Below are positions 1 to 64,000 of a DNA stretch of 64,000 nucleotides, one piece after another. The notes below the pieces were generated by a model, which did not search any database, was not told where the DNA came from, and saw nothing but the letters and a program-made list of their open reading frames with translations. Origin of the DNA: Flavobacterium sp. LHD-80 (GTDB lineage Bacteria; Bacteroidota; Bacteroidia; Flavobacteriales; Flavobacteriaceae); NCBI RefSeq assembly GCF_030929605.1, contig NZ_JAVFVS010000010.1, positions 124,001 to 188,000 of the forward strand, read 5' to 3'. How positions within the stretch are numbered: the stretch's first letter is position 1; each line of letters begins with the position of its first letter. Both the position numbers and the translations under genes were made by a program.

Positions 1-440
1 AAGCCGGAAATAAAGGCGCACATTTAGGAGGCGGAACTTCAGTTGGTTTGAATATCGAACTGCCTTTTGAACAGCATTTCAACCCTTATATCGATCACGA
101 TAAAAACCTGAATTTCGATTATTTTTTTGTGAGAAAAGTAATGTTCGTTAAATATTCGCAAGGTTTTGTGGTTATGCCAGGAGGTTTTGGAACTCTGGAC
201 GAAATGTTTGAAGCAATTACTTTGATTCAGACTAAAAAAATTGGAAAATTCCCAATTATATTAGTTGGAGTTGAATTTTGGTCAGGTTTGATCGAATGGG
301 TTAAAACAGTTTTGGTTGAAAAAATGAAAACAGTAAGCCCAGAAGATTTAAACTTATTCAAAATCGTTGACACTGAAGATGAAGTAGTTGATGTTCTAGA
401 TAAATTCTACAAGAAATACGATTTAAGTCCAAATTTCTAA
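1..440 (+). CDS. LOG family protein (cytokinin riboside 5'-monophosphate phosphoribohydrolase-like), 5' partial
   Basis: The frame is open from the first base (codons start at position 3), so the N-terminus lies outside the window. About 145 residues remain. They include GGGTSVGLNIELP near the edge, FDYFFVRKVMFVKYS, and the family signature PGGFGTLDE (PGGxGTxxE). LOG proteins are Rossmann-fold enzymes that remove the ribose phosphate from nucleoside 5'-monophosphates. The signature and the FPIILVG strand fit that family well; the true substrate in bacteria is often unknown. An ATG-less in-frame TTG at 48 should not be taken as the start, because family sequence continues upstream of it. A hairpin terminator follows at 562. 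Confidence 0.9.
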   Translation, partial: AGNKGAHLGGGTSVGLNIELPFEQHFNPYIDHDKNLNFDYFFVRKVMFVKYSQGFVVMPGGFGTLDEMFEAITLIQTKKIGKFPIILVGVEFWSGLIEWVKTVLVEKMKTVSPEDLNLFKIVDTEDEVVDVLDKFYKKYDLSPNF

Positions 441-450
441 AATATTTTTA

Positions 451-531
451 AACCATATAAGTGATATAAGTTCATTTAAATTTAATGCTCAAAGCAATCC
501 TTCTACATGAACTTATATCACTTATATGGTT
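451..531. repeat. Inverted-repeat element, copy 1 of 2 in window
   Basis: Two perfect 25-bp arms (451-475 and 507-531) flank a 31-bp centre. Each arm contains the 8-mer ATATAAGT twice in tandem. A second, less perfect copy lies at 10671-10759. The pair looks like a short dispersed palindromic element rather than a terminator, because no T-run follows and a separate terminator stands downstream. Confidence 0.8.
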
Positions 532-561
532 AAATTTTACTGCAAGTACGCAAAAATTGAG

Positions 562-588
562 AGCTGTTTTTTAAAACAGCTTTTTTTA
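562..588 (+). terminator. Rho-independent terminator after the LOG gene
   Basis: The arms AGCTGTTTT and AAAACAGCT form a 9-bp stem with a 2-base loop, followed directly by seven T. It lies about 120 bp after the LOG stop codon, beyond the inverted-repeat element. Confidence 0.8.
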
Positions 589-662
589 TGCTATTTTTAC
601 AAAAAACCGAAACAATTTTAAGTACGTATCTTAAGGTATATCCATAATTTTTAAGCCATTTT

Positions 663-3494
663 TTGAAATCACTTTTTAAAATTATTATCCTTTCTTTTGT
701 TTTATTAAGCTCGATAAAACAATATGCACAACATCAATCTAAGATGGAGGTGGCGGTTAATCTCGAACTTAAAACACTGAATGTAAAACAGGATATTACC
801 TATTACAATACTTCAAACGACACTCTGATTTCGATTATTCTGAATGATTGGAACAATGCTTTTTCAGACAAAAATACGCCTTTGGCAAAACGCTTTTCTG
901 ACGAATTCTACAGAGGTTTTCATGTTGCAAAACCTGAAGAAAGAGGAAATACAACAATCCTGAATCTTACCGATTCTGATAATATGGCACTGGAATGGGA
1001 AAGAACAGATAAAAACCCTGATTTTATAGTTGTAAAATTAAATCGAAAACTGCATCCGGGCGAAAAAATAGATTTGCATCTTACTTATATTTCTAAAATT
1101 CCGAGTGCAAAATTTACGCATTATGGTTTTGACCAAAATGGCGGAATGAACCTCAAAAATTGGTTTTTAACCCCTTCCCGATTTGAAAATCACCGTTTTG
1201 TAAAAAACAACAATTTCAATCTAGATGATATTGCAAATGCAACGGTTAATTATCAGCTTGAAATAAAAATTCCCACTAATTATTCGATCAGTACTGATTT
1301 GAATTCGGTTTCAAAAGACGATTCAAATCCTGCTTTCAGTACTTACACTTTTTCTGGAAATGATAGAACCGATTTTAATTTATTTATTGAAAAACAAAAC
1401 AGTTTCAGAAGTTATACAAATGGAAATCTGGAAGTTGTATCGGATCTAAAAACAAAAAAACTGAGTGAAATTCAGAGAGCAATAGTTATTAACAGGGTTG
1501 CTTCTTTTGCAAATGAGTTTATTGGAAAATATCCGCATTCAAAAATTACGGTTTCTCAGGCAGATTATGACCGAAATCCGTTTTATGGACTTAATCAATT
1601 GCCATCGTTTATCAGTCCGTTTACAGATGAATTTATATTCGAAATTACTTTTTTGAAAACGTATTTGAGCAATTATTTAAAAAACAGTCTTCGCCTGAAT
1701 CCAAGAAAAGACAATTGGGTTTATGACGGAATTCAGATTTATGCCATGATGAAATATATGGAAGAAAACCATTTAGATCAAAAAATGCTTGGCAGACTTT
1801 CAGACATGAAACTTTTTAAAAGCTACAACATTACCAATCTGACTTTTAACGAGCAATACAGCTATTATTATATGCTGATGGCACGAAAAAATTTAGATCA
1901 GCCACTTGGTGATCCAAAAAATACTTTGATCAAATTCAACGAACAAATTGCGAGTAAATACCGCGCGGGTTTAAGCTTGAGTTATTTAGACGATTATTTG
2001 AATCATAATATTGTTCCAGAAAGTGTTGAGGAATTTTATTCTTTAAATAAAAAACAGCAAACGAATCGATACGATTTTGAAAAAATATTAACCAAAAACA
2101 GTAAAAAAGACATCGATTGGTTCTTTAGAACTATTATCGAATCGCGCGATATTATTGATTATAGATTTACAGATGTTTCAAGAACGAAAGATAGTGTTCA
2201 GTTTTCTATAAAAAACGTAACTGGCGTATACGCTCCAATTCCGGTATACGGAATCAAAAAAAATGAAGTTGTTTTTAAAGAATGGATTGAACCAAAAAAC
2301 AGTGATTCGGTTTACCAATTTACTAGAAAAAATGCTGATAAATTAGTCTTGAATTATGATAATGAAGTTCCAGAATACAATCAACGCAACAATTGGAAAT
2401 CATTAAAAACGCTTGCAATCACAAATCGTCCTATCAAATTTAATTTTGCCAAAGATTTAGAAGATCCTTATTACAATCAGATTTTATACATTCCTACGTT
2501 AACCTATAATTATTATGATGGTATAACGCCGGGAATTCGTTTTCATAATAAAACCATTTTAGACAAACCGTTTACATTTGATATTAACCCAGCTTATTCG
2601 ATAAAAGCACAAACAATTTCTGGTTCGTCGGCATTTTCTTGGAATCAATATTATCGAAACAGTACATTGTTCAATGTACGCTATTCGCTCAGTCAGAATT
2701 ATTTTCACTACGCGCCAGATGCAACATATTTGAGATTAAATCCGATGGTGCAACTTCGCATTCGTGAAGAAAACTTTAGAGACAACAGAAAACAATTGAT
2801 CATGTTTCGCCAAGTGATTGTAAACCGTGAAGCAAGTGTTTACATTACTGATAATTCTAAACCGAATTATTCGATTTTTAATGTGCGTTATTCCAATACA
2901 AAAACAGAGTTGGTCGATCATTTTAGTTATATGAATGATGTTCAATTTTCAGGAGATTTTGGAAAACTTTCTGGAGAAGTTGAATACAGACGCTTATTCG
3001 AAAATAATCATAAATTGAATTTAAGACTATATGCAGGAACATTCCTTTATAATACAACAAATTCAGATTATTTCAGTTTTGGTTTAGACAGGCCGACTGA
3101 TTATTTATTTGATTATAATCTTTTTGGAAGATCTGAATCTACTGGATTTTTTAGTCAGCAATATGTAATTGCCGAAGGTGGTTTTAAATCACAATTAGAA
3201 CCTTCGTATGCAAATCAATGGATGGCAACTTTAAATGCCAGCTATGCAATTTGGAATTGGGTTGAAGTATATGGCGATATTGGTTTTTTAAAAAACAAGC
3301 ATCAAAAGGAATTCTTTGCATACGACAGCGGTATTCGATTAAATTTAGTTCCTGATTATTTTGAGCTCTATTTTCCAGTCTATTCTAATAATGGATGGGA
3401 AATTTCGCAAAGCCATTACAACGAAAAAATACGATTTGTTATCACATTCTCTCCAAAAACATTAGTCACTCTTTTCACTAGAAAATGGTTCTAA
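663..3494 (+). CDS. M1 (gluzincin) metallopeptidase-like protein fused to a C-terminal membrane barrel; zinc motif absent
   Basis: This 943-residue protein has a signal peptide (about residues 1-22). The first 600 residues resemble the N-terminal beta domain and catalytic-domain layout of M1 peptidases: a substrate-loop-like NPFYGLNQLPSF near 303 and a helix NWVYDGIQIYAMM near 355. The HExxH zinc-binding helix expected between them is not present; the equivalent stretch (about 326-345) has no His. From about 580 to the end the sequence is rich in alternating aromatic beta strands and ends in Phe, like an outer-membrane barrel. The start is a TTG, chosen because a stop lies in frame 16 bases upstream and the signal peptide begins there. 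It is probably a non-catalytic binding or assembly protein of the outer membrane; the function is inferred. Confidence 0.6.
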   Translation: MKSLFKIIILSFVLLSSIKQYAQHQSKMEVAVNLELKTLNVKQDITYYNTSNDTLISIILNDWNNAFSDKNTPLAKRFSDEFYRGFHVAKPEERGNTTILNLTDSDNMALEWERTDKNPDFIVVKLNRKLHPGEKIDLHLTYISKIPSAKFTHYGFDQNGGMNLKNWFLTPSRFENHRFVKNNNFNLDDIANATVNYQLEIKIPTNYSISTDLNSVSKDDSNPAFSTYTFSGNDRTDFNLFIEKQNSFRSYTNGNLEVVSDLKTKKLSEIQRAIVINRVASFANEFIGKYPHSKITVSQADYDRNPFYGLNQLPSFISPFTDEFIFEITFLKTYLSNYLKNSLRLNPRKDNWVYDGIQIYAMMKYMEENHLDQKMLGRLSDMKLFKSYNITNLTFNEQYSYYYMLMARKNLDQPLGDPKNTLIKFNEQIASKYRAGLSLSYLDDYLNHNIVPESVEEFYSLNKKQQTNRYDFEKILTKNSKKDIDWFFRTIIESRDIIDYRFTDVSRTKDSVQFSIKNVTGVYAPIPVYGIKKNEVVFKEWIEPKNSDSVYQFTRKNADKLVLNYDNEVPEYNQRNNWKSLKTLAITNRPIKFNFAKDLEDPYYNQILYIPTLTYNYYDGITPGIRFHNKTILDKPFTFDINPAYSIKAQTISGSSAFSWNQYYRNSTLFNVRYSLSQNYFHYAPDATYLRLNPMVQLRIREENFRDNRKQLIMFRQVIVNREASVYITDNSKPNYSIFNVRYSNTKTELVDHFSYMNDVQFSGDFGKLSGEVEYRRLFENNHKLNLRLYAGTFLYNTTNSDYFSFGLDRPTDYLFDYNLFGRSESTGFFSQQYVIAEGGFKSQLEPSYANQWMATLNASYAIWNWVEVYGDIGFLKNKHQKEFFAYDSGIRLNLVPDYFELYFPVYSNNGWEISQSHYNEKIRFVITFSPKTLVTLFTRKWF

Positions 3495-3682
3495 TTAAAT
3501 AAATTTTAAACAAAAAGTTGAATTATTATTACATAATTACATTTTTTAATGAAAATTACATAAATAAAATACGTAGTTTTTTGATTTTAAATACAAATAA
3601 TTAAATTATATTTATTTTAAAGAATTATGATTATTGATTGTTTTTAAGTAATTTCGCAGTCTAAACATGACCATTAAAGATT

Positions 3683-6094
3683 ATGATAAAAGAAAAAAAC
3701 AATACTACATTAACATTTGAAGATTTCAAAACTGAGGTATTGAACGACTACAGAATTGCAGTAACTAGCCGTGAATGTAGTCTTTTGGGTCGTAAAGAAG
3801 TATTAACAGGAAAAGCCAAATTTGGAATATTTGGAGACGGAAAAGAAGTACCACAGCTTGCTATGGCAAAAGCTTTTAAAAACGGTGATTTTCGTTCTGG
3901 CTACTATCGCGATCAAACTTTTATGATGGCAATTGGCGAGCTGACTCCAAAACAATTTTTTGCTGGTTTATACGGTCACACCGATTTGGATTTTGATCCA
4001 ATGTCTGCCGGAAGACAAATGGGCGGACACTTTGTAACGCACAGTTTAAACGAAGACGGGTCGTGGAAAGACTTAACAAAACAAAAAAATTCAAGTTCAG
4101 ATATATCACCTACAGCGGGACAAATGCCAAGATTATTGGGATTAGCACAGGCTTCAAAAATTTACAGAAACGTTGACGGAATTACCATCAAAGATAAATT
4201 TACTGTAAACGGAAATGAAGTTGCTTGGGGAACGATAGGAAATGCAAGTACATCTGAAGGTTTGTTTTTTGAAACTATAAATGCTGCTGGAGTTTTACAG
4301 GTTCCAATGGTAATGAGTGTTTGGGATGATGAATACGGAATTTCGGTTCACGCCAAACATCAAACTACAAAAGAAAACATTTCTGAAATCCTGAAAGGAT
4401 ATCAGCGTGACGAAGATTCTAAAGGTTATGATATTTTTAGAGTTAAAGGCTGGGATTATGCTGAACTGGTTTCAACATATGAAAGAGCTGGACAAATCGC
4501 GCGTGAAGATCATATTCCGGTTTTAATTCACGTAAATGAATTGACACAACCTCAAGGTCACTCTACTTCTGGTTCGCACGAACGTTATAAAAACGGAGAA
4601 AGATTAGCTTGGGAAAGAGATTTTGACTGTATTCGCCAAATGCGTTTATGGATGATTGCGATTAATATTGCATCGCCAGAAGAGCTTTCTGAAATTGAAT
4701 TCGAATTGAAAAAAGAAGTTCTTGAAGCTAAAAAAGAAGCTTGGAATTCATTCATTAATCCTATTATTGACGAACAAAAAAATCTTCTAGCTTTATTGGA
4801 GCAAATTGCTGAAGCAAGTATCAACCACAAAGACAGAATCAGAAAATATATTTCGGAATTAAACGCGATTAAAGCGCCACTTAAAAAAGAATTGCTGGTT
4901 TATGCTAGAAAGATTCTTCGTTTTATTGAAGTTCCAAACAGCAAAGTAATTTTAAGAGAATGGATTACTAGATTTTTAAACGAAACTCAGGAAAAATTCA
5001 GCAGTAATTTACATTCTGATTCAGATAAAAATGTTTTCTCAGTTCAGAAAGTTCTTCCTGAATATGGAGAAAATACAAAAGCTGATATCGATGGAAGAAT
5101 GCTTTTGCGTGATAACTTTGATGCTTTATTTGCTAAATATCCAGAAACTTTAATTTTTGGTGAAGATGTTGGAAACATTGGTGACGTAAACCAAGGTTTA
5201 GAAGGCATGCAAGAAAAATACGGCGAACTTCGCGTAGCCGATGTCGGAATTCGTGAAGCAACTATTATTGGACAAGGAATTGGAATGGCCTTAAGAGGCT
5301 TGCGTCCAATTGCTGAAATTCAATACTTAGATTATTTATTATATGCAATCCAAATCATGAGTGATGATTTGGCTACTTTACAATACAGAACTGTTGGAAA
5401 ACAAAAAGCGCCATTAATCATCAGAACACGCGGACACCGTTTAGAAGGAATCTGGCATTCTGGTTCTCCAATGGGAATGATTATCAATGCAATTCGCGGT
5501 ATTCACGTTTTGGTTCCGAGAGACATGACACAAGCGGCAGGTTTCTATAACACGCTATTAGAGTGTGATGAACCGGCTTTAGTAATCGAATGTTTAAATG
5601 GTTACCGTTTAAAAGAAAAAGCGCCATTGAATTTTGGTGAATTTAAAACACCAATTGGAATAATTGAAACTATGAAAGAAGGTTCAGATATTACTTTAGT
5701 TTCTTACGGATCTACTTTAAGATTGGTTCAGCAAGCGGCAAACGAATTACTTGATTTAGGAATTGACTGCGAAGTTATTGATATTCAATCGCTTCTTCCG
5801 TTTGACGTAAATAAAGATATTGTAAAAAGTATTGCAAAAACGAATCGCCTTTTAGTAATTGACGAAGATGTTCCTGGAGGAGCTTCTGCTTTCATTTTAC
5901 AACAAATTCTGGAAGAACAAGATGCTTACAAATATCTTGATAGTAAACCACAAACATTAGCTGCAAAAGCCCACAGACCAGCATACGGAACTGATGGTGA
6001 TTATTTCTCAAAACCTTCAGCTGAAGATATTTTCGAGAAAGTATACAGCATGATGAACGAAGTTAATCCTTCTAAATTTCCTAGTTTATATTAA
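3683..6094 (+). CDS. Fused 2-oxoacid dehydrogenase E1 alpha-beta (thiamine-dependent)
   Basis: The 803-residue protein joins both E1 subunits of a branched-chain 2-oxoacid dehydrogenase type complex. The alpha half (about 1-400) carries the thiamine diphosphate region GTIGNASTSEG at 183-193, followed by DDEYGIS near 215. The usual GDG and NN of the motif are changed to GNA and DD, as happens in divergent members. The beta half (about 465-800) has FGEDVG, VADVGIREATIIGQGIGMA and a transketolase C-terminal domain with DEDVPGGASAF. The complex decarboxylates 2-oxoacids to acyl groups for lipoyl E2 in the cytoplasm. No E2 or E3 gene is adjacent. A strong terminator follows. The exact substrate cannot be read from sequence. 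Confidence 0.85.
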   Translation: MIKEKNNTTLTFEDFKTEVLNDYRIAVTSRECSLLGRKEVLTGKAKFGIFGDGKEVPQLAMAKAFKNGDFRSGYYRDQTFMMAIGELTPKQFFAGLYGHTDLDFDPMSAGRQMGGHFVTHSLNEDGSWKDLTKQKNSSSDISPTAGQMPRLLGLAQASKIYRNVDGITIKDKFTVNGNEVAWGTIGNASTSEGLFFETINAAGVLQVPMVMSVWDDEYGISVHAKHQTTKENISEILKGYQRDEDSKGYDIFRVKGWDYAELVSTYERAGQIAREDHIPVLIHVNELTQPQGHSTSGSHERYKNGERLAWERDFDCIRQMRLWMIAINIASPEELSEIEFELKKEVLEAKKEAWNSFINPIIDEQKNLLALLEQIAEASINHKDRIRKYISELNAIKAPLKKELLVYARKILRFIEVPNSKVILREWITRFLNETQEKFSSNLHSDSDKNVFSVQKVLPEYGENTKADIDGRMLLRDNFDALFAKYPETLIFGEDVGNIGDVNQGLEGMQEKYGELRVADVGIREATIIGQGIGMALRGLRPIAEIQYLDYLLYAIQIMSDDLATLQYRTVGKQKAPLIIRTRGHRLEGIWHSGSPMGMIINAIRGIHVLVPRDMTQAAGFYNTLLECDEPALVIECLNGYRLKEKAPLNFGEFKTPIGIIETMKEGSDITLVSYGSTLRLVQQAANELLDLGIDCEVIDIQSLLPFDVNKDIVKSIAKTNRLLVIDEDVPGGASAFILQQILEEQDAYKYLDSKPQTLAAKAHRPAYGTDGDYFSKPSAEDIFEKVYSMMNEVNPSKFPSLY

Positions 6095-6120
6095 GGATTT
6101 AGAATGTTTTAGATAAAAGA

Positions 6121-6150
6121 AAAAGCTCCAAAAATTTTTGGAGCTTTTTT
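6121..6150 (+). terminator. Terminator after the E1 gene
   Basis: AAAGCTCC and GGAGCTTT pair around a short A/T centre and are followed by a T-run. It lies 27 bp after the stop codon. Confidence 0.85.
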
Positions 6151-6177
6151 GTTTTATAAACCACGTAACCGTAAAGT

Positions 6178-6206
6178 TTGTCATTTCGACGAAGGAGAAA
6201 TGACAA
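6178..6206. repeat. Short copy of the TTTCGAC...GAAATGACA dispersed palindrome
   Basis: TTGTCATTTC and GAAATGACAA form an almost complete palindrome. Longer relatives with the same GTCATTTCGAC edge lie at 51171-51222 and 53072-53177, so this is one copy of an intergenic repeat family. Confidence 0.65.
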
Positions 6207-6226
6207 GGTTGTGGATAATGCTCAAA

Positions 6227-6282
6227 TCAATTATCAATTATCAATTATCAATTATCAATTATCAATTATCAATTATCAATTA
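6227..6282. repeat. Eight perfect copies of the 7-mer TCAATTA
   Basis: The heptamer TCAATTA is repeated eight times without error, and the array ends 1 bp before the reverse-strand stop codon of kdsB. It is a simple-sequence array in the 3' untranslated region, not a coding region. Confidence 0.95.
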
Positions 6283-6283
6283 A

Positions 6284-7018
6284 TTAAATATCCTTCAGCA
6301 TCATTCTTGCTTTCTCTAAATCTTCCGCCGTATCAATTCCAATTCCAACGTGCGTTGTCTCGACCATTTTTATACGTTTTCCGAACTCTAAATAACGTAA
6401 CTGTTCTAGTTTCTCAGAAGCTTCTAAAGATTTCATTGGAAGACTGTAAAAATCCAATAAAGCCTGTTTTCTAAAAGCGTAAATTCCGATGTGCTGAAAA
6501 TATCTCACTCCAACATTTTTCTCTCTTGGATACGGAATTATAGATCTTGAAAAATAAAGTGCAAATTGCGATTGATCAACCACAACTTTTACATTATTCG
6601 GGTTATTGATTTCGTCTTCATCTGTGATTTCACGCATCAGCGAAGCTAAATCAACCTTTTTATCAGGATCATTTTTAAAAACCGATAAAACTTGCGCCAA
6701 AGGTCCAGCTTCTGTAAATGGCTCATCGCCCTGAACATTTACCACAATATCAACATCTAAATTTGCAACGGCTTCAGCGATTCTATCACTTCCGGATTCG
6801 TGTTCTTTAATACTCATGATCGCTTTTCCGCCATTAGAAACGATTTCATCAAAAATCAAATCAGAATCGGTTACTACAAAAACATCGTTGAATAATTTCG
6901 TAGAAACTGCTGCTTCGTAAGTTCTCAAAATTACTGTTTTGCCTCCTAAATCCTGCATTAATTTTGCGGGGAAACGTGTTGAAGCATATCTGGCTGGAAT
7001 TACCGCTATTATTTTCAT
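6284..7018 (-). CDS. kdsB: 3-deoxy-manno-octulosonate cytidylyltransferase (CMP-KDO synthetase)
   Basis: The 244-residue protein begins with the nucleotidyltransferase signature [17 protein letters not shown] and contains VQGDEPF, where the Asp binds metal and CTP. It activates KDO with CTP to CMP-KDO, the donor for the inner core of lipopolysaccharide, in the cytoplasm. The length and end-to-end pattern match KdsB. The gene stands alone between the E1 gene and a methyltransferase. A small hairpin (GAGTTT/AAACTC near 7032) lies directly upstream of the start. Confidence 0.95.
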
Positions 7019-7172
7019 TCTTATATTTTACTGAGTTTAAAAAACTCAAAATTTAGTAATTTAATTTTCACCGATTTTAAGTGTTTGCAAATATGCAAAA
7101 ATTACTTTTAAATTTTCTGTTTTCTATTTCTGTAAAGGATGAAAATCATGTTCAAGATATTAAAACCAAAAT

Positions 7173-7985
7173 TTAAACCAAAACTGTAACACGAAGATAA
7201 GTTGCGGGAATTGATGTAGAATTTTCGTCATTACTTTTGTTTTGGCTACTAACTAATTCTTCGAGTTTAGCATACAAATCCGAAGTTTTTCCATTTTGTT
7301 CAGCAGCTTCAAAAGCATTCATAGTTGGACCGTAGTAATTTTTTAATCGATTTAGCCACTCCGAAGGTGGGAATGATGCTTTAAATGTAAAGGTATCTCT
7401 CTCAAAAGAAATATTTTCTTTAGGAACACCCGCATTTGTGAATCTTTCGATTACGTTATCTTCAATACCCCAAAGCATTGGGCTTACAAAACCCTCAGGA
7501 GGCGGTGGTGTAAATTCAGCGCTAACTTTCAAGATTTGTGCAATCAACGTTGGATCACCCGGTATCCAATTCCCCATAATAATTTTACCTCCAGGTTTTG
7601 TGACACGAACCATTTCTTTAGCAACATCAAAAGGTTTTGGAGCGAACATTGCTCCAAAAATGCTCATCGTAACATCGTAAGATTGATCTTTCAATTCATT
7701 CAAATCGGTTGCGTCACCTTCTTTAAATACAATATTATCCAATCCTTCCTTTTTTGCTCGAAGATTGCCAGCTTCAACTAAATTTCTTGCTATATCAACA
7801 CCTAAAACATTGGCTCCTACTTTTGCCGAAGGTATTGCAGTAGTACCATCGCCACAGCCGAGATCTAAAACGTTAGTATCTTCTTTAATTCCAATTTTGG
7901 CAACCAATTCGGCACCGCTTTCTCTCATAGATTCTGCAACGCGCGTAAAATCGCCTTTTTCCCATAATGCTTTGTTTGGATTCAT
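7173..7985 (-). CDS. Class I SAM-dependent methyltransferase (UbiE-like)
   Basis: The 270-residue protein carries SAM motif I as VLDLGCGDGTTAI (about residues 39-51), the acidic ribose-binding residue in VLGVDIA, and the post-motif region VTKPGGKIIMGNW. It has no signal peptide, so it acts in the cytoplasm. The fold resembles UbiE/arsenite methyltransferase relatives that act on small molecules. The cysteine pairs used by arsenite methyltransferases are not seen, and nothing nearby points to a substrate. The specific reaction is unknown. Confidence 0.8.
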   Translation of the reverse strand: MNPNKALWEKGDFTRVAESMRESGAELVAKIGIKEDTNVLDLGCGDGTTAIPSAKVGANVLGVDIARNLVEAGNLRAKKEGLDNIVFKEGDATDLNELKDQSYDVTMSIFGAMFAPKPFDVAKEMVRVTKPGGKIIMGNWIPGDPTLIAQILKVSAEFTPPPPEGFVSPMLWGIEDNVIERFTNAGVPKENISFERDTFTFKASFPPSEWLNRLKNYYGPTMNAFEAAEQNGKTSDLYAKLEELVSSQNKSNDENSTSIPATYLRVTVLV

Positions 7986-8161
7986 CTTAGTTTTATCAGT
8001 GATTATAGTGCTGATGCCGCACTTTTACTTAATTTGTAAACATCTTCTATCCTTTTTTAAATTATCACCAGTTAATCACAAAAGGCATTTAAAAAAACTA
8101 CTTAAAAAGAAGATACAAACTAAATAATCAACTGACAAACAATTACTTATGTAAAAATAAA

Positions 8162-8195
8162 CAAATTTACATGAAACATTTTACTATCTCACCAA
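8162..8195 (-). promoter_or_regulatory. Candidate promoter for the methyltransferase gene
   Basis: On the reverse strand TAAATTTG (8162-8169) matches the Flavobacterium -7 consensus TAnnTTTG. A TTG lies 23 bases upstream of it (8193-8195), within the usual 17-23 base spacing. The implied leader is long, about 170 nt, which lowers confidence. Confidence 0.4.
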
Positions 8196-8281
8196 TTTAT
8201 TTTTTTTTAACAAATTGTTTCGATTATAACTTTGAGACCGTTATTACATAAGATAGAAAACGATTAGAAAACAAAATACTA

Positions 8282-9112
8282 TTACAATATTTTTACCGAA
8301 GTCATACTCAGAGATCCAGCTAATAATTTATCATTAAACAAACTCAATTCTTCTGACTTTTCTTTTAAACCTAAAGTATAAAGTAATGGCAAATAATGAT
8401 CCGGAGTTGGAATTGCAATTTGGACTGCCTTGCTCATTTTTTCAAAATCAATTAGAGGCTGAAAATTGCCATCTAATAAATAATTATTTACAGTTTCTCT
8501 GGCTTCAATTGCCCAATCGTAACCGTAATTGTCTTTGTCAAAATTTCTGAAATCGACCAAACGCAAATTATGAACGATATTCCCACTTCCCACAATTAAA
8601 ACACCTTTATGTCGCAATGATTGGAGTTTTTGAGCCAATTCAAAATGATATTGCCCAGACTTTGTGTAATCAATACTTAACTGAATTACCGGAACATCTG
8701 CATTTGGATATAAATGTTTTATTACGCTCCATGCGCCGTGATCTAACCCCCAATGCTCGTCTAATTCGACCTGAACTGGATCTAATATTTTTTTAGTTTC
8801 CAAAGCTAGTTCTGGGCTTCCTTTTGCAGGATATTGCACATCAAAAAGTGCTTGCGGAAAACCTCCAAAATCATGAATCGTTCTTGGCATTTTCATCGAC
8901 GTAACTTTTGTCCCTTTGGTAAACCAATGCGCCGAAATACACAAAATTGCATTTGGCTGTGGCAAAGTTTTAGCCAATTCACGAAAACCAGTAACAAACT
9001 GATTTTCTTCAATTGCATTCATTGGGCTACCGTGTCCTAAAAACAGAACCGGCATTTTATCTGTATTCGAAAACGAAGACGAAATCGAATTTAAGTCATT
9101 TAGTGTTGTCAT
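8282..9112 (-). CDS. ygiD: LigB-family extradiol dioxygenase (4,5-DOPA dioxygenase type)
   Basis: The 276-residue length is that of YgiD/DODA proteins. Family landmarks are visible: LFLGHGSPMNAI near residue 24 with the metal-binding His, ISAHWFTKGTKVT, IHDFGGFP and LDHGAWSVI, which supply the other ligand and acid-base histidines, and VGSGNIVHNL. These enzymes open catechol rings such as L-DOPA using a divalent metal. The physiological substrate in Flavobacterium is not known. The gene stands alone, with a short repeat between it and the helicase gene. Confidence 0.9.
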   Translation of the reverse strand: MTTLNDLNSISSSFSNTDKMPVLFLGHGSPMNAIEENQFVTGFRELAKTLPQPNAILCISAHWFTKGTKVTSMKMPRTIHDFGGFPQALFDVQYPAKGSPELALETKKILDPVQVELDEHWGLDHGAWSVIKHLYPNADVPVIQLSIDYTKSGQYHFELAQKLQSLRHKGVLIVGSGNIVHNLRLVDFRNFDKDNYGYDWAIEARETVNNYLLDGNFQPLIDFEKMSKAVQIAIPTPDHYLPLLYTLGLKEKSEELSLFNDKLLAGSLSMTSVKIL

Positions 9113-9127
9113 TGTAAAAATGTTTTA

Positions 9128-9197
9128 AACACGAATTATACAGATTTACACTAATCTTTATCTAAAAAATTCGTGCTAATTCGTGAAATTCGTGTTT
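9128..9197. repeat. ACACGAATT-type intergenic inverted repeat
   Basis: AACACGAATT at the left is mirrored by AATTCGTGTT at the right, with further GAATT/AATTC steps between. Related elements with CACGAATTACAC or ACACGGAT edges occur at 14673-14783 and 25743-25857. Confidence 0.55.
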
Positions 9198-10606
9198 TAT
9201 TCCTCAAAACTCTCGTCTTTAAATCCTATCAAATATAACTTATTTTTAGCACGCGTCATAGCCGTGTAAAGCCATCTGATGTAATCGCGGTCTATTCCGT
9301 TTGGGAGATATGGTTGTTCGATAAAAACCGTATTCCATTGCCCTCCTTGTGATTTGTGACAAGTGATGGCGTATGAGAATTTCACTTGCAAACCGTTAAA
9401 ATATTCGTTTTCTTTTACTTTTTGGAACTTCTTGTATTTTGTTGGTTCATCTTCATAATCTTTCATTACTTCTTCGTACAAACGATTTGATTCTTCGTAA
9501 GTTAAAGATGGAGATTCGCTTTTAATTGTATCCAAAAGTAAAACCGTTTCAAAAGGTTTTTGCTCCGGATAATCGACCATTCTGATTTTTACTTTTGCAA
9601 AAGTAAAGCCATATAATTCTTTGATTCCGAACATTTCCAGAACTTCAATAATATCTCCGTTGGCAATAAATCCGGCTTCATCAGTTTCTTTAAGCCAGAA
9701 ATAATTATTTTTTACGACCATCAAAAAGTCACCGACAGAAAGTTCGCTTTCTTTAAATAAAATTCGGGTTCTAATTTGTTCATTGTATTGATTCGCTCTT
9801 TTATTGGAACGAACAATAAAAGCCGTATCTTCAATACTGTAATTGCTGTAAGCCGTATTTATGGCATCTTGAATATCATAACCATCCGTCAATCGAACAA
9901 TGTCTTTGAACTTTTTGACATTGAATTTAAATTCGGTAATAAAGCTTTCTTTCAGAATTTCACGAAGTTCGGTTGCGTTGAACAAAATACCTGAGCTTTC
10001 TTCCTGACGCATTACTTCATCCAGTTCAATATGTTCAATTTCTTTATCATAATGAACGCCCAAAGTTTGAATATCAAGAGCTGGAGAAATATCTAAATTT
10101 ACTGGTGGAAGCTGTGCAGTATCACCTAAAAGAATCATTTTGCAATTACTTCCAGAATATACATAATTAATCAAATCGTCTAGAAGCGAACCGCTATCTA
10201 AAGTACTATCAGAAATCATCGAAGCTTCATCGACAATAAAAATGGTGTTTTTATGTTTGTTTACCTGTTTTGTAAAAGCAACTCCTCCACCCGATGATTT
10301 CTTAGGAAAATATATTTTCTTGTGAATTGTAAAAGCAGCAGTATTGGAATAATTCGAAATCACTTTTGCCGCACGGCCCGTTGGCGCAAGCAAAACAAAC
10401 TTTTTATTGATTTCTCCAAGATTATTTACAATAGTCGAAATCACAGTTGTTTTTCCGGTTCCTGCATATCCTTTCAATACAAAAATGGTATCGTTTTGAG
10501 GTTCGGTCAAAAAAATAGCGATTTTTTGAAAAAATATATCTTGTTTGTAAGTTGGTGCAAAAGGAAATCTTTTTTGTAAAACGCTGTAAAACAATGTTGA
10601 ATTCAT
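9197..10606 (-). CDS. RecD-like ATP-dependent helicase (AAA/UvrD_C_2)
   Basis: A 469-residue protein if started at the ATG at 10606. Walker A GYAGTGKTT lies at 46-54, Walker B at IFIVDEASMIS, and the C-terminal UvrD-type motif as YAITCHKSQGGQWNTVFIE. This is the layout of the short RecD-like 5'-3' helicases found in Bacteroidota without RecBC partners. A longer frame runs to 10762, but its extra 52 codons read through the inverted-repeat element at 10671-10759 and show no family similarity, so the inner ATG is preferred. It probably acts in DNA repair or recombination. Confidence 0.88.
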   Translation of the reverse strand: MNSTLFYSVLQKRFPFAPTYKQDIFFQKIAIFLTEPQNDTIFVLKGYAGTGKTTVISTIVNNLGEINKKFVLLAPTGRAAKVISNYSNTAAFTIHKKIYFPKKSSGGGVAFTKQVNKHKNTIFIVDEASMISDSTLDSGSLLDDLINYVYSGSNCKMILLGDTAQLPPVNLDISPALDIQTLGVHYDKEIEHIELDEVMRQEESSGILFNATELREILKESFITEFKFNVKKFKDIVRLTDGYDIQDAINTAYSNYSIEDTAFIVRSNKRANQYNEQIRTRILFKESELSVGDFLMVVKNNYFWLKETDEAGFIANGDIIEVLEMFGIKELYGFTFAKVKIRMVDYPEQKPFETVLLLDTIKSESPSLTYEESNRLYEEVMKDYEDEPTKYKKFQKVKENEYFNGLQVKFSYAITCHKSQGGQWNTVFIEQPYLPNGIDRDYIRWLYTAMTRAKNKLYLIGFKDESFEE

Positions 10607-10670
10607 AGGGTGAAATTGTACTACAAAGTACGTGATTTTAACGGCAATTAAAAAATTAAACCATTTATTA

Positions 10671-10759
10671 AACCATATAAGTGATATAAGAAAATTTAAG
10701 ATTACTGCATATTTGAGTTTTGGCATTTTATTAAATGAACTTACATAACTTATATGGTT
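10671..10759. repeat. Inverted-repeat element, copy 2
   Basis: The left arm AACCATATAAGTGATATAAG is identical to the first 20 bases of the element at 451. The right arm (10735-10759) is the same sequence reversed with a few changes. The element fills much of the 340-bp gap between the divergent helicase and DUF3822 genes; the rest of the gap holds only the candidate promoter at 10865-10890. Confidence 0.8.
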
Positions 10760-10864
10760 CAAAATTTTAAGTTCATTGTTTTTTCAAATAAATTATTATG
10801 GTAAAGAAAACTTAACCATATTTTAAAATGTTTTTGAAAACGTTTTTTGAAATTGCAATTATTA

Positions 10865-10890
10865 TTGTTCCTTTTTAATTTGTAAGTTTG
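10865..10890 (+). promoter_or_regulatory. Candidate promoter for the DUF3822-rsmD pair
   Basis: TAAGTTTG (10883-10890) matches TAnnTTTG. TTG at 10865-10867 lies 15 bases upstream, slightly closer than usual. Transcription would start near 10897 and leave a leader of about 50 nt before the ATG at 10947. Confidence 0.5.
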
Positions 10891-10946
10891 TGGTCGCCTT
10901 AAATTCTTTCTTGATTCAAAAACAGGTAACGAATTGTAAATCAAAT

Positions 10947-11768
10947 ATGTCATTGCAAAATACTAACATTACTTCCAAAAATTACAAAAAGCTTTCTATT
11001 CAGGTTTCCCTGACTGGATTTTCATTTTGTTGTTTTGATACTTTAAATAATATTATTACTTCCTATAAAGAAATAACGTTTGACACTTCAGGCAAAAGCA
11101 CAAAAATTGAAGATCTTTTTACCGAAGCTTTTAAGAACAATCCACCTTTAAAAGATACTTATGATGAAGTAATGGTTATTCATACCAACAATCTGTCGAC
11201 TTTTGTACCAACGGCTTTGTTTGATGAAGAGTATCTAGGAAGTTATTTGCAATACAACACAAAAGTTTTTGAAACCGATTTTTTCACTTTTGATGAAATC
11301 ACAAATTATCAAATGAATTCTGTTTATATTCCGTATGTGAATATTAATAATTTTTTGATTGATAATGTTGGTTCTTTTGACTACAAACATGCGAACAGCA
11401 TTTTGGTCGAAAAGATCTTAGACAATTCAAGAAACAATGACGAAAAGAAAATGGTTGTCAATTTTAATCCTGGCCAGTTTGAAGTTATTGTGGTTCAGAA
11501 TCAAAAACTGCTGTTTTTCAATTCCTTTGAATATCAAACCCCTGAAGATTTCATATATTACCTACTATTTACTGCCGAACAATCGAACTTAAATCCAGAG
11601 ATTTTTCCACTCGAATTATTGGGCACGATAGACCAGAACGATCCGTTTTATGCCATTGCATATAAATACATTCGTAATATATCCTTCTTGGATGTAAGCA
11701 CTTTACAGCAAAAAAACAGCTTCTCTTTAACAGAAAATCAAAAACATTATATCTTATTTCAATCATGA
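10947..11768 (+). CDS. DUF3822 family protein
   Basis: The 273-residue protein is cytoplasmic, with no signal peptide or membrane segment. It matches the Bacteroidota DUF3822 family in size and in its usual place directly before rsmD, and its fold is thought to be related to actin-like ATPases. The ATG at 10947 is chosen over an in-frame codon at 10890 because that codon lies at the end of the predicted -7 box. Its stop overlaps the rsmD start in ATGA, so the two genes are translationally coupled. That suggests a ribosome-linked role, but no function is known. Confidence 0.75.
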   Translation: MSLQNTNITSKNYKKLSIQVSLTGFSFCCFDTLNNIITSYKEITFDTSGKSTKIEDLFTEAFKNNPPLKDTYDEVMVIHTNNLSTFVPTALFDEEYLGSYLQYNTKVFETDFFTFDEITNYQMNSVYIPYVNINNFLIDNVGSFDYKHANSILVEKILDNSRNNDEKKMVVNFNPGQFEVIVVQNQKLLFFNSFEYQTPEDFIYYLLFTAEQSNLNPEIFPLELLGTIDQNDPFYAIAYKYIRNISFLDVSTLQQKNSFSLTENQKHYILFQS

Positions 11769-12370
11769 GAATCATTTCAGGAAAACACAAAGGCCGCCGA
11801 ATTTTTCCACCAAAAAACCTTCCTGTACGACCAACAACTGATATGAGCAAAGAAGCATTATTTAATGTTTTGAACAATCATTTTAGTTTTGACAGTTTAA
11901 AGGTTTTAGATTTATTTTCAGGAACCGGAAACATCAGTTATGAATTCGCTTCACGCGGAAGCGCGCCAATCACGTCTGTTGATGGAGATTTTGGATGCGT
12001 AAAATTCATCAAACAGGTTTCATCAGAATATGATTTTGATATTGCAGCTACAAAAAGTGATGTTTTTAAATTTTTGGAAAACTGCAAAACTTCATACGAC
12101 ATTGTTTTTGCTGATCCTCCTTACGGGTTAGATCAAGCAACTTTTGAAAAAATCGTAGTAACTGTTTTTGAAAAAGATTTGCTTCACGAAGATGGAATGA
12201 TGATTATCGAACATTCGAAATACACAAAACTAGATCATTTAAGCAATTTTTCTTTTCAGAAAAGTTATGGAGGTTCGTACTTCAGTTTCTTCGAATTAAA
12301 TTCAACCGACGACGATGAAGAACTTCCTGGAGATTCTCCAATAAAAATCACAGAAGAAGACGAAGGTTAA
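11765..12370 (+). CDS. rsmD: 16S rRNA (guanine966-N2)-methyltransferase
   Basis: The 201-residue protein starts MRIISGKHKGRR, typical of RsmD. It has the SAM-binding LDLFSGTGNISYEFASRG (about 49-66) and the catalytic tetrapeptide DPPY at 117-120. RsmD methylates G966 (E. coli numbering) of 16S rRNA in the assembling small subunit. It overlaps the DUF3822 stop by 4 bp. The C-terminus carries an acidic tail after about residue 180 that is not part of the catalytic core. A terminator follows. Confidence 0.93.
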   Translation: MRIISGKHKGRRIFPPKNLPVRPTTDMSKEALFNVLNNHFSFDSLKVLDLFSGTGNISYEFASRGSAPITSVDGDFGCVKFIKQVSSEYDFDIAATKSDVFKFLENCKTSYDIVFADPPYGLDQATFEKIVVTVFEKDLLHEDGMMIIEHSKYTKLDHLSNFSFQKSYGGSYFSFFELNSTDDDEELPGDSPIKITEEDEG

Positions 12371-12390
12371 TTTTCGTTTTTTATCATAAA

Positions 12391-12421
12391 AAAAATCCCT
12401 TGAAAATTTCAAGGGATTTTT
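12391..12421. terminator. Bidirectional terminator between rsmD and the barrel receptor gene
   Basis: AAATCCCTTGAAA and its mirror TTTCAAGGGATTT form a perfect stem with A-run and T-run flanks. It can serve both convergent genes. Confidence 0.85.
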
Positions 12422-12425
12422 GTTT

Positions 12426-14528
12426 TCATCGAACTCTGCTTTCATTTTCATTAACCGTTTTCTCTTTAAACTCGCTTTCTTTAATTTTTCCGAAAGAATA
12501 TCGTATCGCAATCGAAATCTCGTTTGCATCTACCAAATATCTTGATTTTGAGTTTATATTATTAACAGTAAACTTTTCAGTATAAATTGTACTTTTAAAA
12601 ACATCATTGTAATTCAATGTACAATTCCAGTTTTTGCCAAAGGTTTTACTCAGCGACATATCAAATACAAAATTGGCTTTTCTTTCAAAAACCCCATCAT
12701 ACTGTTTTGTGGTTCCCCAAAAAGTAAACATATAAGTAAAGGCTTTTGGCAATTTGAAACTGTTGTTGGTATAATAATATAAATACGGTTTTGAAGAAGT
12801 AAACAATGCTGCATCATCTTCAACCTTGCTTTTTATAAAAGTCAAAGAATTAGTTGTCGTCCAAATTTTATACGTAAAAGGCAATGTAAAATCAATTGTA
12901 AAACCGCTTTCTCTTTTAAAATTAACTTCAGTGAGAGTCAAAACATTCGTTTCCTCATTAAACAAAAAACTGTAATTGGCCGTGTTTTTAGTTCTAAAAT
13001 AACTCATTTTTACCGACTTGTCTAGATATTGAAAAGAGCTCGAAATTTCATCTGTAAATGCCGGACCTAGATTTATACTACTTCCGTACAAAAAATAAGG
13101 ATTTATATAGGTTGCAATTTGGCTCAAAGACGAATATTTAGGTCTTACAATATTTTTCGCATAATTTAAACTTACATTTTTTGTACTGTCAATTGGGAAC
13201 GAAAACTCAACTTTAGGAAACAAATTCGTGTAGTTTTTATCAATTGAAGAGAAGGAATTGGATTTGTATTTCCCGTATGCATTTGTATTTTCTAGCCTTA
13301 ATCCAACAGAAAAATCAGCCTTTTTAATCTTTCCTGACAATTGCGTGTATGCAGCTAAATTTGTTTCTTTAAAATCATAATTCAGTATCGTATTTTCATT
13401 TTGTTCAAAATCAAAAATATCTGAATCCGATTTGGACTGTGCATTTAAATAAAGTGCTCCGTACTCTAAATTCATTTCATTTTTGAATTTTTTCTCCAAA
13501 TCTATTCTTCCCGAAAATACATCAACATTAAACTTCTGATCGCGGTTTTGAGACAACTCAAATTCGGTTTCTTTAAAATTATTTTGAACCAAACTCAATA
13601 AATGCTGGTTATAATTAGAATATTGAAAACCAGCAAAAAATTTTGTGTCAATGAATTTCAGCCTTTTAGAATAATTCATAAACGCATTCACGAAATTCTT
13701 GTTGCTAGAATTCTCACTCCAAGTAAAAACGTTATTCTCAACATCCTGATTCCTATTGTACGTAAACGTATTAATGCCAAAATCATCATCTCGCAGTTTT
13801 CCGCTTACATTGACCGAAAAATAATCCTCTTCATTTATTTTATAAAATAAACCGCCTCCAAAAACATATTCCTTTACGTGCGAATTGGCCGTCACATCAT
13901 AATTCGAAACAATTGAAGCTTGCGGAATTTCGTAAGCAATACTATGATTTTCCCAAGGATTTCGTCGATTATAATTGAAATTAGCTTTCCATTCTAACTT
14001 ACCTTTTTTAAAATTTGAATTGAATCCGAGGTAATTATTGTAATTCTTTTTGAAAGAAGCTGTTTCCGAAATTTCAGTTTTAAAACCTTCTTTTTTACTT
14101 AATTTTCTGGTAATTAAAATTACTGCACGCCCTTCCGCCTCATATTTTGAAGATGGGTTCTGAATGATTTCAATAGTTTTGATATCAGCGACAGCCAAAG
14201 CATTTAGATCGTTCATTGTCGCACGCTGATTATCAATATAAATTAGAGGATTTCCTTTGCCCACAATTGAAATTTTCTCACGATCAGAGCTAACCTGTAC
14301 CAAAGGAAGTTTCGCAAGCAAATCAATTGGATTTGGAATAGTATTGTAAATGGAATTCGCAACATCCACTTTTATGTTTCCGTTTGAATTTGTAAAAGTC
14401 TTTTTGTTTTGACTTATCACAATTTCATTCAAATGAGTTGACGTCGAGTCTTTTGGTGTTTCGTTTTGGGCTTTTGCAAAAAACGAAAACAAAAAAAGTA
14501 AAATTAGAAGGAGAATTTTAAGAGGCAT
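12426..14528 (-). CDS. Outer-membrane beta-barrel protein, TonB-dependent-receptor-like
   Basis: The 700-residue protein has a signal peptide ending at AKAQ (about 20). A plug-like domain follows (about 30-140; LNEIVISQNKK, then PLIYIDNQRATM and IEIIQNPSSKYEAEG). The rest is a long run of amphipathic strands typical of the OMP_b-brl_3 family. No N-terminal carboxypeptidase-like domain and no SusD partner are seen, so it is not a Sus pair. The last strand is followed by a charged tail of about 20 residues. It is transcribed divergently from a two-component system, which may control it; the ligand is unknown. Confidence 0.8.
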   Translation of the reverse strand: MPLKILLLILLFLFSFFAKAQNETPKDSTSTHLNEIVISQNKKTFTNSNGNIKVDVANSIYNTIPNPIDLLAKLPLVQVSSDREKISIVGKGNPLIYIDNQRATMNDLNALAVADIKTIEIIQNPSSKYEAEGRAVILITRKLSKKEGFKTEISETASFKKNYNNYLGFNSNFKKGKLEWKANFNYNRRNPWENHSIAYEIPQASIVSNYDVTANSHVKEYVFGGGLFYKINEEDYFSVNVSGKLRDDDFGINTFTYNRNQDVENNVFTWSENSSNKNFVNAFMNYSKRLKFIDTKFFAGFQYSNYNQHLLSLVQNNFKETEFELSQNRDQKFNVDVFSGRIDLEKKFKNEMNLEYGALYLNAQSKSDSDIFDFEQNENTILNYDFKETNLAAYTQLSGKIKKADFSVGLRLENTNAYGKYKSNSFSSIDKNYTNLFPKVEFSFPIDSTKNVSLNYAKNIVRPKYSSLSQIATYINPYFLYGSSINLGPAFTDEISSSFQYLDKSVKMSYFRTKNTANYSFLFNEETNVLTLTEVNFKRESGFTIDFTLPFTYKIWTTTNSLTFIKSKVEDDAALFTSSKPYLYYYTNNSFKLPKAFTYMFTFWGTTKQYDGVFERKANFVFDMSLSKTFGKNWNCTLNYNDVFKSTIYTEKFTVNNINSKSRYLVDANEISIAIRYSFGKIKESEFKEKTVNENESRVR

Positions 14529-14672
14529 ATAAAAAACATTTTTTAGATTATTTTGATTTGAGAAAGTGCAAAAGTGGTTCTAAAAAAAAGTTCTGAAAGT
14601 TAATTGTAGGTTAATGCGCGGTTAATGGCTTTTTTGTTTTATAAAAGCATTATTTTTGGGTGGAGAAAATTG

Positions 14673-14783
14673 GCCCGCAGATAACACGGATGAAACTGAT
14701 TTACACAGATTAAATTTTAGTGGATCGTGGAAATAAAACAACCCAGCGGGAATCCGTTTAATCCGTGTCATCTGTGGCCCATA
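14673..14783. repeat. Imperfect inverted repeat in the receptor / sensor kinase gap
   Basis: CGCAGATAACACGGAT on the left is mirrored by ATCCGTGTCATCTG on the right. It belongs to the same loose class as the elements at 9128 and 25743. A TATTTTTG box at 14651-14658 just before it could serve the sensor kinase gene, but its -33 TTG is only 14 bases away. Confidence 0.6.
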
Positions 14784-14797
14784 ATTTCAATTAAAAA

Positions 14798-16156
14798 ATG
14801 AAACAAAAAATCAATTTATTAATCGTTTTTTCTGTCGTAGCACTAATTGTTTTAACGACCGTGCAGTGCTATTTGGTAAAAACAGCTTACGATTATAAAG
14901 TGGCCGAATTTCATGCGCAGATTAAAAATGAAATTGCTCAGATTACAAATAATTACAGCGATATTGATTCGGTTTTAGTTTCTAAAAAAGAAGCGCTTTA
15001 CAAAGATTTATCAGAAAAATATATCCAAGGAAAAAACAATAAAATTGATGTCAAAAAGGGGATTTTAGGAAACGATTATCAAGACATTTTAACACAAAGA
15101 ATCAAGCTTAAATTTGAAAGAGATCTTCCTAATTTCAAAATAGATTTTGCTATTGTACTGAACAAATTCATTTTGTACAAAAACGCAAAAAAAGCCGATA
15201 CCATTTTTTCTGAAAAACCTTTTATTCAAAACAGATTATATGGTAATCTAGCATCTTTAAATCACGCCTTTTTAGTCCGAAATTATGTTGGGACGACAAA
15301 CGGAACTTTTGAAAACCAAAACTATAATTTGCTGACGGAAGACTCAATGTATGTTTCGGTTATTGATTGGGAAATGATTATTTTAAGGCGAATGACCTTT
15401 ATTCTGATTTTATCTTTGTTTTCAATTGCAACGCTAATCAGTCTTTTTGTAATTGCGATAAAAGCTTTAATCAAACAAAAAAAAGTAAGCGATGTAAAAA
15501 CGGATTTCATCAATAATATTACGCACGAACTTAAAACGCCTTTGGCAACTTTAGGGATTTCGACAAAGATTTTAGAGCAGAAAAACATTCGTGACAACGA
15601 TGAAAATTTCAATTCAATTGTAAATACTATTTCGCGTCAGAACAATCGTCTTCAAAGTTTGATTGATCAAGTTATGGCAAATTCATTGGCAGAAAATGAA
15701 TTAGAACTCCAGAAAGAAAAAATTAAAACCGAAGATTTTCTGCTGTCAATTGTAAACGATTTCAAAATCACTTTCCCAAAAATTGACATCAAAACCGATT
15801 TTCAAACGCAGGAAACAATTTTAGTTTTAGATAAATTCCATTTAACAACTGCATTTTTAAATGTGCTTGAAAATGCTGTAAAATACGGTTCGAATCAAAT
15901 TACAGTTAAAACACGAATACTTGAAAATCAGTTTGCCATTAGTTTTGAAGATGATGGAATTGGTATTGCAAAAAACAAACAATCATTGTTGTTTGACAAG
16001 TTTTACCGCGTTGAGCAAGGAAATCTTCACAACACAAAAGGTTTAGGTTTAGGACTTTATTACGTAAATCAAATTGTGAAAGCGCATCAAGGTTCTATTA
16101 ATGTTGTGAGTGATTTAGGAAAAGGAACTCAGTTTACTATTTTATTAAAAGTTTAA
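14798..16156 (+). CDS. Sensor histidine kinase
   Basis: The 452-residue protein has two membrane segments (about 5-24 and 198-222) that enclose a periplasmic sensing region of about 170 residues. No HAMP domain is obvious. The dimerisation helix carries the phospho-acceptor in NITHELKTPLA (His243). The ATPase part shows the N box LNVLENAVKYG, G1 EDDGIGI, and G2 GLGLGLYYV. It phosphorylates itself and passes phosphate to the response regulator that starts 10 bp after its stop. The signal is unknown; the divergent barrel receptor gene is a plausible target. Confidence 0.9.
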   Translation: MKQKINLLIVFSVVALIVLTTVQCYLVKTAYDYKVAEFHAQIKNEIAQITNNYSDIDSVLVSKKEALYKDLSEKYIQGKNNKIDVKKGILGNDYQDILTQRIKLKFERDLPNFKIDFAIVLNKFILYKNAKKADTIFSEKPFIQNRLYGNLASLNHAFLVRNYVGTTNGTFENQNYNLLTEDSMYVSVIDWEMIILRRMTFILILSLFSIATLISLFVIAIKALIKQKKVSDVKTDFINNITHELKTPLATLGISTKILEQKNIRDNDENFNSIVNTISRQNNRLQSLIDQVMANSLAENELELQKEKIKTEDFLLSIVNDFKITFPKIDIKTDFQTQETILVLDKFHLTTAFLNVLENAVKYGSNQITVKTRILENQFAISFEDDGIGIAKNKQSLLFDKFYRVEQGNLHNTKGLGLGLYYVNQIVKAHQGSINVVSDLGKGTQFTILLKV

Positions 16157-16166
16157 TTCCCATATT

Positions 16167-16856
16167 TTGAAAAAATTACTTTTAGCCGAAGACGATTTTG
16201 ACTTTGCTGCAATTTTAAAACAATATTTAGAGCTGCATGGATTTGAAGTAATCTGGGCAGAAAATGGCGAAATAGCTTTAGACTATTTTAAAAACCACAC
16301 TTTTGATATTTGCGTTTTTGATGTCATGATGCCCGTATTGGACGGATTTTCATTGGCCGAAAAAATAATTACAATCAATCCTGAAATTCCTTTTATTTTT
16401 CTAACCGCAAGAAAGTTAAAAGAAGACAAAATCATTGGATTAAAACTTGGCGCCGACGATTATATTGTGAAACCTTTTGAAGTCGATGAACTTGTTTTGC
16501 GTTTGCAGAATATTTTAAAAAGAATCGAACAAAAGAGAAGTCTAGACGGAAATAATATAATTGAAATTGGTTCATACATTTTTGATAATGAGAGATTAAC
16601 GCTCAATAACAAAAATCACGTTCAGCAACTGACAGAAATGGAAGCGTCTCTGATCGAATATTTGTATCTCAATCATAATCAGTTATTAAAAAGAGACCAA
16701 ATCTTAATGTCGGTTTGGAAAAAAGATGATTATTTCTCTGGCCGAAGCATGGATGTTTTTATCAGCAGACTTAGAAAATATTTTAATTCAGATCCGAAAA
16801 TCAAAATTGAAAGTGTTCGTAATATTGGCTTAGAATTTAAAATAGAAAAACCTTGA
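16167..16856 (+). CDS. OmpR-family response regulator
   Basis: The 229-residue protein has a receiver domain with the acidic pair near 9-10, phospho-acceptor Asp52 in FDVMMPVLDG and Lys102 in DDYIVKPF. A winged-helix DNA-binding domain follows (about 135-226; SGRSMDVFISRLRKY). The start is TTG, chosen because the receiver fold begins right there (KKLLLAEDD). It forms an operon with the upstream kinase. The stop codon lies inside the stem of the terminator. Confidence 0.92.
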   Translation: MKKLLLAEDDFDFAAILKQYLELHGFEVIWAENGEIALDYFKNHTFDICVFDVMMPVLDGFSLAEKIITINPEIPFIFLTARKLKEDKIIGLKLGADDYIVKPFEVDELVLRLQNILKRIEQKRSLDGNNIIEIGSYIFDNERLTLNNKNHVQQLTEMEASLIEYLYLNHNQLLKRDQILMSVWKKDDYFSGRSMDVFISRLRKYFNSDPKIKIESVRNIGLEFKIEKP

Positions 16857-16876
16857 CAAATCAAGGTTTTTCTATT
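16841..16876. terminator. Perfect bidirectional terminator overlapping the response regulator stop
   Basis: A 16-bp arm AATAGAAAAACCTTGA and its exact mirror flank a 4-base loop. The left arm includes the last codons and the TGA of the regulator. It also lies just beyond the stop of the convergent gene at 16888. Confidence 0.85.
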
Positions 16877-16887
16877 TTAAATGAGAT

Positions 16888-17433
16888 TTATTTTCCTAGA
16901 ACCCAGCCTAAAGTAAAACTTCCTACTGGCACAAATTCTGTGTCATATTTATCAAAATTCACACCAGGTCCTACACTAAATTCAAGATTGAATTTTCCTT
17001 TGTAAGTGCGTTGCAATCCCCAAACCGCGCCTAGCGTAAATGATGGTGCATAGCTGCCATATTCGTCATTAGTTGAAATTGACTTAAAATTATACATAGC
17101 TTGTCCAGCAATATAATTTCCTGAGTTAAAAGCTGTTCTTTTTCCTTTAGCTGCTCTTTTTTCTAAATTATAATAATGACGAAATTGTTCTGTGATTAAT
17201 GGTGAAATAAAAAAATTCCCATCATTGTGATAGCTGTTATATTGATAGCCGACACCTAAAGCCACTTCTGAATAAAGTGTATTTTTTTCTGAAAGTCCGT
17301 GCTCATAAACAAATCCCGGAAATAACATATTGATTTTAAATTGATTTTTTACAACTGAAACCGAAGCTTCATCTTGTGCATAAATTGATGTGACTGCAAT
17401 AAGCAATGCTAGCAAAAAGTAATTTTTCTTCAT
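16888..17433 (-). CDS. Secreted or outer-membrane hypothetical protein (small barrel)
   Basis: The 181-residue protein has a signal peptide ending at SIYAQ (about 19). The mature part alternates glycine and aromatic residues (VALGVGYQYNSY, FTLGAVWGLQR, FTLGWVLG) like a small 8-strand outer-membrane barrel. The frame stays open to 17496, but the start at 17433 gives a proper signal peptide and lies downstream of a good promoter. I do not recognise a named family or function. Confidence 0.7.
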   Translation of the reverse strand: MKKNYFLLALLIAVTSIYAQDEASVSVVKNQFKINMLFPGFVYEHGLSEKNTLYSEVALGVGYQYNSYHNDGNFFISPLITEQFRHYYNLEKRAAKGKRTAFNSGNYIAGQAMYNFKSISTNDEYGSYAPSFTLGAVWGLQRTYKGKFNLEFSVGPGVNFDKYDTEFVPVGSFTLGWVLGK

Positions 17434-17493
17434 TATAGGTTTATCGATTAGTTTACGTAAAATACTATTTAAACAAGACGAAGCTGTTAAAAA

Positions 17494-17527
17494 CAAAATT
17501 ATTTTCTTACAAATTTATTCCTTCAAA
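17494..17527 (-). promoter_or_regulatory. Promoter of the small barrel gene
   Basis: On the reverse strand TTTG (17524-17527), a 22-base spacer and TAATTTTG (17494-17501) fit the Flavobacterium pattern TTG-N17-23-TAnnTTTG. The leader to the ATG at 17433 would be about 55 nt. Confidence 0.65.
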
Positions 17528-17612
17528 TCATATAATTTTCATAAGTAATTGTATAACAATATTTAAGACTTACAATAATAAATTTGTTATAGAACTTTTA
17601 AATCTAATTATC

Positions 17613-17807
17613 ATGAACCTAAAAAGATTATTCGGCGGATTATTGACCATCCTCGGAATTATAGGACTTATTTATACTGCTGTGATTTTTGCCGGCACAA
17701 GCGGAGAAACCAGAGATGTTAAATCATTAATTATTTACGGAATTTTAGGAATCGTATTTTTTACGTCAGGAATCAGTTTGGTTCGAACTACAAAAGACGA
17801 GTCTTAA
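17613..17807 (+). CDS. Small two-helix membrane protein
   Basis: The 64-residue protein has two hydrophobic helices (about 6-27 and 40-58) joined by a short polar loop with GETRDVK. It starts with ATG after an AT-rich leader. A TAAATTTG box at 17579-17586 could be its -7 element, although no -33 TTG sits at the right distance. Function is unknown; small inner-membrane proteins of this shape are common in Flavobacterium. Confidence 0.65.
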   Translation: MNLKRLFGGLLTILGIIGLIYTAVIFAGTSGETRDVKSLIIYGILGIVFFTSGISLVRTTKDES

Positions 17808-17824
17808 TTTTGGAGTGAAAAAGG

Positions 17825-17871
17825 GACAAAGTGACAAAGGGAAAAAGTTTTAAATACTTTGTCACTTTGTT
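17825..17871. terminator. Hairpin after the small membrane protein gene
   Basis: GACAAAGTGACAAAG and CTTTGTCACTTTGTT pair around a 17-base loop. It lies between two convergent genes. It may be a terminator or a copy of an intergenic repeat, since the T-run is weak. Confidence 0.45.
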
Positions 17872-17893
17872 TCTTAGCAACTTTATAAAAAAA

Positions 17894-19144
17894 TTATTCT
17901 TCTGAAACCGAACTCAAATTCAATTCTGTAAAATCTCTTTCTGTTTTTGAGATTATAATTGTTGCGACCGTATTTCCAATTAAGTTGGTAATCGCTCTAG
18001 CTTCGCTCATGAATTTGTCAACGCCTAGTAAAAACGCTAGTCCTTCAACCGGAATTTTATGAAGTGCTGTCAATGTAGAGGCCAAAACAATAAAACCGCT
18101 TCCGGTTACTCCTGCCGCGCCTTTTGAAGTAATCATCAAAATCCCAATAACACTTAAAATTTCGAAAAAGCTCAAATGTACATCATACAATTGCGCTATG
18201 AACAATACCGACATTGAAAGATAAATTGAAGTTCCATCCAGATTAAAAGAATATCCTGTTGGAATTACCAATCCCACAACTGATTTACTGCAACCCATTT
18301 TTTCCAGCTTTACCATAATACTTGGCAAAGCAGCTTCAGAAGATGAAGTTCCAAGAACCAGTAAAAGTTCTTCTTTTATATATTTTAAAATTGAAAAAAT
18401 GCTGATTTTATAGTATTTCAAAATACTTCCTAAAACTAAAAAGACAAACAAAGCCATTGTCAAATAAACGCAGAGCATTAATTTCCCAAGCGGAATTAAA
18501 GTAGCTAATCCGAATTTACCAATTGTATATGCCATTCCGCCAAAAGCACCAATTGGAGCCAGATACATTACATATTTCAAACCTGTAAAAACGACATTCG
18601 AAATTCGTTCTAAAACTAAAATCGTCTGCTCTCTTTTTTGATAAAAATTCAAGGCAATGCCGCACACAATCGCAGCCACTAAAACCTGTAAAGTAAAGTT
18701 AGATAAGAAAAACTGCAACCACGAAAAATGTTCGGCGGCGCCTTTTGTAAATTGACTTGCATCGCCAATCGCTAAACCTGATTTATCAATTTTTCCGGGC
18801 TTAAAAATATAAGCAACCGCAACACCAATAGCCAATGCAACTGTCGAAACTACTTCAAAATAAGCCAAAGCTTTTACGCCAATTCGGCCCACTTTTTTAA
18901 GATTTCCCATTCCAGAGATTCCCAAAACGATCGTCAAGAAAATAATTGGTCCAATAAAAATCGAAATAAGCTGAATAAACTTTTTGCCTAAAAACTCCAT
19001 TTTTACACCATTTTCAGGCGAAAAATGCCCAAGCAAAACACCAGCGATAATTGAAATTAAAACCCAAAAAGTAAGATTTGTTATAACCGAATAAAAAACA
19101 CTTTTCTTGGTTTGTGAAGAAGGATTTGGAGCGGGAATATTCAT
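17894..19144 (-). CDS. Dicarboxylate/amino acid:cation symporter (DAACS family)
   Basis: The 416-residue protein has the multi-helix DctA/GltP layout. Diagnostic motifs are the serine-rich re-entrant loop GTSSSEAALPSIM and the seventh-helix motif GYSFNLDGTSIY, and a second re-entrant region ITSKGAAGVTGSGF. It imports C4-dicarboxylates or acidic amino acids with protons or sodium across the inner membrane. Which substrate is used cannot be decided here. Its start lies only about 40 bp past the 3' end of rnpB on the same strand. Confidence 0.9.
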   Translation of the reverse strand: MNIPAPNPSSQTKKSVFYSVITNLTFWVLISIIAGVLLGHFSPENGVKMEFLGKKFIQLISIFIGPIIFLTIVLGISGMGNLKKVGRIGVKALAYFEVVSTVALAIGVAVAYIFKPGKIDKSGLAIGDASQFTKGAAEHFSWLQFFLSNFTLQVLVAAIVCGIALNFYQKREQTILVLERISNVVFTGLKYVMYLAPIGAFGGMAYTIGKFGLATLIPLGKLMLCVYLTMALFVFLVLGSILKYYKISIFSILKYIKEELLLVLGTSSSEAALPSIMVKLEKMGCSKSVVGLVIPTGYSFNLDGTSIYLSMSVLFIAQLYDVHLSFFEILSVIGILMITSKGAAGVTGSGFIVLASTLTALHKIPVEGLAFLLGVDKFMSEARAITNLIGNTVATIIISKTERDFTELNLSSVSEE

Positions 19145-19166
19145 GAAAATTAGTTAGATAGTTTCA

Positions 19167-19174
19167 CAAATATA
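19167..19174 (-). promoter_or_regulatory. Candidate -7 box of the symporter gene at the rnpB end
   Basis: TATATTTG on the reverse strand matches TAnnTTTG and lies 8 bases beyond the rnpB 3' end, with the rnpB T-run directly before it. No -33 TTG is found at the usual distance. Confidence 0.4.
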
Positions 19175-19182
19175 TAAAAAAA

Positions 19183-19501
19183 GCAGACCTATAAGCCGGA
19201 TTCTGTTCTTGTCAAGTTTTGCAACGAGACAATACCTTATCATTTATCTAGATCCCGAATTGCTTCGGGACTCAAGCTACCTACCCTTCAACAACGGACG
19301 AGAAGCCCTTAAATGCTGATATACTTGGTATTTCACCGCATAGAGTTTACCTGGTTTCACTACAGCATTACCTGTACATACTTTCTGTTGCACTTGTCCT
19401 TGCCCTATTTCTAAGACCGACGGGTGTTACCCGCTATGCTTCTCTTTGGTGTCCGGACTTTCCTCCCTCCCGATAAACGGAACGACGATAAGGCGGTCTG
19501 C
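19183..19501 (-). ncRNA. rnpB: RNase P RNA component
   Basis: The reverse strand carries the conserved core GAGGAAAGTCCGGAC near the 5' end and AGAATCCGGCTTATAGG near the 3' end, both hallmarks of bacterial RNase P RNA. The 5' GCAGACC (19495-19501) pairs perfectly with the 3' GGTCTGC (19183-19189) to form helix P1, which sets the ends at about 319 nt. A T-run follows the 3' end. The RNA is the catalytic part of RNase P, which matures the 5' ends of tRNAs. Confidence 0.95.
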
Positions 19502-19505
19502 GGTG

Positions 19506-19513
19506 CAAAAGTA
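19506..19513 (-). promoter_or_regulatory. -7 promoter box of rnpB
   Basis: TACTTTTG on the reverse strand matches TAnnTTTG and ends 5 bases before the predicted RNA 5' end. The -33 region is AT-rich without a clear TTG. Confidence 0.5.
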
Positions 19514-19629
19514 ACACTTTATCAATGAAGAATAATGATTTTAAATTTCTCATTTTATGAATTTTATCATAACTTTTTAATTTTAAATTAGTTATCTTTA
19601 AAATTCCATAATTTTTAAATTCAGTTACT

Positions 19630-19923
19630 ATGAAAAGAATGTATCATTACGCAACTGTTTCAAAGGCTTTAGATCAATTGAATGAGAAAGGATTTACGTG
19701 CGATTTTAATCGAAATGCTGACGTGATTAAAAAGAATCCTGAGAAATTTGAAATTGTTCATGTGTATCGATACGAAGGCGATTCAGATCCAGGCGATGAG
19801 GCAGTTGTATACGGAATCAAGTCCGTTAACGGAAAAAAAGGAGTTTATGTAGCGGGTTTTTCTGCCGATTCAGATCAGGAAACAGCACAATTTTTGTTTA
19901 ATTTAAGTATTAGGGGAAGGTAG
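19630..19923 (+). CDS. Conserved small protein of unknown function
   Basis: The 97-residue, mostly soluble protein is compact, with an N-terminal helix ([18 protein letters not shown]) followed by beta-rich sequence ([24 protein letters not shown], given here as its outline) and [13 protein letters not shown]. It has no signal peptide or membrane segment. It stands alone after rnpB. I recognise the general pattern from Bacteroidota genomes but no proven function. Confidence 0.6.
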
Positions 19924-19946
19924 TTTTGAACTTTCTTTACCAGTTT

Positions 19947-20012
19947 TGTCAGTCTGAGCGAAGTCGAAGACCTTTTTAATTCAAGAATGTTTCGACTTCA
20001 CTCAGTTTGACA
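19947..20012. repeat. Dispersed palindrome, TGAGCGAAGTCGAAG family, copy 1
   Basis: TGTCAGTCTGAGCGAAGTCGAAG is mirrored by TTCGACTTCACTCAGTTTGACA. Relatives lie at 45103-45169 and 46622-46715. These are typical intergenic elements of Flavobacterium. Confidence 0.75.
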
Positions 20013-20053
20013 TATAACAAATAAAGCCTTTGCGGACTTAGTGGCTAAAAACT

Positions 20054-20347
20054 TTAAATTTTACTTTTCAAATCCATTCTTCCATGAAGAATTCTAATAA
20101 TTTCAATTTCGATATTTGATATAATTTGATAAAAAAGAATGTGCTCATTAGATTTATATCCTAATAATTTTTCTGCAACAATATCATATTTCTTTCCTAA
20201 GCAAGGATTTTCAGCAACTTCTTGGCAAGAACCTAAAAGCAATAAATAATATTTGTCAGCTTGTTTTTCAGACCACTCATCAAAAGTATAATTCCAAATA
20301 TCTTCTAAATCCTCAACAGCTTTATTCGTTAAATGATATTTAGCCAT
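20054..20347 (-). CDS. Type II toxin, RelE/ParE family
   Basis: The 97-residue protein has the RelE/ParE pattern: YHLTNKAVEDLEDIWNYT at the N-terminus, NPCLGKKYD in the middle and EIEIIRILHGRMD at the C-terminus. ParE-type toxins poison gyrase, whereas RelE types cut mRNA; the fold alone does not separate them. It overlaps the antitoxin gene by 8 bp, so the pair is co-transcribed. The R-x-LHGRMD end is the typical active-site strand of the family. Confidence 0.88.
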   Translation of the reverse strand: MAKYHLTNKAVEDLEDIWNYTFDEWSEKQADKYYLLLLGSCQEVAENPCLGKKYDIVAEKLLGYKSNEHILFYQIISNIEIEIIRILHGRMDLKSKI

Positions 20348-20588
20348 TTTTTCTCTTTGCTTTTAAATCTTGAAGGTGTTTTTTAGGATCGAAGTTTTCT
20401 GCACGGCCACTCTCCTTTCCTTCGTGAACTGCTTTTTTAAGAATGATCAATTTATTTTCTTCTTCTTCTAAAAGACGTAATCCAGCTCTCACAACTTCAC
20501 TTGCATTTTTGAATCTTCCTTCTGAAAGACTATTTTCAATGAAGTTTTCAAAATGATTTCCAAGCGATATTGAAGTATTTCTTCCCAT
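20340..20588 (-). CDS. Type II antitoxin, ParD-like
   Basis: The 82-residue protein has an N-terminal ribbon-helix-helix (NTSISLGNHFENFIENSLSE, then FKNASEVVRAGLRLLEEEE), which binds DNA and dimerises. Its charged C-terminal part (about 50-82) should wrap and neutralise the toxin. It lies first in the operon, as usual for ParDE. A 17-bp palindrome 25 bp upstream is a likely operator for autoregulation. Confidence 0.9.
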   Translation of the reverse strand: MGRNTSISLGNHFENFIENSLSEGRFKNASEVVRAGLRLLEEEENKLIILKKAVHEGKESGRAENFDPKKHLQDLKAKRKNG

Positions 20589-20612
20589 TCTTATTCTTTT
20601 TAGAATGTAAAG

Positions 20613-20629
20613 TTACCAAAAATTGGTAA
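20613..20629. promoter_or_regulatory. Candidate operator of the toxin-antitoxin operon
   Basis: TTACCAA and TTGGTAA form a perfect palindrome with a 3-base centre, located 25-41 bp before the antitoxin start. Ribbon-helix-helix antitoxins bind such sites to repress their own operon. Confidence 0.55.
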
Positions 20630-20745
20630 TATATTGTTTGCATAAAATTAAATTACTGAATTATCCACTGTCTATACTAAAAAAAACTTCGCGCACTTAG
20701 CGTAATTCTTTGCTCCCGATAGCTATCGGGATTGCGGTTAAATAT

Positions 20746-20773
20746 AAAAAAAGTCCATCGTAAGACGGACTTT
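20746..20773 (-). terminator. Terminator of the BON operon
   Basis: On the reverse strand AAAGTCC and GGACTTT pair and are followed by seven T. It lies about 13 bp after the BON-LysM stop codon. Confidence 0.8.
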
Positions 20774-20785
20774 AAAAACAGTAAC

Positions 20786-21157
20786 TTAAACTGTCGGTAT
20801 TTTTAATTTCCAGCCAGGCTGAATTAAATCAGGGTTAGAAATAATATCTTTATTGGCTTCAAAAATATCTTGCCAAGAAACTCCATAAGCCTTTCCAATC
20901 TTAGAAAGAGAATCACCCACTTCAACTGTATATTCTTTTGAAACGCGTTCTTCGACTTCAATATTCATTACCACATCTGCAGATCTATAATCGGGATCAA
21001 TTTCGCCATACGCATTCCAAAGTTTCTCTTTCTCTGATGCCGATTTTACTGTACCATCAATATACAATACATTGTCTTGTTCTCTTACCTGTAAATCTGT
21101 TGTCCCTAACTGAGAAGCCAGATCGGTCAATTCTCTATATTTATCTTGTAAACTCAT
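20786..21157 (-). CDS. BON-LysM protein (Kbp/YgaU-like)
   Basis: The 123-residue protein joins a BON domain (about 1-68) and a C-terminal LysM domain (about 74-121; YTVEVGDSLSKIGKAYG and DLIQPGWKLKIP). It has no signal peptide. The order and size match E. coli Kbp (YgaU), a cytoplasmic potassium-binding protein, although this one is somewhat shorter. It starts 6 bp after the stop of the BON lipoprotein gene, so the two are in one operon. Potassium binding is inferred from the domain order only. Confidence 0.8.
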   Translation of the reverse strand: MSLQDKYRELTDLASQLGTTDLQVREQDNVLYIDGTVKSASEKEKLWNAYGEIDPDYRSADVVMNIEVEERVSKEYTVEVGDSLSKIGKAYGVSWQDIFEANKDIISNPDLIQPGWKLKIPTV

Positions 21158-21163
21158 AACAAT

Positions 21164-21640
21164 TTATTTAATAGTTAATTTGTTATCAACTTTTTTGGGT
21201 TTCAATTCCTGTACACTTTGAATCAAAGGTTGTAATTGCTCTTTTTTAATTTCACCAGATAACGTTACAACACCTCCTACCACAGTAGCACTCACACCAT
21301 CATACGCTTTTATAACTTTGCCCACCGATTTATCCAATTCATTATCTGGATTAATTACGACAGCCGCTGCTGCAGGTTCTACATTTGGAACTGGAATCTC
21401 GCAGTTATTCACCACCGATTTAACTCCTTGCACTGATTTCACAGAACGCTCAATATTCTTTTTAAAAGCTTCATCATCACAGGTTCCCACAATTGTTGCA
21501 ACACCTTCATGCACGGTCACATGTACTCCGGGTGTATTCAATTTTTCACTAATTTCTTTCTCTAAATCAGCATCCTTTGGACTGCATGACAGCAAAGAAA
21601 CGGCAAGCCCCATTCCCAATAAAATTGATTGAATTTTCAT
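21164..21640 (-). CDS. BON-domain lipoprotein
   Basis: The 158-residue protein has a lipoprotein signal with the lipobox LLSC (Cys19). Two BON domains follow, about 26-82 (VHEGVATIVGTCDDEAFKKN) and 100-155 (VVGGVVTLSGEIKKEQL). BON domains bind phospholipid or other envelope material. It is probably anchored in the periplasm and made together with the BON-LysM protein. Such pairs are often linked to osmotic or envelope stress; that is inference. Confidence 0.82.
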   Translation of the reverse strand: MKIQSILLGMGLAVSLLSCSPKDADLEKEISEKLNTPGVHVTVHEGVATIVGTCDDEAFKKNIERSVKSVQGVKSVVNNCEIPVPNVEPAAAAVVINPDNELDKSVGKVIKAYDGVSATVVGGVVTLSGEIKKEQLQPLIQSVQELKPKKVDNKLTIK

Positions 21641-21794
21641 AACGCTATATTTAATAATTAACTATCTAAAATTAAACAGATTAAGCGCTAAAACTTTATA
21701 CGATATGGTTATGATTTTTATATTTTTTCCAGTTCTTTTTTTATAGCCACGAAGACTAAAACTGGAAATTTAGATTGAAGTTGGTAATAAAAAA

Positions 21795-22274
21795 TTAATC
21801 TAAATAATTAGGCGGAAACATTTGTTGTCCGTATTTTTCAAAAATCAAGTTTATTTTTTCTTTCTTTTCACTTTCAGAAGCTGAAGAATTCGTTTCCATA
21901 TAACTAGCAATTTCCCCAAACAAATTGTCTAATCCAGCTGGAGTAACCGTACATAACAATTTTGCAGGTTCATTGCTTAGATTTTTAAATCCATGAACAA
22001 TGCCTCCTTTCGGAATATTGACAAAAGCATTTTTCTTGGCAACATAAATCCCTAATTCTGATTTAAAAGTAACCTCGCCTTCCAAAACAAAAAATGTCTC
22101 AGTGAAATCAGCATGCGCGTGCGGATTTGGTCCAGCACCTGGTGGCACCGACATTTCGATTACAGCATATTCACCATTGGTTTCTTTTCCAGAAATAATG
22201 ATTCGGTAATTTCCTCCGGCAATTTTTAATTTATGTCCTTGCGCTTCGTCGACGGTTATGATTGGATTTTTCAT
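21795..22274 (-). CDS. Cupin-domain protein
   Basis: The 159-residue protein holds a single cupin. Motif 1 is NPHAHADFTETFFVLEGEV, where the two His and the Glu would bind a metal, and motif 2 is IPKGGIVHGFKN. A charged C-terminal helix (about 125-150) follows. No signal peptide is present. Single cupins of this kind may be isomerases, dioxygenases or binding proteins, so only the family can be named. Confidence 0.85.
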   Translation of the reverse strand: MKNPIITVDEAQGHKLKIAGGNYRIIISGKETNGEYAVIEMSVPPGAGPNPHAHADFTETFFVLEGEVTFKSELGIYVAKKNAFVNIPKGGIVHGFKNLSNEPAKLLCTVTPAGLDNLFGEIASYMETNSSASESEKKEKINLIFEKYGQQMFPPNYLD

Positions 22275-22321
22275 TTCAAATCTTTATTAGCATTCATTTT
22301 TAGTTTTTCAGCAAAATGAAA

Positions 22322-22771
22322 TTATTCGTGCTGTTTCACATCGTTATATTGCCAAAGTACATTGATGATCTTCCATTCACCATTTTCTTTCACAATATGC
22401 ATATAATCAATCCAAGCATCGGCAAGTAATTTAACCGAAGCTGTTTTAGCAGAAACATCTAGCAACTTGATTTCTTTTCTTGGATTCTTTGGAAATTTAT
22501 CACCTTTTACATTATAAGTTTCTGCCAAAATAATCATGTTTTCAGCAAAAAACTCTGAGATATAATCTTTTTGAGCAACTTTGTTTCTAAAAACAGATCT
22601 TTTTACCATTCTCGGATGCAGTGCACTTTCCATCAATTTTGGATTTGGAGTATGTTGTGCTTCAATATATGCTAAAGCAACGCGTTTAATATCTAGCGAA
22701 TCCTGTTTCGTTTGTGCCTGAATTTTAAGTGAATAAAATATAATTGTAATGAGTAATAAATATTTTTTCAT
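22322..22771 (-). CDS. Secreted NTF2-like (lumazine-binding-like) protein
   Basis: The 149-residue protein starts at the ATG at 22771, which gives a clean signal peptide ending at IQAQ; an in-frame ATG 24 bases upstream is less likely. The mature part has the cone-shaped NTF2 pattern: a helix DIKRVALAYIEAQ, the segment ALHPRMVKR, and final strands ASVKLLADAWIDYMHIV and WKIINVLWQ. Catalytic residues cannot be assigned. It sits in line with the NIPSNAP-like secreted protein gene upstream. Confidence 0.75.
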   Translation of the reverse strand: MKKYLLLITIIFYSLKIQAQTKQDSLDIKRVALAYIEAQHTPNPKLMESALHPRMVKRSVFRNKVAQKDYISEFFAENMIILAETYNVKGDKFPKNPRKEIKLLDVSAKTASVKLLADAWIDYMHIVKENGEWKIINVLWQYNDVKQHE

Positions 22772-22815
22772 GTAAAATAGTTTAGGATTTATCATATCGA
22801 TTATTGTCAGCTCGT

Positions 22816-23214
22816 TTAGTTCGGAGAATAATCAAGTTTTGTCAAAACTCGATCTTCAATATTCCCCACAACGTCACCGTATTTTTTAGTAAATTCTTTT
22901 TTAATTTCGATCCATTCTTTATCAGCTTTAAAACCCTCCCAAGCTTGTTTCATGATTTTTTCGTCTGGCCATTCCAAAAAATAAACAAACTCGGTCTTCT
23001 TATCTGATTTTGATTCGTAAATAGACGTAATTTTAAAATTGTATTTTTTCATGATTCGCATCGCGTGTTCGCGAAAACGTTCATGAAACTCTTTTTTATT
23101 GCTTTCGAAAATTTCATAAATACGCAATTGAAAAATTGGAGTCTTTTGAGGTGCATTTTGCGCTTTAACAATAAATCCGATAAGTAAAACTAAAACTATC
23201 AAATATTTTTTCAT
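22816..23214 (-). CDS. Secreted NIPSNAP-domain protein
   Basis: The 132-residue protein has a signal peptide ending at VKAQ (about 18). The rest is one NIPSNAP domain of the ferredoxin-like dimeric barrel type: FQLRIYEIFESNKKEF, a central helix with RIMKKY, and VYFLEWPDEKIMKQAWEGF. The family has no firmly known activity in bacteria. It lies 45 bp upstream of the NTF2-like gene and is probably co-transcribed with it. Confidence 0.82.
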   Translation of the reverse strand: MKKYLIVLVLLIGFIVKAQNAPQKTPIFQLRIYEIFESNKKEFHERFREHAMRIMKKYNFKITSIYESKSDKKTEFVYFLEWPDEKIMKQAWEGFKADKEWIEIKKEFTKKYGDVVGNIEDRVLTKLDYSPN

Positions 23215-23359
23215 GATTTATAGATTTATCAGGTTTCTGTTTTTACAATAAAACTATTACTTTTTTTTCAAATCCAAGAGAAATTATTTTTTTCTTTCTA
23301 CAATTCAACCACTTAAAAATCTTTCAATTTTTAAATTTTTAAATCATTAAATTATACTC

Positions 23360-23367
23360 TATATTTG
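23360..23367 (+). promoter_or_regulatory. Candidate -7 box of dnaX
   Basis: TATATTTG matches TAnnTTTG and lies 20 bases before the dnaX ATG. A -33 TTG is not seen at the usual distance. Confidence 0.45.
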
Positions 23368-23386
23368 CTATCGAATAAAAAAGAAT

Positions 23387-24472
23387 ATGGAACAATTTGT
23401 AGTATCGGCACGTAAATATCGCCCGCAGACCTTTAAGGATGTTGTGGGGCAAAAAGCCATTACAAACACTTTGTTGAATGCTATTGACAGCAATCACCTT
23501 GCTTCTGCACTTTTGTTCACGGGACCGCGTGGAGTTGGAAAAACTACGTGCGCGCGTATTTTGGCTAGAAAGATTAATCAGCCTGGATATGACGATCCAA
23601 ATGAAGATTTTGCGTTTAACGTTTTTGAGCTAGATGCTGCTTCAAACAACTCGGTTGACGATATTCGTAGCCTTATTGATCAGGTTCGAATCCCGCCACA
23701 AACCGGACAATACAAAGTATATATTATTGACGAGGTTCATATGTTGTCTTCGGCTGCTTTTAATGCTTTTCTTAAAACATTAGAAGAACCGCCAAAACAT
23801 GCTATTTTTATTTTAGCAACAACAGAAAAACACAAAATCATCCCGACGATTTTATCTCGTTGCCAGATATTTGATTTCAAAAGAATTACAGTAAAAGATG
23901 CTAAAGAACATTTGGCTGATGTTGCTGCGAGCCAAGGAATCAATTTTGAAGATGATGCACTGCACATTATTGCTCAAAAAGCAGATGGAGCTATGCGTGA
24001 TGCTTTGTCTATTTTTGACCGTGTAGTTTCGTATTGCGGCACAAATTTAACGCGTCAAGCCGTAACTGAAAACTTAAATGTTTTAGATTACGAAACTTAC
24101 ATCTCGATTACTGATTTACTTTTAGAAAATAAAATTCCGGAACTTTTATTAGCATACAACGATATTCTTTCAAAAGGTTTTGACGGACATCATTTTATTG
24201 CCGGATTGGCATCTCATTTTAGAGATTTGTTAGTAAGCAAAACTCCTGCAACTATTGCTTTATTAGAAGTTGGAGAGCAGGCACAACAAATGTATGGTGT
24301 TCAGTCGCAAAAATGTTCTCAGGAATTTTTATTAAAAGGAATTGACATTGCAAACGACTGCGATTTAAAATACAAATTGAGTCAGAATCAACGACTTTTA
24401 GTTGAATTATGTTTGATGCAATTAGCCTCTATCAACTTTGATGGAGAAAAAAAAAAGTTGAGCAATTCATAA
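23387..24472 (+). CDS. dnaX: DNA polymerase III clamp loader subunit, gamma-length product
   Basis: The 361-residue frame-0 product has Walker A GPRGVGKTT (46-54), Walker B with IIDEVHMLS and sensor 1 LATTEKHKIIPTILSRC, followed by the helical domain III. It ends 5 codons after a run of ten A at 24447-24456. The -1 frame beyond that run is open for 229 codons and encodes the expected tau tail. The zinc-binding cysteines usual after Walker A are missing, because NQPGYDDPNED replaces them. The protein loads the beta clamp during replication. A -1 ribosomal shift, or transcripts with one extra A, would make a 586-residue tau. Confidence 0.92.
   Translation: MEQFVVSARKYRPQTFKDVVGQKAITNTLLNAIDSNHLASALLFTGPRGVGKTTCARILARKINQPGYDDPNEDFAFNVFELDAASNNSVDDIRSLIDQVRIPPQTGQYKVYIIDEVHMLSSAAFNAFLKTLEEPPKHAIFILATTEKHKIIPTILSRCQIFDFKRITVKDAKEHLADVAASQGINFEDDALHIIAQKADGAMRDALSIFDRVVSYCGTNLTRQAVTENLNVLDYETYISITDLLLENKIPELLLAYNDILSKGFDGHHFIAGLASHFRDLLVSKTPATIALLEVGEQAQQMYGVQSQKCSQEFLLKGIDIANDCDLKYKLSQNQRLLVELCLMQLASINFDGEKKKLSNS
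24447..24456 (+). other. A10 slippery run in dnaX
   Basis: Ten A precede G in frame 0 as GAA AAA AAA AAG. The last seven bases are A AAA AAG, identical to the E. coli dnaX shift heptamer. GGAG stands directly before the run. A weak 10-bp stem with one mismatch (24458-24467 with 24507-24516) could form downstream. Confidence 0.6.
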
Positions 24473-25146
24473 TTCCGCCTACTTATTTTAAAGATGGAAG
24501 CTTTTCAATTGTTGAAGTTCAAAGTGTAAAGTCCAAAGTTGAAAACCAAAGTGTTTCCGAAAATACAAAATCAGAAAATATAACGACTTCAGCTGAAGCC
24601 GAAAGTACGCAAAATACAACTGTTTCTGAAACTCCAAAAGCTCAAACTCCGGAAGCTCCAAAAACAGAAATAGACAACACGCCAAAAGTTTCCGCATTTT
24701 CTTTAGCGAGTATCCGCAAGAAAAAGGAATTAGAAGCCAGCAGTAAATCTTACGTAAAACCTTCATCTGTTTTACCTACTGAAGATTTTACAGAAACAGA
24801 AATGTTGCTCCATTGGAACAAATATGCGGAACGTTTAGGTCAAAAAGGCCTTAAGATCATGGAGTCCATATTATTGATTAGTGATCCCGTTTTAAATGGC
24901 ACAACAATTAGATATGAACTGCCAAACGAAGGTTCTAAATTAGAATTTGAAAGTCAAATGAATGCCTTACTAGGCCATTTAAAAGGTCATTTACACAATC
25001 ATGACATTACAATTGACGTAATCGTAAATGAACAAGCCCAAACAAAACGAACTTATAATAATCAGGATCGTTACAATCGTTTCCTGGAAATCAATCCAAA
25101 CATTGAACTTTTACGCAACACTTTTGGATTAGATTTAAAGGATTAA
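24457..25146 (+). CDS. dnaX: Tau-specific C-terminal part of dnaX (-1 frame)
   Basis: From 24457 the -1 frame reads without stop for 229 codons and ends at TAA 25146. The first 20 codons (IIPPTYFKDGSFSIVEVQ) continue the usual family sequence after domain III. A Ser/Thr/Pro/Glu-rich linker (about 25-95 of this part), a basic patch SIRKKKEL and a folded C-terminal domain (MLLHWNKYAERLGQKG through LRNTFGLDLKD) follow. This is the layout of a tau tail that contacts the polymerase and helicase. The part has no start signal of its own; an internal ATG at 24802 would lose the linker. It overlaps the convergent channel gene by 4 bp. Confidence 0.8.
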   Translation, partial: VEQFIIPPTYFKDGSFSIVEVQSVKSKVENQSVSENTKSENITTSAEAESTQNTTVSETPKAQTPEAPKTEIDNTPKVSAFSLASIRKKKELEASSKSYVKPSSVLPTEDFTETEMLLHWNKYAERLGQKGLKIMESILLISDPVLNGTTIRYELPNEGSKLEFESQMNALLGHLKGHLHNHDITIDVIVNEQAQTKRTYNNQDRYNRFLEINPNIELLRNTFGLDLKD

Positions 25147-25724
25147 TCATTTGAATAAAAAGCTCTCTCAATTCTCTTGTCTGGAATAAGCCATAACATT
25201 GCTACAATAAAATAAGCTGCACCCGAAATCCATTCGTTGTAAAACGAGGACGCAATTCCGATAATATACAAAACGGCCGAAACTTTTCCTTTTACATCTC
25301 GATTAAGTGCTTTTCGCAATACTGAATCTTCGCCTTCACTGCACATAATTACATATTGCAGAATAACATATGAAATCGCACAAAGCAACAAAATGATTCC
25401 ATATAAAGCCATTGATGCTTTTGCAAAATTATGTTCGCCCATCCAGCCTGTTGAAACCGGAATCAATGAAAGCCAAAACAATAAATGTAAGTTGCTCCAT
25501 AGTACTTTTCCGTTCACTTTAGACAAACCGTGAAGTAAGTAATGGTGATTGTTCCAATAAATTCCAACATAAATAAAACTCAAAATATAGCTTAAAAATT
25601 TAGGAATAAGCGGTTTTAAATCGGCGAATTCATGTCCTTCCGGCACTTTAATTTCTAAAATCATAATAGTTATGATGATTGCCAAAACACCGTCACTAAA
25701 GGCTTCAAGTCTAGTTTTATTCAT
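25143..25724 (-). CDS. TMEM175-family (DUF1211) membrane protein
   Basis: The 193-residue protein begins with the family signature RLEAFSDGVLAIIITIMIL in its first helix, where the FSD residues mark the pore of TMEM175 channels. Six hydrophobic segments fit one TMEM175 repeat, as in bacterial homologues that assemble as tetramers and conduct potassium. The ion selectivity is inferred from the family. Its stop codon overlaps the tau stop codon on the other strand. Confidence 0.85.
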   Translation of the reverse strand: MNKTRLEAFSDGVLAIIITIMILEIKVPEGHEFADLKPLIPKFLSYILSFIYVGIYWNNHHYLLHGLSKVNGKVLWSNLHLLFWLSLIPVSTGWMGEHNFAKASMALYGIILLLCAISYVILQYVIMCSEGEDSVLRKALNRDVKGKVSAVLYIIGIASSFYNEWISGAAYFIVAMLWLIPDKRIERAFYSND

Positions 25725-25742
25725 TTATTATAAGTGTAAGTT

Positions 25743-25857
25743 TGCCACGAATTACACCAATTTACACGAATTAATTTAAACTATTTTGAGAATAAAAATT
25801 TGTGAAAATTAGTGTGATTGCTTCGCCAGTTCGCTATCGCTCGGGTCGTGCCAAAAA
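25743..25857. repeat. CACGAATT-type intergenic repeat
   Basis: CCACGAATTACACC on the left is followed by ACACGAATT, with AAAATTAGTGTGATT and GGGTCGTGCC on the right as imperfect mirrors. It fills the gap between the channel gene and the ppx operon. Confidence 0.5.
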
Positions 25858-25858
25858 A

Positions 25859-26755
25859 TTAAATTTTACCGTAGTACATTGCTTTTACTATTCCGTCAGA
25901 AAGTCCAATTTTTGGAACATAAATTTGGCGTGCACCGCTCCATTTCATTGCGTTTAAATAGATTCGTGTTGCGTGGATAATAACGTCGGCACGGTCAGAG
26001 TTCAAACCTAACTCAGCAATTCTCTGTTCGTAAGTCAATGAATTCAAGAAAGCGTATTGTGAATTAATATAAATGTAGGATAACGGTTTTTCCTGCTGTT
26101 TTCCAGACATTTTAAATAATTTATTGATGTTTCCGCCAGATCCTATCAAAGTAACCTCATCATAATCAGCAGTATTGGTTTTAATCCATTTTTCAATTTC
26201 ATCCCAAACGACATCGCAAACCATATTATTTAGTAAACGCACCGTTCCTGCTTTGAACGATCTTGAATTTATCATTTTTCCATCAGAAAATAATGTAAAC
26301 TCAGTACTTCCACCACCCACATCAACAAATAAATACGTTTCATCTGTTTTTAATAAATGGTGCAAATCTGTAGAAGCAATAATTGCTGCTTCTTTTTTTC
26401 CGTCGATAATTTCGATTTTAATGTCGGCTTTCTTTTTAATCAAAGCCACAACCTCCTTGGCATTGTAAGCTTCACGCATCGCCGATGTAGCAAACGCCAT
26501 ATAGCGTTCTACTTTATGAACTTTCATCAAAAGATTGAATGCTTTCATAGCATCCACCATTCGATCTGTATTTTCTTGTGATATTTCTCCAACAGTAAAG
26601 GCATCTTGTCCCAAACGAATTGGAACACGAACAAGAGAACTTTTATTAAACTGAGGTTCTTTGCCATCTTGTTCTACAACATTCGATATCAGAAGCCTCA
26701 TGGCATTTGAACCGATATCTATTGCTGCAAATTTTCTAATATTAATCATGCTCAC
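25859..26755 (-). CDS. ppx: Ppx/GppA-type phosphatase (exopolyphosphatase-like)
   Basis: The 298-residue protein has the ASKHA-fold motifs of the family: AAIDIGSNAMRLLI at the start, VDVGGGSTEFTLF near 145, and LIGSGGNINKLFKM near 205. It is the short, single-module form without the C-terminal HD-like domains of E. coli Ppx. Such enzymes remove terminal phosphate from polyphosphate or (p)ppGpp. It is the last gene of the operon and starts 25 bp after the polyphosphate kinase stop, which supports a polyphosphate role. Confidence 0.88.
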   Translation of the reverse strand: MSMINIRKFAAIDIGSNAMRLLISNVVEQDGKEPQFNKSSLVRVPIRLGQDAFTVGEISQENTDRMVDAMKAFNLLMKVHKVERYMAFATSAMREAYNAKEVVALIKKKADIKIEIIDGKKEAAIIASTDLHHLLKTDETYLFVDVGGGSTEFTLFSDGKMINSRSFKAGTVRLLNNMVCDVVWDEIEKWIKTNTADYDEVTLIGSGGNINKLFKMSGKQQEKPLSYIYINSQYAFLNSLTYEQRIAELGLNSDRADVIIHATRIYLNAMKWSGARQIYVPKIGLSDGIVKAMYYGKI

Positions 26756-26780
26756 TTATGATTTGAAAAATTGGTTTTTA

Positions 26781-28859
26781 TTAATTAATTTTTTGTGGTA
26801 CCGCTTCAGCAATCTCAATTTTATTCTGGTAATATTTATAGGTTTCAAATTGCGCTCTAAACGGGGCATGATGATTACGAGGCTTGTATTTGTTATCTAA
26901 TTTATAGGAATGATATCTTACTTTAACATTTCCTTTCCAAGCAATATTGAAGTTATCAATCAGTTCTTTTTTAATTTCTAAGTCATAAATTGGGCAAGTT
27001 ACTTCAACCCTTCCATCAAGATTTCTGGTCATAAAATCGGCTGATGAAATATAAACTTCGGTCAAGCCTGCGTTTCCAAAAATATAAACTCTTGTATGTT
27101 CTAAATAATTATCGACGATACTTATCGCTTCGATATTTTCGCTCATTCCTGGAATTCCGGGAATTAGTGAACAAATTCCTCTTACCTGAAGCTGAATTTT
27201 CACACCTGCATTACTAGCTTCATAAAGCTTGTCGATCATTTTAAAATCAGACAAACTATTCATTTTTAATTTAATGTGCGTTTTTCTACCTGCTAGTGCG
27301 TGCAAAATTTCACGGTCAATTAATTTTACGAATTTACTTCGCGTGTAATGTGGCGAAACAATTAAATGTTTGTATCTGTGAACTCTATAATTAATATCAA
27401 AGAATTCAAATATTTTTGATGTGTCTTTCAAAATTCCCTGATGACAGGTAAACAACGTTACATCGGTATATATTTTTGCTGTTGATTCGTTGAAATTTCC
27501 AGTTGAAATAAATCCGTAGCGACGTGTTTTTCCTTCTTCACTTCTTTCAATTACACATATTTTACTGTGTACTTTCAGGCCTTTAATTCCAAAAATCAAA
27601 TCAATTCCTTCGGTTTGCATTTGTTCAGCGTAAGAAATATTGCTGGCTTCATCAAAACGAGCTTGAAGTTCAATTTGAACAGTTACTTTTTTACCATTTT
27701 TAGCTGCGTTGATTAGCGAACTGATAATCTGTGAATTCTTTGCTAAACGATACAACGTAATTTTTATACTTGTAACTTTTGGATCTAAAGCTGCTTCTCT
27801 CAGAAATTTAGTTAAATAAGAGAATGATTGATAAGGCGCATGCACCAAATAATCTTTCTTGCTGATTTTTTCTAAAATACTTCCATCCAAACTCAAGCCT
27901 GGAACTGGTAAAGGCTCGTTTGGTTTATATAATAAATCGTAACGTCCTAAATTTGGAAAATCCATATAATCACGGCGATTGTGATAACGCCCGCCTGGGA
28001 TAATACTGTCAGTTTCTACAATTTTCATTTTTTCCAAAAAGAATTGCAGCGTATCTTCTTCAATTAAATTATCATAGATAAAACGAACTGGTTCACCAAT
28101 TCGGCGATCCTTTACAGAAGTGGATATTTTTTCCAGCATACTTTTGCTCAAGTCACTATCGATATCCAACTGTGCATCACGCGTAATTTTGATCATATGT
28201 GCCGAAACACTTTTGTAATCAAATATATTGAAGATACTTTTTAACTTATAACGAATCACATCATCAATTAGAATTACATATTGCTTCTCATCTTCTGAAG
28301 GAAGCACAACAAACCTGTTGATGTTTTTTGGAATTTCAATTAAAGCGTAACGAACTTCATCATTTGCTAATTCTAATCGAACTGCCAGATAACCCAAAGT
28401 GTCTTTCAAAATTGGAAAAACAGCCAAGTCATTAAGAATGATTGTTACCAATTCTGGACTTAATTTTTGTGTAAAAAAGTCCTTTAAGAAACATTCTTGT
28501 TTTGAGGTAATTTGAGTTTCATTAATAATAAAGATATTTTCTGCTTCCAGCTCAGCTTCAATATTTCCAAGAATACGCAAACTTTCAGACTGTTGCTGAA
28601 TTACAATTTCAGTAATATCTTTAATTAATTGATGAGCAGAAATTCCGCCCAAATATTTTTCGCCAGAAATACCTGAAAGACTCAATCTCCGAATTGCAGC
28701 ATACCGAACTCTGAAAAACTCATCTAAATTGTTTGAAAAAATTCCAACAAAACGCAGTCTGTCCAAAAGTGGAACTGTGTTATCTGCTGCTTCTTGAAGC
28801 ACTCTTGCATTAAACGCTAACCAACTTTTTTCTCTATCGATATATTTCTGTTCGTACAC
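26781..28859 (-). CDS. ppk1: Polyphosphate kinase 1
   Basis: The 692-residue protein matches PPK1 over its length. The N-terminal domain starts YIDREKSWLAFNARVL, with SNNLDEFFRVR near 42. The phospho-accepting histidine is His431 in LKVHSKI, and the second phospholipase-D-like half has EHTRVYIFGN and SADFMTRNLDGRVEV. It reversibly makes polyphosphate from ATP. The start is GTG, 5 bp after the stop of the SixA-like gene. It is the middle gene of a three-gene polyphosphate operon. Confidence 0.96.
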   Translation of the reverse strand: MYEQKYIDREKSWLAFNARVLQEAADNTVPLLDRLRFVGIFSNNLDEFFRVRYAAIRRLSLSGISGEKYLGGISAHQLIKDITEIVIQQQSESLRILGNIEAELEAENIFIINETQITSKQECFLKDFFTQKLSPELVTIILNDLAVFPILKDTLGYLAVRLELANDEVRYALIEIPKNINRFVVLPSEDEKQYVILIDDVIRYKLKSIFNIFDYKSVSAHMIKITRDAQLDIDSDLSKSMLEKISTSVKDRRIGEPVRFIYDNLIEEDTLQFFLEKMKIVETDSIIPGGRYHNRRDYMDFPNLGRYDLLYKPNEPLPVPGLSLDGSILEKISKKDYLVHAPYQSFSYLTKFLREAALDPKVTSIKITLYRLAKNSQIISSLINAAKNGKKVTVQIELQARFDEASNISYAEQMQTEGIDLIFGIKGLKVHSKICVIERSEEGKTRRYGFISTGNFNESTAKIYTDVTLFTCHQGILKDTSKIFEFFDINYRVHRYKHLIVSPHYTRSKFVKLIDREILHALAGRKTHIKLKMNSLSDFKMIDKLYEASNAGVKIQLQVRGICSLIPGIPGMSENIEAISIVDNYLEHTRVYIFGNAGLTEVYISSADFMTRNLDGRVEVTCPIYDLEIKKELIDNFNIAWKGNVKVRYHSYKLDNKYKPRNHHAPFRAQFETYKYYQNKIEIAEAVPQKIN

Positions 28860-28864
28860 TTTAT

Positions 28865-29350
28865 TTATTTTAAATCTTTGGGGAAAATTGTTTTATGTGT
28901 CTTGCCTTTATTTAACGCGTCCCAGCTGTCTGAATCGAATTGCAGGGAAACAAAACCTGAAGTCGGGACGTTTTCGATAAAAACATCCCCAAATTTATTA
29001 ACAAAATTTGTAATAGCCTCGTTATGTCCGAAAAGAATAACGCTTTCGAAACTATTATCACACGATTTGATAACTTTTTCGAGTTGTTTTTCATCAAAAG
29101 TATAAAGATCGTCTTTGAAAACGATACTTTCTAAAGGATAGGAAATATTTTGAGCAAAAATAAGAGCCGTTTCTGTAGCACGAGCTGCAGTACTGCTCCA
29201 AATTATATAGGTTTTTGGGAGATATTTTGAAATATTTGAAGACACTTCATGAGCATCTAAAATCCCTCTTTTCATTAAAGGTCTGTCAAAATCTTTCAGA
29301 GGTGCTTCCCAGCTTGATTTTGCGTGTCGTATTAAAATTAAGTTTTTCAT
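28865..29350 (-). CDS. SixA-type histidine phosphatase
   Basis: The 161-residue protein has the RHG-type signature LILIRHAKSSW (catalytic His at about 8) and the second catalytic His in LFGHNEAIT near 107. These are the SixA subgroup features of the histidine phosphatase superfamily. SixA proteins take phosphate off phosphohistidine. It is the first gene of the ppk-ppx operon, which makes a link to phosphate metabolism or to the phosphohistidine of PPK1 conceivable; that link is only inference. Confidence 0.88.
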   Translation of the reverse strand: MKNLILIRHAKSSWEAPLKDFDRPLMKRGILDAHEVSSNISKYLPKTYIIWSSTAARATETALIFAQNISYPLESIVFKDDLYTFDEKQLEKVIKSCDNSFESVILFGHNEAITNFVNKFGDVFIENVPTSGFVSLQFDSDSWDALNKGKTHKTIFPKDLK

Positions 29351-29850
29351 AAAAAGAGATTATTAAAAATAAATACACTGTAAGAAAACTGCTTTCTAAG
29401 TTCTAATTTACAAAAGAATTTTTAATCCTCCTCTATTTTTTATTTCTGTTAACATTCTGTGAAAATTTTAACAAGAATATCAAATCCTCAAAACTTTAAC
29501 AATCCAAAAAATAGGTAATTATATTTTAACAAAAATGTGTACTTCATCTATTAAAACTTACACTTCATCGATATTTTACAAATCAATAAAATTTTAACTA
29601 AATAATTGATTATTAGATATTTACAAAGATTCAAAAAGTACATTTTTAGCTAAAAAAGGAAGAAAAACAAATAACTTATTTAGTAAAAAATGGTCAAAAA
29701 AAGATTTTTTTCGATCATTTTTTTGTTAAAAAAAGGTAGTTAAACGAGTTTTTAGGTTAGTTACAGACAAAAAAAATTAAATACAAAAACTCTAATATAA
29801 TTTTGATTCTGTTAAAATTTCATAAATACCACAAAACTAAATCTTAAGTT
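29351..29850. other. 500-bp AT-rich gap before the adhesin operon
   Basis: The region lies between divergent operons and holds no open frame of note. It is extremely A/T-rich with many A- and T-runs (for example around 29690-29735). The only box that fits a known pattern is at 29798-29805. Its length suggests room for regulator sites, but I see no palindrome that stands out. Confidence 0.6.
29798..29805 (+). promoter_or_regulatory. Candidate -7 box of the adhesin operon
   Basis: TAATTTTG matches TAnnTTTG and would give a leader of about 40 nt to the ATG at 29851. No TTG stands 17-23 bases upstream. Confidence 0.4.
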
Positions 29851-30402
29851 ATGAAAAGTAAATCTACTCTTGAAAAAGCAGTGAAATTTATTACCAATTG
29901 TAAGGCTATTTTTTCGGTAAGAAAAAAAATCTTCCAAAAAGGTATTTTTCCAATACTGCTCTGCTTGATTACGACTGTTTCATTTGCCCAATCTGGTTCT
30001 TGCAAGGCAACTCTAGGAGTTGAAAAAGATAGAATCTACAGCAATGCAGGCAATGATGGTGCTTATTTTACGCTGATCCTGACCAATTCGGGAAATTCAG
30101 ATGATGTTTATAATTTAAGTGTTTTAAACATAAATTCGAGCTGCTCGAATAATGACGGCAGCAGTTCGTCACAAAATGTGAATTTGGTTGGCAGTTTTCT
30201 TGACAACAGCAATGTCCCGATCACATCAGTTTCACTTCCAGCTAATCAAACAGCTACTTTTCAGGTTCATTTAACTGTTCCGCAAGGCACTGCGTACAAT
30301 AGATGGAACTGCATGCAAATCAATGCTACTTCAACAAACTGTGCTAATTACACAGTAAATACTGTTGTACATACGATCGTAAACAATCCTTCTGAAAATT
30401 AA
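29851..30402 (+). CDS. Small secreted Cys-containing beta-sandwich protein of the adhesin operon
   Basis: The 183-residue protein has an unusually long basic N-region before its signal-peptide core (about 30-49, ending VSFAQS). The mature part of about 135 residues reads as one immunoglobulin-like sandwich (YFTLILTNSGNSDDVYNL, PANQTATFQVHLTVPQG), similar in style to the NEW3 or DUF11-type domains of surface proteins. It has five Cys, which may pair. It starts the operon, with its stop 49 bp before the adhesin ATG. It may bind or help assemble the adhesin; no named family is recognised. Confidence 0.65.
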   Translation: MKSKSTLEKAVKFITNCKAIFSVRKKIFQKGIFPILLCLITTVSFAQSGSCKATLGVEKDRIYSNAGNDGAYFTLILTNSGNSDDVYNLSVLNINSSCSNNDGSSSSQNVNLVGSFLDNSNVPITSVSLPANQTATFQVHLTVPQGTAYNRWNCMQINATSTNCANYTVNTVVHTIVNNPSEN

Positions 30403-30451
30403 ATATTCACAGCAAAATATTTAGTTGTTTTTCAATTTAAATTCCTATAAA

Positions 30452-33400
30452 ATGAAAAAAACATTACACTTAATCCATTTAATAAAAAAAGCCTGCATAC
30501 CGTTTTGTATGTTGCTTTTCTTATTTTCATCTAGCATAGGGTTTGCGCAAACAATAACGCCAACAAAAACAGTTACTGTTGCTCCTGGAGTTTGCGGAGC
30601 GCTGGATGTTGAATTAAAAATTCAGGGTTCAAATCCAGTTACTAGACCTTTAGAGGTTGTTTTAGTTATTGACGTATCTGGAAGTATGGGGGATGGAAAC
30701 GGTAAGAAACCTCTAGCCTATGCTCAGGATGCTGCTATTGATTTTATCAATAAAATGTTTCTTCCTGCTAATAACCCGACAGGGAAAAACAGAGTGGGTA
30801 TTGTAACTTACAGTTCAACTGCGTCAATTAGAAGATATTTAACAAATAGCAGTGGTCAAGCGGACTTAATATCAGTAATAAATGGACTTTCTGCAAATGG
30901 AAACACCAATATTCAAGATGGTTTGACAAAAGCCAGATCAATATTACTAGATCCTGATCCTGCTAAGGGCGCTACTTTCGATTGTGCTACAGCAAGAAGT
31001 GTCGTTTTATTAACGGATGGAGTTCCAAATAGAACCGGTACTAATGGTGACGGTTGTAACGGATCTTGCTCACCAGCAATTATAACTGCTGCAAATAATA
31101 TTAAATCAGTTACTGTTTCAGGAACTAATTATAGCAATCAAATTTTTTCTGTTGGACTTTTTGGCGCTATTAGCGGAACAGAACAGTCAAATGCTGAGAC
31201 TATACTTAATGACGTTCAGTCAGGCGGTTCATTTTTCACAGAATCTGGTGCAGATTTGACTGGAATTTACAATCAAATTTTCACTCAATTATCTTGGGTT
31301 GCAAAAGCGATTTCAGGAACACCTTTTGAAAAAGAAACTATAGGTGCTAATTTCACCATTGGATCTGTTACTGTAACCAAAGGAACAACAACAATTACAG
31401 GACAAGAAATTGCCTGGAATATTGATTTCTTAAATGTTGAAACGATCACTTTAAAATATCGATTGACTCCAAAACCAAATACATGTGGCAGTCAGCAAGT
31501 GAGTTCGTCGAAACTTTACTTTCAAAACGCTCTCTGTGCTAATACAACGCAGGACATTGTGTCTCCAATGACCGATGTTCCATGCCCTATTATTACTGTT
31601 GCATCAAAAACAAATGTAAAATGTTATGGAGGAACTACAGGCTCTATTACACTTAATAATCCAACTGGAGGACAAGGTCCATACACTTACAAATGGAAAA
31701 AAAACAATGTAGATTATGCTACAACACAAAACATTTCTAATCTAACCGCTGGAACATATACAGTTAGCGCAACAGATAATAATAATTGTGCAACAGGAAT
31801 TTTAACTATTGAAATAACACAGCCAGCGGGGGCTTTAGCACTTGGTATTTCTAGTAAAACAGATGCTTTGTGTTATAACGCTAGTACTGGAAGTGTAACT
31901 GCCGGTGCAGTTACAAATTCTGTTGGTACTGTAACTTATTCTTGGAAAAACACTTCTAATGTTGTAGTAGGAACTACTGCTTCTGTATCTAATCTTCCTA
32001 CTGGAATTTATACAGTTACTGTAACAGATGAATGTTCAAATCAATCTAATTCAGTAACTATCGGACAGCCATCTGCCGCTTTAACACTTGGAGATTCTTC
32101 CAAAACCGACGCAGCTTGTTTTGGAGCTAGCACAGGAAGTGTGACTGCTGGAGCTGTTACTAATTCGGTTGGAACTGTAACATACTCTTGGAAAAACGCT
32201 TCCGATGTTGTAGTTGGAACAACTGCATCAGTATCTAACCTTCCTGCCGGAACTTATACCTTAACCGTAACAGATTCATGTTCTAGTAAATCAAATTCGG
32301 TTACTATAGGACAACCATTGGCAGCTTTAGCACTTGGAGCTTCTACTAAAACCGATGTTCTTTGCTATGGTGCCAGCACAGGAAGTGTAACTGCTGGAAC
32401 TGTTTCCAATTCAGTTGGAACTGTAACATACTCTTGGAAAAACGCTTCCGATGTTGTTGTAGGAACAACTGCTTCTGTATCTAATCTTCCTGCTGGAACT
32501 TATACTTTAACGGTAACGGATTCTTGTTCTAGCAAAACGGATACAGTAACTATTGTACAACCGAATGCAGCTTTAGCACTTGGAACTTCTTCAAAAACGG
32601 ACGCCTCTTGTTATGGAACTAGTACAGGAAGTGTAACTGCAGGAACTGTTAGCAACTCGGTTGGAACTGTAACATACTCATGGAAAAACGCTTCTAATGT
32701 TGTAGTGGGAACAACTGCTTCTGTATCTAATCTCCCTGCTGGAACTTACACCTTAACCGTAACCGATTCTTGTTCTAGCAAAACGGATACAGTAACTATT
32801 GGACAGCCAACTGCTGCCTTAGTTGCTTCGATCGATACAAAAACAAATGTAGACTGTAAAGGAAATGCGACTGGTTCAGCTACAGCTTCAGCGACTGGAG
32901 GAACAGAAGCTTATTCTTATTCTTGGAATACGAATCCAGTACAAACTACAGCAACTGCAATTAATTTAACTGCAGGAACTTACACCGTAACAGTAACAGA
33001 TCAGAAAGGCTGTACTGATACGGAACAAATTACAATTAATGAACCTCAACTTGTTTTAACTTGTTCAGTAGTTCAAAATAAACCAGTTACTGCAAACGGA
33101 TTAAGCAACGGGGAAGCAACGGTTACGCCTCTTGGAGGAAACGGAGGCTATACTTATGCTTGGGACAATGGAGAGACTACAGCTAAAGCAACAGGTCTTA
33201 ACGCAGGAACTCATACTGTAACTGTTACAGATTCTAAAGGATGTAAAACAACTTGTACAGTTTTAATTACGCAGCCTGACGTTTTATCTTGCAGTGTGGT
33301 TCAGAACGATCCAGCTAAATGCTACGGAGACAGCAACGGTAAAGCTACTGTAACGCCAGTTGGCGGAAACGGAGACTATACTTATGCATGGGACAACGGA

Positions 33401-36400
33401 GAAACAACTGCTCAGGCAACTGGCCTTAACGCAGGAACTCACACAGTAACTGTTACTGACAAATTAGGTTACAAAACTACTTGTACAGTAACTATCGGTC
33501 AGCCTCAGGCAGCATTGACATGTTCAGTAGTTCAAAATAAACCAGTTACTGCAAACGGATTAAGCAACGGTGAAGCAACTGTTACGCCTCTTGGAGGAAA
33601 CGGAGGCTATACTTATGCTTGGGACAATGGAGAGACTACAGCTCAGGCAACTGGTCTTAACGCAGGAACTCATACTGTTACTGTTACTGATTCTAAAGGA
33701 TGTAAAACAACTTGTACAGTATTAATCACACAGCCTGATGTTTTATCTTGCAGTGTGGTTCAGAACGATCCAGCTAAATGCTACGGAGACAGCAACGGTA
33801 AAGCTACTGTAACTCCTGTTGGTGGAAACGGAGACTACACTTACGCATGGGACAACGGAGAAACAACTGCTCAGGCAACTGGTCTTAACGCAGGAACTCA
33901 CACAGTAACTGTTACTGACAAATTAGGTTACAAAACTACTTGTACAGTTCTTATCGGACAGCCTCAGGCAGCATTGACATGTTCAGTAGTTCAAAATAAA
34001 CCAGTTACTGCAAACGGATTAAGCAATGGGGAAGCAACTGTTACGCCTCTTGGAGGAAACGGAGGTTATACTTATGCTTGGGACAACGGAGAAACTACAG
34101 CTCAGGCAACAGGCCTTAATGCAGGAACTCATACTGTAACTGTTACAGATTCTAAAGGATGTAAAACAACTTGTACAGTATTAATCACGCAGCCTGACGT
34201 TTTATCTTGCAGTGTGGTTCAGAACGATCCAGCTAAATGCTACGGAGACAGCAACGGTAAAGCTACTGTAACTCCTGTTGGAGGAAACGGAGACTATACT
34301 TACGCATGGGACAACGGAGAAACAACTGCTCAGGCAACTGGCCTTACTGCAGGAACTCACACAGTAACTGTTACTGACAAATTAGGATATAAAACTACTT
34401 GTACAGTTCTTATCGGACAGCCTCAGGCAGCATTGACATGTTCAGTAGTTCAAAATAAACCAGTTACTGCAAACGGATTAAGCAATGGGGAAGCAACTGT
34501 TACGCCTCTTGGAGGAAACGGAGGTTATACTTATGCTTGGGACAACGGAGAAACTACAGCTCAGGCAACAGGCCTTAATGCAGGAACTCATACTGTAACT
34601 GTTACAGATTCTAAAGGATGTAAAACAACTTGTACAGTATTAATCACGCAGCCTGACGTTTTATCTTGCAGTGTGGTTCAGAACGATCCAGCTAAATGCT
34701 ACGGAGACAGCAACGGTAAAGCTACTGTAACTCCTGTTGGAGGAAACGGAGACTATACTTACGCATGGGACAACGGAGAAACAACTGCTCAGGCAACTGG
34801 TCTTAACGCAGGAACTCACACAGTAACTGTTACTGACAAATTAGGATATAAAACTACTTGTACAGTTCTTATCGGACAGCCTCAGGCAGCATTGACTTGT
34901 TCAGTAGTTCAAAACAAAGCCGTAACTGCTAACGGATTAAGCAACGGTGAAGCAACTGTTACGCCTCTTGGAGGAAACGGAGGTTACACTTACTTATGGG
35001 ATAACGGAGAAACAACTCAAAAAGCAGTTGGATTAAATGCTGGTCTACATTCTGTAACTGTAACAGACTCCAAAGGATGTACAACAACTTGTACTGTTAC
35101 TATCAGTGAACCGAATGTTCTTTCTTGCAGCATAACTCAGGATGATCCAGCTAAATGTTACGGAGACAGCAACGGAAAAGCAACTGTAGTAGCAATCGGA
35201 GGAAACGGAGATTACACTTACTTATGGGATAACGGTGAAACAACTGCTCAGGCGACTGGCCTTACTGCAGGAACTCACACAGTAACTGTTACTGATAAAT
35301 TAGGTTACAAAACTACTTGTACTGTAACTATCGGTCAGCCTCAGGCAGCTTTGACTTGTTCAGTTATACAAAATAAACCAGTTACTGCAAACGGATTAAG
35401 CAATGGGGAAGCAACTGTTACGCCTCTTGGAGGAAACGGAGGTTACACTTACTTATGGGATAACGGAGAAACAACTCAAAAAGCAGTTGGATTAAATGCC
35501 GGTCTACATTCTGTAACCGTGACAGATTCTAAAGGATGTAAAACAACTTGTACCGTAACAATCACGCAACCTGATGTTTTATCATGTAGTGTGGTTCAGA
35601 ATGATCCAGCTAAATGTTTTGGAGACAGCAACGGTAAAGCTACCGTAACTCCAGTTGGAGGAAACGGAGATTACACTTACTTATGGGATAACGGAGAAAC
35701 AACTGCCCAGGCAACTGGCCTTAATGCAGGAACTCACACGGTAACTGTTACTGATAAATTAGGTTACAAAACTACTTGTACTGTAACTATTGGTCAGCCT
35801 CAGGCTCCTTTATCTGCTACTAAATCGCAAATAAATCCAGGTTGTGGTGGCGCTGCTACTGGATCGGCTACGGTTGTTGCTTCTGGCGGAACAGCTCCAT
35901 ATACTTATTCTTGGAACACAAATCCGGTACAGACTACAGCTACTGCAAGTAACCTTGCTGCTGGAAATTATACAGTAATAATTACAGATGCAAAAGGATG
36001 TAAACACAGTGAATCATTCGAAATTATCGATGGAGATTCTATACTGCCAGTTATCGATCCGTTACCTGCAACCTCAACAATTAATTGCCCTGCAGAACCT
36101 GTATTTGCACAAGCAACTGCAAGCGATCTAAATGGAACTATCTCTTCATTAACTTATGTAGATTCAGTTACACAAGGCAACTGTGCTGGAGCATACACTA
36201 AAACAAGAACTTGGACAGCCAAAGATGCTTGTGGAAATGTTTCGCTTCCAGTAAGTCAAACGATTATCGTTCAAGATATCACAGCTCCAACTTGGACTAC
36301 GCAAACTGCTTCTTTAAACAAAACTATTGAATGTAGTGACGCGCAAGCTTTGGCAACGGCGCAAGCCTTATTCCCAACAGCAACTGATGCTTGTGATACT

Positions 36401-39400
36401 GATGTTTCAAATATCGTAAAAGTAAGCGGACAATTTGTGGCTTCTCAAGGATGTTCAAATGCTGGAACTTATACCAATACTTGGACTGTAAAAGATGCAT
36501 GCGGTAATACCTCTGAAACTTTCACTCAGGTGATCACAATTCAGGATACTACTGCTCCAACTTGGACTACACAAACTGCTTCTTTAAACAAAACTATCGA
36601 ATGTAGCAATCAAGAAGCTTTGGCATCGGCGCAAGCCTTATTCCCTGTAGCTTCAGATTTATGTGATACTGATGTTTCAAACATTGTAAAAGTGAGCGGA
36701 CAGTTTGTAGCTTCTGAAGGATGTTCAAATGCTGGAACTTATACCAATACTTGGACTGTAAAAGATGCTTGTGGAAATACTTCTCAAACATTTACTCAGA
36801 TAATTACAATTCAAGATACTACTGCTCCAACTTGGACTACGCAAACTGCTTCTTTAAACAAAACTATTGAATGCAGTGACGAGCAAGCTTTGGCATCGGC
36901 GCAAGCCTTATTCCCTGTAGCAACAGATTTATGCGATACTGATCTTAAAAATATAGTAAAAGTAAGCGGACAATTTGTAGCTTCTGAAGGATGTTCAAAT
37001 GCTGGAACTTACACCAATACTTGGACAGTAAAAGACGATTGTGGTAATACTTCTGATACTTTCACGCAAGTGATAACTATTCAAGATACTACTGCTCCGG
37101 TATTTAGTGGAGAACTTCCAACAGATATCACAGTTTCATGCGATGCAGTTCCAGAACCAGCTGATATTCAAGCTTCAGACAATTGTAGTGGAGATCTTCC
37201 AATTGTATTGGCTGAAACTAAAACTGATATTAAAAACGAATGTGGTACTGAATATACTTTGACTCGTAAATGGACAACAAGTGATTGTTCTGGAAATACA
37301 GTTTCATTTACTCAAATTATAACTGTTCGTGACACAACACCACCAACAGGAACAGCTCCAGCAGATGTAGCAAATTTACAAAATGCAGCAGATATTCCAG
37401 CTGGAAGCCCAAGCGACATCACTGATGAAGCTGATAATTGTGGCGGAAATGTAACGGTTACTGTAAGCGATTCTAACAATGGCGCAAATGGATGCGACGG
37501 AAATGCTTATGTATTAACTAGAACTTATACATTAACAGATTGTGCAGGAAACAAAACAGAATTAGTTCAAACATTTACTGTAGACAATCAAGTATCAGTT
37601 TCTGGAGTTCCAACAAACGTAAGCTGTCTTGACGGAACTGATGGTTCAATAGCTGTAACTAGCAGTCCAGGCGCAACAGTTGTTATTACGAATTCTAATA
37701 ATGAAGTAGTTGGAAATACTAATTTGCCAGCTGGAACTTACACTCTTACTGCTACTGCTCCGGTAAATGGCGAAGGTCAAGTTTGTACTGCAACAGCTAC
37801 AGTAACAATTACACAACCTAATTATAAAGTTAAAATATCTGGACAAATTATTAATGTAGACACTAACACTCCAATTGCTAATGTTCCTGTTACATTAATT
37901 CCGCAAGGTTCAACACCTGGCCCAACTTTAATAAGAATTACAAATGCTAATGGTGAATATACTTTTGCAGGTATGGTAGCTGGAAGCTATTTGGTTCAAG
38001 TTCAAGATGCCAACTTAAACAGTGCATATCAATTATATCCTGTTGATTCAAGTTTGTTCTTTACAACGCTTGAAGAATGTAAATTCCAAGTTCATGACTT
38101 CTTATATGGAAAATCAGATCTTCCAGTTTTAGGAGATTATGTTTGGTACGATGTGAACAGCAACGGAATTCAGGACGAATGGTATGATGCTAATAATGAT
38201 GGAGTTGTAACTAAAAACATTCCAGACAGCAATGGCGCTATTGACTACAGTTTATGGGAATGGCTTGACTTTAATGGAGACGGAAGCTTTGTGGGACCTC
38301 AAAATGCTGGTGAACTTAATGCCGGCGGATTTGGAAATGCTCTAAGCTCAAATATTTTCATTGATGGTCCAAATGGATATCACGATGATGTAATTATCGG
38401 AATTCAAGGATACTGGAGAAACAGACCAGAAAGTCCAAATCCATTTGGTGAATACACCGTGAAATTTGTACGAGATGCAAACTTAGATGCTGTTGGTGCT
38501 GCTTTAGGAGCTACCGGATTAGTTAAAGTATTGCCATCTTCATCATCAAATGTAGACAGAAAAATCAAATCAAAAACTGGAAAATCACAATTGCATACTG
38601 TTTGTACAACAACCAGTGCCGATGGCTACGTTGTAAATGTAACTCCAGAAGATTTGGTTCATTTAGATGTTGACTTTGGAGTAAGTTGTAAAGAATACCT
38701 AGACATTGTTGCTAATGATGACAATGGAGGTCCATTCCCAGGGGTTAATACTACGACACCAAATGTATTGAACGTATTAACAAATGATACACTTGAAGGT
38801 CAACCGATAACAGCTTCAGATGTTGTTATCACAACCGTAACTCCAAACGAGTTCTTACAATTGAATCCTGATGGTTCAGTAGATATTTTGCCAAATGCAC
38901 CTGCTGGTACTTTAACATTAGTATATCAAATTTGTGAAGCTGATCAAACTTCAAATTGTGATACTGCAACTGTAACTATTACAATTGAAGCTCCTGTAAT
39001 GACAGTAACTGCAACATCAATTTGTGTGAACGATGTTCCATATCTTGATTATTCAGCAACAGCTGTAAACTTTACACCTGTAAATGGCGTAACTATTACA
39101 TGGGCAGACAGCAATAACAATGTGGTGACTACAATGACCAACTTACCGCTAAGTGGCCGAGTGCTATGGCCTGGAGCTGTAGTTGATCAAGCTGGAAACG
39201 GTATTGACTGGCCAGGATGGGTTTTCCAAGATAATAAATGGATTCAGGCTCCAGACGGATTTGAAAAACTTCGTCCAACTGCTACCGTTACGATCTCTGT
39301 TAACCCAAGTGAAACGATCGTTGTAAATTACCCACCAGCTGATCCTTATTGTATCGCAAGACCAACATTTGCAATTGTTGCTAATGATGATACTACAAGC

Positions 39401-40570
39401 GCGCCGGGAGTGACAGGAGCAACTAATGTGATAAATGTTTATACTAATGATACTCTAAATGGAAGCCCTGTAGTTCCATCAGATGTCACACTTACAGTTG
39501 TAACACCTGATCCAACTGGAGCTTTAATACTAAATCCTGATGGATCAATAGATGTAAAAGTTGGTACAACCGGAGGCACCTACACATTGACTTATCAAAT
39601 TTGCGAAAATGCCGATTTTGGAAACTGTGATACAGCAATTGTAACTGTTACAGTAGTTGATCCTGCTCCACCACCACCAGTATTAGCAAATGATGATACT
39701 TACAACAATGTTGGATGCAACACATTTGGATCAATTAGAAACGTATTAAGCAACGACTTAATAGGCAATGTTCCAGCAACAATACAATTAGTAAACTTTA
39801 CTTTACTAGCTTCAACTAATGGTCAGGTGACTAATCCTAATATCACTATTGAAGCAGATGGAAACGTAAAAATATTAAGCACAACACCTGCTGGAACGTA
39901 TACATACACGTATCAAATTTGTGAAAAATTAAATCCAAACAATTGTGATACAGGTACAATTACGATAACAGTTGTTCCAAATGGAGTTATCAATTTAAGC
40001 AGTTCAGCATGTAATGATGACACAACTTTGATTGACTTACTTGCACTGCTTCCAGCAGAAACACCAAGAAATGGAACTTGGGTTGATACAAACAACACGC
40101 GTGCATTACAAGGTGGTATTTTAAATGCCTTTGGTTTAGCTCTTGGCAACTATGTATTTGAATATAAAATTGCCGATCAAAACTGCCCACGAAGCGTATT
40201 GCTTACTATGGAAATCAATGATGATTGTAAAGTATTGCCTTGTGAAAATATAGTAGTTCACAATGCATTCTCTCCAAACGGAGACGGCATAAATGATGTA
40301 TTTGTAATTGATGGTATTGGCGACTTGACCTGTTACCCAGGAAACACAGTCGAGATCTATAATCGTTGGGGAATATTAGTCTTTGAAACCACTGACTATA
40401 ACAACACAACGAATGCGTTTGATGGAACTTCGAGAGGAAGAACTACTGTTAATAAATCTGAAGGATTACCAACAGGAACTTATTTCTACATAGTTACTTA
40501 CAAATCTCTAGACGGAAATAATGTAATTCAATATAACAAAAAAGACGGATACCTATATCTTTCAAAATAA
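30452..40570 (+). CDS. Giant SprB-type surface adhesin with VWA head and type B T9SS signal
   Basis: The 3372-residue protein starts at the ATG at 30452, which gives a good signal peptide (1-32); an upstream TTG is less likely. A von Willebrand A domain (about 67-270) has the metal site DVSGSMG (Asp74, Ser76, Ser78) and LLTDGVPN. About 19 SprB repeats follow (380-1860), then three 90-residue Cys-containing repeats with DTTAPTWTTQTAS, an SdrD-like segment GDYVWYDVNSNGIQD near 2560, and cadherin-like NVLTNDTL units. The end (3260-3372; AFSPNGDGINDVF and EIYNRWG) is the gliding-motility C-terminal domain, a type B T9SS sorting signal. It should be exported to the cell surface with the SprF-like protein downstream. 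Confidence 0.93.
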   Translation: MKKTLHLIHLIKKACIPFCMLLFLFSSSIGFAQTITPTKTVTVAPGVCGALDVELKIQGSNPVTRPLEVVLVIDVSGSMGDGNGKKPLAYAQDAAIDFINKMFLPANNPTGKNRVGIVTYSSTASIRRYLTNSSGQADLISVINGLSANGNTNIQDGLTKARSILLDPDPAKGATFDCATARSVVLLTDGVPNRTGTNGDGCNGSCSPAIITAANNIKSVTVSGTNYSNQIFSVGLFGAISGTEQSNAETILNDVQSGGSFFTESGADLTGIYNQIFTQLSWVAKAISGTPFEKETIGANFTIGSVTVTKGTTTITGQEIAWNIDFLNVETITLKYRLTPKPNTCGSQQVSSSKLYFQNALCANTTQDIVSPMTDVPCPIITVASKTNVKCYGGTTGSITLNNPTGGQGPYTYKWKKNNVDYATTQNISNLTAGTYTVSATDNNNCATGILTIEITQPAGALALGISSKTDALCYNASTGSVTAGAVTNSVGTVTYSWKNTSNVVVGTTASVSNLPTGIYTVTVTDECSNQSNSVTIGQPSAALTLGDSSKTDAACFGASTGSVTAGAVTNSVGTVTYSWKNASDVVVGTTASVSNLPAGTYTLTVTDSCSSKSNSVTIGQPLAALALGASTKTDVLCYGASTGSVTAGTVSNSVGTVTYSWKNASDVVVGTTASVSNLPAGTYTLTVTDSCSSKTDTVTIVQPNAALALGTSSKTDASCYGTSTGSVTAGTVSNSVGTVTYSWKNASNVVVGTTASVSNLPAGTYTLTVTDSCSSKTDTVTIGQPTAALVASIDTKTNVDCKGNATGSATASATGGTEAYSYSWNTNPVQTTATAINLTAGTYTVTVTDQKGCTDTEQITINEPQLVLTCSVVQNKPVTANGLSNGEATVTPLGGNGGYTYAWDNGETTAKATGLNAGTHTVTVTDSKGCKTTCTVLITQPDVLSCSVVQNDPAKCYGDSNGKATVTPVGGNGDYTYAWDNGETTAQATGLNAGTHTVTVTDKLGYKTTCTVTIGQPQAALTCSVVQNKPVTANGLSNGEATVTPLGGNGGYTYAWDNGETTAQATGLNAGTHTVTVTDSKGCKTTCTVLITQPDVLSCSVVQNDPAKCYGDSNGKATVTPVGGNGDYTYAWDNGETTAQATGLNAGTHTVTVTDKLGYKTTCTVLIGQPQAALTCSVVQNKPVTANGLSNGEATVTPLGGNGGYTYAWDNGETTAQATGLNAGTHTVTVTDSKGCKTTCTVLITQPDVLSCSVVQNDPAKCYGDSNGKATVTPVGGNGDYTYAWDNGETTAQATGLTAGTHTVTVTDKLGYKTTCTVLIGQPQAALTCSVVQNKPVTANGLSNGEATVTPLGGNGGYTYAWDNGETTAQATGLNAGTHTVTVTDSKGCKTTCTVLITQPDVLSCSVVQNDPAKCYGDSNGKATVTPVGGNGDYTYAWDNGETTAQATGLNAGTHTVTVTDKLGYKTTCTVLIGQPQAALTCSVVQNKAVTANGLSNGEATVTPLGGNGGYTYLWDNGETTQKAVGLNAGLHSVTVTDSKGCTTTCTVTISEPNVLSCSITQDDPAKCYGDSNGKATVVAIGGNGDYTYLWDNGETTAQATGLTAGTHTVTVTDKLGYKTTCTVTIGQPQAALTCSVIQNKPVTANGLSNGEATVTPLGGNGGYTYLWDNGETTQKAVGLNAGLHSVTVTDSKGCKTTCTVTITQPDVLSCSVVQNDPAKCFGDSNGKATVTPVGGNGDYTYLWDNGETTAQATGLNAGTHTVTVTDKLGYKTTCTVTIGQPQAPLSATKSQINPGCGGAATGSATVVASGGTAPYTYSWNTNPVQTTATASNLAAGNYTVIITDAKGCKHSESFEIIDGDSILPVIDPLPATSTINCPAEPVFAQATASDLNGTISSLTYVDSVTQGNCAGAYTKTRTWTAKDACGNVSLPVSQTIIVQDITAPTWTTQTASLNKTIECSDAQALATAQALFPTATDACDTDVSNIVKVSGQFVASQGCSNAGTYTNTWTVKDACGNTSETFTQVITIQDTTAPTWTTQTASLNKTIECSNQEALASAQALFPVASDLCDTDVSNIVKVSGQFVASEGCSNAGTYTNTWTVKDACGNTSQTFTQIITIQDTTAPTWTTQTASLNKTIECSDEQALASAQALFPVATDLCDTDLKNIVKVSGQFVASEGCSNAGTYTNTWTVKDDCGNTSDTFTQVITIQDTTAPVFSGELPTDITVSCDAVPEPADIQASDNCSGDLPIVLAETKTDIKNECGTEYTLTRKWTTSDCSGNTVSFTQIITVRDTTPPTGTAPADVANLQNAADIPAGSPSDITDEADNCGGNVTVTVSDSNNGANGCDGNAYVLTRTYTLTDCAGNKTELVQTFTVDNQVSVSGVPTNVSCLDGTDGSIAVTSSPGATVVITNSNNEVVGNTNLPAGTYTLTATAPVNGEGQVCTATATVTITQPNYKVKISGQIINVDTNTPIANVPVTLIPQGSTPGPTLIRITNANGEYTFAGMVAGSYLVQVQDANLNSAYQLYPVDSSLFFTTLEECKFQVHDFLYGKSDLPVLGDYVWYDVNSNGIQDEWYDANNDGVVTKNIPDSNGAIDYSLWEWLDFNGDGSFVGPQNAGELNAGGFGNALSSNIFIDGPNGYHDDVIIGIQGYWRNRPESPNPFGEYTVKFVRDANLDAVGAALGATGLVKVLPSSSSNVDRKIKSKTGKSQLHTVCTTTSADGYVVNVTPEDLVHLDVDFGVSCKEYLDIVANDDNGGPFPGVNTTTPNVLNVLTNDTLEGQPITASDVVITTVTPNEFLQLNPDGSVDILPNAPAGTLTLVYQICEADQTSNCDTATVTITIEAPVMTVTATSICVNDVPYLDYSATAVNFTPVNGVTITWADSNNNVVTTMTNLPLSGRVLWPGAVVDQAGNGIDWPGWVFQDNKWIQAPDGFEKLRPTATVTISVNPSETIVVNYPPADPYCIARPTFAIVANDDTTSAPGVTGATNVINVYTNDTLNGSPVVPSDVTLTVVTPDPTGALILNPDGSIDVKVGTTGGTYTLTYQICENADFGNCDTAIVTVTVVDPAPPPPVLANDDTYNNVGCNTFGSIRNVLSNDLIGNVPATIQLVNFTLLASTNGQVTNPNITIEADGNVKILSTTPAGTYTYTYQICEKLNPNNCDTGTITITVVPNGVINLSSSACNDDTTLIDLLALLPAETPRNGTWVDTNNTRALQGGILNAFGLALGNYVFEYKIADQNCPRSVLLTMEINDDCKVLPCENIVVHNAFSPNGDGINDVFVIDGIGDLTCYPGNTVEIYNRWGILVFETTDYNNTTNAFDGTSRGRTTVNKSEGLPTGTYFYIVTYKSLDGNNVIQYNKKDGYLYLSK
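31832..32815 (+). repeat. Four tandem 246-bp SprB repeat units
   Basis: The coding sequence repeats every 246 bp exactly (82 codons), with SYSWKNASNVVVGTTASVSN in each unit. Differences are mostly at third positions. Confidence 0.9.
33055..35808 (+). repeat. Six tandem 459-bp units, each two SprB repeats
   Basis: The same point recurs at 33071, 33530, 33989, 34448, 34907 and 35366, always 459 bp apart (153 codons). The third and fourth units are almost identical in DNA, whereas the last two have drifted (LWDNGETTQKAVGLNAG variant). Confidence 0.93.
36281..37090 (+). repeat. Three tandem 270-bp units in the adhesin
   Basis: The 90-codon unit begins APTWTTQTASLNKTIECS and recurs at 36281, 36551 and 36821. 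Each unit has four conserved Cys (IECS, DLCDTD, EGCSN, DACGNT), compatible with disulfide-stabilised Ig-like domains. Confidence 0.9.
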
Positions 40571-40584
40571 ACCCAAGCTGCAAA

Positions 40585-40610
40585 GGCTGATATAAAATAC
40601 TATATCAGCC
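40585..40610 (+). promoter_or_regulatory. Intercistronic hairpin between adhesin and sprF-like gene
   Basis: GGCTGATATA and TATATCAGCC form a perfect 10-bp stem with a 6-base loop, 15 bp after the adhesin stop. No T-run follows, so it is more likely an mRNA processing or stabilising element than a full terminator. Confidence 0.5.
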
Positions 40611-40721
40611 TGATACAGCTGAGAACATTAAAAATCCGGGAATTGAAAGAATAATATCATGGATTTTTTTAGGGGATTTCATTAATAATCAATAGTAAAA
40701 TTGAAATAATAAATATCTACT

Positions 40722-41639
40722 ATGAGAACAAAATTATTTTACTTCGTCATTCTGTTGGTAACTATTGCAGGTCACGCGCAGCAAGATGCTCAATATACGC
40801 AATACATGTACAACACAATAAACATAAATCCTGCCTATGCAGGTTCTCGTGGAGCCTTAAGCATTTTTGGTTTGTACCGTACACAATGGGTTGGTTTGGA
40901 TGGTGCTCCTGAAACAAGCAGTTTCTCAGTAAACACTCCAATAAATAACAGCAATCTTGGAATTGGAGCTTCGCTCGTTAATGATAAAATTGGGCCAACA
41001 AATGAAAATACCATTTCTGCTGATATTTCGTACACTGTGCAGACCTCAGCAAATTGGAAACTTTCATTTGGTATCAAGGGAACAGCTAATATATTCAATT
41101 TGGATGTAAGCAAACTGAATCCTGATATTTCAGGGGATCCTCAATTTCAGGATTTAGATAACAAATTTACTCCTAATGTAGGAGCTGGAGTTTATTGGCA
41201 CTCAGATAAAGCTTATATTGGTTTGTCTGTCCCAAATTTCATCGAAACAAATCGTTACGATGATAATGATATTGCCATTGTCAAAGACAAAATAAATTAC
41301 TACTTAATGGCAGGTTATGTATTTGATCTTGATAAATACCAATACATCAAATTCAAACCTGCTGTACTTACAAAAATGGTTGAAGGCGCGCCTCTTCAAG
41401 TTGATCTTTCTGCAAACTTTATGTTCTATGACAAATTCGTCGTTGGTGTTGCTTATAGATGGAGTGCTTCCTTAAGTGCTATGGTTGGGTTCCAAATCAC
41501 AGATGGTCTTTATTTAGGTTATGGTTACGATCGTGAAACTACAAACCTGAATAATTATAATTCAGGATCACATGAGATATTCCTGCGTTATGAATTCTTT
41601 ACTAAAAATGGTAAAATTACAACTCCTCGTTTCTTCTAA
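40722..41639 (+). CDS. PorP/SprF family T9SS outer-membrane protein
   Basis: The 305-residue protein has a signal peptide ending at GHAQ (about 20). The mature start QDAQYTQYMYNTININPAY and the next segment SIFGLYRTQWVGLDGAPET are hallmarks of PorP/SprF proteins. The rest forms a barrel of about 14 strands. SprF-like proteins are needed for secretion or surface placement of their neighbouring type B adhesin, so this one should serve the giant protein upstream. It lies 11 bp before the OmpA gene. Confidence 0.94.
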   Translation: MRTKLFYFVILLVTIAGHAQQDAQYTQYMYNTININPAYAGSRGALSIFGLYRTQWVGLDGAPETSSFSVNTPINNSNLGIGASLVNDKIGPTNENTISADISYTVQTSANWKLSFGIKGTANIFNLDVSKLNPDISGDPQFQDLDNKFTPNVGAGVYWHSDKAYIGLSVPNFIETNRYDDNDIAIVKDKINYYLMAGYVFDLDKYQYIKFKPAVLTKMVEGAPLQVDLSANFMFYDKFVVGVAYRWSASLSAMVGFQITDGLYLGYGYDRETTNLNNYNSGSHEIFLRYEFFTKNGKITTPRFF

Positions 41640-41650
41640 AAATAAGTACT

Positions 41651-43591
41651 ATGAAAAATTATATTTTCCTTTGCCTAACATTTGTAAGCGTTTTTTCATT
41701 GGACAGTTATTCACAGCAGTCAAAACTGAATTCTGGTGATAAAAAGTACAATAATTACGCTTATGTTGATGCAATAAAGACGTATGAAAGAGTAGCAGAT
41801 AAAGGATATAAGTCTGAAGAAATGTTCAAGAAACTTGGTAATTCTTATTACTTTAATTCAGATTTTGACGGAGCTGCTAAGTGGTATGGCGAGTTATTTG
41901 CAATGAATTCAAATGTCGAGCCCGAATATTACTATAGATATGCACAGTCTCTAAAATCAATTGGAGAAACGACCAAAGCAAATAAAGTTCTAGATGAATT
42001 TGATGCCAAAAACAAAAACGACAACAGAGCAAAATTATATAAAGAAGATGTAAACTATCTCGATCAGATCAAAGCAAATTCAGGCCGATATAAAATCGAA
42101 AATGCCGGAATCAATAGCAAATATTCTGATTATGGATCTTTCGTTTACAACAACAAATTATACTTTGCTTCGGCTAGAGATACTGGAAATTTTTCGCAGA
42201 GAAAACACAAATGGACCGGTGAATATTTTACTAACATTTATGACGCCGATGTTGATCCTGCAACCTACAGTGCTGGCAAAGTCAACAAGTTCAAAAATGC
42301 TTTAAACAGCAAGTTCAACGAAGCAACTCCTGTTTTTACTAAAGACGGAAAAACAGCATACTTTACAAGAAACAATTATGTAGACGGCAAAAAAGGAAAA
42401 GATGCCAATAAAGTTACTTTAGTAAAACTTTATAAAGCTTCAATTGACAGCAAGGGACAATGGGCAAATATTACCCCACTGTCATTTACAAGCGACAACT
42501 ACAGCACGGCGCATCCGGCACTTAGTCCTGATGGAAAAACACTGTATTTCGCGTCTGATATGCCAGGAACTGTTGGTCAGTCTGATATTTATAAAGTAGC
42601 TATAAATGGAGATGGAAGCTATGGAACTCCCGAGAATTTAGGAAAAAGCATTAATACAGAAGGAAAAGAAACATTCCCGTTTGTTACAGACGACAATGAA
42701 ATTTATTTTGCCTCTGATGGTCATCCCGGGCTGGGCGGATTAGATGTTTTTGTTGGTGATATTGACAGTGACGGAACGGTCAGCAATATTCAGAATGTAG
42801 GTGCAGACGTCAATTCTCCAAAAGATGATTTTGCCTACTTTATTGATCCTGTCAGCAGGCTTGGTTATTTTAGTTCCAATAAAGATGGCGGAGAAGGTTC
42901 TGATGATATCTATAAATTCCTAGAAACAAGAAGACTAAAATGTATTCAAGAACTAAGCGGTTTGATAACCGATGTTGAAACAAAAGAAATCTTGCCTGGA
43001 GCAAAAGTTACTTTATACGAAAATCAAGTCATAAAAGCGACCACAACAGCAGACGCCACAGGATTATATAAACTTCCTGTTGAATGTAAAAAAACGTACA
43101 ACGTTCGTGCTGAAAAACTGGATTACGACACTAAAGAAGTCAGCGTAACAATAGACAAAGTAAGCGGAAAAACCGACTTGCCAATTGCTTTAAACAAACG
43201 CATGTGCCGTGTAACCGTTGGTGATGATTTAGGAAAATGCTTCGGCATCAAAATGATTTATTTCGATTTAGATAAATCAAACATCAGACCTGAAGCAGCG
43301 CTAGATTTAGAAAAAATACTTGCTGTATTAAATGATTATCCTGCAATGAAACTTGATATTCGCTCACATACAGACAGCCGTGCAACGCACCAATATAATG
43401 AAGCCTTGTCTGATAGAAGAGCCAAATCTACAATTCAGTGGTTGATTAAAAATGGCATCAAAGCCGATCGCTTAACCGGAAAAGGATATGGTGAAACACA
43501 GCTTGTCAACAAATGTTCAGACGGAGTTCCTTGTACTGAAGAAGAACATCAAATGAACAGACGAAGCGAGTTTATCATTACAGCACTTTAG
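41651..43591 (+). CDS. TPR-PD40-OmpA envelope protein
   Basis: The 646-residue protein has a signal peptide (1-21), TPR-like helices (about 25-115), a PD40/WD40-like propeller (about 140-420; AHPALSPDGKTLYFASD and GGLDVFV), a carboxypeptidase-regulatory-like domain (430-513) and a C-terminal OmpA domain (529-646; IYFDLDKSNIRPEA, DIRSHTDSRA, NRRSEFII). The OmpA part should bind peptidoglycan in the periplasm and tether the SprF-like barrel or adhesin. The same architecture follows sprF-like genes elsewhere in Flavobacterium and resembles PorE-type T9SS proteins. It is the last gene of the operon. Confidence 0.93.
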   Translation: MKNYIFLCLTFVSVFSLDSYSQQSKLNSGDKKYNNYAYVDAIKTYERVADKGYKSEEMFKKLGNSYYFNSDFDGAAKWYGELFAMNSNVEPEYYYRYAQSLKSIGETTKANKVLDEFDAKNKNDNRAKLYKEDVNYLDQIKANSGRYKIENAGINSKYSDYGSFVYNNKLYFASARDTGNFSQRKHKWTGEYFTNIYDADVDPATYSAGKVNKFKNALNSKFNEATPVFTKDGKTAYFTRNNYVDGKKGKDANKVTLVKLYKASIDSKGQWANITPLSFTSDNYSTAHPALSPDGKTLYFASDMPGTVGQSDIYKVAINGDGSYGTPENLGKSINTEGKETFPFVTDDNEIYFASDGHPGLGGLDVFVGDIDSDGTVSNIQNVGADVNSPKDDFAYFIDPVSRLGYFSSNKDGGEGSDDIYKFLETRRLKCIQELSGLITDVETKEILPGAKVTLYENQVIKATTTADATGLYKLPVECKKTYNVRAEKLDYDTKEVSVTIDKVSGKTDLPIALNKRMCRVTVGDDLGKCFGIKMIYFDLDKSNIRPEAALDLEKILAVLNDYPAMKLDIRSHTDSRATHQYNEALSDRRAKSTIQWLIKNGIKADRLTGKGYGETQLVNKCSDGVPCTEEEHQMNRRSEFIITAL

Positions 43592-43620
43592 TTATTAGTT
43601 TATATTATCTTGTTTTGGAA

Positions 43621-43651
43621 AAAAAAGCTGCCTTTTCAGGCAGCTTTTTTT
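43621..43651. terminator. Terminator of the adhesin operon
   Basis: AAAAAAGCTGCC and GGCAGCTTTTTT form a strong stem with a TTTTCA-like loop, flanked by A- and T-runs. It lies 30 bp after the OmpA stop and could also end the convergent CAP gene transcript. Confidence 0.9.
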
Positions 43652-43726
43652 ACGTATAAAAAAAAATCGTCACAGCTTAAAAAAAACTGCAACGATCACT
43701 AAAAACCAACCAGTTTTTAATTAATG

Positions 43727-44236
43727 TTATATTCTAACAAAAATATTAGTGTAGTATTTTTTACCCGTTCTAGCATCAACTGTTACCGAAATGCCAAAAT
43801 GAGTATAATTCCCTTCAATGTTTTCTTTATGTCCTGGACTATCTAACCAAGCTTTTAATGCCGCTTCAGAAGTCTTATAATTGTAGGCAACATTCTCTCC
43901 TACTTTTTTGGCACCAAGAACTTTTTCAAGATTTTCAGAACGCGCTACAAAATCATTATGATCAACAACATTTTTTTCGATCATATATTTGTTGTGTTCT
44001 TCGCATTTAGCCGAAATATGATTAATTGACTCTAAAGCATTTAGACCAATACTCACACGGTAATCGTTAATCAATTTCATGGTTTCTAATTCTGAATCAT
44101 TGTACGAGTAGTTCGTAATCAGAATCTCAGTTGAAGTACTGTTTTCAGTTCCCTCTGCAGTGTCGGCAGAACATGCGTTCATTGCAAAAATTATTGCAAT
44201 GAACGTCATGATGCGCATTATCTTCTTCATAATCAT
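43727..44236 (-). CDS. CAP-domain (SCP/PR1) lipoprotein
   Basis: The 169-residue protein has a lipoprotein signal with lipobox MNAC (Cys about 22). One CAP domain follows (about 45-169): LETMKLINDYRVSIGL, HISAKCEEHNKYM, VDHNDF, GENVAYN, and WLDSPGHKENIEG. The conserved His/Glu residues of the CAP cleft are present. Bacterial CAP proteins of this YkwD type have no settled function. It is anchored to the membrane facing the periplasm or surface. Confidence 0.87.
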   Translation of the reverse strand: MIMKKIMRIMTFIAIIFAMNACSADTAEGTENSTSTEILITNYSYNDSELETMKLINDYRVSIGLNALESINHISAKCEEHNKYMIEKNVVDHNDFVARSENLEKVLGAKKVGENVAYNYKTSEAALKAWLDSPGHKENIEGNYTHFGISVTVDARTGKKYYTNIFVRI

Positions 44237-44405
44237 ACAGTAGTTTAATGCTTAAAGTAAATGTTGGGGCAAATCCTTTAAATTTTTATATTTGAATAAT
44301 ATTGTTTCTTTTTCTTACACCAAACGTATTCAAATTGTCGGTAAACTACAAAAATAATCGATGAAATACACTATATTTTTATTTTATAAGGTAATTTTCT
44401 TACAA

Positions 44406-45050
44406 CTAAGAAGAAAGTCGCTCAATTTTCCATGAAAAATCAGATTGACTTGTATATCGAATTCTGTCATGCAGTCGGTTAGGTCTTCCTTGCCAAAATT
44501 CTACTTGTAAGGGAGTTACTAAATAACCGCCCCAATTTTCAGGTCGCGGAATTGTTTTTCCTTCAAATTCAGTTTCTAGTTTCTTTAGATTTTCTTCTAA
44601 AAAACTTCTCGACGGAATCACCTCACTTTGGTGCGAAACAATTGCACCAAGCTTGCTTCCATCAGGTCTCGAATCAAAATAGTTATCTGAAATATTTTCA
44701 GAAGTCTTTTGTGCAATTCCCTTTATAATTACTTGACGTTCCATTTCCTGCCAAAAAAACGAAAGGCAAACATTTGGATTCGCTTCAATCGCTTTTCCTT
44801 TTTCCGAATTATAATTGGTGTAAAATATAAATCCTTCCTCAGAGAATTTCTTCAACAAAACAACTCTCGATTTCGGAAAACCATCTAATCCAATTGTAGA
44901 AACGGTCATGGCATTCACTTCTCCGCTTCCGCCAAAATCTTCTACTTCATGAAACCATCTATTAAATAAATTAATTGGATCTTCTGGAATATTGGTTTCC
45001 AATAATTCGCTTTTCTCGTAAGACTTTCTATAATTGCTTAAATCGTTCAT
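44406..45050 (-). CDS. pdxH: Pyridoxamine/pyridoxine 5'-phosphate oxidase
   Basis: The 214-residue protein has all PdxH marks: SRVVLLKKF near 60 for FMN binding, FIFYTNYNSEKG, FFWQEMERQVIIKG, SHQSEVIPSR, PENWGGY and the C-terminal signature FWQGRPNRLHDR. It oxidises pyridoxine or pyridoxamine phosphate to pyridoxal phosphate with FMN and oxygen in the cytoplasm. A repeat-filled gap separates it from rnz upstream. Confidence 0.96.
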   Translation of the reverse strand: MNDLSNYRKSYEKSELLETNIPEDPINLFNRWFHEVEDFGGSGEVNAMTVSTIGLDGFPKSRVVLLKKFSEEGFIFYTNYNSEKGKAIEANPNVCLSFFWQEMERQVIIKGIAQKTSENISDNYFDSRPDGSKLGAIVSHQSEVIPSRSFLEENLKKLETEFEGKTIPRPENWGGYLVTPLQVEFWQGRPNRLHDRIRYTSQSDFSWKIERLSS

Positions 45051-45102
45051 GATTTATTATTTTAGATTGTTGATTTTAGATTTTAGATTTTTTGTTCTGC
45101 TT

Positions 45103-45169
45103 TGTCAGGCTGAGCGAAGTCGAAGCCCTATCCTATTGCAAAAGCCCTTCGACTTCGCTCAGGGTGACA
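45103..45169. repeat. Dispersed palindrome, TGAGCGAAGTCGAAG family, copy 2
   Basis: TGTCAGGCTGAGCGAAGTCGAAG is mirrored by CTTCGACTTCGCTCAGGGTGACA. It lies between pdxH and rnz; TTAGATTTTAG-like and CTTAGTATCT-like runs on both sides add further simple repeats. Confidence 0.8.
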
Positions 45170-45221
45170 ACTACATAAAAACTTAGCATCTTAGTATCTC
45201 AGAACCTTAGTATCTTTAAAA

Positions 45222-46127
45222 TTAAAACTCAAAAGAAACCCCATCATCTGCTAAAAGCACATTTGGGAAAATTTCTTGAGCTTCTTCTTTAAAACGCTCA
45301 ATTCCGTCATATCGTGTTGAATAATGACCTAAAACCAATTGTTTTACATTTGCTTGTAATGCAATATGCGCCGCTTCCTTTGCAGTTGAATGCAATGTTT
45401 TTTGTGCCAATGAAGCTTCAGACTCTAAAAAAGTAGATTCGTGGTACAAAACATCGACATCTTTTATTATCGGAATAATCGCTTCGTGATAAACAGTATC
45501 GGAACAAAAAGCATATTTCATTGTTGGAGCCGGATCAAAAGTAAGTTTCTCGTTTTCAATTATCGTTCCGTTGTCAAGCGTGATATCGCCTCCGTTTTTT
45601 ATTTTCTGATAATAAGCAACGTGAATATCATATTTTTGAACTGCTTCAACATTTAGTTTTCTCTCATCTGGTTTTTCTTCAAAAAGATAACCATTTGTAT
45701 AAACACGATGTTTTAACGGAATCGTTTTTACTATAACTTTCTTATCTTCAAAAATAATTTCACTTTCTTTCGACTCTAATTCATGGAAAAACAAATTATA
45801 AGTCGTCCAGGATTCCGTCAGTTTTAATTGAAGCAGAATAAGTTCTTTAATTCCTTTTGGTCCGTAAATATGTAAATCGGTGGTTCTTCCTAAAAGCGAA
45901 AAAGTCGAAATGGTTCCGATCAATCCGTAAAGATGATCACCATGAAGATGCGAAATAAAAATGTGATTGATTTTTGAGAACTTAATCTTATTCTTCCGAA
46001 GCTGCACCTGAGTTCCCTCACCGCAATCAATTAAAAACAATCGGTTTTTAATCTCTAAAACCTGTGCAGTCGGATTGGTAATTGTTCTAGGAGTTGCGGC
46101 ATAACAGCCAAGTATCGTTAGCTTCAA
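45222..46127 (-). CDS. rnz: Ribonuclease Z
   Basis: The 301-residue protein is a short-form tRNase Z. It has the metallo-beta-lactamase motif SHLHGDH (His60, His62, Asp64, His65), an early Asp in FLIDCGEGTQVQL, VLYHESTF and LVLGHYSTRY. The enzyme trims the 3' trailer of tRNA precursors in the cytoplasm. It is the last gene of the pyrR-pyrB cluster. A long hairpin repeat lies directly before its start. Confidence 0.95.
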   Translation of the reverse strand: MKLTILGCYAATPRTITNPTAQVLEIKNRLFLIDCGEGTQVQLRKNKIKFSKINHIFISHLHGDHLYGLIGTISTFSLLGRTTDLHIYGPKGIKELILLQLKLTESWTTYNLFFHELESKESEIIFEDKKVIVKTIPLKHRVYTNGYLFEEKPDERKLNVEAVQKYDIHVAYYQKIKNGGDITLDNGTIIENEKLTFDPAPTMKYAFCSDTVYHEAIIPIIKDVDVLYHESTFLESEASLAQKTLHSTAKEAAHIALQANVKQLVLGHYSTRYDGIERFKEEAQEIFPNVLLADDGVSFEF

Positions 46128-46128
46128 T

Positions 46129-46215
46129 TTGTTTATTTGTTTAATCGGTAAATCGTTTAATCGGCTAAAATCAAATCAAAACGATTAAACAGTTAAACGA
46201 ATAAACAATTAAACC
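46129..46215. repeat. Long TTTAATCG-type hairpin upstream of rnz
   Basis: GTTTATTTGTTTAATCG on the left is mirrored by CGATTAAACAGTTAAACGAATAAAC on the right. The element ends 1 bp from the rnz ATG and would sit in its 5' leader. A relative lies before pyrB at 47698-47799. Confidence 0.65.
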
Positions 46216-46221
46216 TTATTT

Positions 46222-46554
46222 TTAAAATCCTAGGTCTCTTTCAATTTCTTCCATTTCGATAATATCGTGTGCTTCTAGAAGAGAAGGAACGACAACCAAT
46301 TTATCTGAAATAGCATTAAAATCAAGATCTGAAGCTACAATTACAAATGATTTTTTGGCTTTTTTCTGTTGTTTTGAAAGCGGTAAAAAAAGCTTCAAAT
46401 CATTTTCAGTCAAAGCAGTATCAGATGAAAGGTCGATTATAATATTATGTTTTTCAAAAGTCTTGATTTGTTGCGTCACTTTTTCCAAGAAAGAATTTAC
46501 ATCTCCTTGTGTATCCTTAATTGTAACGGTATGTCCTTTTTGATCTACTTTCAT
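46222..46554 (-). CDS. STAS-like small protein encoded before rnz
   Basis: The 110-residue cytoplasmic protein has alternating strand-helix order (VTIKDTQGDVNSFLEKV, NIIIDLS, KSFVIVASDLDFNAI) like a STAS or anti-sigma-antagonist fold. No phosphorylatable Ser in the usual DLSG-type motif can be fixed with certainty; IIDLSSDT is the nearest match. It stands between pyrB and rnz on the same strand, in a place conserved in related genomes as far as I recall. The role is unknown. Confidence 0.65.
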   Translation of the reverse strand: MKVDQKGHTVTIKDTQGDVNSFLEKVTQQIKTFEKHNIIIDLSSDTALTENDLKLFLPLSKQQKKAKKSFVIVASDLDFNAISDKLVVVPSLLEAHDIIEMEEIERDLGF

Positions 46555-46621
46555 TTTATAATTTATTACGCTAATGTACGAAGTTTTTCTATTAGTTGTT
46601 TCAAGTTTCAGGTTTCAGGTT

Positions 46622-46715
46622 TATCAGGCTGAGCGTCCAGAGACTTCGGGAGAAGCCCACGTTTGCAAAGCAAGTTCTGTTTTCAAAAGCACTTCGACTC
46701 CGCTCAGTGTGACAA
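46622..46715. repeat. Dispersed palindrome, TGAGCG...CGACT family, copy 3
   Basis: TATCAGGCTGAGCG is mirrored by CGCTCAGTGTGACA around a longer, diverged centre. It lies between pyrB and the STAS-like gene. Confidence 0.65.
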
Positions 46716-46761
46716 CGGTCTTCAAAACTGAACACTAAAAAATGAATACTGAATACTAAAA

Positions 46762-47691
46762 CTATTGTTGAATCTTAGAAGCTAAAAGATAAATCACCGC
46801 CATTCTAATCGCAACTCCATTCTCCACCTGATTCAAAATTACTGAATGATCAGAATCAGCCACTTCAGAAGTAATCTCTACTCCTCTATTGATTGGTCCC
46901 GGGTGCATGATTACGATTTCTTTTCCAAGAGAATCCAAAAGCGGTTTGTCAACTCCGTATTGTTGTGCGTATTCACGTGTCGATGGAAAGAAATTCACAT
47001 CCATACGTTCGTTTTGTACACGAAGCATATTAGCAACGTCGCACCATTCTAATGCTTTTCTTAAATTCGGTTCAACTGTAACTCCAAGTGATTCGATATA
47101 TCTCGGAATCAATGTTTTTGGTCCGCAAACTTTAACTTCAGCGCCTTGCATCTGCAAAGCATATATATTGGATAAGGCAACTCTCGAATGCAGAATATCG
47201 CCTACAATAACTACTTTTTTTCCGGCAACATCGCCAAGTTTCTCTCTGATAGAATAACTATCTAATAAAGCCTGCGTTGGGTGTTCGTGCGCTCCGTCTC
47301 CGGCGTTTACGATACTCGCTTTGACATTTTTAGATAAAAAATAAGCCGCTCCGGGATTAGAGTGGCGCATTACAACCATATCTACTTTCATCGAAAGGAT
47401 ATTGTTAACAGTATCAATCAAGGTTTCTCCTTTTTTAACAGAAGATTGAGCTGCTGAAAAACTGATCACATCAGCAGATAAACGTTTCTGCGCTAATTCA
47501 AAAGAGAGTTTGGTTCTAGTACTGTTTTCAAAGAAAATATTGGCAATGGTAATATCTCGTAATGAAGGAACTTTTTTAATTGGCCTATTAATGACTTCTT
47601 TAAAATGATCTGCCGTTTCAAAAATCAGGTTAATATCATTCTCGTTGATATATTTTATTCCTAATAAATGATTTACGCTTAATTCTTTCAT
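46762..47691 (-). CDS. pyrB: Aspartate carbamoyltransferase, catalytic subunit
   Basis: The 309-residue protein shows the carbamoyl phosphate site STRTKLSFE near 56, the KKGETLIDT loop, HPTQALLDSYSI near 137, LRVQNERM and the C-terminal HPGPINRGVEI. It joins carbamoyl phosphate and aspartate in the second step of pyrimidine synthesis. No pyrI regulatory subunit is adjacent. It lies downstream of pyrR in the same direction. Confidence 0.96.
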   Translation of the reverse strand: MKELSVNHLLGIKYINENDINLIFETADHFKEVINRPIKKVPSLRDITIANIFFENSTRTKLSFELAQKRLSADVISFSAAQSSVKKGETLIDTVNNILSMKVDMVVMRHSNPGAAYFLSKNVKASIVNAGDGAHEHPTQALLDSYSIREKLGDVAGKKVVIVGDILHSRVALSNIYALQMQGAEVKVCGPKTLIPRYIESLGVTVEPNLRKALEWCDVANMLRVQNERMDVNFFPSTREYAQQYGVDKPLLDSLGKEIVIMHPGPINRGVEITSEVADSDHSVILNQVENGVAIRMAVIYLLASKIQQ

Positions 47692-47697
47692 TTTTAA

Positions 47698-47799
47698 TGT
47701 TTATTTGTTTATTCGTTGAATTGTTTAATCGTTTTTTTTGTGAAATCGGTTAATCGGTTTTGCTACCGATTAAACAATTAACCGGTTAACCGATTAAAC
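47698..47799. repeat. Long TTTAATCG-type hairpin between pyrR and pyrB
   Basis: GTTTAATCG and AATCGGTTAATCGGT on the left pair with ACCGATTAAACAATTAACCGG and CGATTAAAC on the right. It fills the whole gap between the two pyrimidine genes. It is a relative of the element before rnz. Confidence 0.65.
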
Positions 47800-48338
47800 T
47801 AATTCGTTACTAAGTGAACAACATCTTCACCATCATTTTCTTTCCAGCTCACTTTTACTTTTTCGCCATTAATAGCATCTACCTGGCGGCCTCTATAATC
47901 GGGTTGAATTGGTAAATTACGGCTGAAACGTCTGTCAATTAAAACCAATAATTCGATTTCTGAAGGTCTTCCAAAAGATTGAATTGCCGTTAAGGCAGAA
48001 CGAATGCTTCTTCCGGTAAACAATACGTCATCAATAAAAATGACTTTTTTGTCTTCGACTATAAAATTGATTTGGGTTTTATTGGCTTCAAGTGGTTTAT
48101 CAGTACGACGGAAATCATCTCTAAAAAAAGTGATATCCAAGTATCCTAAAGAAATTTCAGGAACCTTATATTCGTTTTCTAATATTTGTTTTAAACGTTC
48201 AGCTAAAAAAACACCTCTTGGCTGAATTCCCACTAAAATAGTATCGGAGAAATCCAGATGTTTTTCGATTAACTGACAAGCCAAACGATGGAGTATGATA
48301 GTAACTTCTTTTGAATTAAGTAATACTTTTTGGCTCAT
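47799..48338 (-). CDS. pyrR: PyrR, uracil phosphoribosyltransferase / pyrimidine regulator
   Basis: The 179-residue protein starts at the ATG at 48338 (MSQKVLLNSKEV); an in-frame codon 27 bases earlier gives a less typical N-terminus. The PRPP-binding motif is VIFIDDVLFTGRSIRSAL, and GIQPRGVFLAERL and LVLIDRRFSRNLPI complete the PyrR pattern. PyrR makes UMP from uracil and, in Gram-positive bacteria, attenuates pyr operons by binding RNA. An RNA-binding role here is not shown. It is the first gene of the pyr cluster. Confidence 0.93.
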   Translation of the reverse strand: MSQKVLLNSKEVTIILHRLACQLIEKHLDFSDTILVGIQPRGVFLAERLKQILENEYKVPEISLGYLDITFFRDDFRRTDKPLEANKTQINFIVEDKKVIFIDDVLFTGRSIRSALTAIQSFGRPSEIELLVLIDRRFSRNLPIQPDYRGRQVDAINGEKVKVSWKENDGEDVVHLVTN

Positions 48339-48349
48339 AAGTAATTGTA

Positions 48350-49240
48350 ATGTTTGGTTGGGCAAATATACGGAATCTGATTTTATTTGTTGGGGTGTTG
48401 AGTGGGGAAATATTTATTTCTAGTTTGGTAAGGGAATTTGGGATTTGGAAATGGATTTTTGGTATCTTTCATTATTTAATTTTAAAGTCAATAAATCAAA
48501 TTTTAACAATACCAAAAATCCAACATATTTCAGATATGATCAATCAAAATCATTTAAAAGAATTTATAGAAAATAACAAAGAAGAAACTCTTATTGATTA
48601 CAGAGACAAACTTTACAACAATTTACAAGAACTTATAAAAAAAGAAGAAAAGCAAACACTGATTTTATTGATATTAGTCATTCTTTATTTCTTTGTAGAT
48701 TACAAATCGTTATCTGACATTTCCCTTGGTATAATTACAATAACAAATTCAGAAAATTTAGTTATTCAATTAATACCGATCACCTTTTGTTCGTTATTAT
48801 TCAATCTTTATCGCATAGGAAAAGATAGACAAGATCTACATGAAAGTTTAAAAAAAATCACATCACATTTAACAAATAATTTAATTAATTCTGAATTAAA
48901 AGATGAATTACTAAACAACACACTTTATAGACTATATCTTCCAAATTCAATTGCTAATTTCGCGTCTTCAATTACAGCTAGAAAGCCGATTATCCTAACT
49001 GTCATTGGATTTATATTATTGATACCTTTCTTCATAATAGGACTAGTCCCTTTTTTGATAATTTTTTTAATGCTATCTAATTTGTGGCAAACTCAAATTG
49101 AAACTATACCAGGAATAATATCTTTTTCGATAACACTTTGGGTCTCACTTTCAATTATTTTCTTCTTTTTTATTCCTCAACAAGAAGACAATCTGGACAT
49201 TACAAGCAAGAAATCACAAACAAATAAGGTTTTAATTTAA
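48350..49240 (+). CDS. Orphan membrane protein
   Basis: The 296-residue frame encodes at least four hydrophobic stretches: about 8-28, 103-120, 212-245 and 252-272. A charged helical section with many Lys/Glu stands between (64-102). I recognise no family. The ATG at 48350 lies only 12 bp from the divergent pyrR start and the first codons cover the pyrR -7 box, so the true start may be later, for example the ATG at 48536. The gene is visibly more AT-rich than its neighbours, which could reflect transfer. Confidence 0.6.
   Translation: MFGWANIRNLILFVGVLSGEIFISSLVREFGIWKWIFGIFHYLILKSINQILTIPKIQHISDMINQNHLKEFIENNKEETLIDYRDKLYNNLQELIKKEEKQTLILLILVILYFFVDYKSLSDISLGIITITNSENLVIQLIPITFCSLLFNLYRIGKDRQDLHESLKKITSHLTNNLINSELKDELLNNTLYRLYLPNSIANFASSITARKPIILTVIGFILLIPFFIIGLVPFLIIFLMLSNLWQTQIETIPGIISFSITLWVSLSIIFFFFIPQQEDNLDITSKKSQTNKVLI
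48363..48370 (-). promoter_or_regulatory. Candidate -7 box of pyrR
   Basis: TATATTTG on the reverse strand matches TAnnTTTG and would give a leader of about 20 nt to the pyrR ATG at 48338. No -33 TTG is seen at the usual distance. Confidence 0.45.
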
Positions 49241-49272
49241 TCAAGTATAATTGATTGTGGCATTAAAAAATC

Positions 49273-49914
49273 ATGAATAAATACAAAGAAACTTTTGAGA
49301 CTTGGAATAAAATTGCCAATCTCTATGAAGACAAGTTTATGAATTTAAGTTTATATGATGAAACGTATGATTTCTTTTGTGACGCTTTAAAACCAGATCA
49401 ACTAAACATTTTTGAAATTGGTTGTGGACCAGGAAATATTACAAAATATTTATTGTCAAAAAAGCCAAACTTACAAATTAAAGGCATTGATATCGCTCCA
49501 AAAATGATTGAATTGGCAAAAGCAAACAATCCTTCTGCTGAATTTAAAGTAATGGACACAAGAGAACTTAGTTCCTTAAATCAAAAATTTGATGCCATTT
49601 TGTGTGGCTTTTGTTTACCTTATTTGTCCAAAGAAGATTGTTCTAAATTAATAACTGATTCAGAGAAAATACTTTTAAACAATGGAATTTTATATTTAAG
49701 TTTTGTTCAAGGAAAACCCTCCGAATCCGGTTTTATTTCTGGAAGTACTGGTGATCGTACTTATTTTTATTATCATACTTTAGAAGATATCAGCAATCAA
49801 CTTTTAATAAATAATTTTGAAGTTCTTAAATTATTCGAAATAAATTATCCAAAGGGAGAATTTATAGAAATTCATACTATAATAATTGCTAATAAAATTG
49901 AAAAATCAATTTAA
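49273..49914 (+). CDS. Class I SAM-dependent methyltransferase
   Basis: The 213-residue protein has SAM motif I IFEIGCGPGNITKYLL near 48, the acidic residue in IKGIDIAPKMIELAK, and motif II-like FDAILCGFCLPYLS. Before these is the short N-terminal helix WNKIANLYEDKF common in small-molecule methyltransferases. The substrate cannot be read. It lies 32 bp after the membrane protein gene and may be co-transcribed with it. Confidence 0.82.
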   Translation: MNKYKETFETWNKIANLYEDKFMNLSLYDETYDFFCDALKPDQLNIFEIGCGPGNITKYLLSKKPNLQIKGIDIAPKMIELAKANNPSAEFKVMDTRELSSLNQKFDAILCGFCLPYLSKEDCSKLITDSEKILLNNGILYLSFVQGKPSESGFISGSTGDRTYFYYHTLEDISNQLLINNFEVLKLFEINYPKGEFIEIHTIIIANKIEKSI

Positions 49915-49977
49915 AAACCGATTATATAAATAGGTTTTCAATGGGTTTATTTTTAAAATTCTGAAGGGATGATTTAT

Positions 49978-50060
49978 ATTGTAGAAACGGATTTCAATCT
50001 GTTAGAAACACCAGTTTTTATGCTTTATCTATAAACCGGATTGAAATCCGGCCTTACAAT
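49978..50060. repeat. GGATTTCAATCCGG-type intergenic inverted repeat
   Basis: ATTGTAGAAACGGATTTCAATC (49978-49999) is mirrored by GGATTGAAATCCGGCCTTACAAT (50038-50060), with several mismatches. It is a single copy in this window and looks like a palindromic intergenic element. Confidence 0.65.
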
Positions 50061-50115
50061 ATTGGTCGAGTCTATGGCTCTTTTTTTTGATTTTTTTCGA
50101 AATTCACTTAACCTG

Positions 50116-50202
50116 AAATCCTAAAACATTTCCCTAAAAATTCTATAACACTTTTCTCTGATTTTTAAAGTAATTTTAAGTTGAATTTAAAAACTCAAAA
50201 TT
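50116..50202 (+). promoter_or_regulatory. Duplicated leader, copy 1
   Basis: The 87 bases before the ATG at 50203 match those before the ATG at 50914 at most positions. Shared blocks include AAATCCTAAAACATTTCCC, AAAAATTCTATAACAC, AAGTAATTTTAA and AATTTAAAAACTCA. No TAnnTTTG box is visible, so a different sigma factor may be used. Confidence 0.7.
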
Positions 50203-50796
50203 ATGAGAAAGATAATCGTCATAACCATGATTACCATCGATGGTGTAATGCAGGCACCTGGCGGTCCAGAAGAAGATACTTCTGGTGGTTTTGAATATGG
50301 AGGTTGGGTAGCGCCGTTTGGAGATGAACAATACGGCAATGTTATGCAGGAGCAAATGAAGCCCGCCGACATTCTTTTAGGCAGAAAAACATTTGATATT
50401 TTTGAAGACTACTGGCCCAAACATGCAGAAGGCTGGCCTGGAATTAATGAAGTCACAAAATACGTCTTATCTTCAACCAGAACAACCTCCGATTGGGAAA
50501 ACTCGGAATTCCTTTCCTCTATAGACGATATCAAAAAACTTAAAAAGTTAGAAGGCGGAGACATTAAAGTTTGGGGAAGCGCTACACTTGTCCAGCTTTT
50601 ACTTGAGTATGATTTAGTTGATGAATTTGCACTCTTAATTTACCCGATTATTCTTGGCAAAGGCAAAAAACTATTTAAGGATAGTGCAACTCCTTCGGGA
50701 TTTGACCTAACAGAAAGCACTGTTACACCAAGTGGAATAATAGCCGTAAGCTATAAAAAAGCGGGAAAAGTTAAAACAGGAACTATCGGAGAATAA
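50203..50796 (+). CDS. Dihydrofolate reductase-like (RibD C-terminal family) protein
   Basis: The 197-residue protein has the RibD_C/DHFR-like fold: KIIVITMITIDGVMQAPGG at the start, DILLGRKTFDIFEDYWP, YVLSSTRTT, and the NADPH-site region IKVWGSATLVQLLLEYDLVDEF. Members reduce pterin- or flavin-type substrates, but most, like this one, have no known substrate. It is preceded by the first copy of a leader also found before the small lipoprotein gene downstream. Confidence 0.85.
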   Translation: MRKIIVITMITIDGVMQAPGGPEEDTSGGFEYGGWVAPFGDEQYGNVMQEQMKPADILLGRKTFDIFEDYWPKHAEGWPGINEVTKYVLSSTRTTSDWENSEFLSSIDDIKKLKKLEGGDIKVWGSATLVQLLLEYDLVDEFALLIYPIILGKGKKLFKDSATPSGFDLTESTVTPSGIIAVSYKKAGKVKTGTIGE

Positions 50797-50826
50797 AAAA
50801 TGATTTTTATAATAGAGCTGAACTCC

Positions 50827-50913
50827 AAATCCTAAAACATTTCCCAAAAATTCTATAACACATTTCCGCGATTCTTGAAGTAATTTTAATAAACAATTTA
50901 AAAACTCAGAATC
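50827..50913 (+). promoter_or_regulatory. Duplicated leader, copy 2
   Basis: This copy has one base fewer in the first spacer than the copy at 50116 and about ten substitutions. It ends, like the first, directly at a start codon, which argues for a shared regulatory unit. Confidence 0.7.
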
Positions 50914-51087
50914 ATGCAAAATAAAATTACTAGAATGTTAATGGTATTCGTAATACTGTTTTCATTTACAAGCTGCGAAGTTATTGGAGACATTTTTAAA
51001 GCCGGAATGGGATTCGGGATATTTATCGTAATTTTTGTCGTTGCGATTATTATCTGGATTTTTGCAAAAATGTTCGGCAGTAAATAG
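50914..51087 (+). CDS. 57-residue lipoprotein with one membrane helix
   Basis: This short gene encodes a lipoprotein signal (ITRMLMVFVILFSFTSC, lipobox FTSC with Cys21) and then CEVIGDIFKAGMGFGIFIVI running into a second hydrophobic helix (about 33-50), and ends KMFGSK. It has an ATG, the duplicated leader directly before it, and a strong terminator directly after it. Tiny lipoproteins of this shape recur in Flavobacterium genomes under unreliable names. Function is unknown; a stress role is a guess. Confidence 0.7.
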   Translation: MQNKITRMLMVFVILFSFTSCEVIGDIFKAGMGFGIFIVIFVVAIIIWIFAKMFGSK

Positions 51088-51104
51088 TCATAAATAAACA
51101 AATA

Positions 51105-51148
51105 AAAAATCCCAAATTCCAAAATTAAACTTGGAGTTTGGGATTTTT
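51105..51148 (+). terminator. Terminator after the small lipoprotein gene
   Basis: AAATCCCAAA and TTTGGGATTT, extended by TTCCA/TTGGA steps, form a long stem followed by a T-run. Confidence 0.85.
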
Positions 51149-51170
51149 TTTATGAGTGTAGAACAAAGTC

Positions 51171-51222
51171 CAATCTTTGTCGAGCTTCTCGCGAAGATTT
51201 CTCCCTTCAGTCGAAATGACAA
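51171..51222. repeat. Half copy of the GTCATTTCGAC palindrome family
   Basis: CAATCTTTGTCGAGC, CGCGAAGATTTCTCCC and GTCGAAATGACAAA match the right half of the element at 53072-53177. Confidence 0.7.
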
Positions 51223-51247
51223 ACTATGCGTGAAAGATACAGAATAG

Positions 51248-51285
51248 AAAATCCCAAATTCACAAAAATTGGAATTTGGGATTTT
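51248..51285 (-). terminator. Terminator of the ABC-F gene
   Basis: AAAATCCCAAATTC is mirrored by GAATTTGGGATTTT. It lies 20 bp beyond the ABC-F stop on the reverse strand. Its stem resembles the terminator at 51105. Confidence 0.8.
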
Positions 51286-51305
51286 TATAATTGGAATTTC
51301 AAAAA

Positions 51306-52982
<1,677 letters not shown>

Positions 52983-53071
52983 GATACTAAGGTGCTAAGG
53001 TTTTTTATGCGAACGAATATTTCTCGCAGAGGCGCTAAGTTTTGTTTTTATATAGATGATTATGCGCAATC

Positions 53072-53177
53072 TTGTCATTTCGACGGAGGAGAAAACTTCG
53101 CAAGAAACTCCACCTGCTATAGTCGCCAATCTTTGTATAGCTACTCGCGAAGATTTCTCCTCCGTCGAAATGACAAA
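53072..53177. repeat. Full copy of the GTCATTTCGACGGAGGAG palindrome family
   Basis: TTGTCATTTCGACGGAGGAG and the reverse CTCCTCCGTCGAAATGACAA form long outer arms, with ACTTCGC/GCGAAG inside and about 45 bases in the centre. It lies in the 281-bp gap before the TlpA-like gene's stop. Small open frames here are only read-through of the repeat. Confidence 0.8.
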
Positions 53178-53206
53178 ATTGAGATTACTTTACGAGATTA
53201 TCTCAA

Positions 53207-53980
53207 CTACAATTTACTTTCCTTCGCCAAAGCCACTTCCAAACTTTCAAAATTAGGTAGCACTTTAGAAATCAAACCTTCTTTGTTCAAGATAAAATGA
53301 GTGGGGAATGAATTCAATTGTAAAGATTCATTCATATATTCTTTCATATCTGGAATTACCGAATATGAAAGTGGTTTTCTGGCTAGAAATGTCTTTAATT
53401 GTTCAGGAGAATCTTCGGCTAAACTTATAAAAAGAATATCTTTTCTGTTTTTATATTCTTCGACTAATTTATTGACTTGCGGAAATTCTCTAATACATGG
53501 CGTGCAGTGAATGTACCAGCATTTTATCACAATGATTTTTCCTTTCATGGTTTCGTTTGTAACCAAATTTCCGTCTAAATCTTTAAACGAAAATTGCGGA
53601 AAAGCCGTTCCTTCCATTTTGTAGTTTTTATAAGCATCAAAACCAATTTGGTTTATTGTAGCTTTTATACTTGTATCTGTTTTTGGCAGAATTTTGAAAA
53701 GTTTATAAGCATATTCGTTCGCTTCAGATTTTAATCGAATTGGGATGAAATTTCCGTTCGCTAATTGATCTAAAAAAGATTCTTTGGAGATTTCTTTTGA
53801 AGTAACATCCAGCGCTTTAAAATCTCTTGAAAGCATAATGTTTTTGCTTTGATAAGCTGACCAAGCTTCGAAAGTCTTCTGAACCTGGATTGGATCAACT
53901 TCTGGGTTTCCTGCTTTGATTTGGGCTGTACTTATGTTAAAAATAAAAAGAAGTGCAATTAAGCTGATAAATTTATGCAT
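53207..53980 (-). CDS. TlpA-like secreted thiol-disulfide protein
   Basis: The 257-residue protein has a signal peptide ending at STAQ (20). The C-terminal thioredoxin-like domain (about 125-255) holds the redox pair Cys159-Thr-Pro-Cys162 in WYIHCTPCIREFP and the cis-Pro loop NSFPTHFIL. The N-terminal 100 residues are an extra helical region. It should act in the periplasm as a thiol-disulfide reductase. The single gene lies upstream of repeats; no partner gene is seen. Confidence 0.87.
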   Translation of the reverse strand: MHKFISLIALLFIFNISTAQIKAGNPEVDPIQVQKTFEAWSAYQSKNIMLSRDFKALDVTSKEISKESFLDQLANGNFIPIRLKSEANEYAYKLFKILPKTDTSIKATINQIGFDAYKNYKMEGTAFPQFSFKDLDGNLVTNETMKGKIIVIKCWYIHCTPCIREFPQVNKLVEEYKNRKDILFISLAEDSPEQLKTFLARKPLSYSVIPDMKEYMNESLQLNSFPTHFILNKEGLISKVLPNFESLEVALAKESKL

Positions 53981-54006
53981 TGATTCTGAAACATTGTATT
54001 TGACTT

Positions 54007-54014
54007 CAAAAGTA
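54007..54014 (-). promoter_or_regulatory. Candidate -7 box of the TlpA-like gene
   Basis: TACTTTTG on the reverse strand matches TAnnTTTG, 27 bases before the start codon. No -33 TTG is seen. Confidence 0.4.
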
Positions 54015-54024
54015 CTTAAAAGTT

Positions 54025-54696
54025 TTATTTCTTTAAAAATGAAATATCCATATGATATCTATTAGGATCTTTTGGATCAATCAAAACTATAATCTCATGT
54101 GTTATCGAAAATTCTGTAGGATCTAGCCAAATATCGTCACTTTCAAACAAATAAGTTTTATTAGTCGTTAAATCCAACCACTTACTGCATATAAAATAAG
54201 GATGAGAACCATTTACTGTTACATGCATATTAAGCTGTAATCCATTAAACTTTGTTGCAATACGTTTACCGTTTTGATGCAAATAATAAATCTTTTTTCG
54301 TTTGAAATAGTCTGACCTAAAAAATGAGAAACCTGTCAAAAAGAAAACAGTTCCTGCGAGTGCTAAAACTGATGATGCAAGATACAAAGAACCAAAATTA
54401 TTAACTTTAGCTTTAGTGGGATTTACTGGGTCATACAAAACTTCAACAATCTTGTCTTCATCATTACTTAGCGGATTAATACTATTATAGGAAGTAAATT
54501 GGATTTGCTTACCTTTTTTTGTCGTGAACGACACTATAGATGTATCATCTGACACTATGTCTTCGATTTTACCCTGTCCAACAGCCGCTTTTTTTATAAA
54601 AGCCATTTTTTCTTGGTACTTAGAAAAGGCTACTGCCAATAGCACCAAACCAATTATACAGAAAATATACTTCATAATAGAAATGCTACTTTTCAT
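54025..54696 (-). CDS. DUF3592-like membrane protein
   Basis: The 223-residue protein has two membrane helices (about 8-24 and 103-124) that enclose an extracytoplasmic beta domain (VVSFTTKKGKQIQFTSYNS, VEVLYDPVNPTKAKV), the pattern of DUF3592 proteins. A second, cytoplasmic beta-rich domain follows the second helix. No function is known for the family. An alternative start 21 bases downstream (MKYIFCIIG) is possible. Confidence 0.7.
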   Translation of the reverse strand: MKSSISIMKYIFCIIGLVLLAVAFSKYQEKMAFIKKAAVGQGKIEDIVSDDTSIVSFTTKKGKQIQFTSYNSINPLSNDEDKIVEVLYDPVNPTKAKVNNFGSLYLASSVLALAGTVFFLTGFSFFRSDYFKRKKIYYLHQNGKRIATKFNGLQLNMHVTVNGSHPYFICSKWLDLTTNKTYLFESDDIWLDPTEFSITHEIIVLIDPKDPNRYHMDISFLKK

Positions 54697-54774
54697 TTTT
54701 ACTCTAATAATTAATTTTAATGCAAAATACTATTAATAGAAATGCGACAACTAAAATTCTAATCTTTTTTACCT

Positions 54775-54808
54775 AAAAAAAAACCTGGCAATAGAGATTT
54801 GCCAGGTT
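54775..54808 (-). terminator. Terminator of chiA
   Basis: On the reverse strand AACCTGGCAAAT pairs with ATTGCCAGGTT and is followed by nine T. It lies about 150 bp after the chiA stop. Confidence 0.8.
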
Positions 54809-54956
54809 CATAATGCGCTCATTAAGGAGAAAACCAAATAACAAATCTCCTTAACTCACAGCATTTATTTGAAATAAAAATTAGATTAAAAAATAAATAA
54901 CCAAACTCAATTTTAACCGTCCCAATTTTTTATTTCGAAATTTTCAATTCTTTATT

Positions 54957-57900
54957 CTAGTTTAAAAAATTCATTACTTTGAATGATTTTTTGTTTCCTG
55001 CTTTGTCTGTCACTACAACCAAAAACAATTGTTTTGTCGAGAAACTTTGACTTTGAAGCACTACTTCTTTACTGTTTTGAACATTTTTACGGCTTGCTAC
55101 ATTTTGCCCAATCAAGTTGAAAACATCAATTTGAGCAATATCTTCTGTTTCATTTGAAACCGATAAAGCGTCATTTTTAAAAAGTGCTATTGTAGCATTA
55201 TTTTGTACCGAAATATCATCAAGTACCAATGTTTTTGCTGCAGATTGCGAAGCGAAATAAGCGGCATATGCATTAGATAATTCAGATGAATTACCACAAG
55301 AAGATGCGTCCCAGTTTACAGACCAAGTCATTAAACCTCTTAAAGAAGGATATGGCCCGCCTGGTTGCATAGTATATGTTCTTCCTGAAAAAGTGGTTCC
55401 AGTTCTTAAATAATTCATGGCATTAATTCCTTCTGCTGGCGTTAAATAACCGCTACCTGCTGCGCTTGGACAAGCTGGTAATGCAATAAGAACTTTTGAA
55501 GCCGGTAAACCATCAAAATGCATTCCTGTTGTACCAATGTTATATCCTTTTATCACCATATCAGTTAGGGCTGTTACCATGTTTGCTTTTTTAGCAGTAC
55601 CATAATATTGGCCATCTAATCCGTTTTCTCCTCCTGTGTTATACAATTGCACCGCTAACAAATCCAATTCATTACGCAAGTTTTGAATGATTGGCAGGAA
55701 GGAACCAAAAGTATCTGTATACGTCGAATATCCTCCTTGTACATATTGTGTTTCAGGAGCTGCAGTTAATAAAAACCCAGGACCATAGTACGCTTTTAAT
55801 TCCTTGAAAGCATCTACTACGTTTTTTAATCTTGGATAAGCAGAAATACCTGCATAAGAAATATCTCTTAAAGCTCCTGCGCTAAAATTCATCGATCCAC
55901 CTTCAAAATCAATATCAACTCCATCAAATTGATATTCATCGATAATTGCTTTCAGACCATTAACAAAAATATTTTTTTGAGTTACATTGTCTAAAACAAC
56001 ATGACCATTTTGGCCTCCAATAGAAACAATAACAGGAACACCGCTATCTCTCAAGGATTTTATATCATTTTTCAACAATTGTTTATCAAAAACACCGTTG
56101 GTCAAATATCTCGTGTCATTTGTAGTTAATATTGGCGTATAACCATCTCGATTAACTGTTTCTACGAAAGAATAATCAACTACGTTAAATTTACTTCCCA
56201 CCATTTGAGAAAAATATAAAAATGGAGCAGAACTATTTTCCCACGAATGTGCATATCCTAAAATTACTTTAGATGGAAGCGCAATGAATCTATTAGTGCC
56301 CACTTGAGCAATTTTAATTGTATTGTTTAATGTAGTTACACCAGATTGATTATCAGTTGCTTTGATTACAATTGGATAATCCTGATAAGCAGATGGAGTA
56401 AAATTATACGTATAAGTATTATTTGCACCTGCTGTCATATTAAACGTGCCTCCATTTATTGTAATACTAACACCTGAAACCGATCCGTCACTATCAACAG
56501 CTGTAACTGAAATTGGCACAACTTGAAATGAATTTTGATATATAGTAGTATTCGATGGTGCGTTCCAAGTAATTGCCGGTAATGAATTAGGACAAGTAGT
56601 TCCTGAACATTGTAAAGAGAACGCTTTTGTGTTTTCGGCAGTTGTACCGCTTGAAGCAGTTACTGTTGCTTTCAACGTGTAATTTTTATTGAAATCTGCT
56701 GCAGCTGGCGTCCAGTTTGCTACATATTCTGTTCCTGAAAGTGCTGCTGTAATATTTTGTCCGTTGATATTGAATACGACTGACGAAATTGTCAAGCTTG
56801 CATCAACACTTGCAGTTGCTTTCAACTGAATTGCAGTTCCCGGCGCTATCGCTACAGTCGCCACTGAAGGAGCCGTAATCGTAACCTGAGGCGGTGTAAC
56901 TGTGTTTGTGTTGAAGTTGTAAACTTGAGGTGTTGTCGGCACCGCAAAGTTTGTCAAATTATTTGGAAAATAGGCTACCTCACCATTTTCCCATGAATTC
57001 AATTTTAAACTTGAAATGATTGAATATCCTGTTAAAACCGAATTGTTAAAGCTGAAATTTCCTGAAGCATCTGTAGTTGCAATAAAATTAGCATAACCGT
57101 GAGTGCTATCTGTCCAAGGTAAAATTAATTCTACTTTAGCTCCAGAGACTGGAGTTGAACCATTTTTAACTGTTCCGCTGATTAAGTTTCCACTGGTCAC
57201 ATTTTGAGTAAAGTTCAACGTTTTATTTGCATTTATAGCGGTATAAACTGTTGAAGCTGGACTAAAACTTAATCCTGTTTTTGCAGCGGTTACTGTATAA
57301 TTGGAACCTGAAACTAAATTAGCAACACTATAATTTCCTGAAGCATCAGAAGTGGCTGTTAAAGTTGTTGTTCCTGTAACTGCTGAAATTGTTGCACCTG
57401 AAACAGCTGTTGTTCCATTTTTCACCGTTCCACTTACGGTATAATAAACAGGAGTTACAACTTGAGTGAAATTTAAGGTTTTATTTGCATTAATAGCTGC
57501 ATAAACCGTTGACGCAGGTGTGAAAGTCAATCCTGTTTTAGCAATTGTTACTGTATAATCTGAACCCGCAACCAAATTAGCAACACTATAATTTCCTGAA
57601 GCATCAGAAGTGGCTGTCAAAGTTGTAGTTCCTGTAACCGCTGAAATTGTTGCACCTGAAACTGGAGTTGCTCCGTTAAGAACGCTTCCGCTTACTGTAT
57701 AATAAGTCGGAGTTACAACTTGAGCAAAATTCAATGTCTTGTTTGAATTAATAGCATTATAAACCGTTGACGCTGGTGTAAAAGTTAATCCCGTTTTAGC
57801 AATCGTTACAGTATAATTTGATCCTGAAACCAAATTAGCAATGCTATAATTTCCCGAAGCATCAGAAGTAGCCGTTAAAGTTGTAGTTCCTGTAACTGCT

Positions 57901-60452
57901 GAAATTGTTGCACCTGAAACTGGAGTTGCTCCATTAAGAACAGTTCCGCTTACTGTATAAGTTGTCGTCACTGCACCTGTATTAAAATCGTACACTGTTG
58001 CAGTGGCCGGAACAGGAAAGTTCGCTAAGTTTGATGGTAGATAAACCACTTCTCCATTTTCCCAAGTATTTAGTTTTAAGCTTGAAATAGTTGTATAGCC
58101 ACTTAAAATAACGTTGTCAAAACTATATTTCCCTTGCGCATCTGTAACGGCAAGTTTGCTTAAATAAGGATGTGCATTATCTGTCCAAGGCAAAATCAAT
58201 TCTACTTTTGCACCTGAAACCGGAATTGTTCCATTTTTAACTGTTCCGCTAATTTTACTTGCGCCAACAACAATAACATCTTGAGAAAAATTCAATGTTT
58301 TATTGGCAGTCAAATTAGTATAAACCGTTGAAGCTGGCGTATAAGTTTGTCCGGCTAAAGCAGCTGTAACTGTATAATTTCCAGCAGAAGGCAGACTTAA
58401 AGAATATACACCGCTAGCATTTGTAACTGCTGTGAAATTTCCACCTGTAGAAGATGCTGTAACAGTTACACCTGAAACCGGAGTTGTATTGTTCAAAATA
58501 GTGCCACTTACGGTATAATAAACAATTGGTGCGCCTTGAACGAAATTCAACGTTTTGTTTGCATCGATTGCATTATAAACTGTTGAAGCTGGCGTGTAAG
58601 AGAATCCAGATTTCGCTGCTGTAACTGTAAAATTAAGCCCAGCAGTTAATCCTGCAACGCTATAAACTCCGCTTGCATTTGAAACGGCAGTCAAAACTGT
58701 TGCTCCAGAAGTAGCCGTAACCGTAACGCCTGATACTGGGGTCGATCCGTCTAAAACTGTTCCGCCAACTGTGTAAGTAGGTTGTGTGCCATTAATAACA
58801 ACAGCAGTTTGGTTTACAGTAACATTTGTTAGTGTGACAGGCGTAAAAGTGTACGTTGCTTTTAAAGCGGTAAGCGTATAATTTTGTCCTGAAGGCAAAT
58901 TATTAAATGTAAAATTACCTGCAGTAGAAACTACTGTTTGTAATACTGCATTGCTTGCATCGCGTAATTCAACTGTAACATCTGGCACTAAAGCCGCTCC
59001 GTTTTTTACAGAACCTGCAATACTTACCGTTCCTGCAACAATGCTTCCAAATGAAGTGTCAACTTGTTTTAATAAAGCATTTGGAACAGCGCCTCTGGTA
59101 TCTTGAGATAATTCCCAAACCATACCTCCGGCAAGATTTCGAGATTTAATGTATTGTACTTTTAAATCCATCGATTGTTTATCTTCATAAGAGATAAACT
59201 GTTTTAAAGTAGCATTATATAAATAAGGAACTTTTGTTGTATTATCAAAATAGCGAACCCATCCTGCTGCAGCCGCAGTTGGTGTAACTAGCATTGTATT
59301 TGGATCTAAATAGGCATGTGAATTCGTAACCGGATTTCCGACTAAATCACAAATTTCGATACTTCCTGATTTTTCACAAGCTGCCGGACCATCCCAAGTT
59401 CCTGTTGGATTTTGTGGATTTGTACATCCTGAAACGATATCTCTTGGAGCCGAAACGAATAATCCCGGTAAATTCGGATTCGTTCCGTTATTAGCAACAT
59501 GGTCGAATTTTTTTCCGTAAAAAGGTAAACCCATGATTAATTTATTCGCAGGAAAACCAACAACATTCAAATATTGGCTTGTCAATTCGTCAAGTGATTC
59601 AGATTGAGTTGCGCCATATAGTGGATCATTAGTGTTTCCACTTCCATATAAAGGAGCATTGTAACAGGTTTTATCATACCAGTTTCCTCCAAAATCATAT
59701 CCAAAATAAGTGATGTAATCACAGTAAGTCGAAATATCTTCTGTCATTCCATACTGTCCTCTGTTAAGTGGTCCCAGATATTGTTTTGCAACATTTCGAA
59801 CATTGTTTCCGGCAGCAATTGTAACTAATTTATTTGGCATTGCCTGACGCATCGCTTTTAATAAATAAACTAGATTTTTGTTGTCGTCCGGACTGTATTT
59901 TTGTGCTGGAATTGGAGCTCCGTTAATTACTTCGGTGCCATCTGTTCCTCCGGAAAGAGGATATTCCCAGTCAATGTCAAATCCGTCAATAAAAGGATAT
60001 TTAGTAATAAAGTTGGCCATATCTGCAGCCAAAGCAGCTCTTGCCACTGGACTTGCGGCAATTGGAGAAAGATCCTGACCTTTAGTCCATCCTCCAACAG
60101 AAATCAAAATTTTTAGATGCGGATATTTTTGCTTAAGCTTCATTAAATCATAGAAATTCCCTTTTACAGGAGCATCCCACGGAATTCCACCTTCCATATG
60201 CTCAAAATCAGCATAAGAGTCTAAACACAACAACTTTGTATTCTCCGGATGTGCCGGATCATAAGTTGTACCATAAAAAGAATAATTTAAATGCGTCAAT
60301 TTGCTTCCGTCTATCTGCGGGACATTAAAATCCCGGGCATAAATAGACCATTGCGCATAATACCCTACTACTTTTTTACCGTGAGCTGGTTGGGCTAACG
60401 CAAGTAAGGGAAACAACAAAAACAAAAAAAGTAATCTGTAATAATGTTTCAT
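54957..60452 (-). CDS. chiA: Secreted chitinase with two GH18 domains and type A T9SS signal
   Basis: The 1831-residue protein has a signal peptide (1-20). The N-terminal GH18 domain (about 25-470) carries the catalytic DGFDIDWEYP (Glu163). Eight carboxypeptidase-regulatory-like Ig units follow (about 475-1184), then Ig-like domains (1185-1375). The second GH18 domain (about 1395-1735) has DGVDIDFEGG (Glu near 1517). The C-terminal 85 residues, ending KSFKVMNFLN, are a type A T9SS sorting domain. Two different GH18 modules suggest combined endo- and exo-action on chitin, as known for F. johnsoniae ChiA, which is shorter. It lies downstream of GH20 and nagB genes. Confidence 0.95.
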   Translation of the reverse strand: MKHYYRLLFLFLLFPLLALAQPAHGKKVVGYYAQWSIYARDFNVPQIDGSKLTHLNYSFYGTTYDPAHPENTKLLCLDSYADFEHMEGGIPWDAPVKGNFYDLMKLKQKYPHLKILISVGGWTKGQDLSPIAASPVARAALAADMANFITKYPFIDGFDIDWEYPLSGGTDGTEVINGAPIPAQKYSPDDNKNLVYLLKAMRQAMPNKLVTIAAGNNVRNVAKQYLGPLNRGQYGMTEDISTYCDYITYFGYDFGGNWYDKTCYNAPLYGSGNTNDPLYGATQSESLDELTSQYLNVVGFPANKLIMGLPFYGKKFDHVANNGTNPNLPGLFVSAPRDIVSGCTNPQNPTGTWDGPAACEKSGSIEICDLVGNPVTNSHAYLDPNTMLVTPTAAAAGWVRYFDNTTKVPYLYNATLKQFISYEDKQSMDLKVQYIKSRNLAGGMVWELSQDTRGAVPNALLKQVDTSFGSIVAGTVSIAGSVKNGAALVPDVTVELRDASNAVLQTVVSTAGNFTFNNLPSGQNYTLTALKATYTFTPVTLTNVTVNQTAVVINGTQPTYTVGGTVLDGSTPVSGVTVTATSGATVLTAVSNASGVYSVAGLTAGLNFTVTAAKSGFSYTPASTVYNAIDANKTLNFVQGAPIVYYTVSGTILNNTTPVSGVTVTASSTGGNFTAVTNASGVYSLSLPSAGNYTVTAALAGQTYTPASTVYTNLTANKTLNFSQDVIVVGASKISGTVKNGTIPVSGAKVELILPWTDNAHPYLSKLAVTDAQGKYSFDNVILSGYTTISSLKLNTWENGEVVYLPSNLANFPVPATATVYDFNTGAVTTTYTVSGTVLNGATPVSGATISAVTGTTTLTATSDASGNYSIANLVSGSNYTVTIAKTGLTFTPASTVYNAINSNKTLNFAQVVTPTYYTVSGSVLNGATPVSGATISAVTGTTTLTATSDASGNYSVANLVAGSDYTVTIAKTGLTFTPASTVYAAINANKTLNFTQVVTPVYYTVSGTVKNGTTAVSGATISAVTGTTTLTATSDASGNYSVANLVSGSNYTVTAAKTGLSFSPASTVYTAINANKTLNFTQNVTSGNLISGTVKNGSTPVSGAKVELILPWTDSTHGYANFIATTDASGNFSFNNSVLTGYSIISSLKLNSWENGEVAYFPNNLTNFAVPTTPQVYNFNTNTVTPPQVTITAPSVATVAIAPGTAIQLKATASVDASLTISSVVFNINGQNITAALSGTEYVANWTPAAADFNKNYTLKATVTASSGTTAENTKAFSLQCSGTTCPNSLPAITWNAPSNTTIYQNSFQVVPISVTAVDSDGSVSGVSITINGGTFNMTAGANNTYTYNFTPSAYQDYPIVIKATDNQSGVTTLNNTIKIAQVGTNRFIALPSKVILGYAHSWENSSAPFLYFSQMVGSKFNVVDYSFVETVNRDGYTPILTTNDTRYLTNGVFDKQLLKNDIKSLRDSGVPVIVSIGGQNGHVVLDNVTQKNIFVNGLKAIIDEYQFDGVDIDFEGGSMNFSAGALRDISYAGISAYPRLKNVVDAFKELKAYYGPGFLLTAAPETQYVQGGYSTYTDTFGSFLPIIQNLRNELDLLAVQLYNTGGENGLDGQYYGTAKKANMVTALTDMVIKGYNIGTTGMHFDGLPASKVLIALPACPSAAGSGYLTPAEGINAMNYLRTGTTFSGRTYTMQPGGPYPSLRGLMTWSVNWDASSCGNSSELSNAYAAYFASQSAAKTLVLDDISVQNNATIALFKNDALSVSNETEDIAQIDVFNLIGQNVASRKNVQNSKEVVLQSQSFSTKQLFLVVVTDKAGNKKSFKVMNFLN
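57196..57969 (-). repeat. Three tandem 258-bp units inside chiA
   Basis: The same bases recur at 57343, 57601 and 57859, exactly 258 bp apart (86 codons). Each unit encodes TYYTVSG, TPVSGATISAVTG and ASGNYSVANLV, with few changes, so the array is a recent duplication. Confidence 0.88.
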
Positions 60453-60925
60453 AGTTATTAATATTGGTTAATAGAAAATAAATAATTGGGCCGAAGCAGT
60501 TTTTACTGCTGGGTTTCGCTCAATGCAGTTTGGAAGGCTTCATCGATTGGAAATAAACTCAAATTAAATTCTATAGATAAATATTACTATTACTGATTCT
60601 TTATAATCATTAGCAAATAGTAGTGATTGATATTTATTTATAATTTTTAAAAAATTACTATTAAATACAACTGATAAATTTGGGACTACTCATCAATTTT
60701 AACTCTGTTATTGTCATGTTTTAAATTCTACTCTTTCTATTTGGTTTTTAAATGTTAATACTCCTTGAATGGTTATTTTTTTGTAATAATTTTATTTTTA
60801 ATGTGGAATAAAAAAGAATCTAAAAGTTTAATATAATTACCTCTGCCAAATGTTTTTTTGGCAGAGATAATCAGCAATCTTAAAACAATACTTAAACTTA
60901 CTAAATACTAATTCAAACCAAATTT
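60453..60925. other. 473-bp gap between GH20 gene and chiA
   Basis: The gap is AT-rich and has no credible gene. It holds a small hairpin AGCAGT-TTTT-ACTGCT (60495-60510) in the chiA leader and a hairpin at 60841-60866. No exact TAnnTTTG box was found on the reverse strand, so the chiA promoter is not identified. The size suggests chiA has its own promoter. Confidence 0.6.
60841..60866 (-). terminator. Hairpin after the GH20 gene
   Basis: CTCTGCCAAA and TTGGCAGAG form a strong stem about 60 bp after the GH20 stop. The T-run lies in the loop rather than after it, so this is a weaker terminator candidate. Confidence 0.5.
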
Positions 60926-62992
60926 TTATATTAATTTCTTTAAACCTGCGTAAACTGCAAGCTCAACATCGGCATAATCTTTTGTATTGCAGTCTTCGAT
61001 TAATTTCTTCAAATCTTCTGATTTTAAAGTCGATTTATTATCTAAAACCAACAAAACTTGTTCTGATGCATCGCTTAATTTTTTTGCTAAAGGAAGAAAT
61101 GGCTGTACCAATGGCGCATTTGCACTTAATTCATTCAATCCTTTATTAACGGCAATCCATTTTGTTAAAAATGATGCTACTTTAGCTTTATTTTCAGGCG
61201 TTTTATTCGCTACATATTGTGTTACTGCATCATTAAAAGTCAAAGCATCTTTTGCGTCAGGTGTACAAGCATCTGCAAAAAGTGTCAATGGCGAATACAT
61301 TTGGTATTCCGTTCCTCCTTTGTTGCGGGTATATCCTTTTAACGGTTCGCAAACATTTGAAAACTCATTTAATGCATTGATATCTTGATTGTTTGCAATA
61401 TTTCTTAAGATTACCCCTTTATTACGAATATGCGTCAAGCCTAATTCTTCAAGTCTAAACGAAACTACCTCTAAACGTTTGCGCATATTTGAAACATCTG
61501 TAATATCTTCTGCTGACCAAAGTCTTTCTGCAATTGCCGCTGTTCTTGGCCAAACTCTTGAATCAATAGTAGTTTCAGATGCAAGCTCTGTCCACATTGT
61601 CGCTTCACCTCCCAGGATTCTTGCTTTTTCTTCTGCGGTCAATACAGCACCTTTTGGCATCGGATCATTCAAATAATGACTTTCAACTGGATACATCAAA
61701 TCAATATAATACCCGTTTGACAAGACTGTTTTATATCCTTTTTTTACAGCATCGACTAAAGATTGTCCTGCAGCCATTCCTTCATTTGCACCTCTCCAAG
61801 AATGCACAATTGCTTCTTTTGAAAGATCCTTTGTTAGAATTTCTTCCCAACCCATTAACTGTTTTCCATGCTTTTTAAGCATTGGAGCCAATTGCATAGT
61901 GAAATAGGTTTGTAATTCGTGATTGGTTTTTAAATTGTGTTTCTTTTTAAACTCTTGAATTTTTGGATTTGCATCCCAGTCTTTCCCTTCATTTTCGTCT
62001 CCTCCAATATGGAAATAAGCTCCCGGAAATAACGGGCAAACCTCATCAAAAAGTTCACTTAAAATTTGATATGTTTTAGGATTTGAAGGATCTAATGTTG
62101 GCGAAAAAATACCTGCATTTCTTTCAATTCCATAGGTAGCAATTGCTGTTCCCTGAATATTTTTTTCAGAAGTTCCTCCTGTCAACGTAATCACTTTGCT
62201 TCCAATTTCTGGATAAGCCGTTAAAATCGAAGATCCGTGACCTGGAACATCTATTTCTGGAACTATCAAAATACCGCGCTCATCAGCATATTTTACGATA
62301 TTTTTAATTTCCTCTTGTGTGTAATATAATCCATCCGAAGCCACTTCAATTAGTTTTGGATGTTTTTTCATTTCAATTCTCCAGCCTTGATCATCAACCA
62401 AATGCCAGTGAAAAACATTCATTTTCATTGCTGCCAATCCGTCAATATTTCTTTTGATAACATCAACCGGCTGAAAATGTCTTGAAGCGTCGATCATCAA
62501 ACCTCTCCAAGTAAATCTTGGAAAATCTGAAATTTGAGTGTTCGGAAAATAAAATGAGTTATTATTATTTTGCAATAATTGCAATAAGGTTTCAAGGCCA
62601 TGAAGTGCACCCAAATCACTTGTTGCATTTATTGTAATCTTGTTTTGTTTGACATCTAAGTGATAACTTTCATCTTCGTACAAACCAATTTTTCCGCTTT
62701 TGGTACAGTTTATCTGAAGTTCTGCTGTTGGAACCTCATTTAATTTTGTAACAAAACCTTGTTGAAAAAATAAACCAGTCCTGCCATCTAAGCGACGCAA
62801 AAAACGAGTTACTCCGCCAAAAACTCTTGGATTTGGGTTTCCGGTAATGTTTACTTTGAAATTTTTAGTTAAAGTAAAATTCCCATCGTTTAAAACAACA
62901 CTCTGAGGCCAAGGCATAAGATTTAGCTGCTCTTTTTGAATTTGAGCATTAGATGTTAAACCTGCAAATAGTAGGACTAATAAATACTTCAT
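60926..62992 (-). CDS. GH20 beta-N-acetylhexosaminidase
   Basis: The 688-residue protein has a signal peptide ending at SNAQ (about 17). A GH20 N-terminal domain (about 25-155) precedes the catalytic barrel, which starts FTWRGLMIDASRHF. The catalytic pair is Asp332-Glu333 in HIGGDENEG, with FHWHLVDDQGWR and VPEIDVPGHG as further substrate-site motifs. A C-terminal helical region follows. It removes terminal GlcNAc from chitin oligomers. No T9SS signal is present, so it should be periplasmic. It links ChiA to NagB in one locus. Confidence 0.95.
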   Translation of the reverse strand: MKYLLVLLFAGLTSNAQIQKEQLNLMPWPQSVVLNDGNFTLTKNFKVNITGNPNPRVFGGVTRFLRRLDGRTGLFFQQGFVTKLNEVPTAELQINCTKSGKIGLYEDESYHLDVKQNKITINATSDLGALHGLETLLQLLQNNNNSFYFPNTQISDFPRFTWRGLMIDASRHFQPVDVIKRNIDGLAAMKMNVFHWHLVDDQGWRIEMKKHPKLIEVASDGLYYTQEEIKNIVKYADERGILIVPEIDVPGHGSSILTAYPEIGSKVITLTGGTSEKNIQGTAIATYGIERNAGIFSPTLDPSNPKTYQILSELFDEVCPLFPGAYFHIGGDENEGKDWDANPKIQEFKKKHNLKTNHELQTYFTMQLAPMLKKHGKQLMGWEEILTKDLSKEAIVHSWRGANEGMAAGQSLVDAVKKGYKTVLSNGYYIDLMYPVESHYLNDPMPKGAVLTAEEKARILGGEATMWTELASETTIDSRVWPRTAAIAERLWSAEDITDVSNMRKRLEVVSFRLEELGLTHIRNKGVILRNIANNQDINALNEFSNVCEPLKGYTRNKGGTEYQMYSPLTLFADACTPDAKDALTFNDAVTQYVANKTPENKAKVASFLTKWIAVNKGLNELSANAPLVQPFLPLAKKLSDASEQVLLVLDNKSTLKSEDLKKLIEDCNTKDYADVELAVYAGLKKLI

Positions 62993-63150
62993 TTTAATTT
63001 TTTTGAAATGATGTTTCCCTCAAGAAACATTAATAAATAGATAAAAGAAACAAAACTCAGAATGATCTCTATTGAACCTCACTAATCGCTATGAAACCAA
63101 TCTGAATTTTGTAATTTGATTCGCTCTAAATACGAATCCTAAATTTTATT

Positions 63151-64000
63151 TTAGTAATCAAAACGTTTAAAGGCTTCGATTGCTTCATATTCTGCTAATC
63201 CTAATTCATCATACAGAATTGCTGTGTTTTTATTTCGGTCTTCGGCTCTAACCCAGAATTCACGAGAATCATTTCCTTGGAACATAACTCTATCTTTTTG
63301 AGACTGGTGATATAAAATCGCATGGCGTTTCAACAATACTTCTGATGGAGAAAGCGGTACTGCCATATCAATTTCGTGAATATCCCATTCGTGCCAAGCT
63401 CCTCTGTAAAGCCATAACCAGCAGTCATCCATGTATTTTTCTGGTTTCAATTCTTTCATCGCTGCGAAAATTGCATTCAGACAAACTTCATGTGTTCCAT
63501 GCGGATCTGCAAGATCTCCAGCAGCAAATACCTGATGAGGCTTGATTTTGGCAATAATATCTTTAACAATAGCAATGTCTTCTGGTCCTAAAGGATTCTT
63601 TTTAACCTGTCCTGTTTCGTAAAACGGAAGATCCAAAAAGTGTGTATTTTCATCTTTAAGTCCAATGTATCTTGTCGCTGCGTACGATTCTCTTCTTCTG
63701 ATCAATCCTTTAAGTTTTCTAACTTCCAAAGAATCAATCTGATTTTCAGATTTGCTGTTCAAGAATTCAATTACCGATTTGAAATTGATGTCTTTTGGAA
63801 GATTTTCCCCAGCAAAATCGTTGCAAACTTCAGCAAACTTCAATGCTTCGTCATCTGTAACGGCAATATTTCCAGAAGTCTGATATACAACATGTACATC
63901 ATGGCCTTGTTTGATCAATTTTGAGAAAGTTCCTCCCATCGAAATCACGTCATCATCTGGATGCGGACTGAAAAGGATCACTCTTTTTTTAGCTGGATTG
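63151..64000 (-). CDS. nagB: Glucosamine-6-phosphate deaminase with LmbE/PIG-L C-terminal domain, 5' partial
   Basis: The frame runs open to the window end; 282 residues remain. They form a PIG-L/LmbE domain with VILFSPHPDDDVISMGG, where PHPDDD holds metal ligands, and DLADPHGTHEVCLNA with the third. In Bacteroidota this domain is fused behind a NagB deaminase domain in a protein of about 640 residues, and this gene sits next to GH20 and chiA as nagB does in F. johnsoniae. The codon read as Met in VILF is GTG inside the frame and not a start. The deaminase half is not in the window, so the nagB assignment rests on family knowledge. Confidence 0.8.
   Translation of the reverse strand, partial: NPAKKRVILFSPHPDDDVISMGGTFSKLIKQGHDVHVVYQTSGNIAVTDDEALKFAEVCNDFAGENLPKDINFKSVIEFLNSKSENQIDSLEVRKLKGLIRRRESYAATRYIGLKDENTHFLDLPFYETGQVKKNPLGPEDIAIVKDIIAKIKPHQVFAAGDLADPHGTHEVCLNAIFAAMKELKPEKYMDDCWLWLYRGAWHEWDIHEIDMAVPLSPSEVLLKRHAILYHQSQKDRVMFQGNDSREFWVRAEDRNKNTAILYDELGLAEYEAIEAFKRFDY

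Follow-up and report, generated by a model that had tools for sequence, protein, structure and literature searches.

A conserved A10 run at the gamma/tau junction of dnaX in Flavobacterium and its relatives as a probable site of transcript slippage

How can the longer dnaX product, tau, be made from a gene whose reading frame closes at the length of the shorter product, gamma? This question is raised by the dnaX gene of Flavobacterium sp. LHD-80, which occupies positions 23387-25146 on the plus strand of the window (the whole 64-kb stretch of DNA analysed here, to which all coordinates refer). Frame 0 extends from the ATG at 23387 to the TAA at 24470-24472 and, as judged from the ORF and from profile matches, encodes a gamma form of 361 residues (23387-24472, plus strand) with the AAA+ ATPase domains, the lid and domain III, and with the C-terminus GEKKKLSNS. 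A run of exactly ten A, the candidate slippage run, lies where clamp-loader domain III ends (24447-24456, plus strand) and is flanked by G on either side; part of it forms, together with the next G and in frame 0, the heptamer A AAA AAG (24451-24457, plus strand), which is the slippery site of Escherichia coli dnaX. The junction reads GAA AAA AAA AAG TTG AGC AAT TCA TAA in frame 0. A first-pass annotation of this DNA had already described the run, the closure of frame 0 after 361 residues and the heptamer, all of which were confirmed by direct reading; it had placed the stop correctly but counted five codons after the run, whereas four sense codons separate AAG from the stop.

The three registers that meet at the run have different fates. 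When G24457 is read twice, a -1 shift equal to one A more, translation proceeds to 25146 and yields 586 residues, with KKKVEQF spanning the junction; the tau-specific tail thus defined in the -1 (A11) register comprises 229 residues and a stop (24457-25146, plus strand). The A10 register, frame 0, is closed by the TAA at 24470-24472 (plus strand), which is the end of gamma, and the A9 register is closed at once by a TGA at 24459-24461 (plus strand).

Profile and codon-position evidence support the tail as genuine tau sequence. Against the NCBIfam model NF011531 (Bacteroidota DnaX gamma/tau, curated cut-off 685), the frame-0 product by itself scored 615.2 bits, below the cut-off, and the tail by itself 83.5 bits over profile positions 410-613, while the -1 fusion reached 696.1 bits over positions 1-613 of 614 and thus exceeded the cut-off. 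This upheld the first-pass view of the -1 frame as open to 25146, composed of family sequence and giving a 586-residue tau. A Pfam search of the tail returned no match, whereas NCBIfam matched. Pairwise differences among 38 close relatives were 0.225, 0.169 and 0.413 at codon positions 1, 2 and 3 of the tail, and 0.16, 0.078 and 0.405 in its last 120 columns, a pattern which indicates protein-level selection and is the mark of a translated sequence.

An AlphaFold model of the tail, based on a 35-row alignment, had a mean pLDDT of 76.3 and a pTM of 0.48. Ten-residue blocks from residue 101 onwards showed mean pLDDT values of 72-98 and earlier blocks values of 45-70, which corresponds to a predicted tau C-terminal domain (tail residues 101-229; 24757-25143, plus strand) preceded by a low-confidence linker. 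Foldseek found no match to this model at E<=0.001; the best matches were a chain of the VcDnaB-VcDciA complex (8a3v_C, E 3.4e-3) and a chain of the SirA-DnaA domain I complex (4tps_D, E 4.8e-3), the latter of which we take to be DnaA, and the C-terminal domain of E. coli tau (2aya) matched weakly (E 0.16). The best VIA-align Z values were 8.3 (4tps_B), 8.1 (the DnaA N-terminal domain, 2e0g) and 7.6 (DciA, 7ykm), the last being shared with an unrelated ribosomal entry; middling Z values are common. The weak resemblance of the predicted domain to DnaA domain I and to the helicase loader DciA is therefore offered as a lead only. By analogy with E. coli, the tail should hold polymerase or helicase contacts.

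These properties of the tail bear on two further ways of explaining the split gene. A tail that evolves as protein, and whose addition carries the product past the family cut-off, argues against a broken gene in which tau has been lost. The tail might otherwise be a separate protein translated by re-initiation, with the N-terminal part making gamma only, and an ATG at 24802 does open a 114-residue ORF in the tail frame; this ATG, however, lies 330 nt beyond the gamma stop, the tail upstream of it is also family sequence, and relatives with tau in frame 0 encode one continuous product, so that re-initiation is very improbable.

Within the genome of the strain, a search for a second, continuous tau gene gave four matches, and among the matches listed only dnaX itself was near full length. 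The genome contains 31 A10G sites; among the 30 that were read, dnaX was the only one at which two long sense frames (1119 and 702 nt) adjoin each other. Three other sites (L328, L329 and L347) sit within single long ORFs, which by eye are glycosyltransferase-like, unidentified and TonB-receptor-like, respectively, and which slippage would truncate, and a fourth (L340) lies within a 390-nt frame. Since A10 runs also occur inside single ORFs of this genome, A10 in a gene is in itself no proof of recoding. A search of the same genome for tRNA-Lys, using a pattern that may not fit, gave no match.

The run and the tail frame were then checked in related Flavobacterium and beyond. All 249 genomes of the genus that were searched gave a match at E<=0.001, the best match being weak (E 1e-11 to 1e-14) in five, and dnaX itself was found in 244 of them, in some as a partial gene. 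A first set of 219 loci, mostly from Flavobacterium with the addition of other Flavobacteriaceae, and with F. aquidurense, F. piscis, F. hercynium and F. denitrificans among its named members, was reduced to 206 by dropping 13 duplicates. In these distinct Flavobacteriaceae loci the junction run was A10 in 200, A9 in three and A11 in three. Three dnaX genes (L177, L187 and L193) that are 91-92% identical to the Flavobacterium query come from contigs titled as Rhizobium or Bdellovibrio MAGs, titles which are probably wrong. A second set of 100 loci (20 from other Flavobacteriaceae, 40 from other Flavobacteriales and 40 from the class Bacteroidia), which was chosen by hand, enriched for short frames and is no random sample, had a run of at least nine A in 87. 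Taking both sets together, the junction run was at least nine A long in 293 of 306 loci; as the loci are related by descent, this and the following counts are inflated by kinship and do not represent independent trials.

In contrast to the junction, the remainder of the gamma part, used as a control, contained no run of at least nine A in any of the 306 loci, and the 600 nt past the junction contained one in seven. Among the Lys codons that precede the junction in these genes, 5519 were AAA and 1206 AAG. The GC-rich locus L325 has no AAA and 12 AAG among its upstream Lys codons and has nonetheless kept A10. In other classes of the phylum, a run of at least nine A was present within 240 nt of the domain III end in 17 of 35 loci and absent in 18, while control windows upstream contained none (0/140).

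Thirteen of the 306 loci lack the run. Tau is in frame 0 in nine of these, which implies that gamma made through the run can be given up, and in the -1 frame in two (L273 and L275). The other two (L287 and L327) come from tiny genomes, whose contigs measure 344,793 and 489,825 bases, and have neither the run nor a tau tail after gamma. Relatives combining a continuous frame with loss of the run, which the first-pass annotation regarded as contrary to its reading, are thus confined to 9 of the 306 loci: a continuous frame is common, and the run is mostly kept. Conservation at the level of genus, family and class supports its broader proposal that a single dnaX gene gives gamma and tau through the run, with tau of this gene needing a shift.

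The same comparison bears on a sequencing error, by which tau would truly be continuous. Homopolymers are error-prone, and two single loci (L155 and L132) have A9 where close relatives have A10, which may be errors or true register flips. At the locus studied here, an error at A10 was rejected by conservation: A10 with tau in the register of one A more (A+1) was found in 158 of the 206 distinct loci, from many assemblies, and together with the properties of the tail this leaves an error or a broken gene hardly credible. Phase variation at the DNA level, in which slipped-strand mispairing would switch tau on and off among cells, would make use of the same feature, since homopolymers within coding sequence are a usual phase-variation element (discussed in PMC3711429). 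Against it, the length of the run is near constant even though the tau register differs between loci. Moreover, tau is expected to be essential, as it is in E. coli, so that the off state would be lethal; we regard phase variation, too, as very unlikely.

The register of tau relative to the run was indeed variable. Among 288 loci with a run of at least nine A and a readable tail, tau was in A+1 in 211, in frame 0 in 67 and in the register of one A less (A-1) in 10, although two of these ten (L049 and L155, both A9) may reflect homopolymer errors. On a FastTree phylogeny of the gamma part, at least 27 register changes were needed to account for 263 A10 genes, compared to 55-64 in 20 label shuffles, and five were needed for the 168 A10 genes that belong to the Flavobacterium set (157 A+1 and 11 frame 0); both counts are rough, coming from a quick tree without branch support. 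In many other Flavobacteriaceae the junction is A10-TAGC, with tau in frame 0 and an immediate TAG upon one A more, which is the same product logic as that of E. coli dnaX. The reversed logic proposed in the first-pass annotation, by which the unshifted frame gives the short form, therefore holds for the gene of LHD-80 and does not hold as a fixed trait, given the 11 frame-0 genes among those 168. In these loci it is thus the run at the junction that is conserved, and not the frame.

A mechanism which would accommodate this is slippage of RNA polymerase as it transcribes the A10 run of dnaX, resulting in a mixture of mRNAs (A9, A10, A11 and others). Ordinary translation of the A10 mRNA would give gamma, with the stop four codons past AAG; the A9 mRNA would give a gamma ending one codon past the run at the TGA; and the A11 (or A8) mRNA would open the tail and give the 586-residue tau. 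With every register represented in the RNA, the one in which the DNA encodes tau would matter little and could drift from lineage to lineage; the run and both off-register stops would be retained. Cassettes carrying the A-runs of magnesium chelatase genes gave shifts of 63% with 11 As, 40% with nine and 10% with seven in E. coli (PMC3711429).

Slippage that puts every register into the RNA predicts stops in both of the registers that do not encode tau, and such stops were observed. The expectation was derived by synonymous reshuffling of the tau-frame codons, restricted to codons that the gene itself uses. Of 288 genes, 286 had a stop in each off-register within 12 codons, compared to 83.5 expected (the exceptions being L050 and L263), and 269 had both within six codons, compared to 37.6. 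In the diverse set only, closure within 12 codons was found in 81 of 82 genes (29.9 expected) and within six codons in 64 of 82. The A-1 register, which cannot be reached by a -1 ribosomal shift, was closed within six codons in 260 of 278 loci, compared to 123.4 expected (summed over groups); the count was 158/159 in Flavobacterium A+1 loci (81.0 expected), and the excess was modest in diverse A+1 loci (35/50, 19.8 expected).

This last result is relevant to the rival view that the run only supplies slippery codons and that ribosomes undergo programmed -1 frameshifting at A AAA AAG, the shifted product being tau here but gamma in E. coli. In favour of this view, the heptamer is intact in frame 0, and Chlorobium phaeobacteroides has been put forward in a review as a candidate whose stimulators resemble those of E. 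coli (PMC5009743). No hairpin was found just 3' of the run at the LHD-80 locus, however (z of 0.42 for 100 nt and -0.43 for 60 nt), nor, on average, after the run in a sample of 122 loci composed of the diverse set and 40 random loci of the first set (mean z of -0.34 for A+1, n=81; -0.58 for A-1, n=9; and -0.48 for frame 0, n=32). Seven of these 122 run-bearing loci, four of them among the 81 A+1 loci, had downstream folds with z below -3, including the near relatives L100 and L159. A GGAG at 24443-24446 is separated from the heptamer by only 4 nt and, on visual inspection, is not conserved in the class. This is nearer than in E. coli dnaX, in which the Shine-Dalgarno-like stimulator is located about 10 nt upstream of the slippery site.

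Furthermore, Shine-Dalgarno sequences reportedly go unrecognised by ribosomes of Bacteroidia as a result of the 16S tail being sequestered in a protein pocket (PMC9976891), and frameshifting at prfB of F. johnsoniae is reported as low, after work cited in the source (PMC12421855). Frameshifting by ribosomes also leaves the closure of the A-1 register unexplained and could not produce tau from the ten loci with tau in A-1. In 158 of the 161 first-set loci with tau in A+1, the base after the run is G, as would also fit -1 ribosomal shifting, but in A+1 loci this G begins a tau codon as well, and where tau is in frame 0 the next base is T or C instead of G in 32 of 43 loci of the same set. On this evidence ribosomal frameshifting is an unlikely account of the conserved junction, even though shifting at the intact heptamer may add part of tau.

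A ribosomal-type signal was apparent in one small group. In one family of the order (f7), 60 genomes were searched and the best 30 matches read; 27 of these keep A10 or A11, and the three that do not are the query genome (G464) and two with 79% and 78% identity to it in the gamma part. In these three loci (L273, the same as L398; L275, the same as L399; and L400) the sequence CC-A6-G is followed by a frame-0 TAG or TAA, tau is in the -1 frame, and a GGTCTG...CAGACC hairpin lies a few bases further on, with energies of -26.5, -20.3 and -19.9 kcal/mol, respectively. Compared with shuffled sequences, the hairpin of L273 stood out clearly (z of -6.28, with 0 of 200 shuffles as good), and that of L275 did not by z-score (-0.50 on 49 nt, in which the 3' arm is partly cut off, and -1.17 on 60 nt). 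These three genomes look ribosomal and in that respect favour the frameshifting explanation. It looks as if slippage had been replaced by ribosomal frameshifting in this trio, three sequences being few, and it constitutes a natural candidate for such a replacement.

Slippage on the A10 run is favoured over ribosomal shifting because all three registers are used, both wrong registers are closed, there is no hairpin and Shine-Dalgarno pairing is reportedly unused. We place the probability that gamma and tau of this dnaX arise through RNA polymerase slippage on the run at roughly 0.8, a value that comes from comparative sequence data; slippage itself, its efficiency and the presence of two proteins in the cell are what we infer from them. 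The two mechanisms had been rated as equally good in the first-pass annotation, a balance which the comparative evidence shifts towards slippage, with the possible ribosomal share at A AAA AAG noted above. With somewhat less assurance, we consider it likely that throughout Bacteroidia and part of the wider phylum it is the slippery run that is conserved and not the frame: the DNA register of an essential protein would drift almost neutrally among three states, all supplied by RNA polymerase, with the run and a pair of off-register stops as its only constraints, and a small clade would have lost the run and acquired a ribosomal signal (A AAA AAG, stop and hairpin) instead.

In most Flavobacterium loci read, a replisome subunit expected to be essential thus appears to be made only through slippage, so that polymerase inaccuracy would be part of the gene, and dnaX would be a case of a reading frame able to drift since its decoding is mixed. 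Because the tail is expected to carry the polymerase or helicase contacts, cells lacking slippage should fail. In practical terms, gene callers will report the 361-residue gamma and miss tau.

Among known systems, the closest is that of Antonov et al. (2013), who with GeneTack identified dnaX genes that need recoding for tau, 17 genes in 12 genera, nine with ten As and with predicted slippage, none of the 17 being annotated as such (PMC3711429). The reversed two-ORF dnaX with A10 has therefore already been described computationally, and the LHD-80 gene fits that description, with two adjacent ORFs, a -1 transition, a second ORF that completes tau and A10 at the junction. Relatives with tau in frame 0 that keep the run, the closure of both registers and a clade with ribosomal signals are not described for this dnaX type in the accessible part of that paper. 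More generally, register drift at such a scale, the closure test and the hairpin clade were not encountered in the literature on dnaX recoding and slippage surveyed, in part from incomplete texts; further papers may exist.

In Thermus thermophilus, slippage on the A-run of dnaX has been shown to yield gamma and tau (as described by Baranov et al. 2005, PMC1088944, and Atkins et al. 2016, PMC5009743). Both systems have a run of at least nine A at the end of gamma and stops nearby in both non-tau registers; the Thermus run is A9 with tau in frame 0, whereas here the run is A10, tau is in A+1 and slippage is deduced from comparison. For Blochmannia dnaX, which carries a poly-A frameshift, full-length tau has been proposed to arise by transcript slippage, and a figure of 30% full-length transcripts is quoted for frameshifted endosymbiont genes (PMC3017870). 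The Blochmannia frameshift occurs past the gamma site, within the part of the gene that only tau uses, and in an endosymbiont whose genome is decaying, unlike the present one, which is at the gamma/tau boundary and is kept across the class. As in E. coli, one gene would give gamma and tau at an A AAA AAG site. In E. coli a ribosomal -1 shift makes gamma with the aid of an upstream Shine-Dalgarno-like element and a downstream hairpin; here the shift would make tau, no hairpin was found at the locus, and Shine-Dalgarno pairing reportedly does not work in the group. Relative to all of these, what is apparently new is the breadth of the conservation, the drift of the register and the three genomes with a heptamer and hairpin in place of the run.
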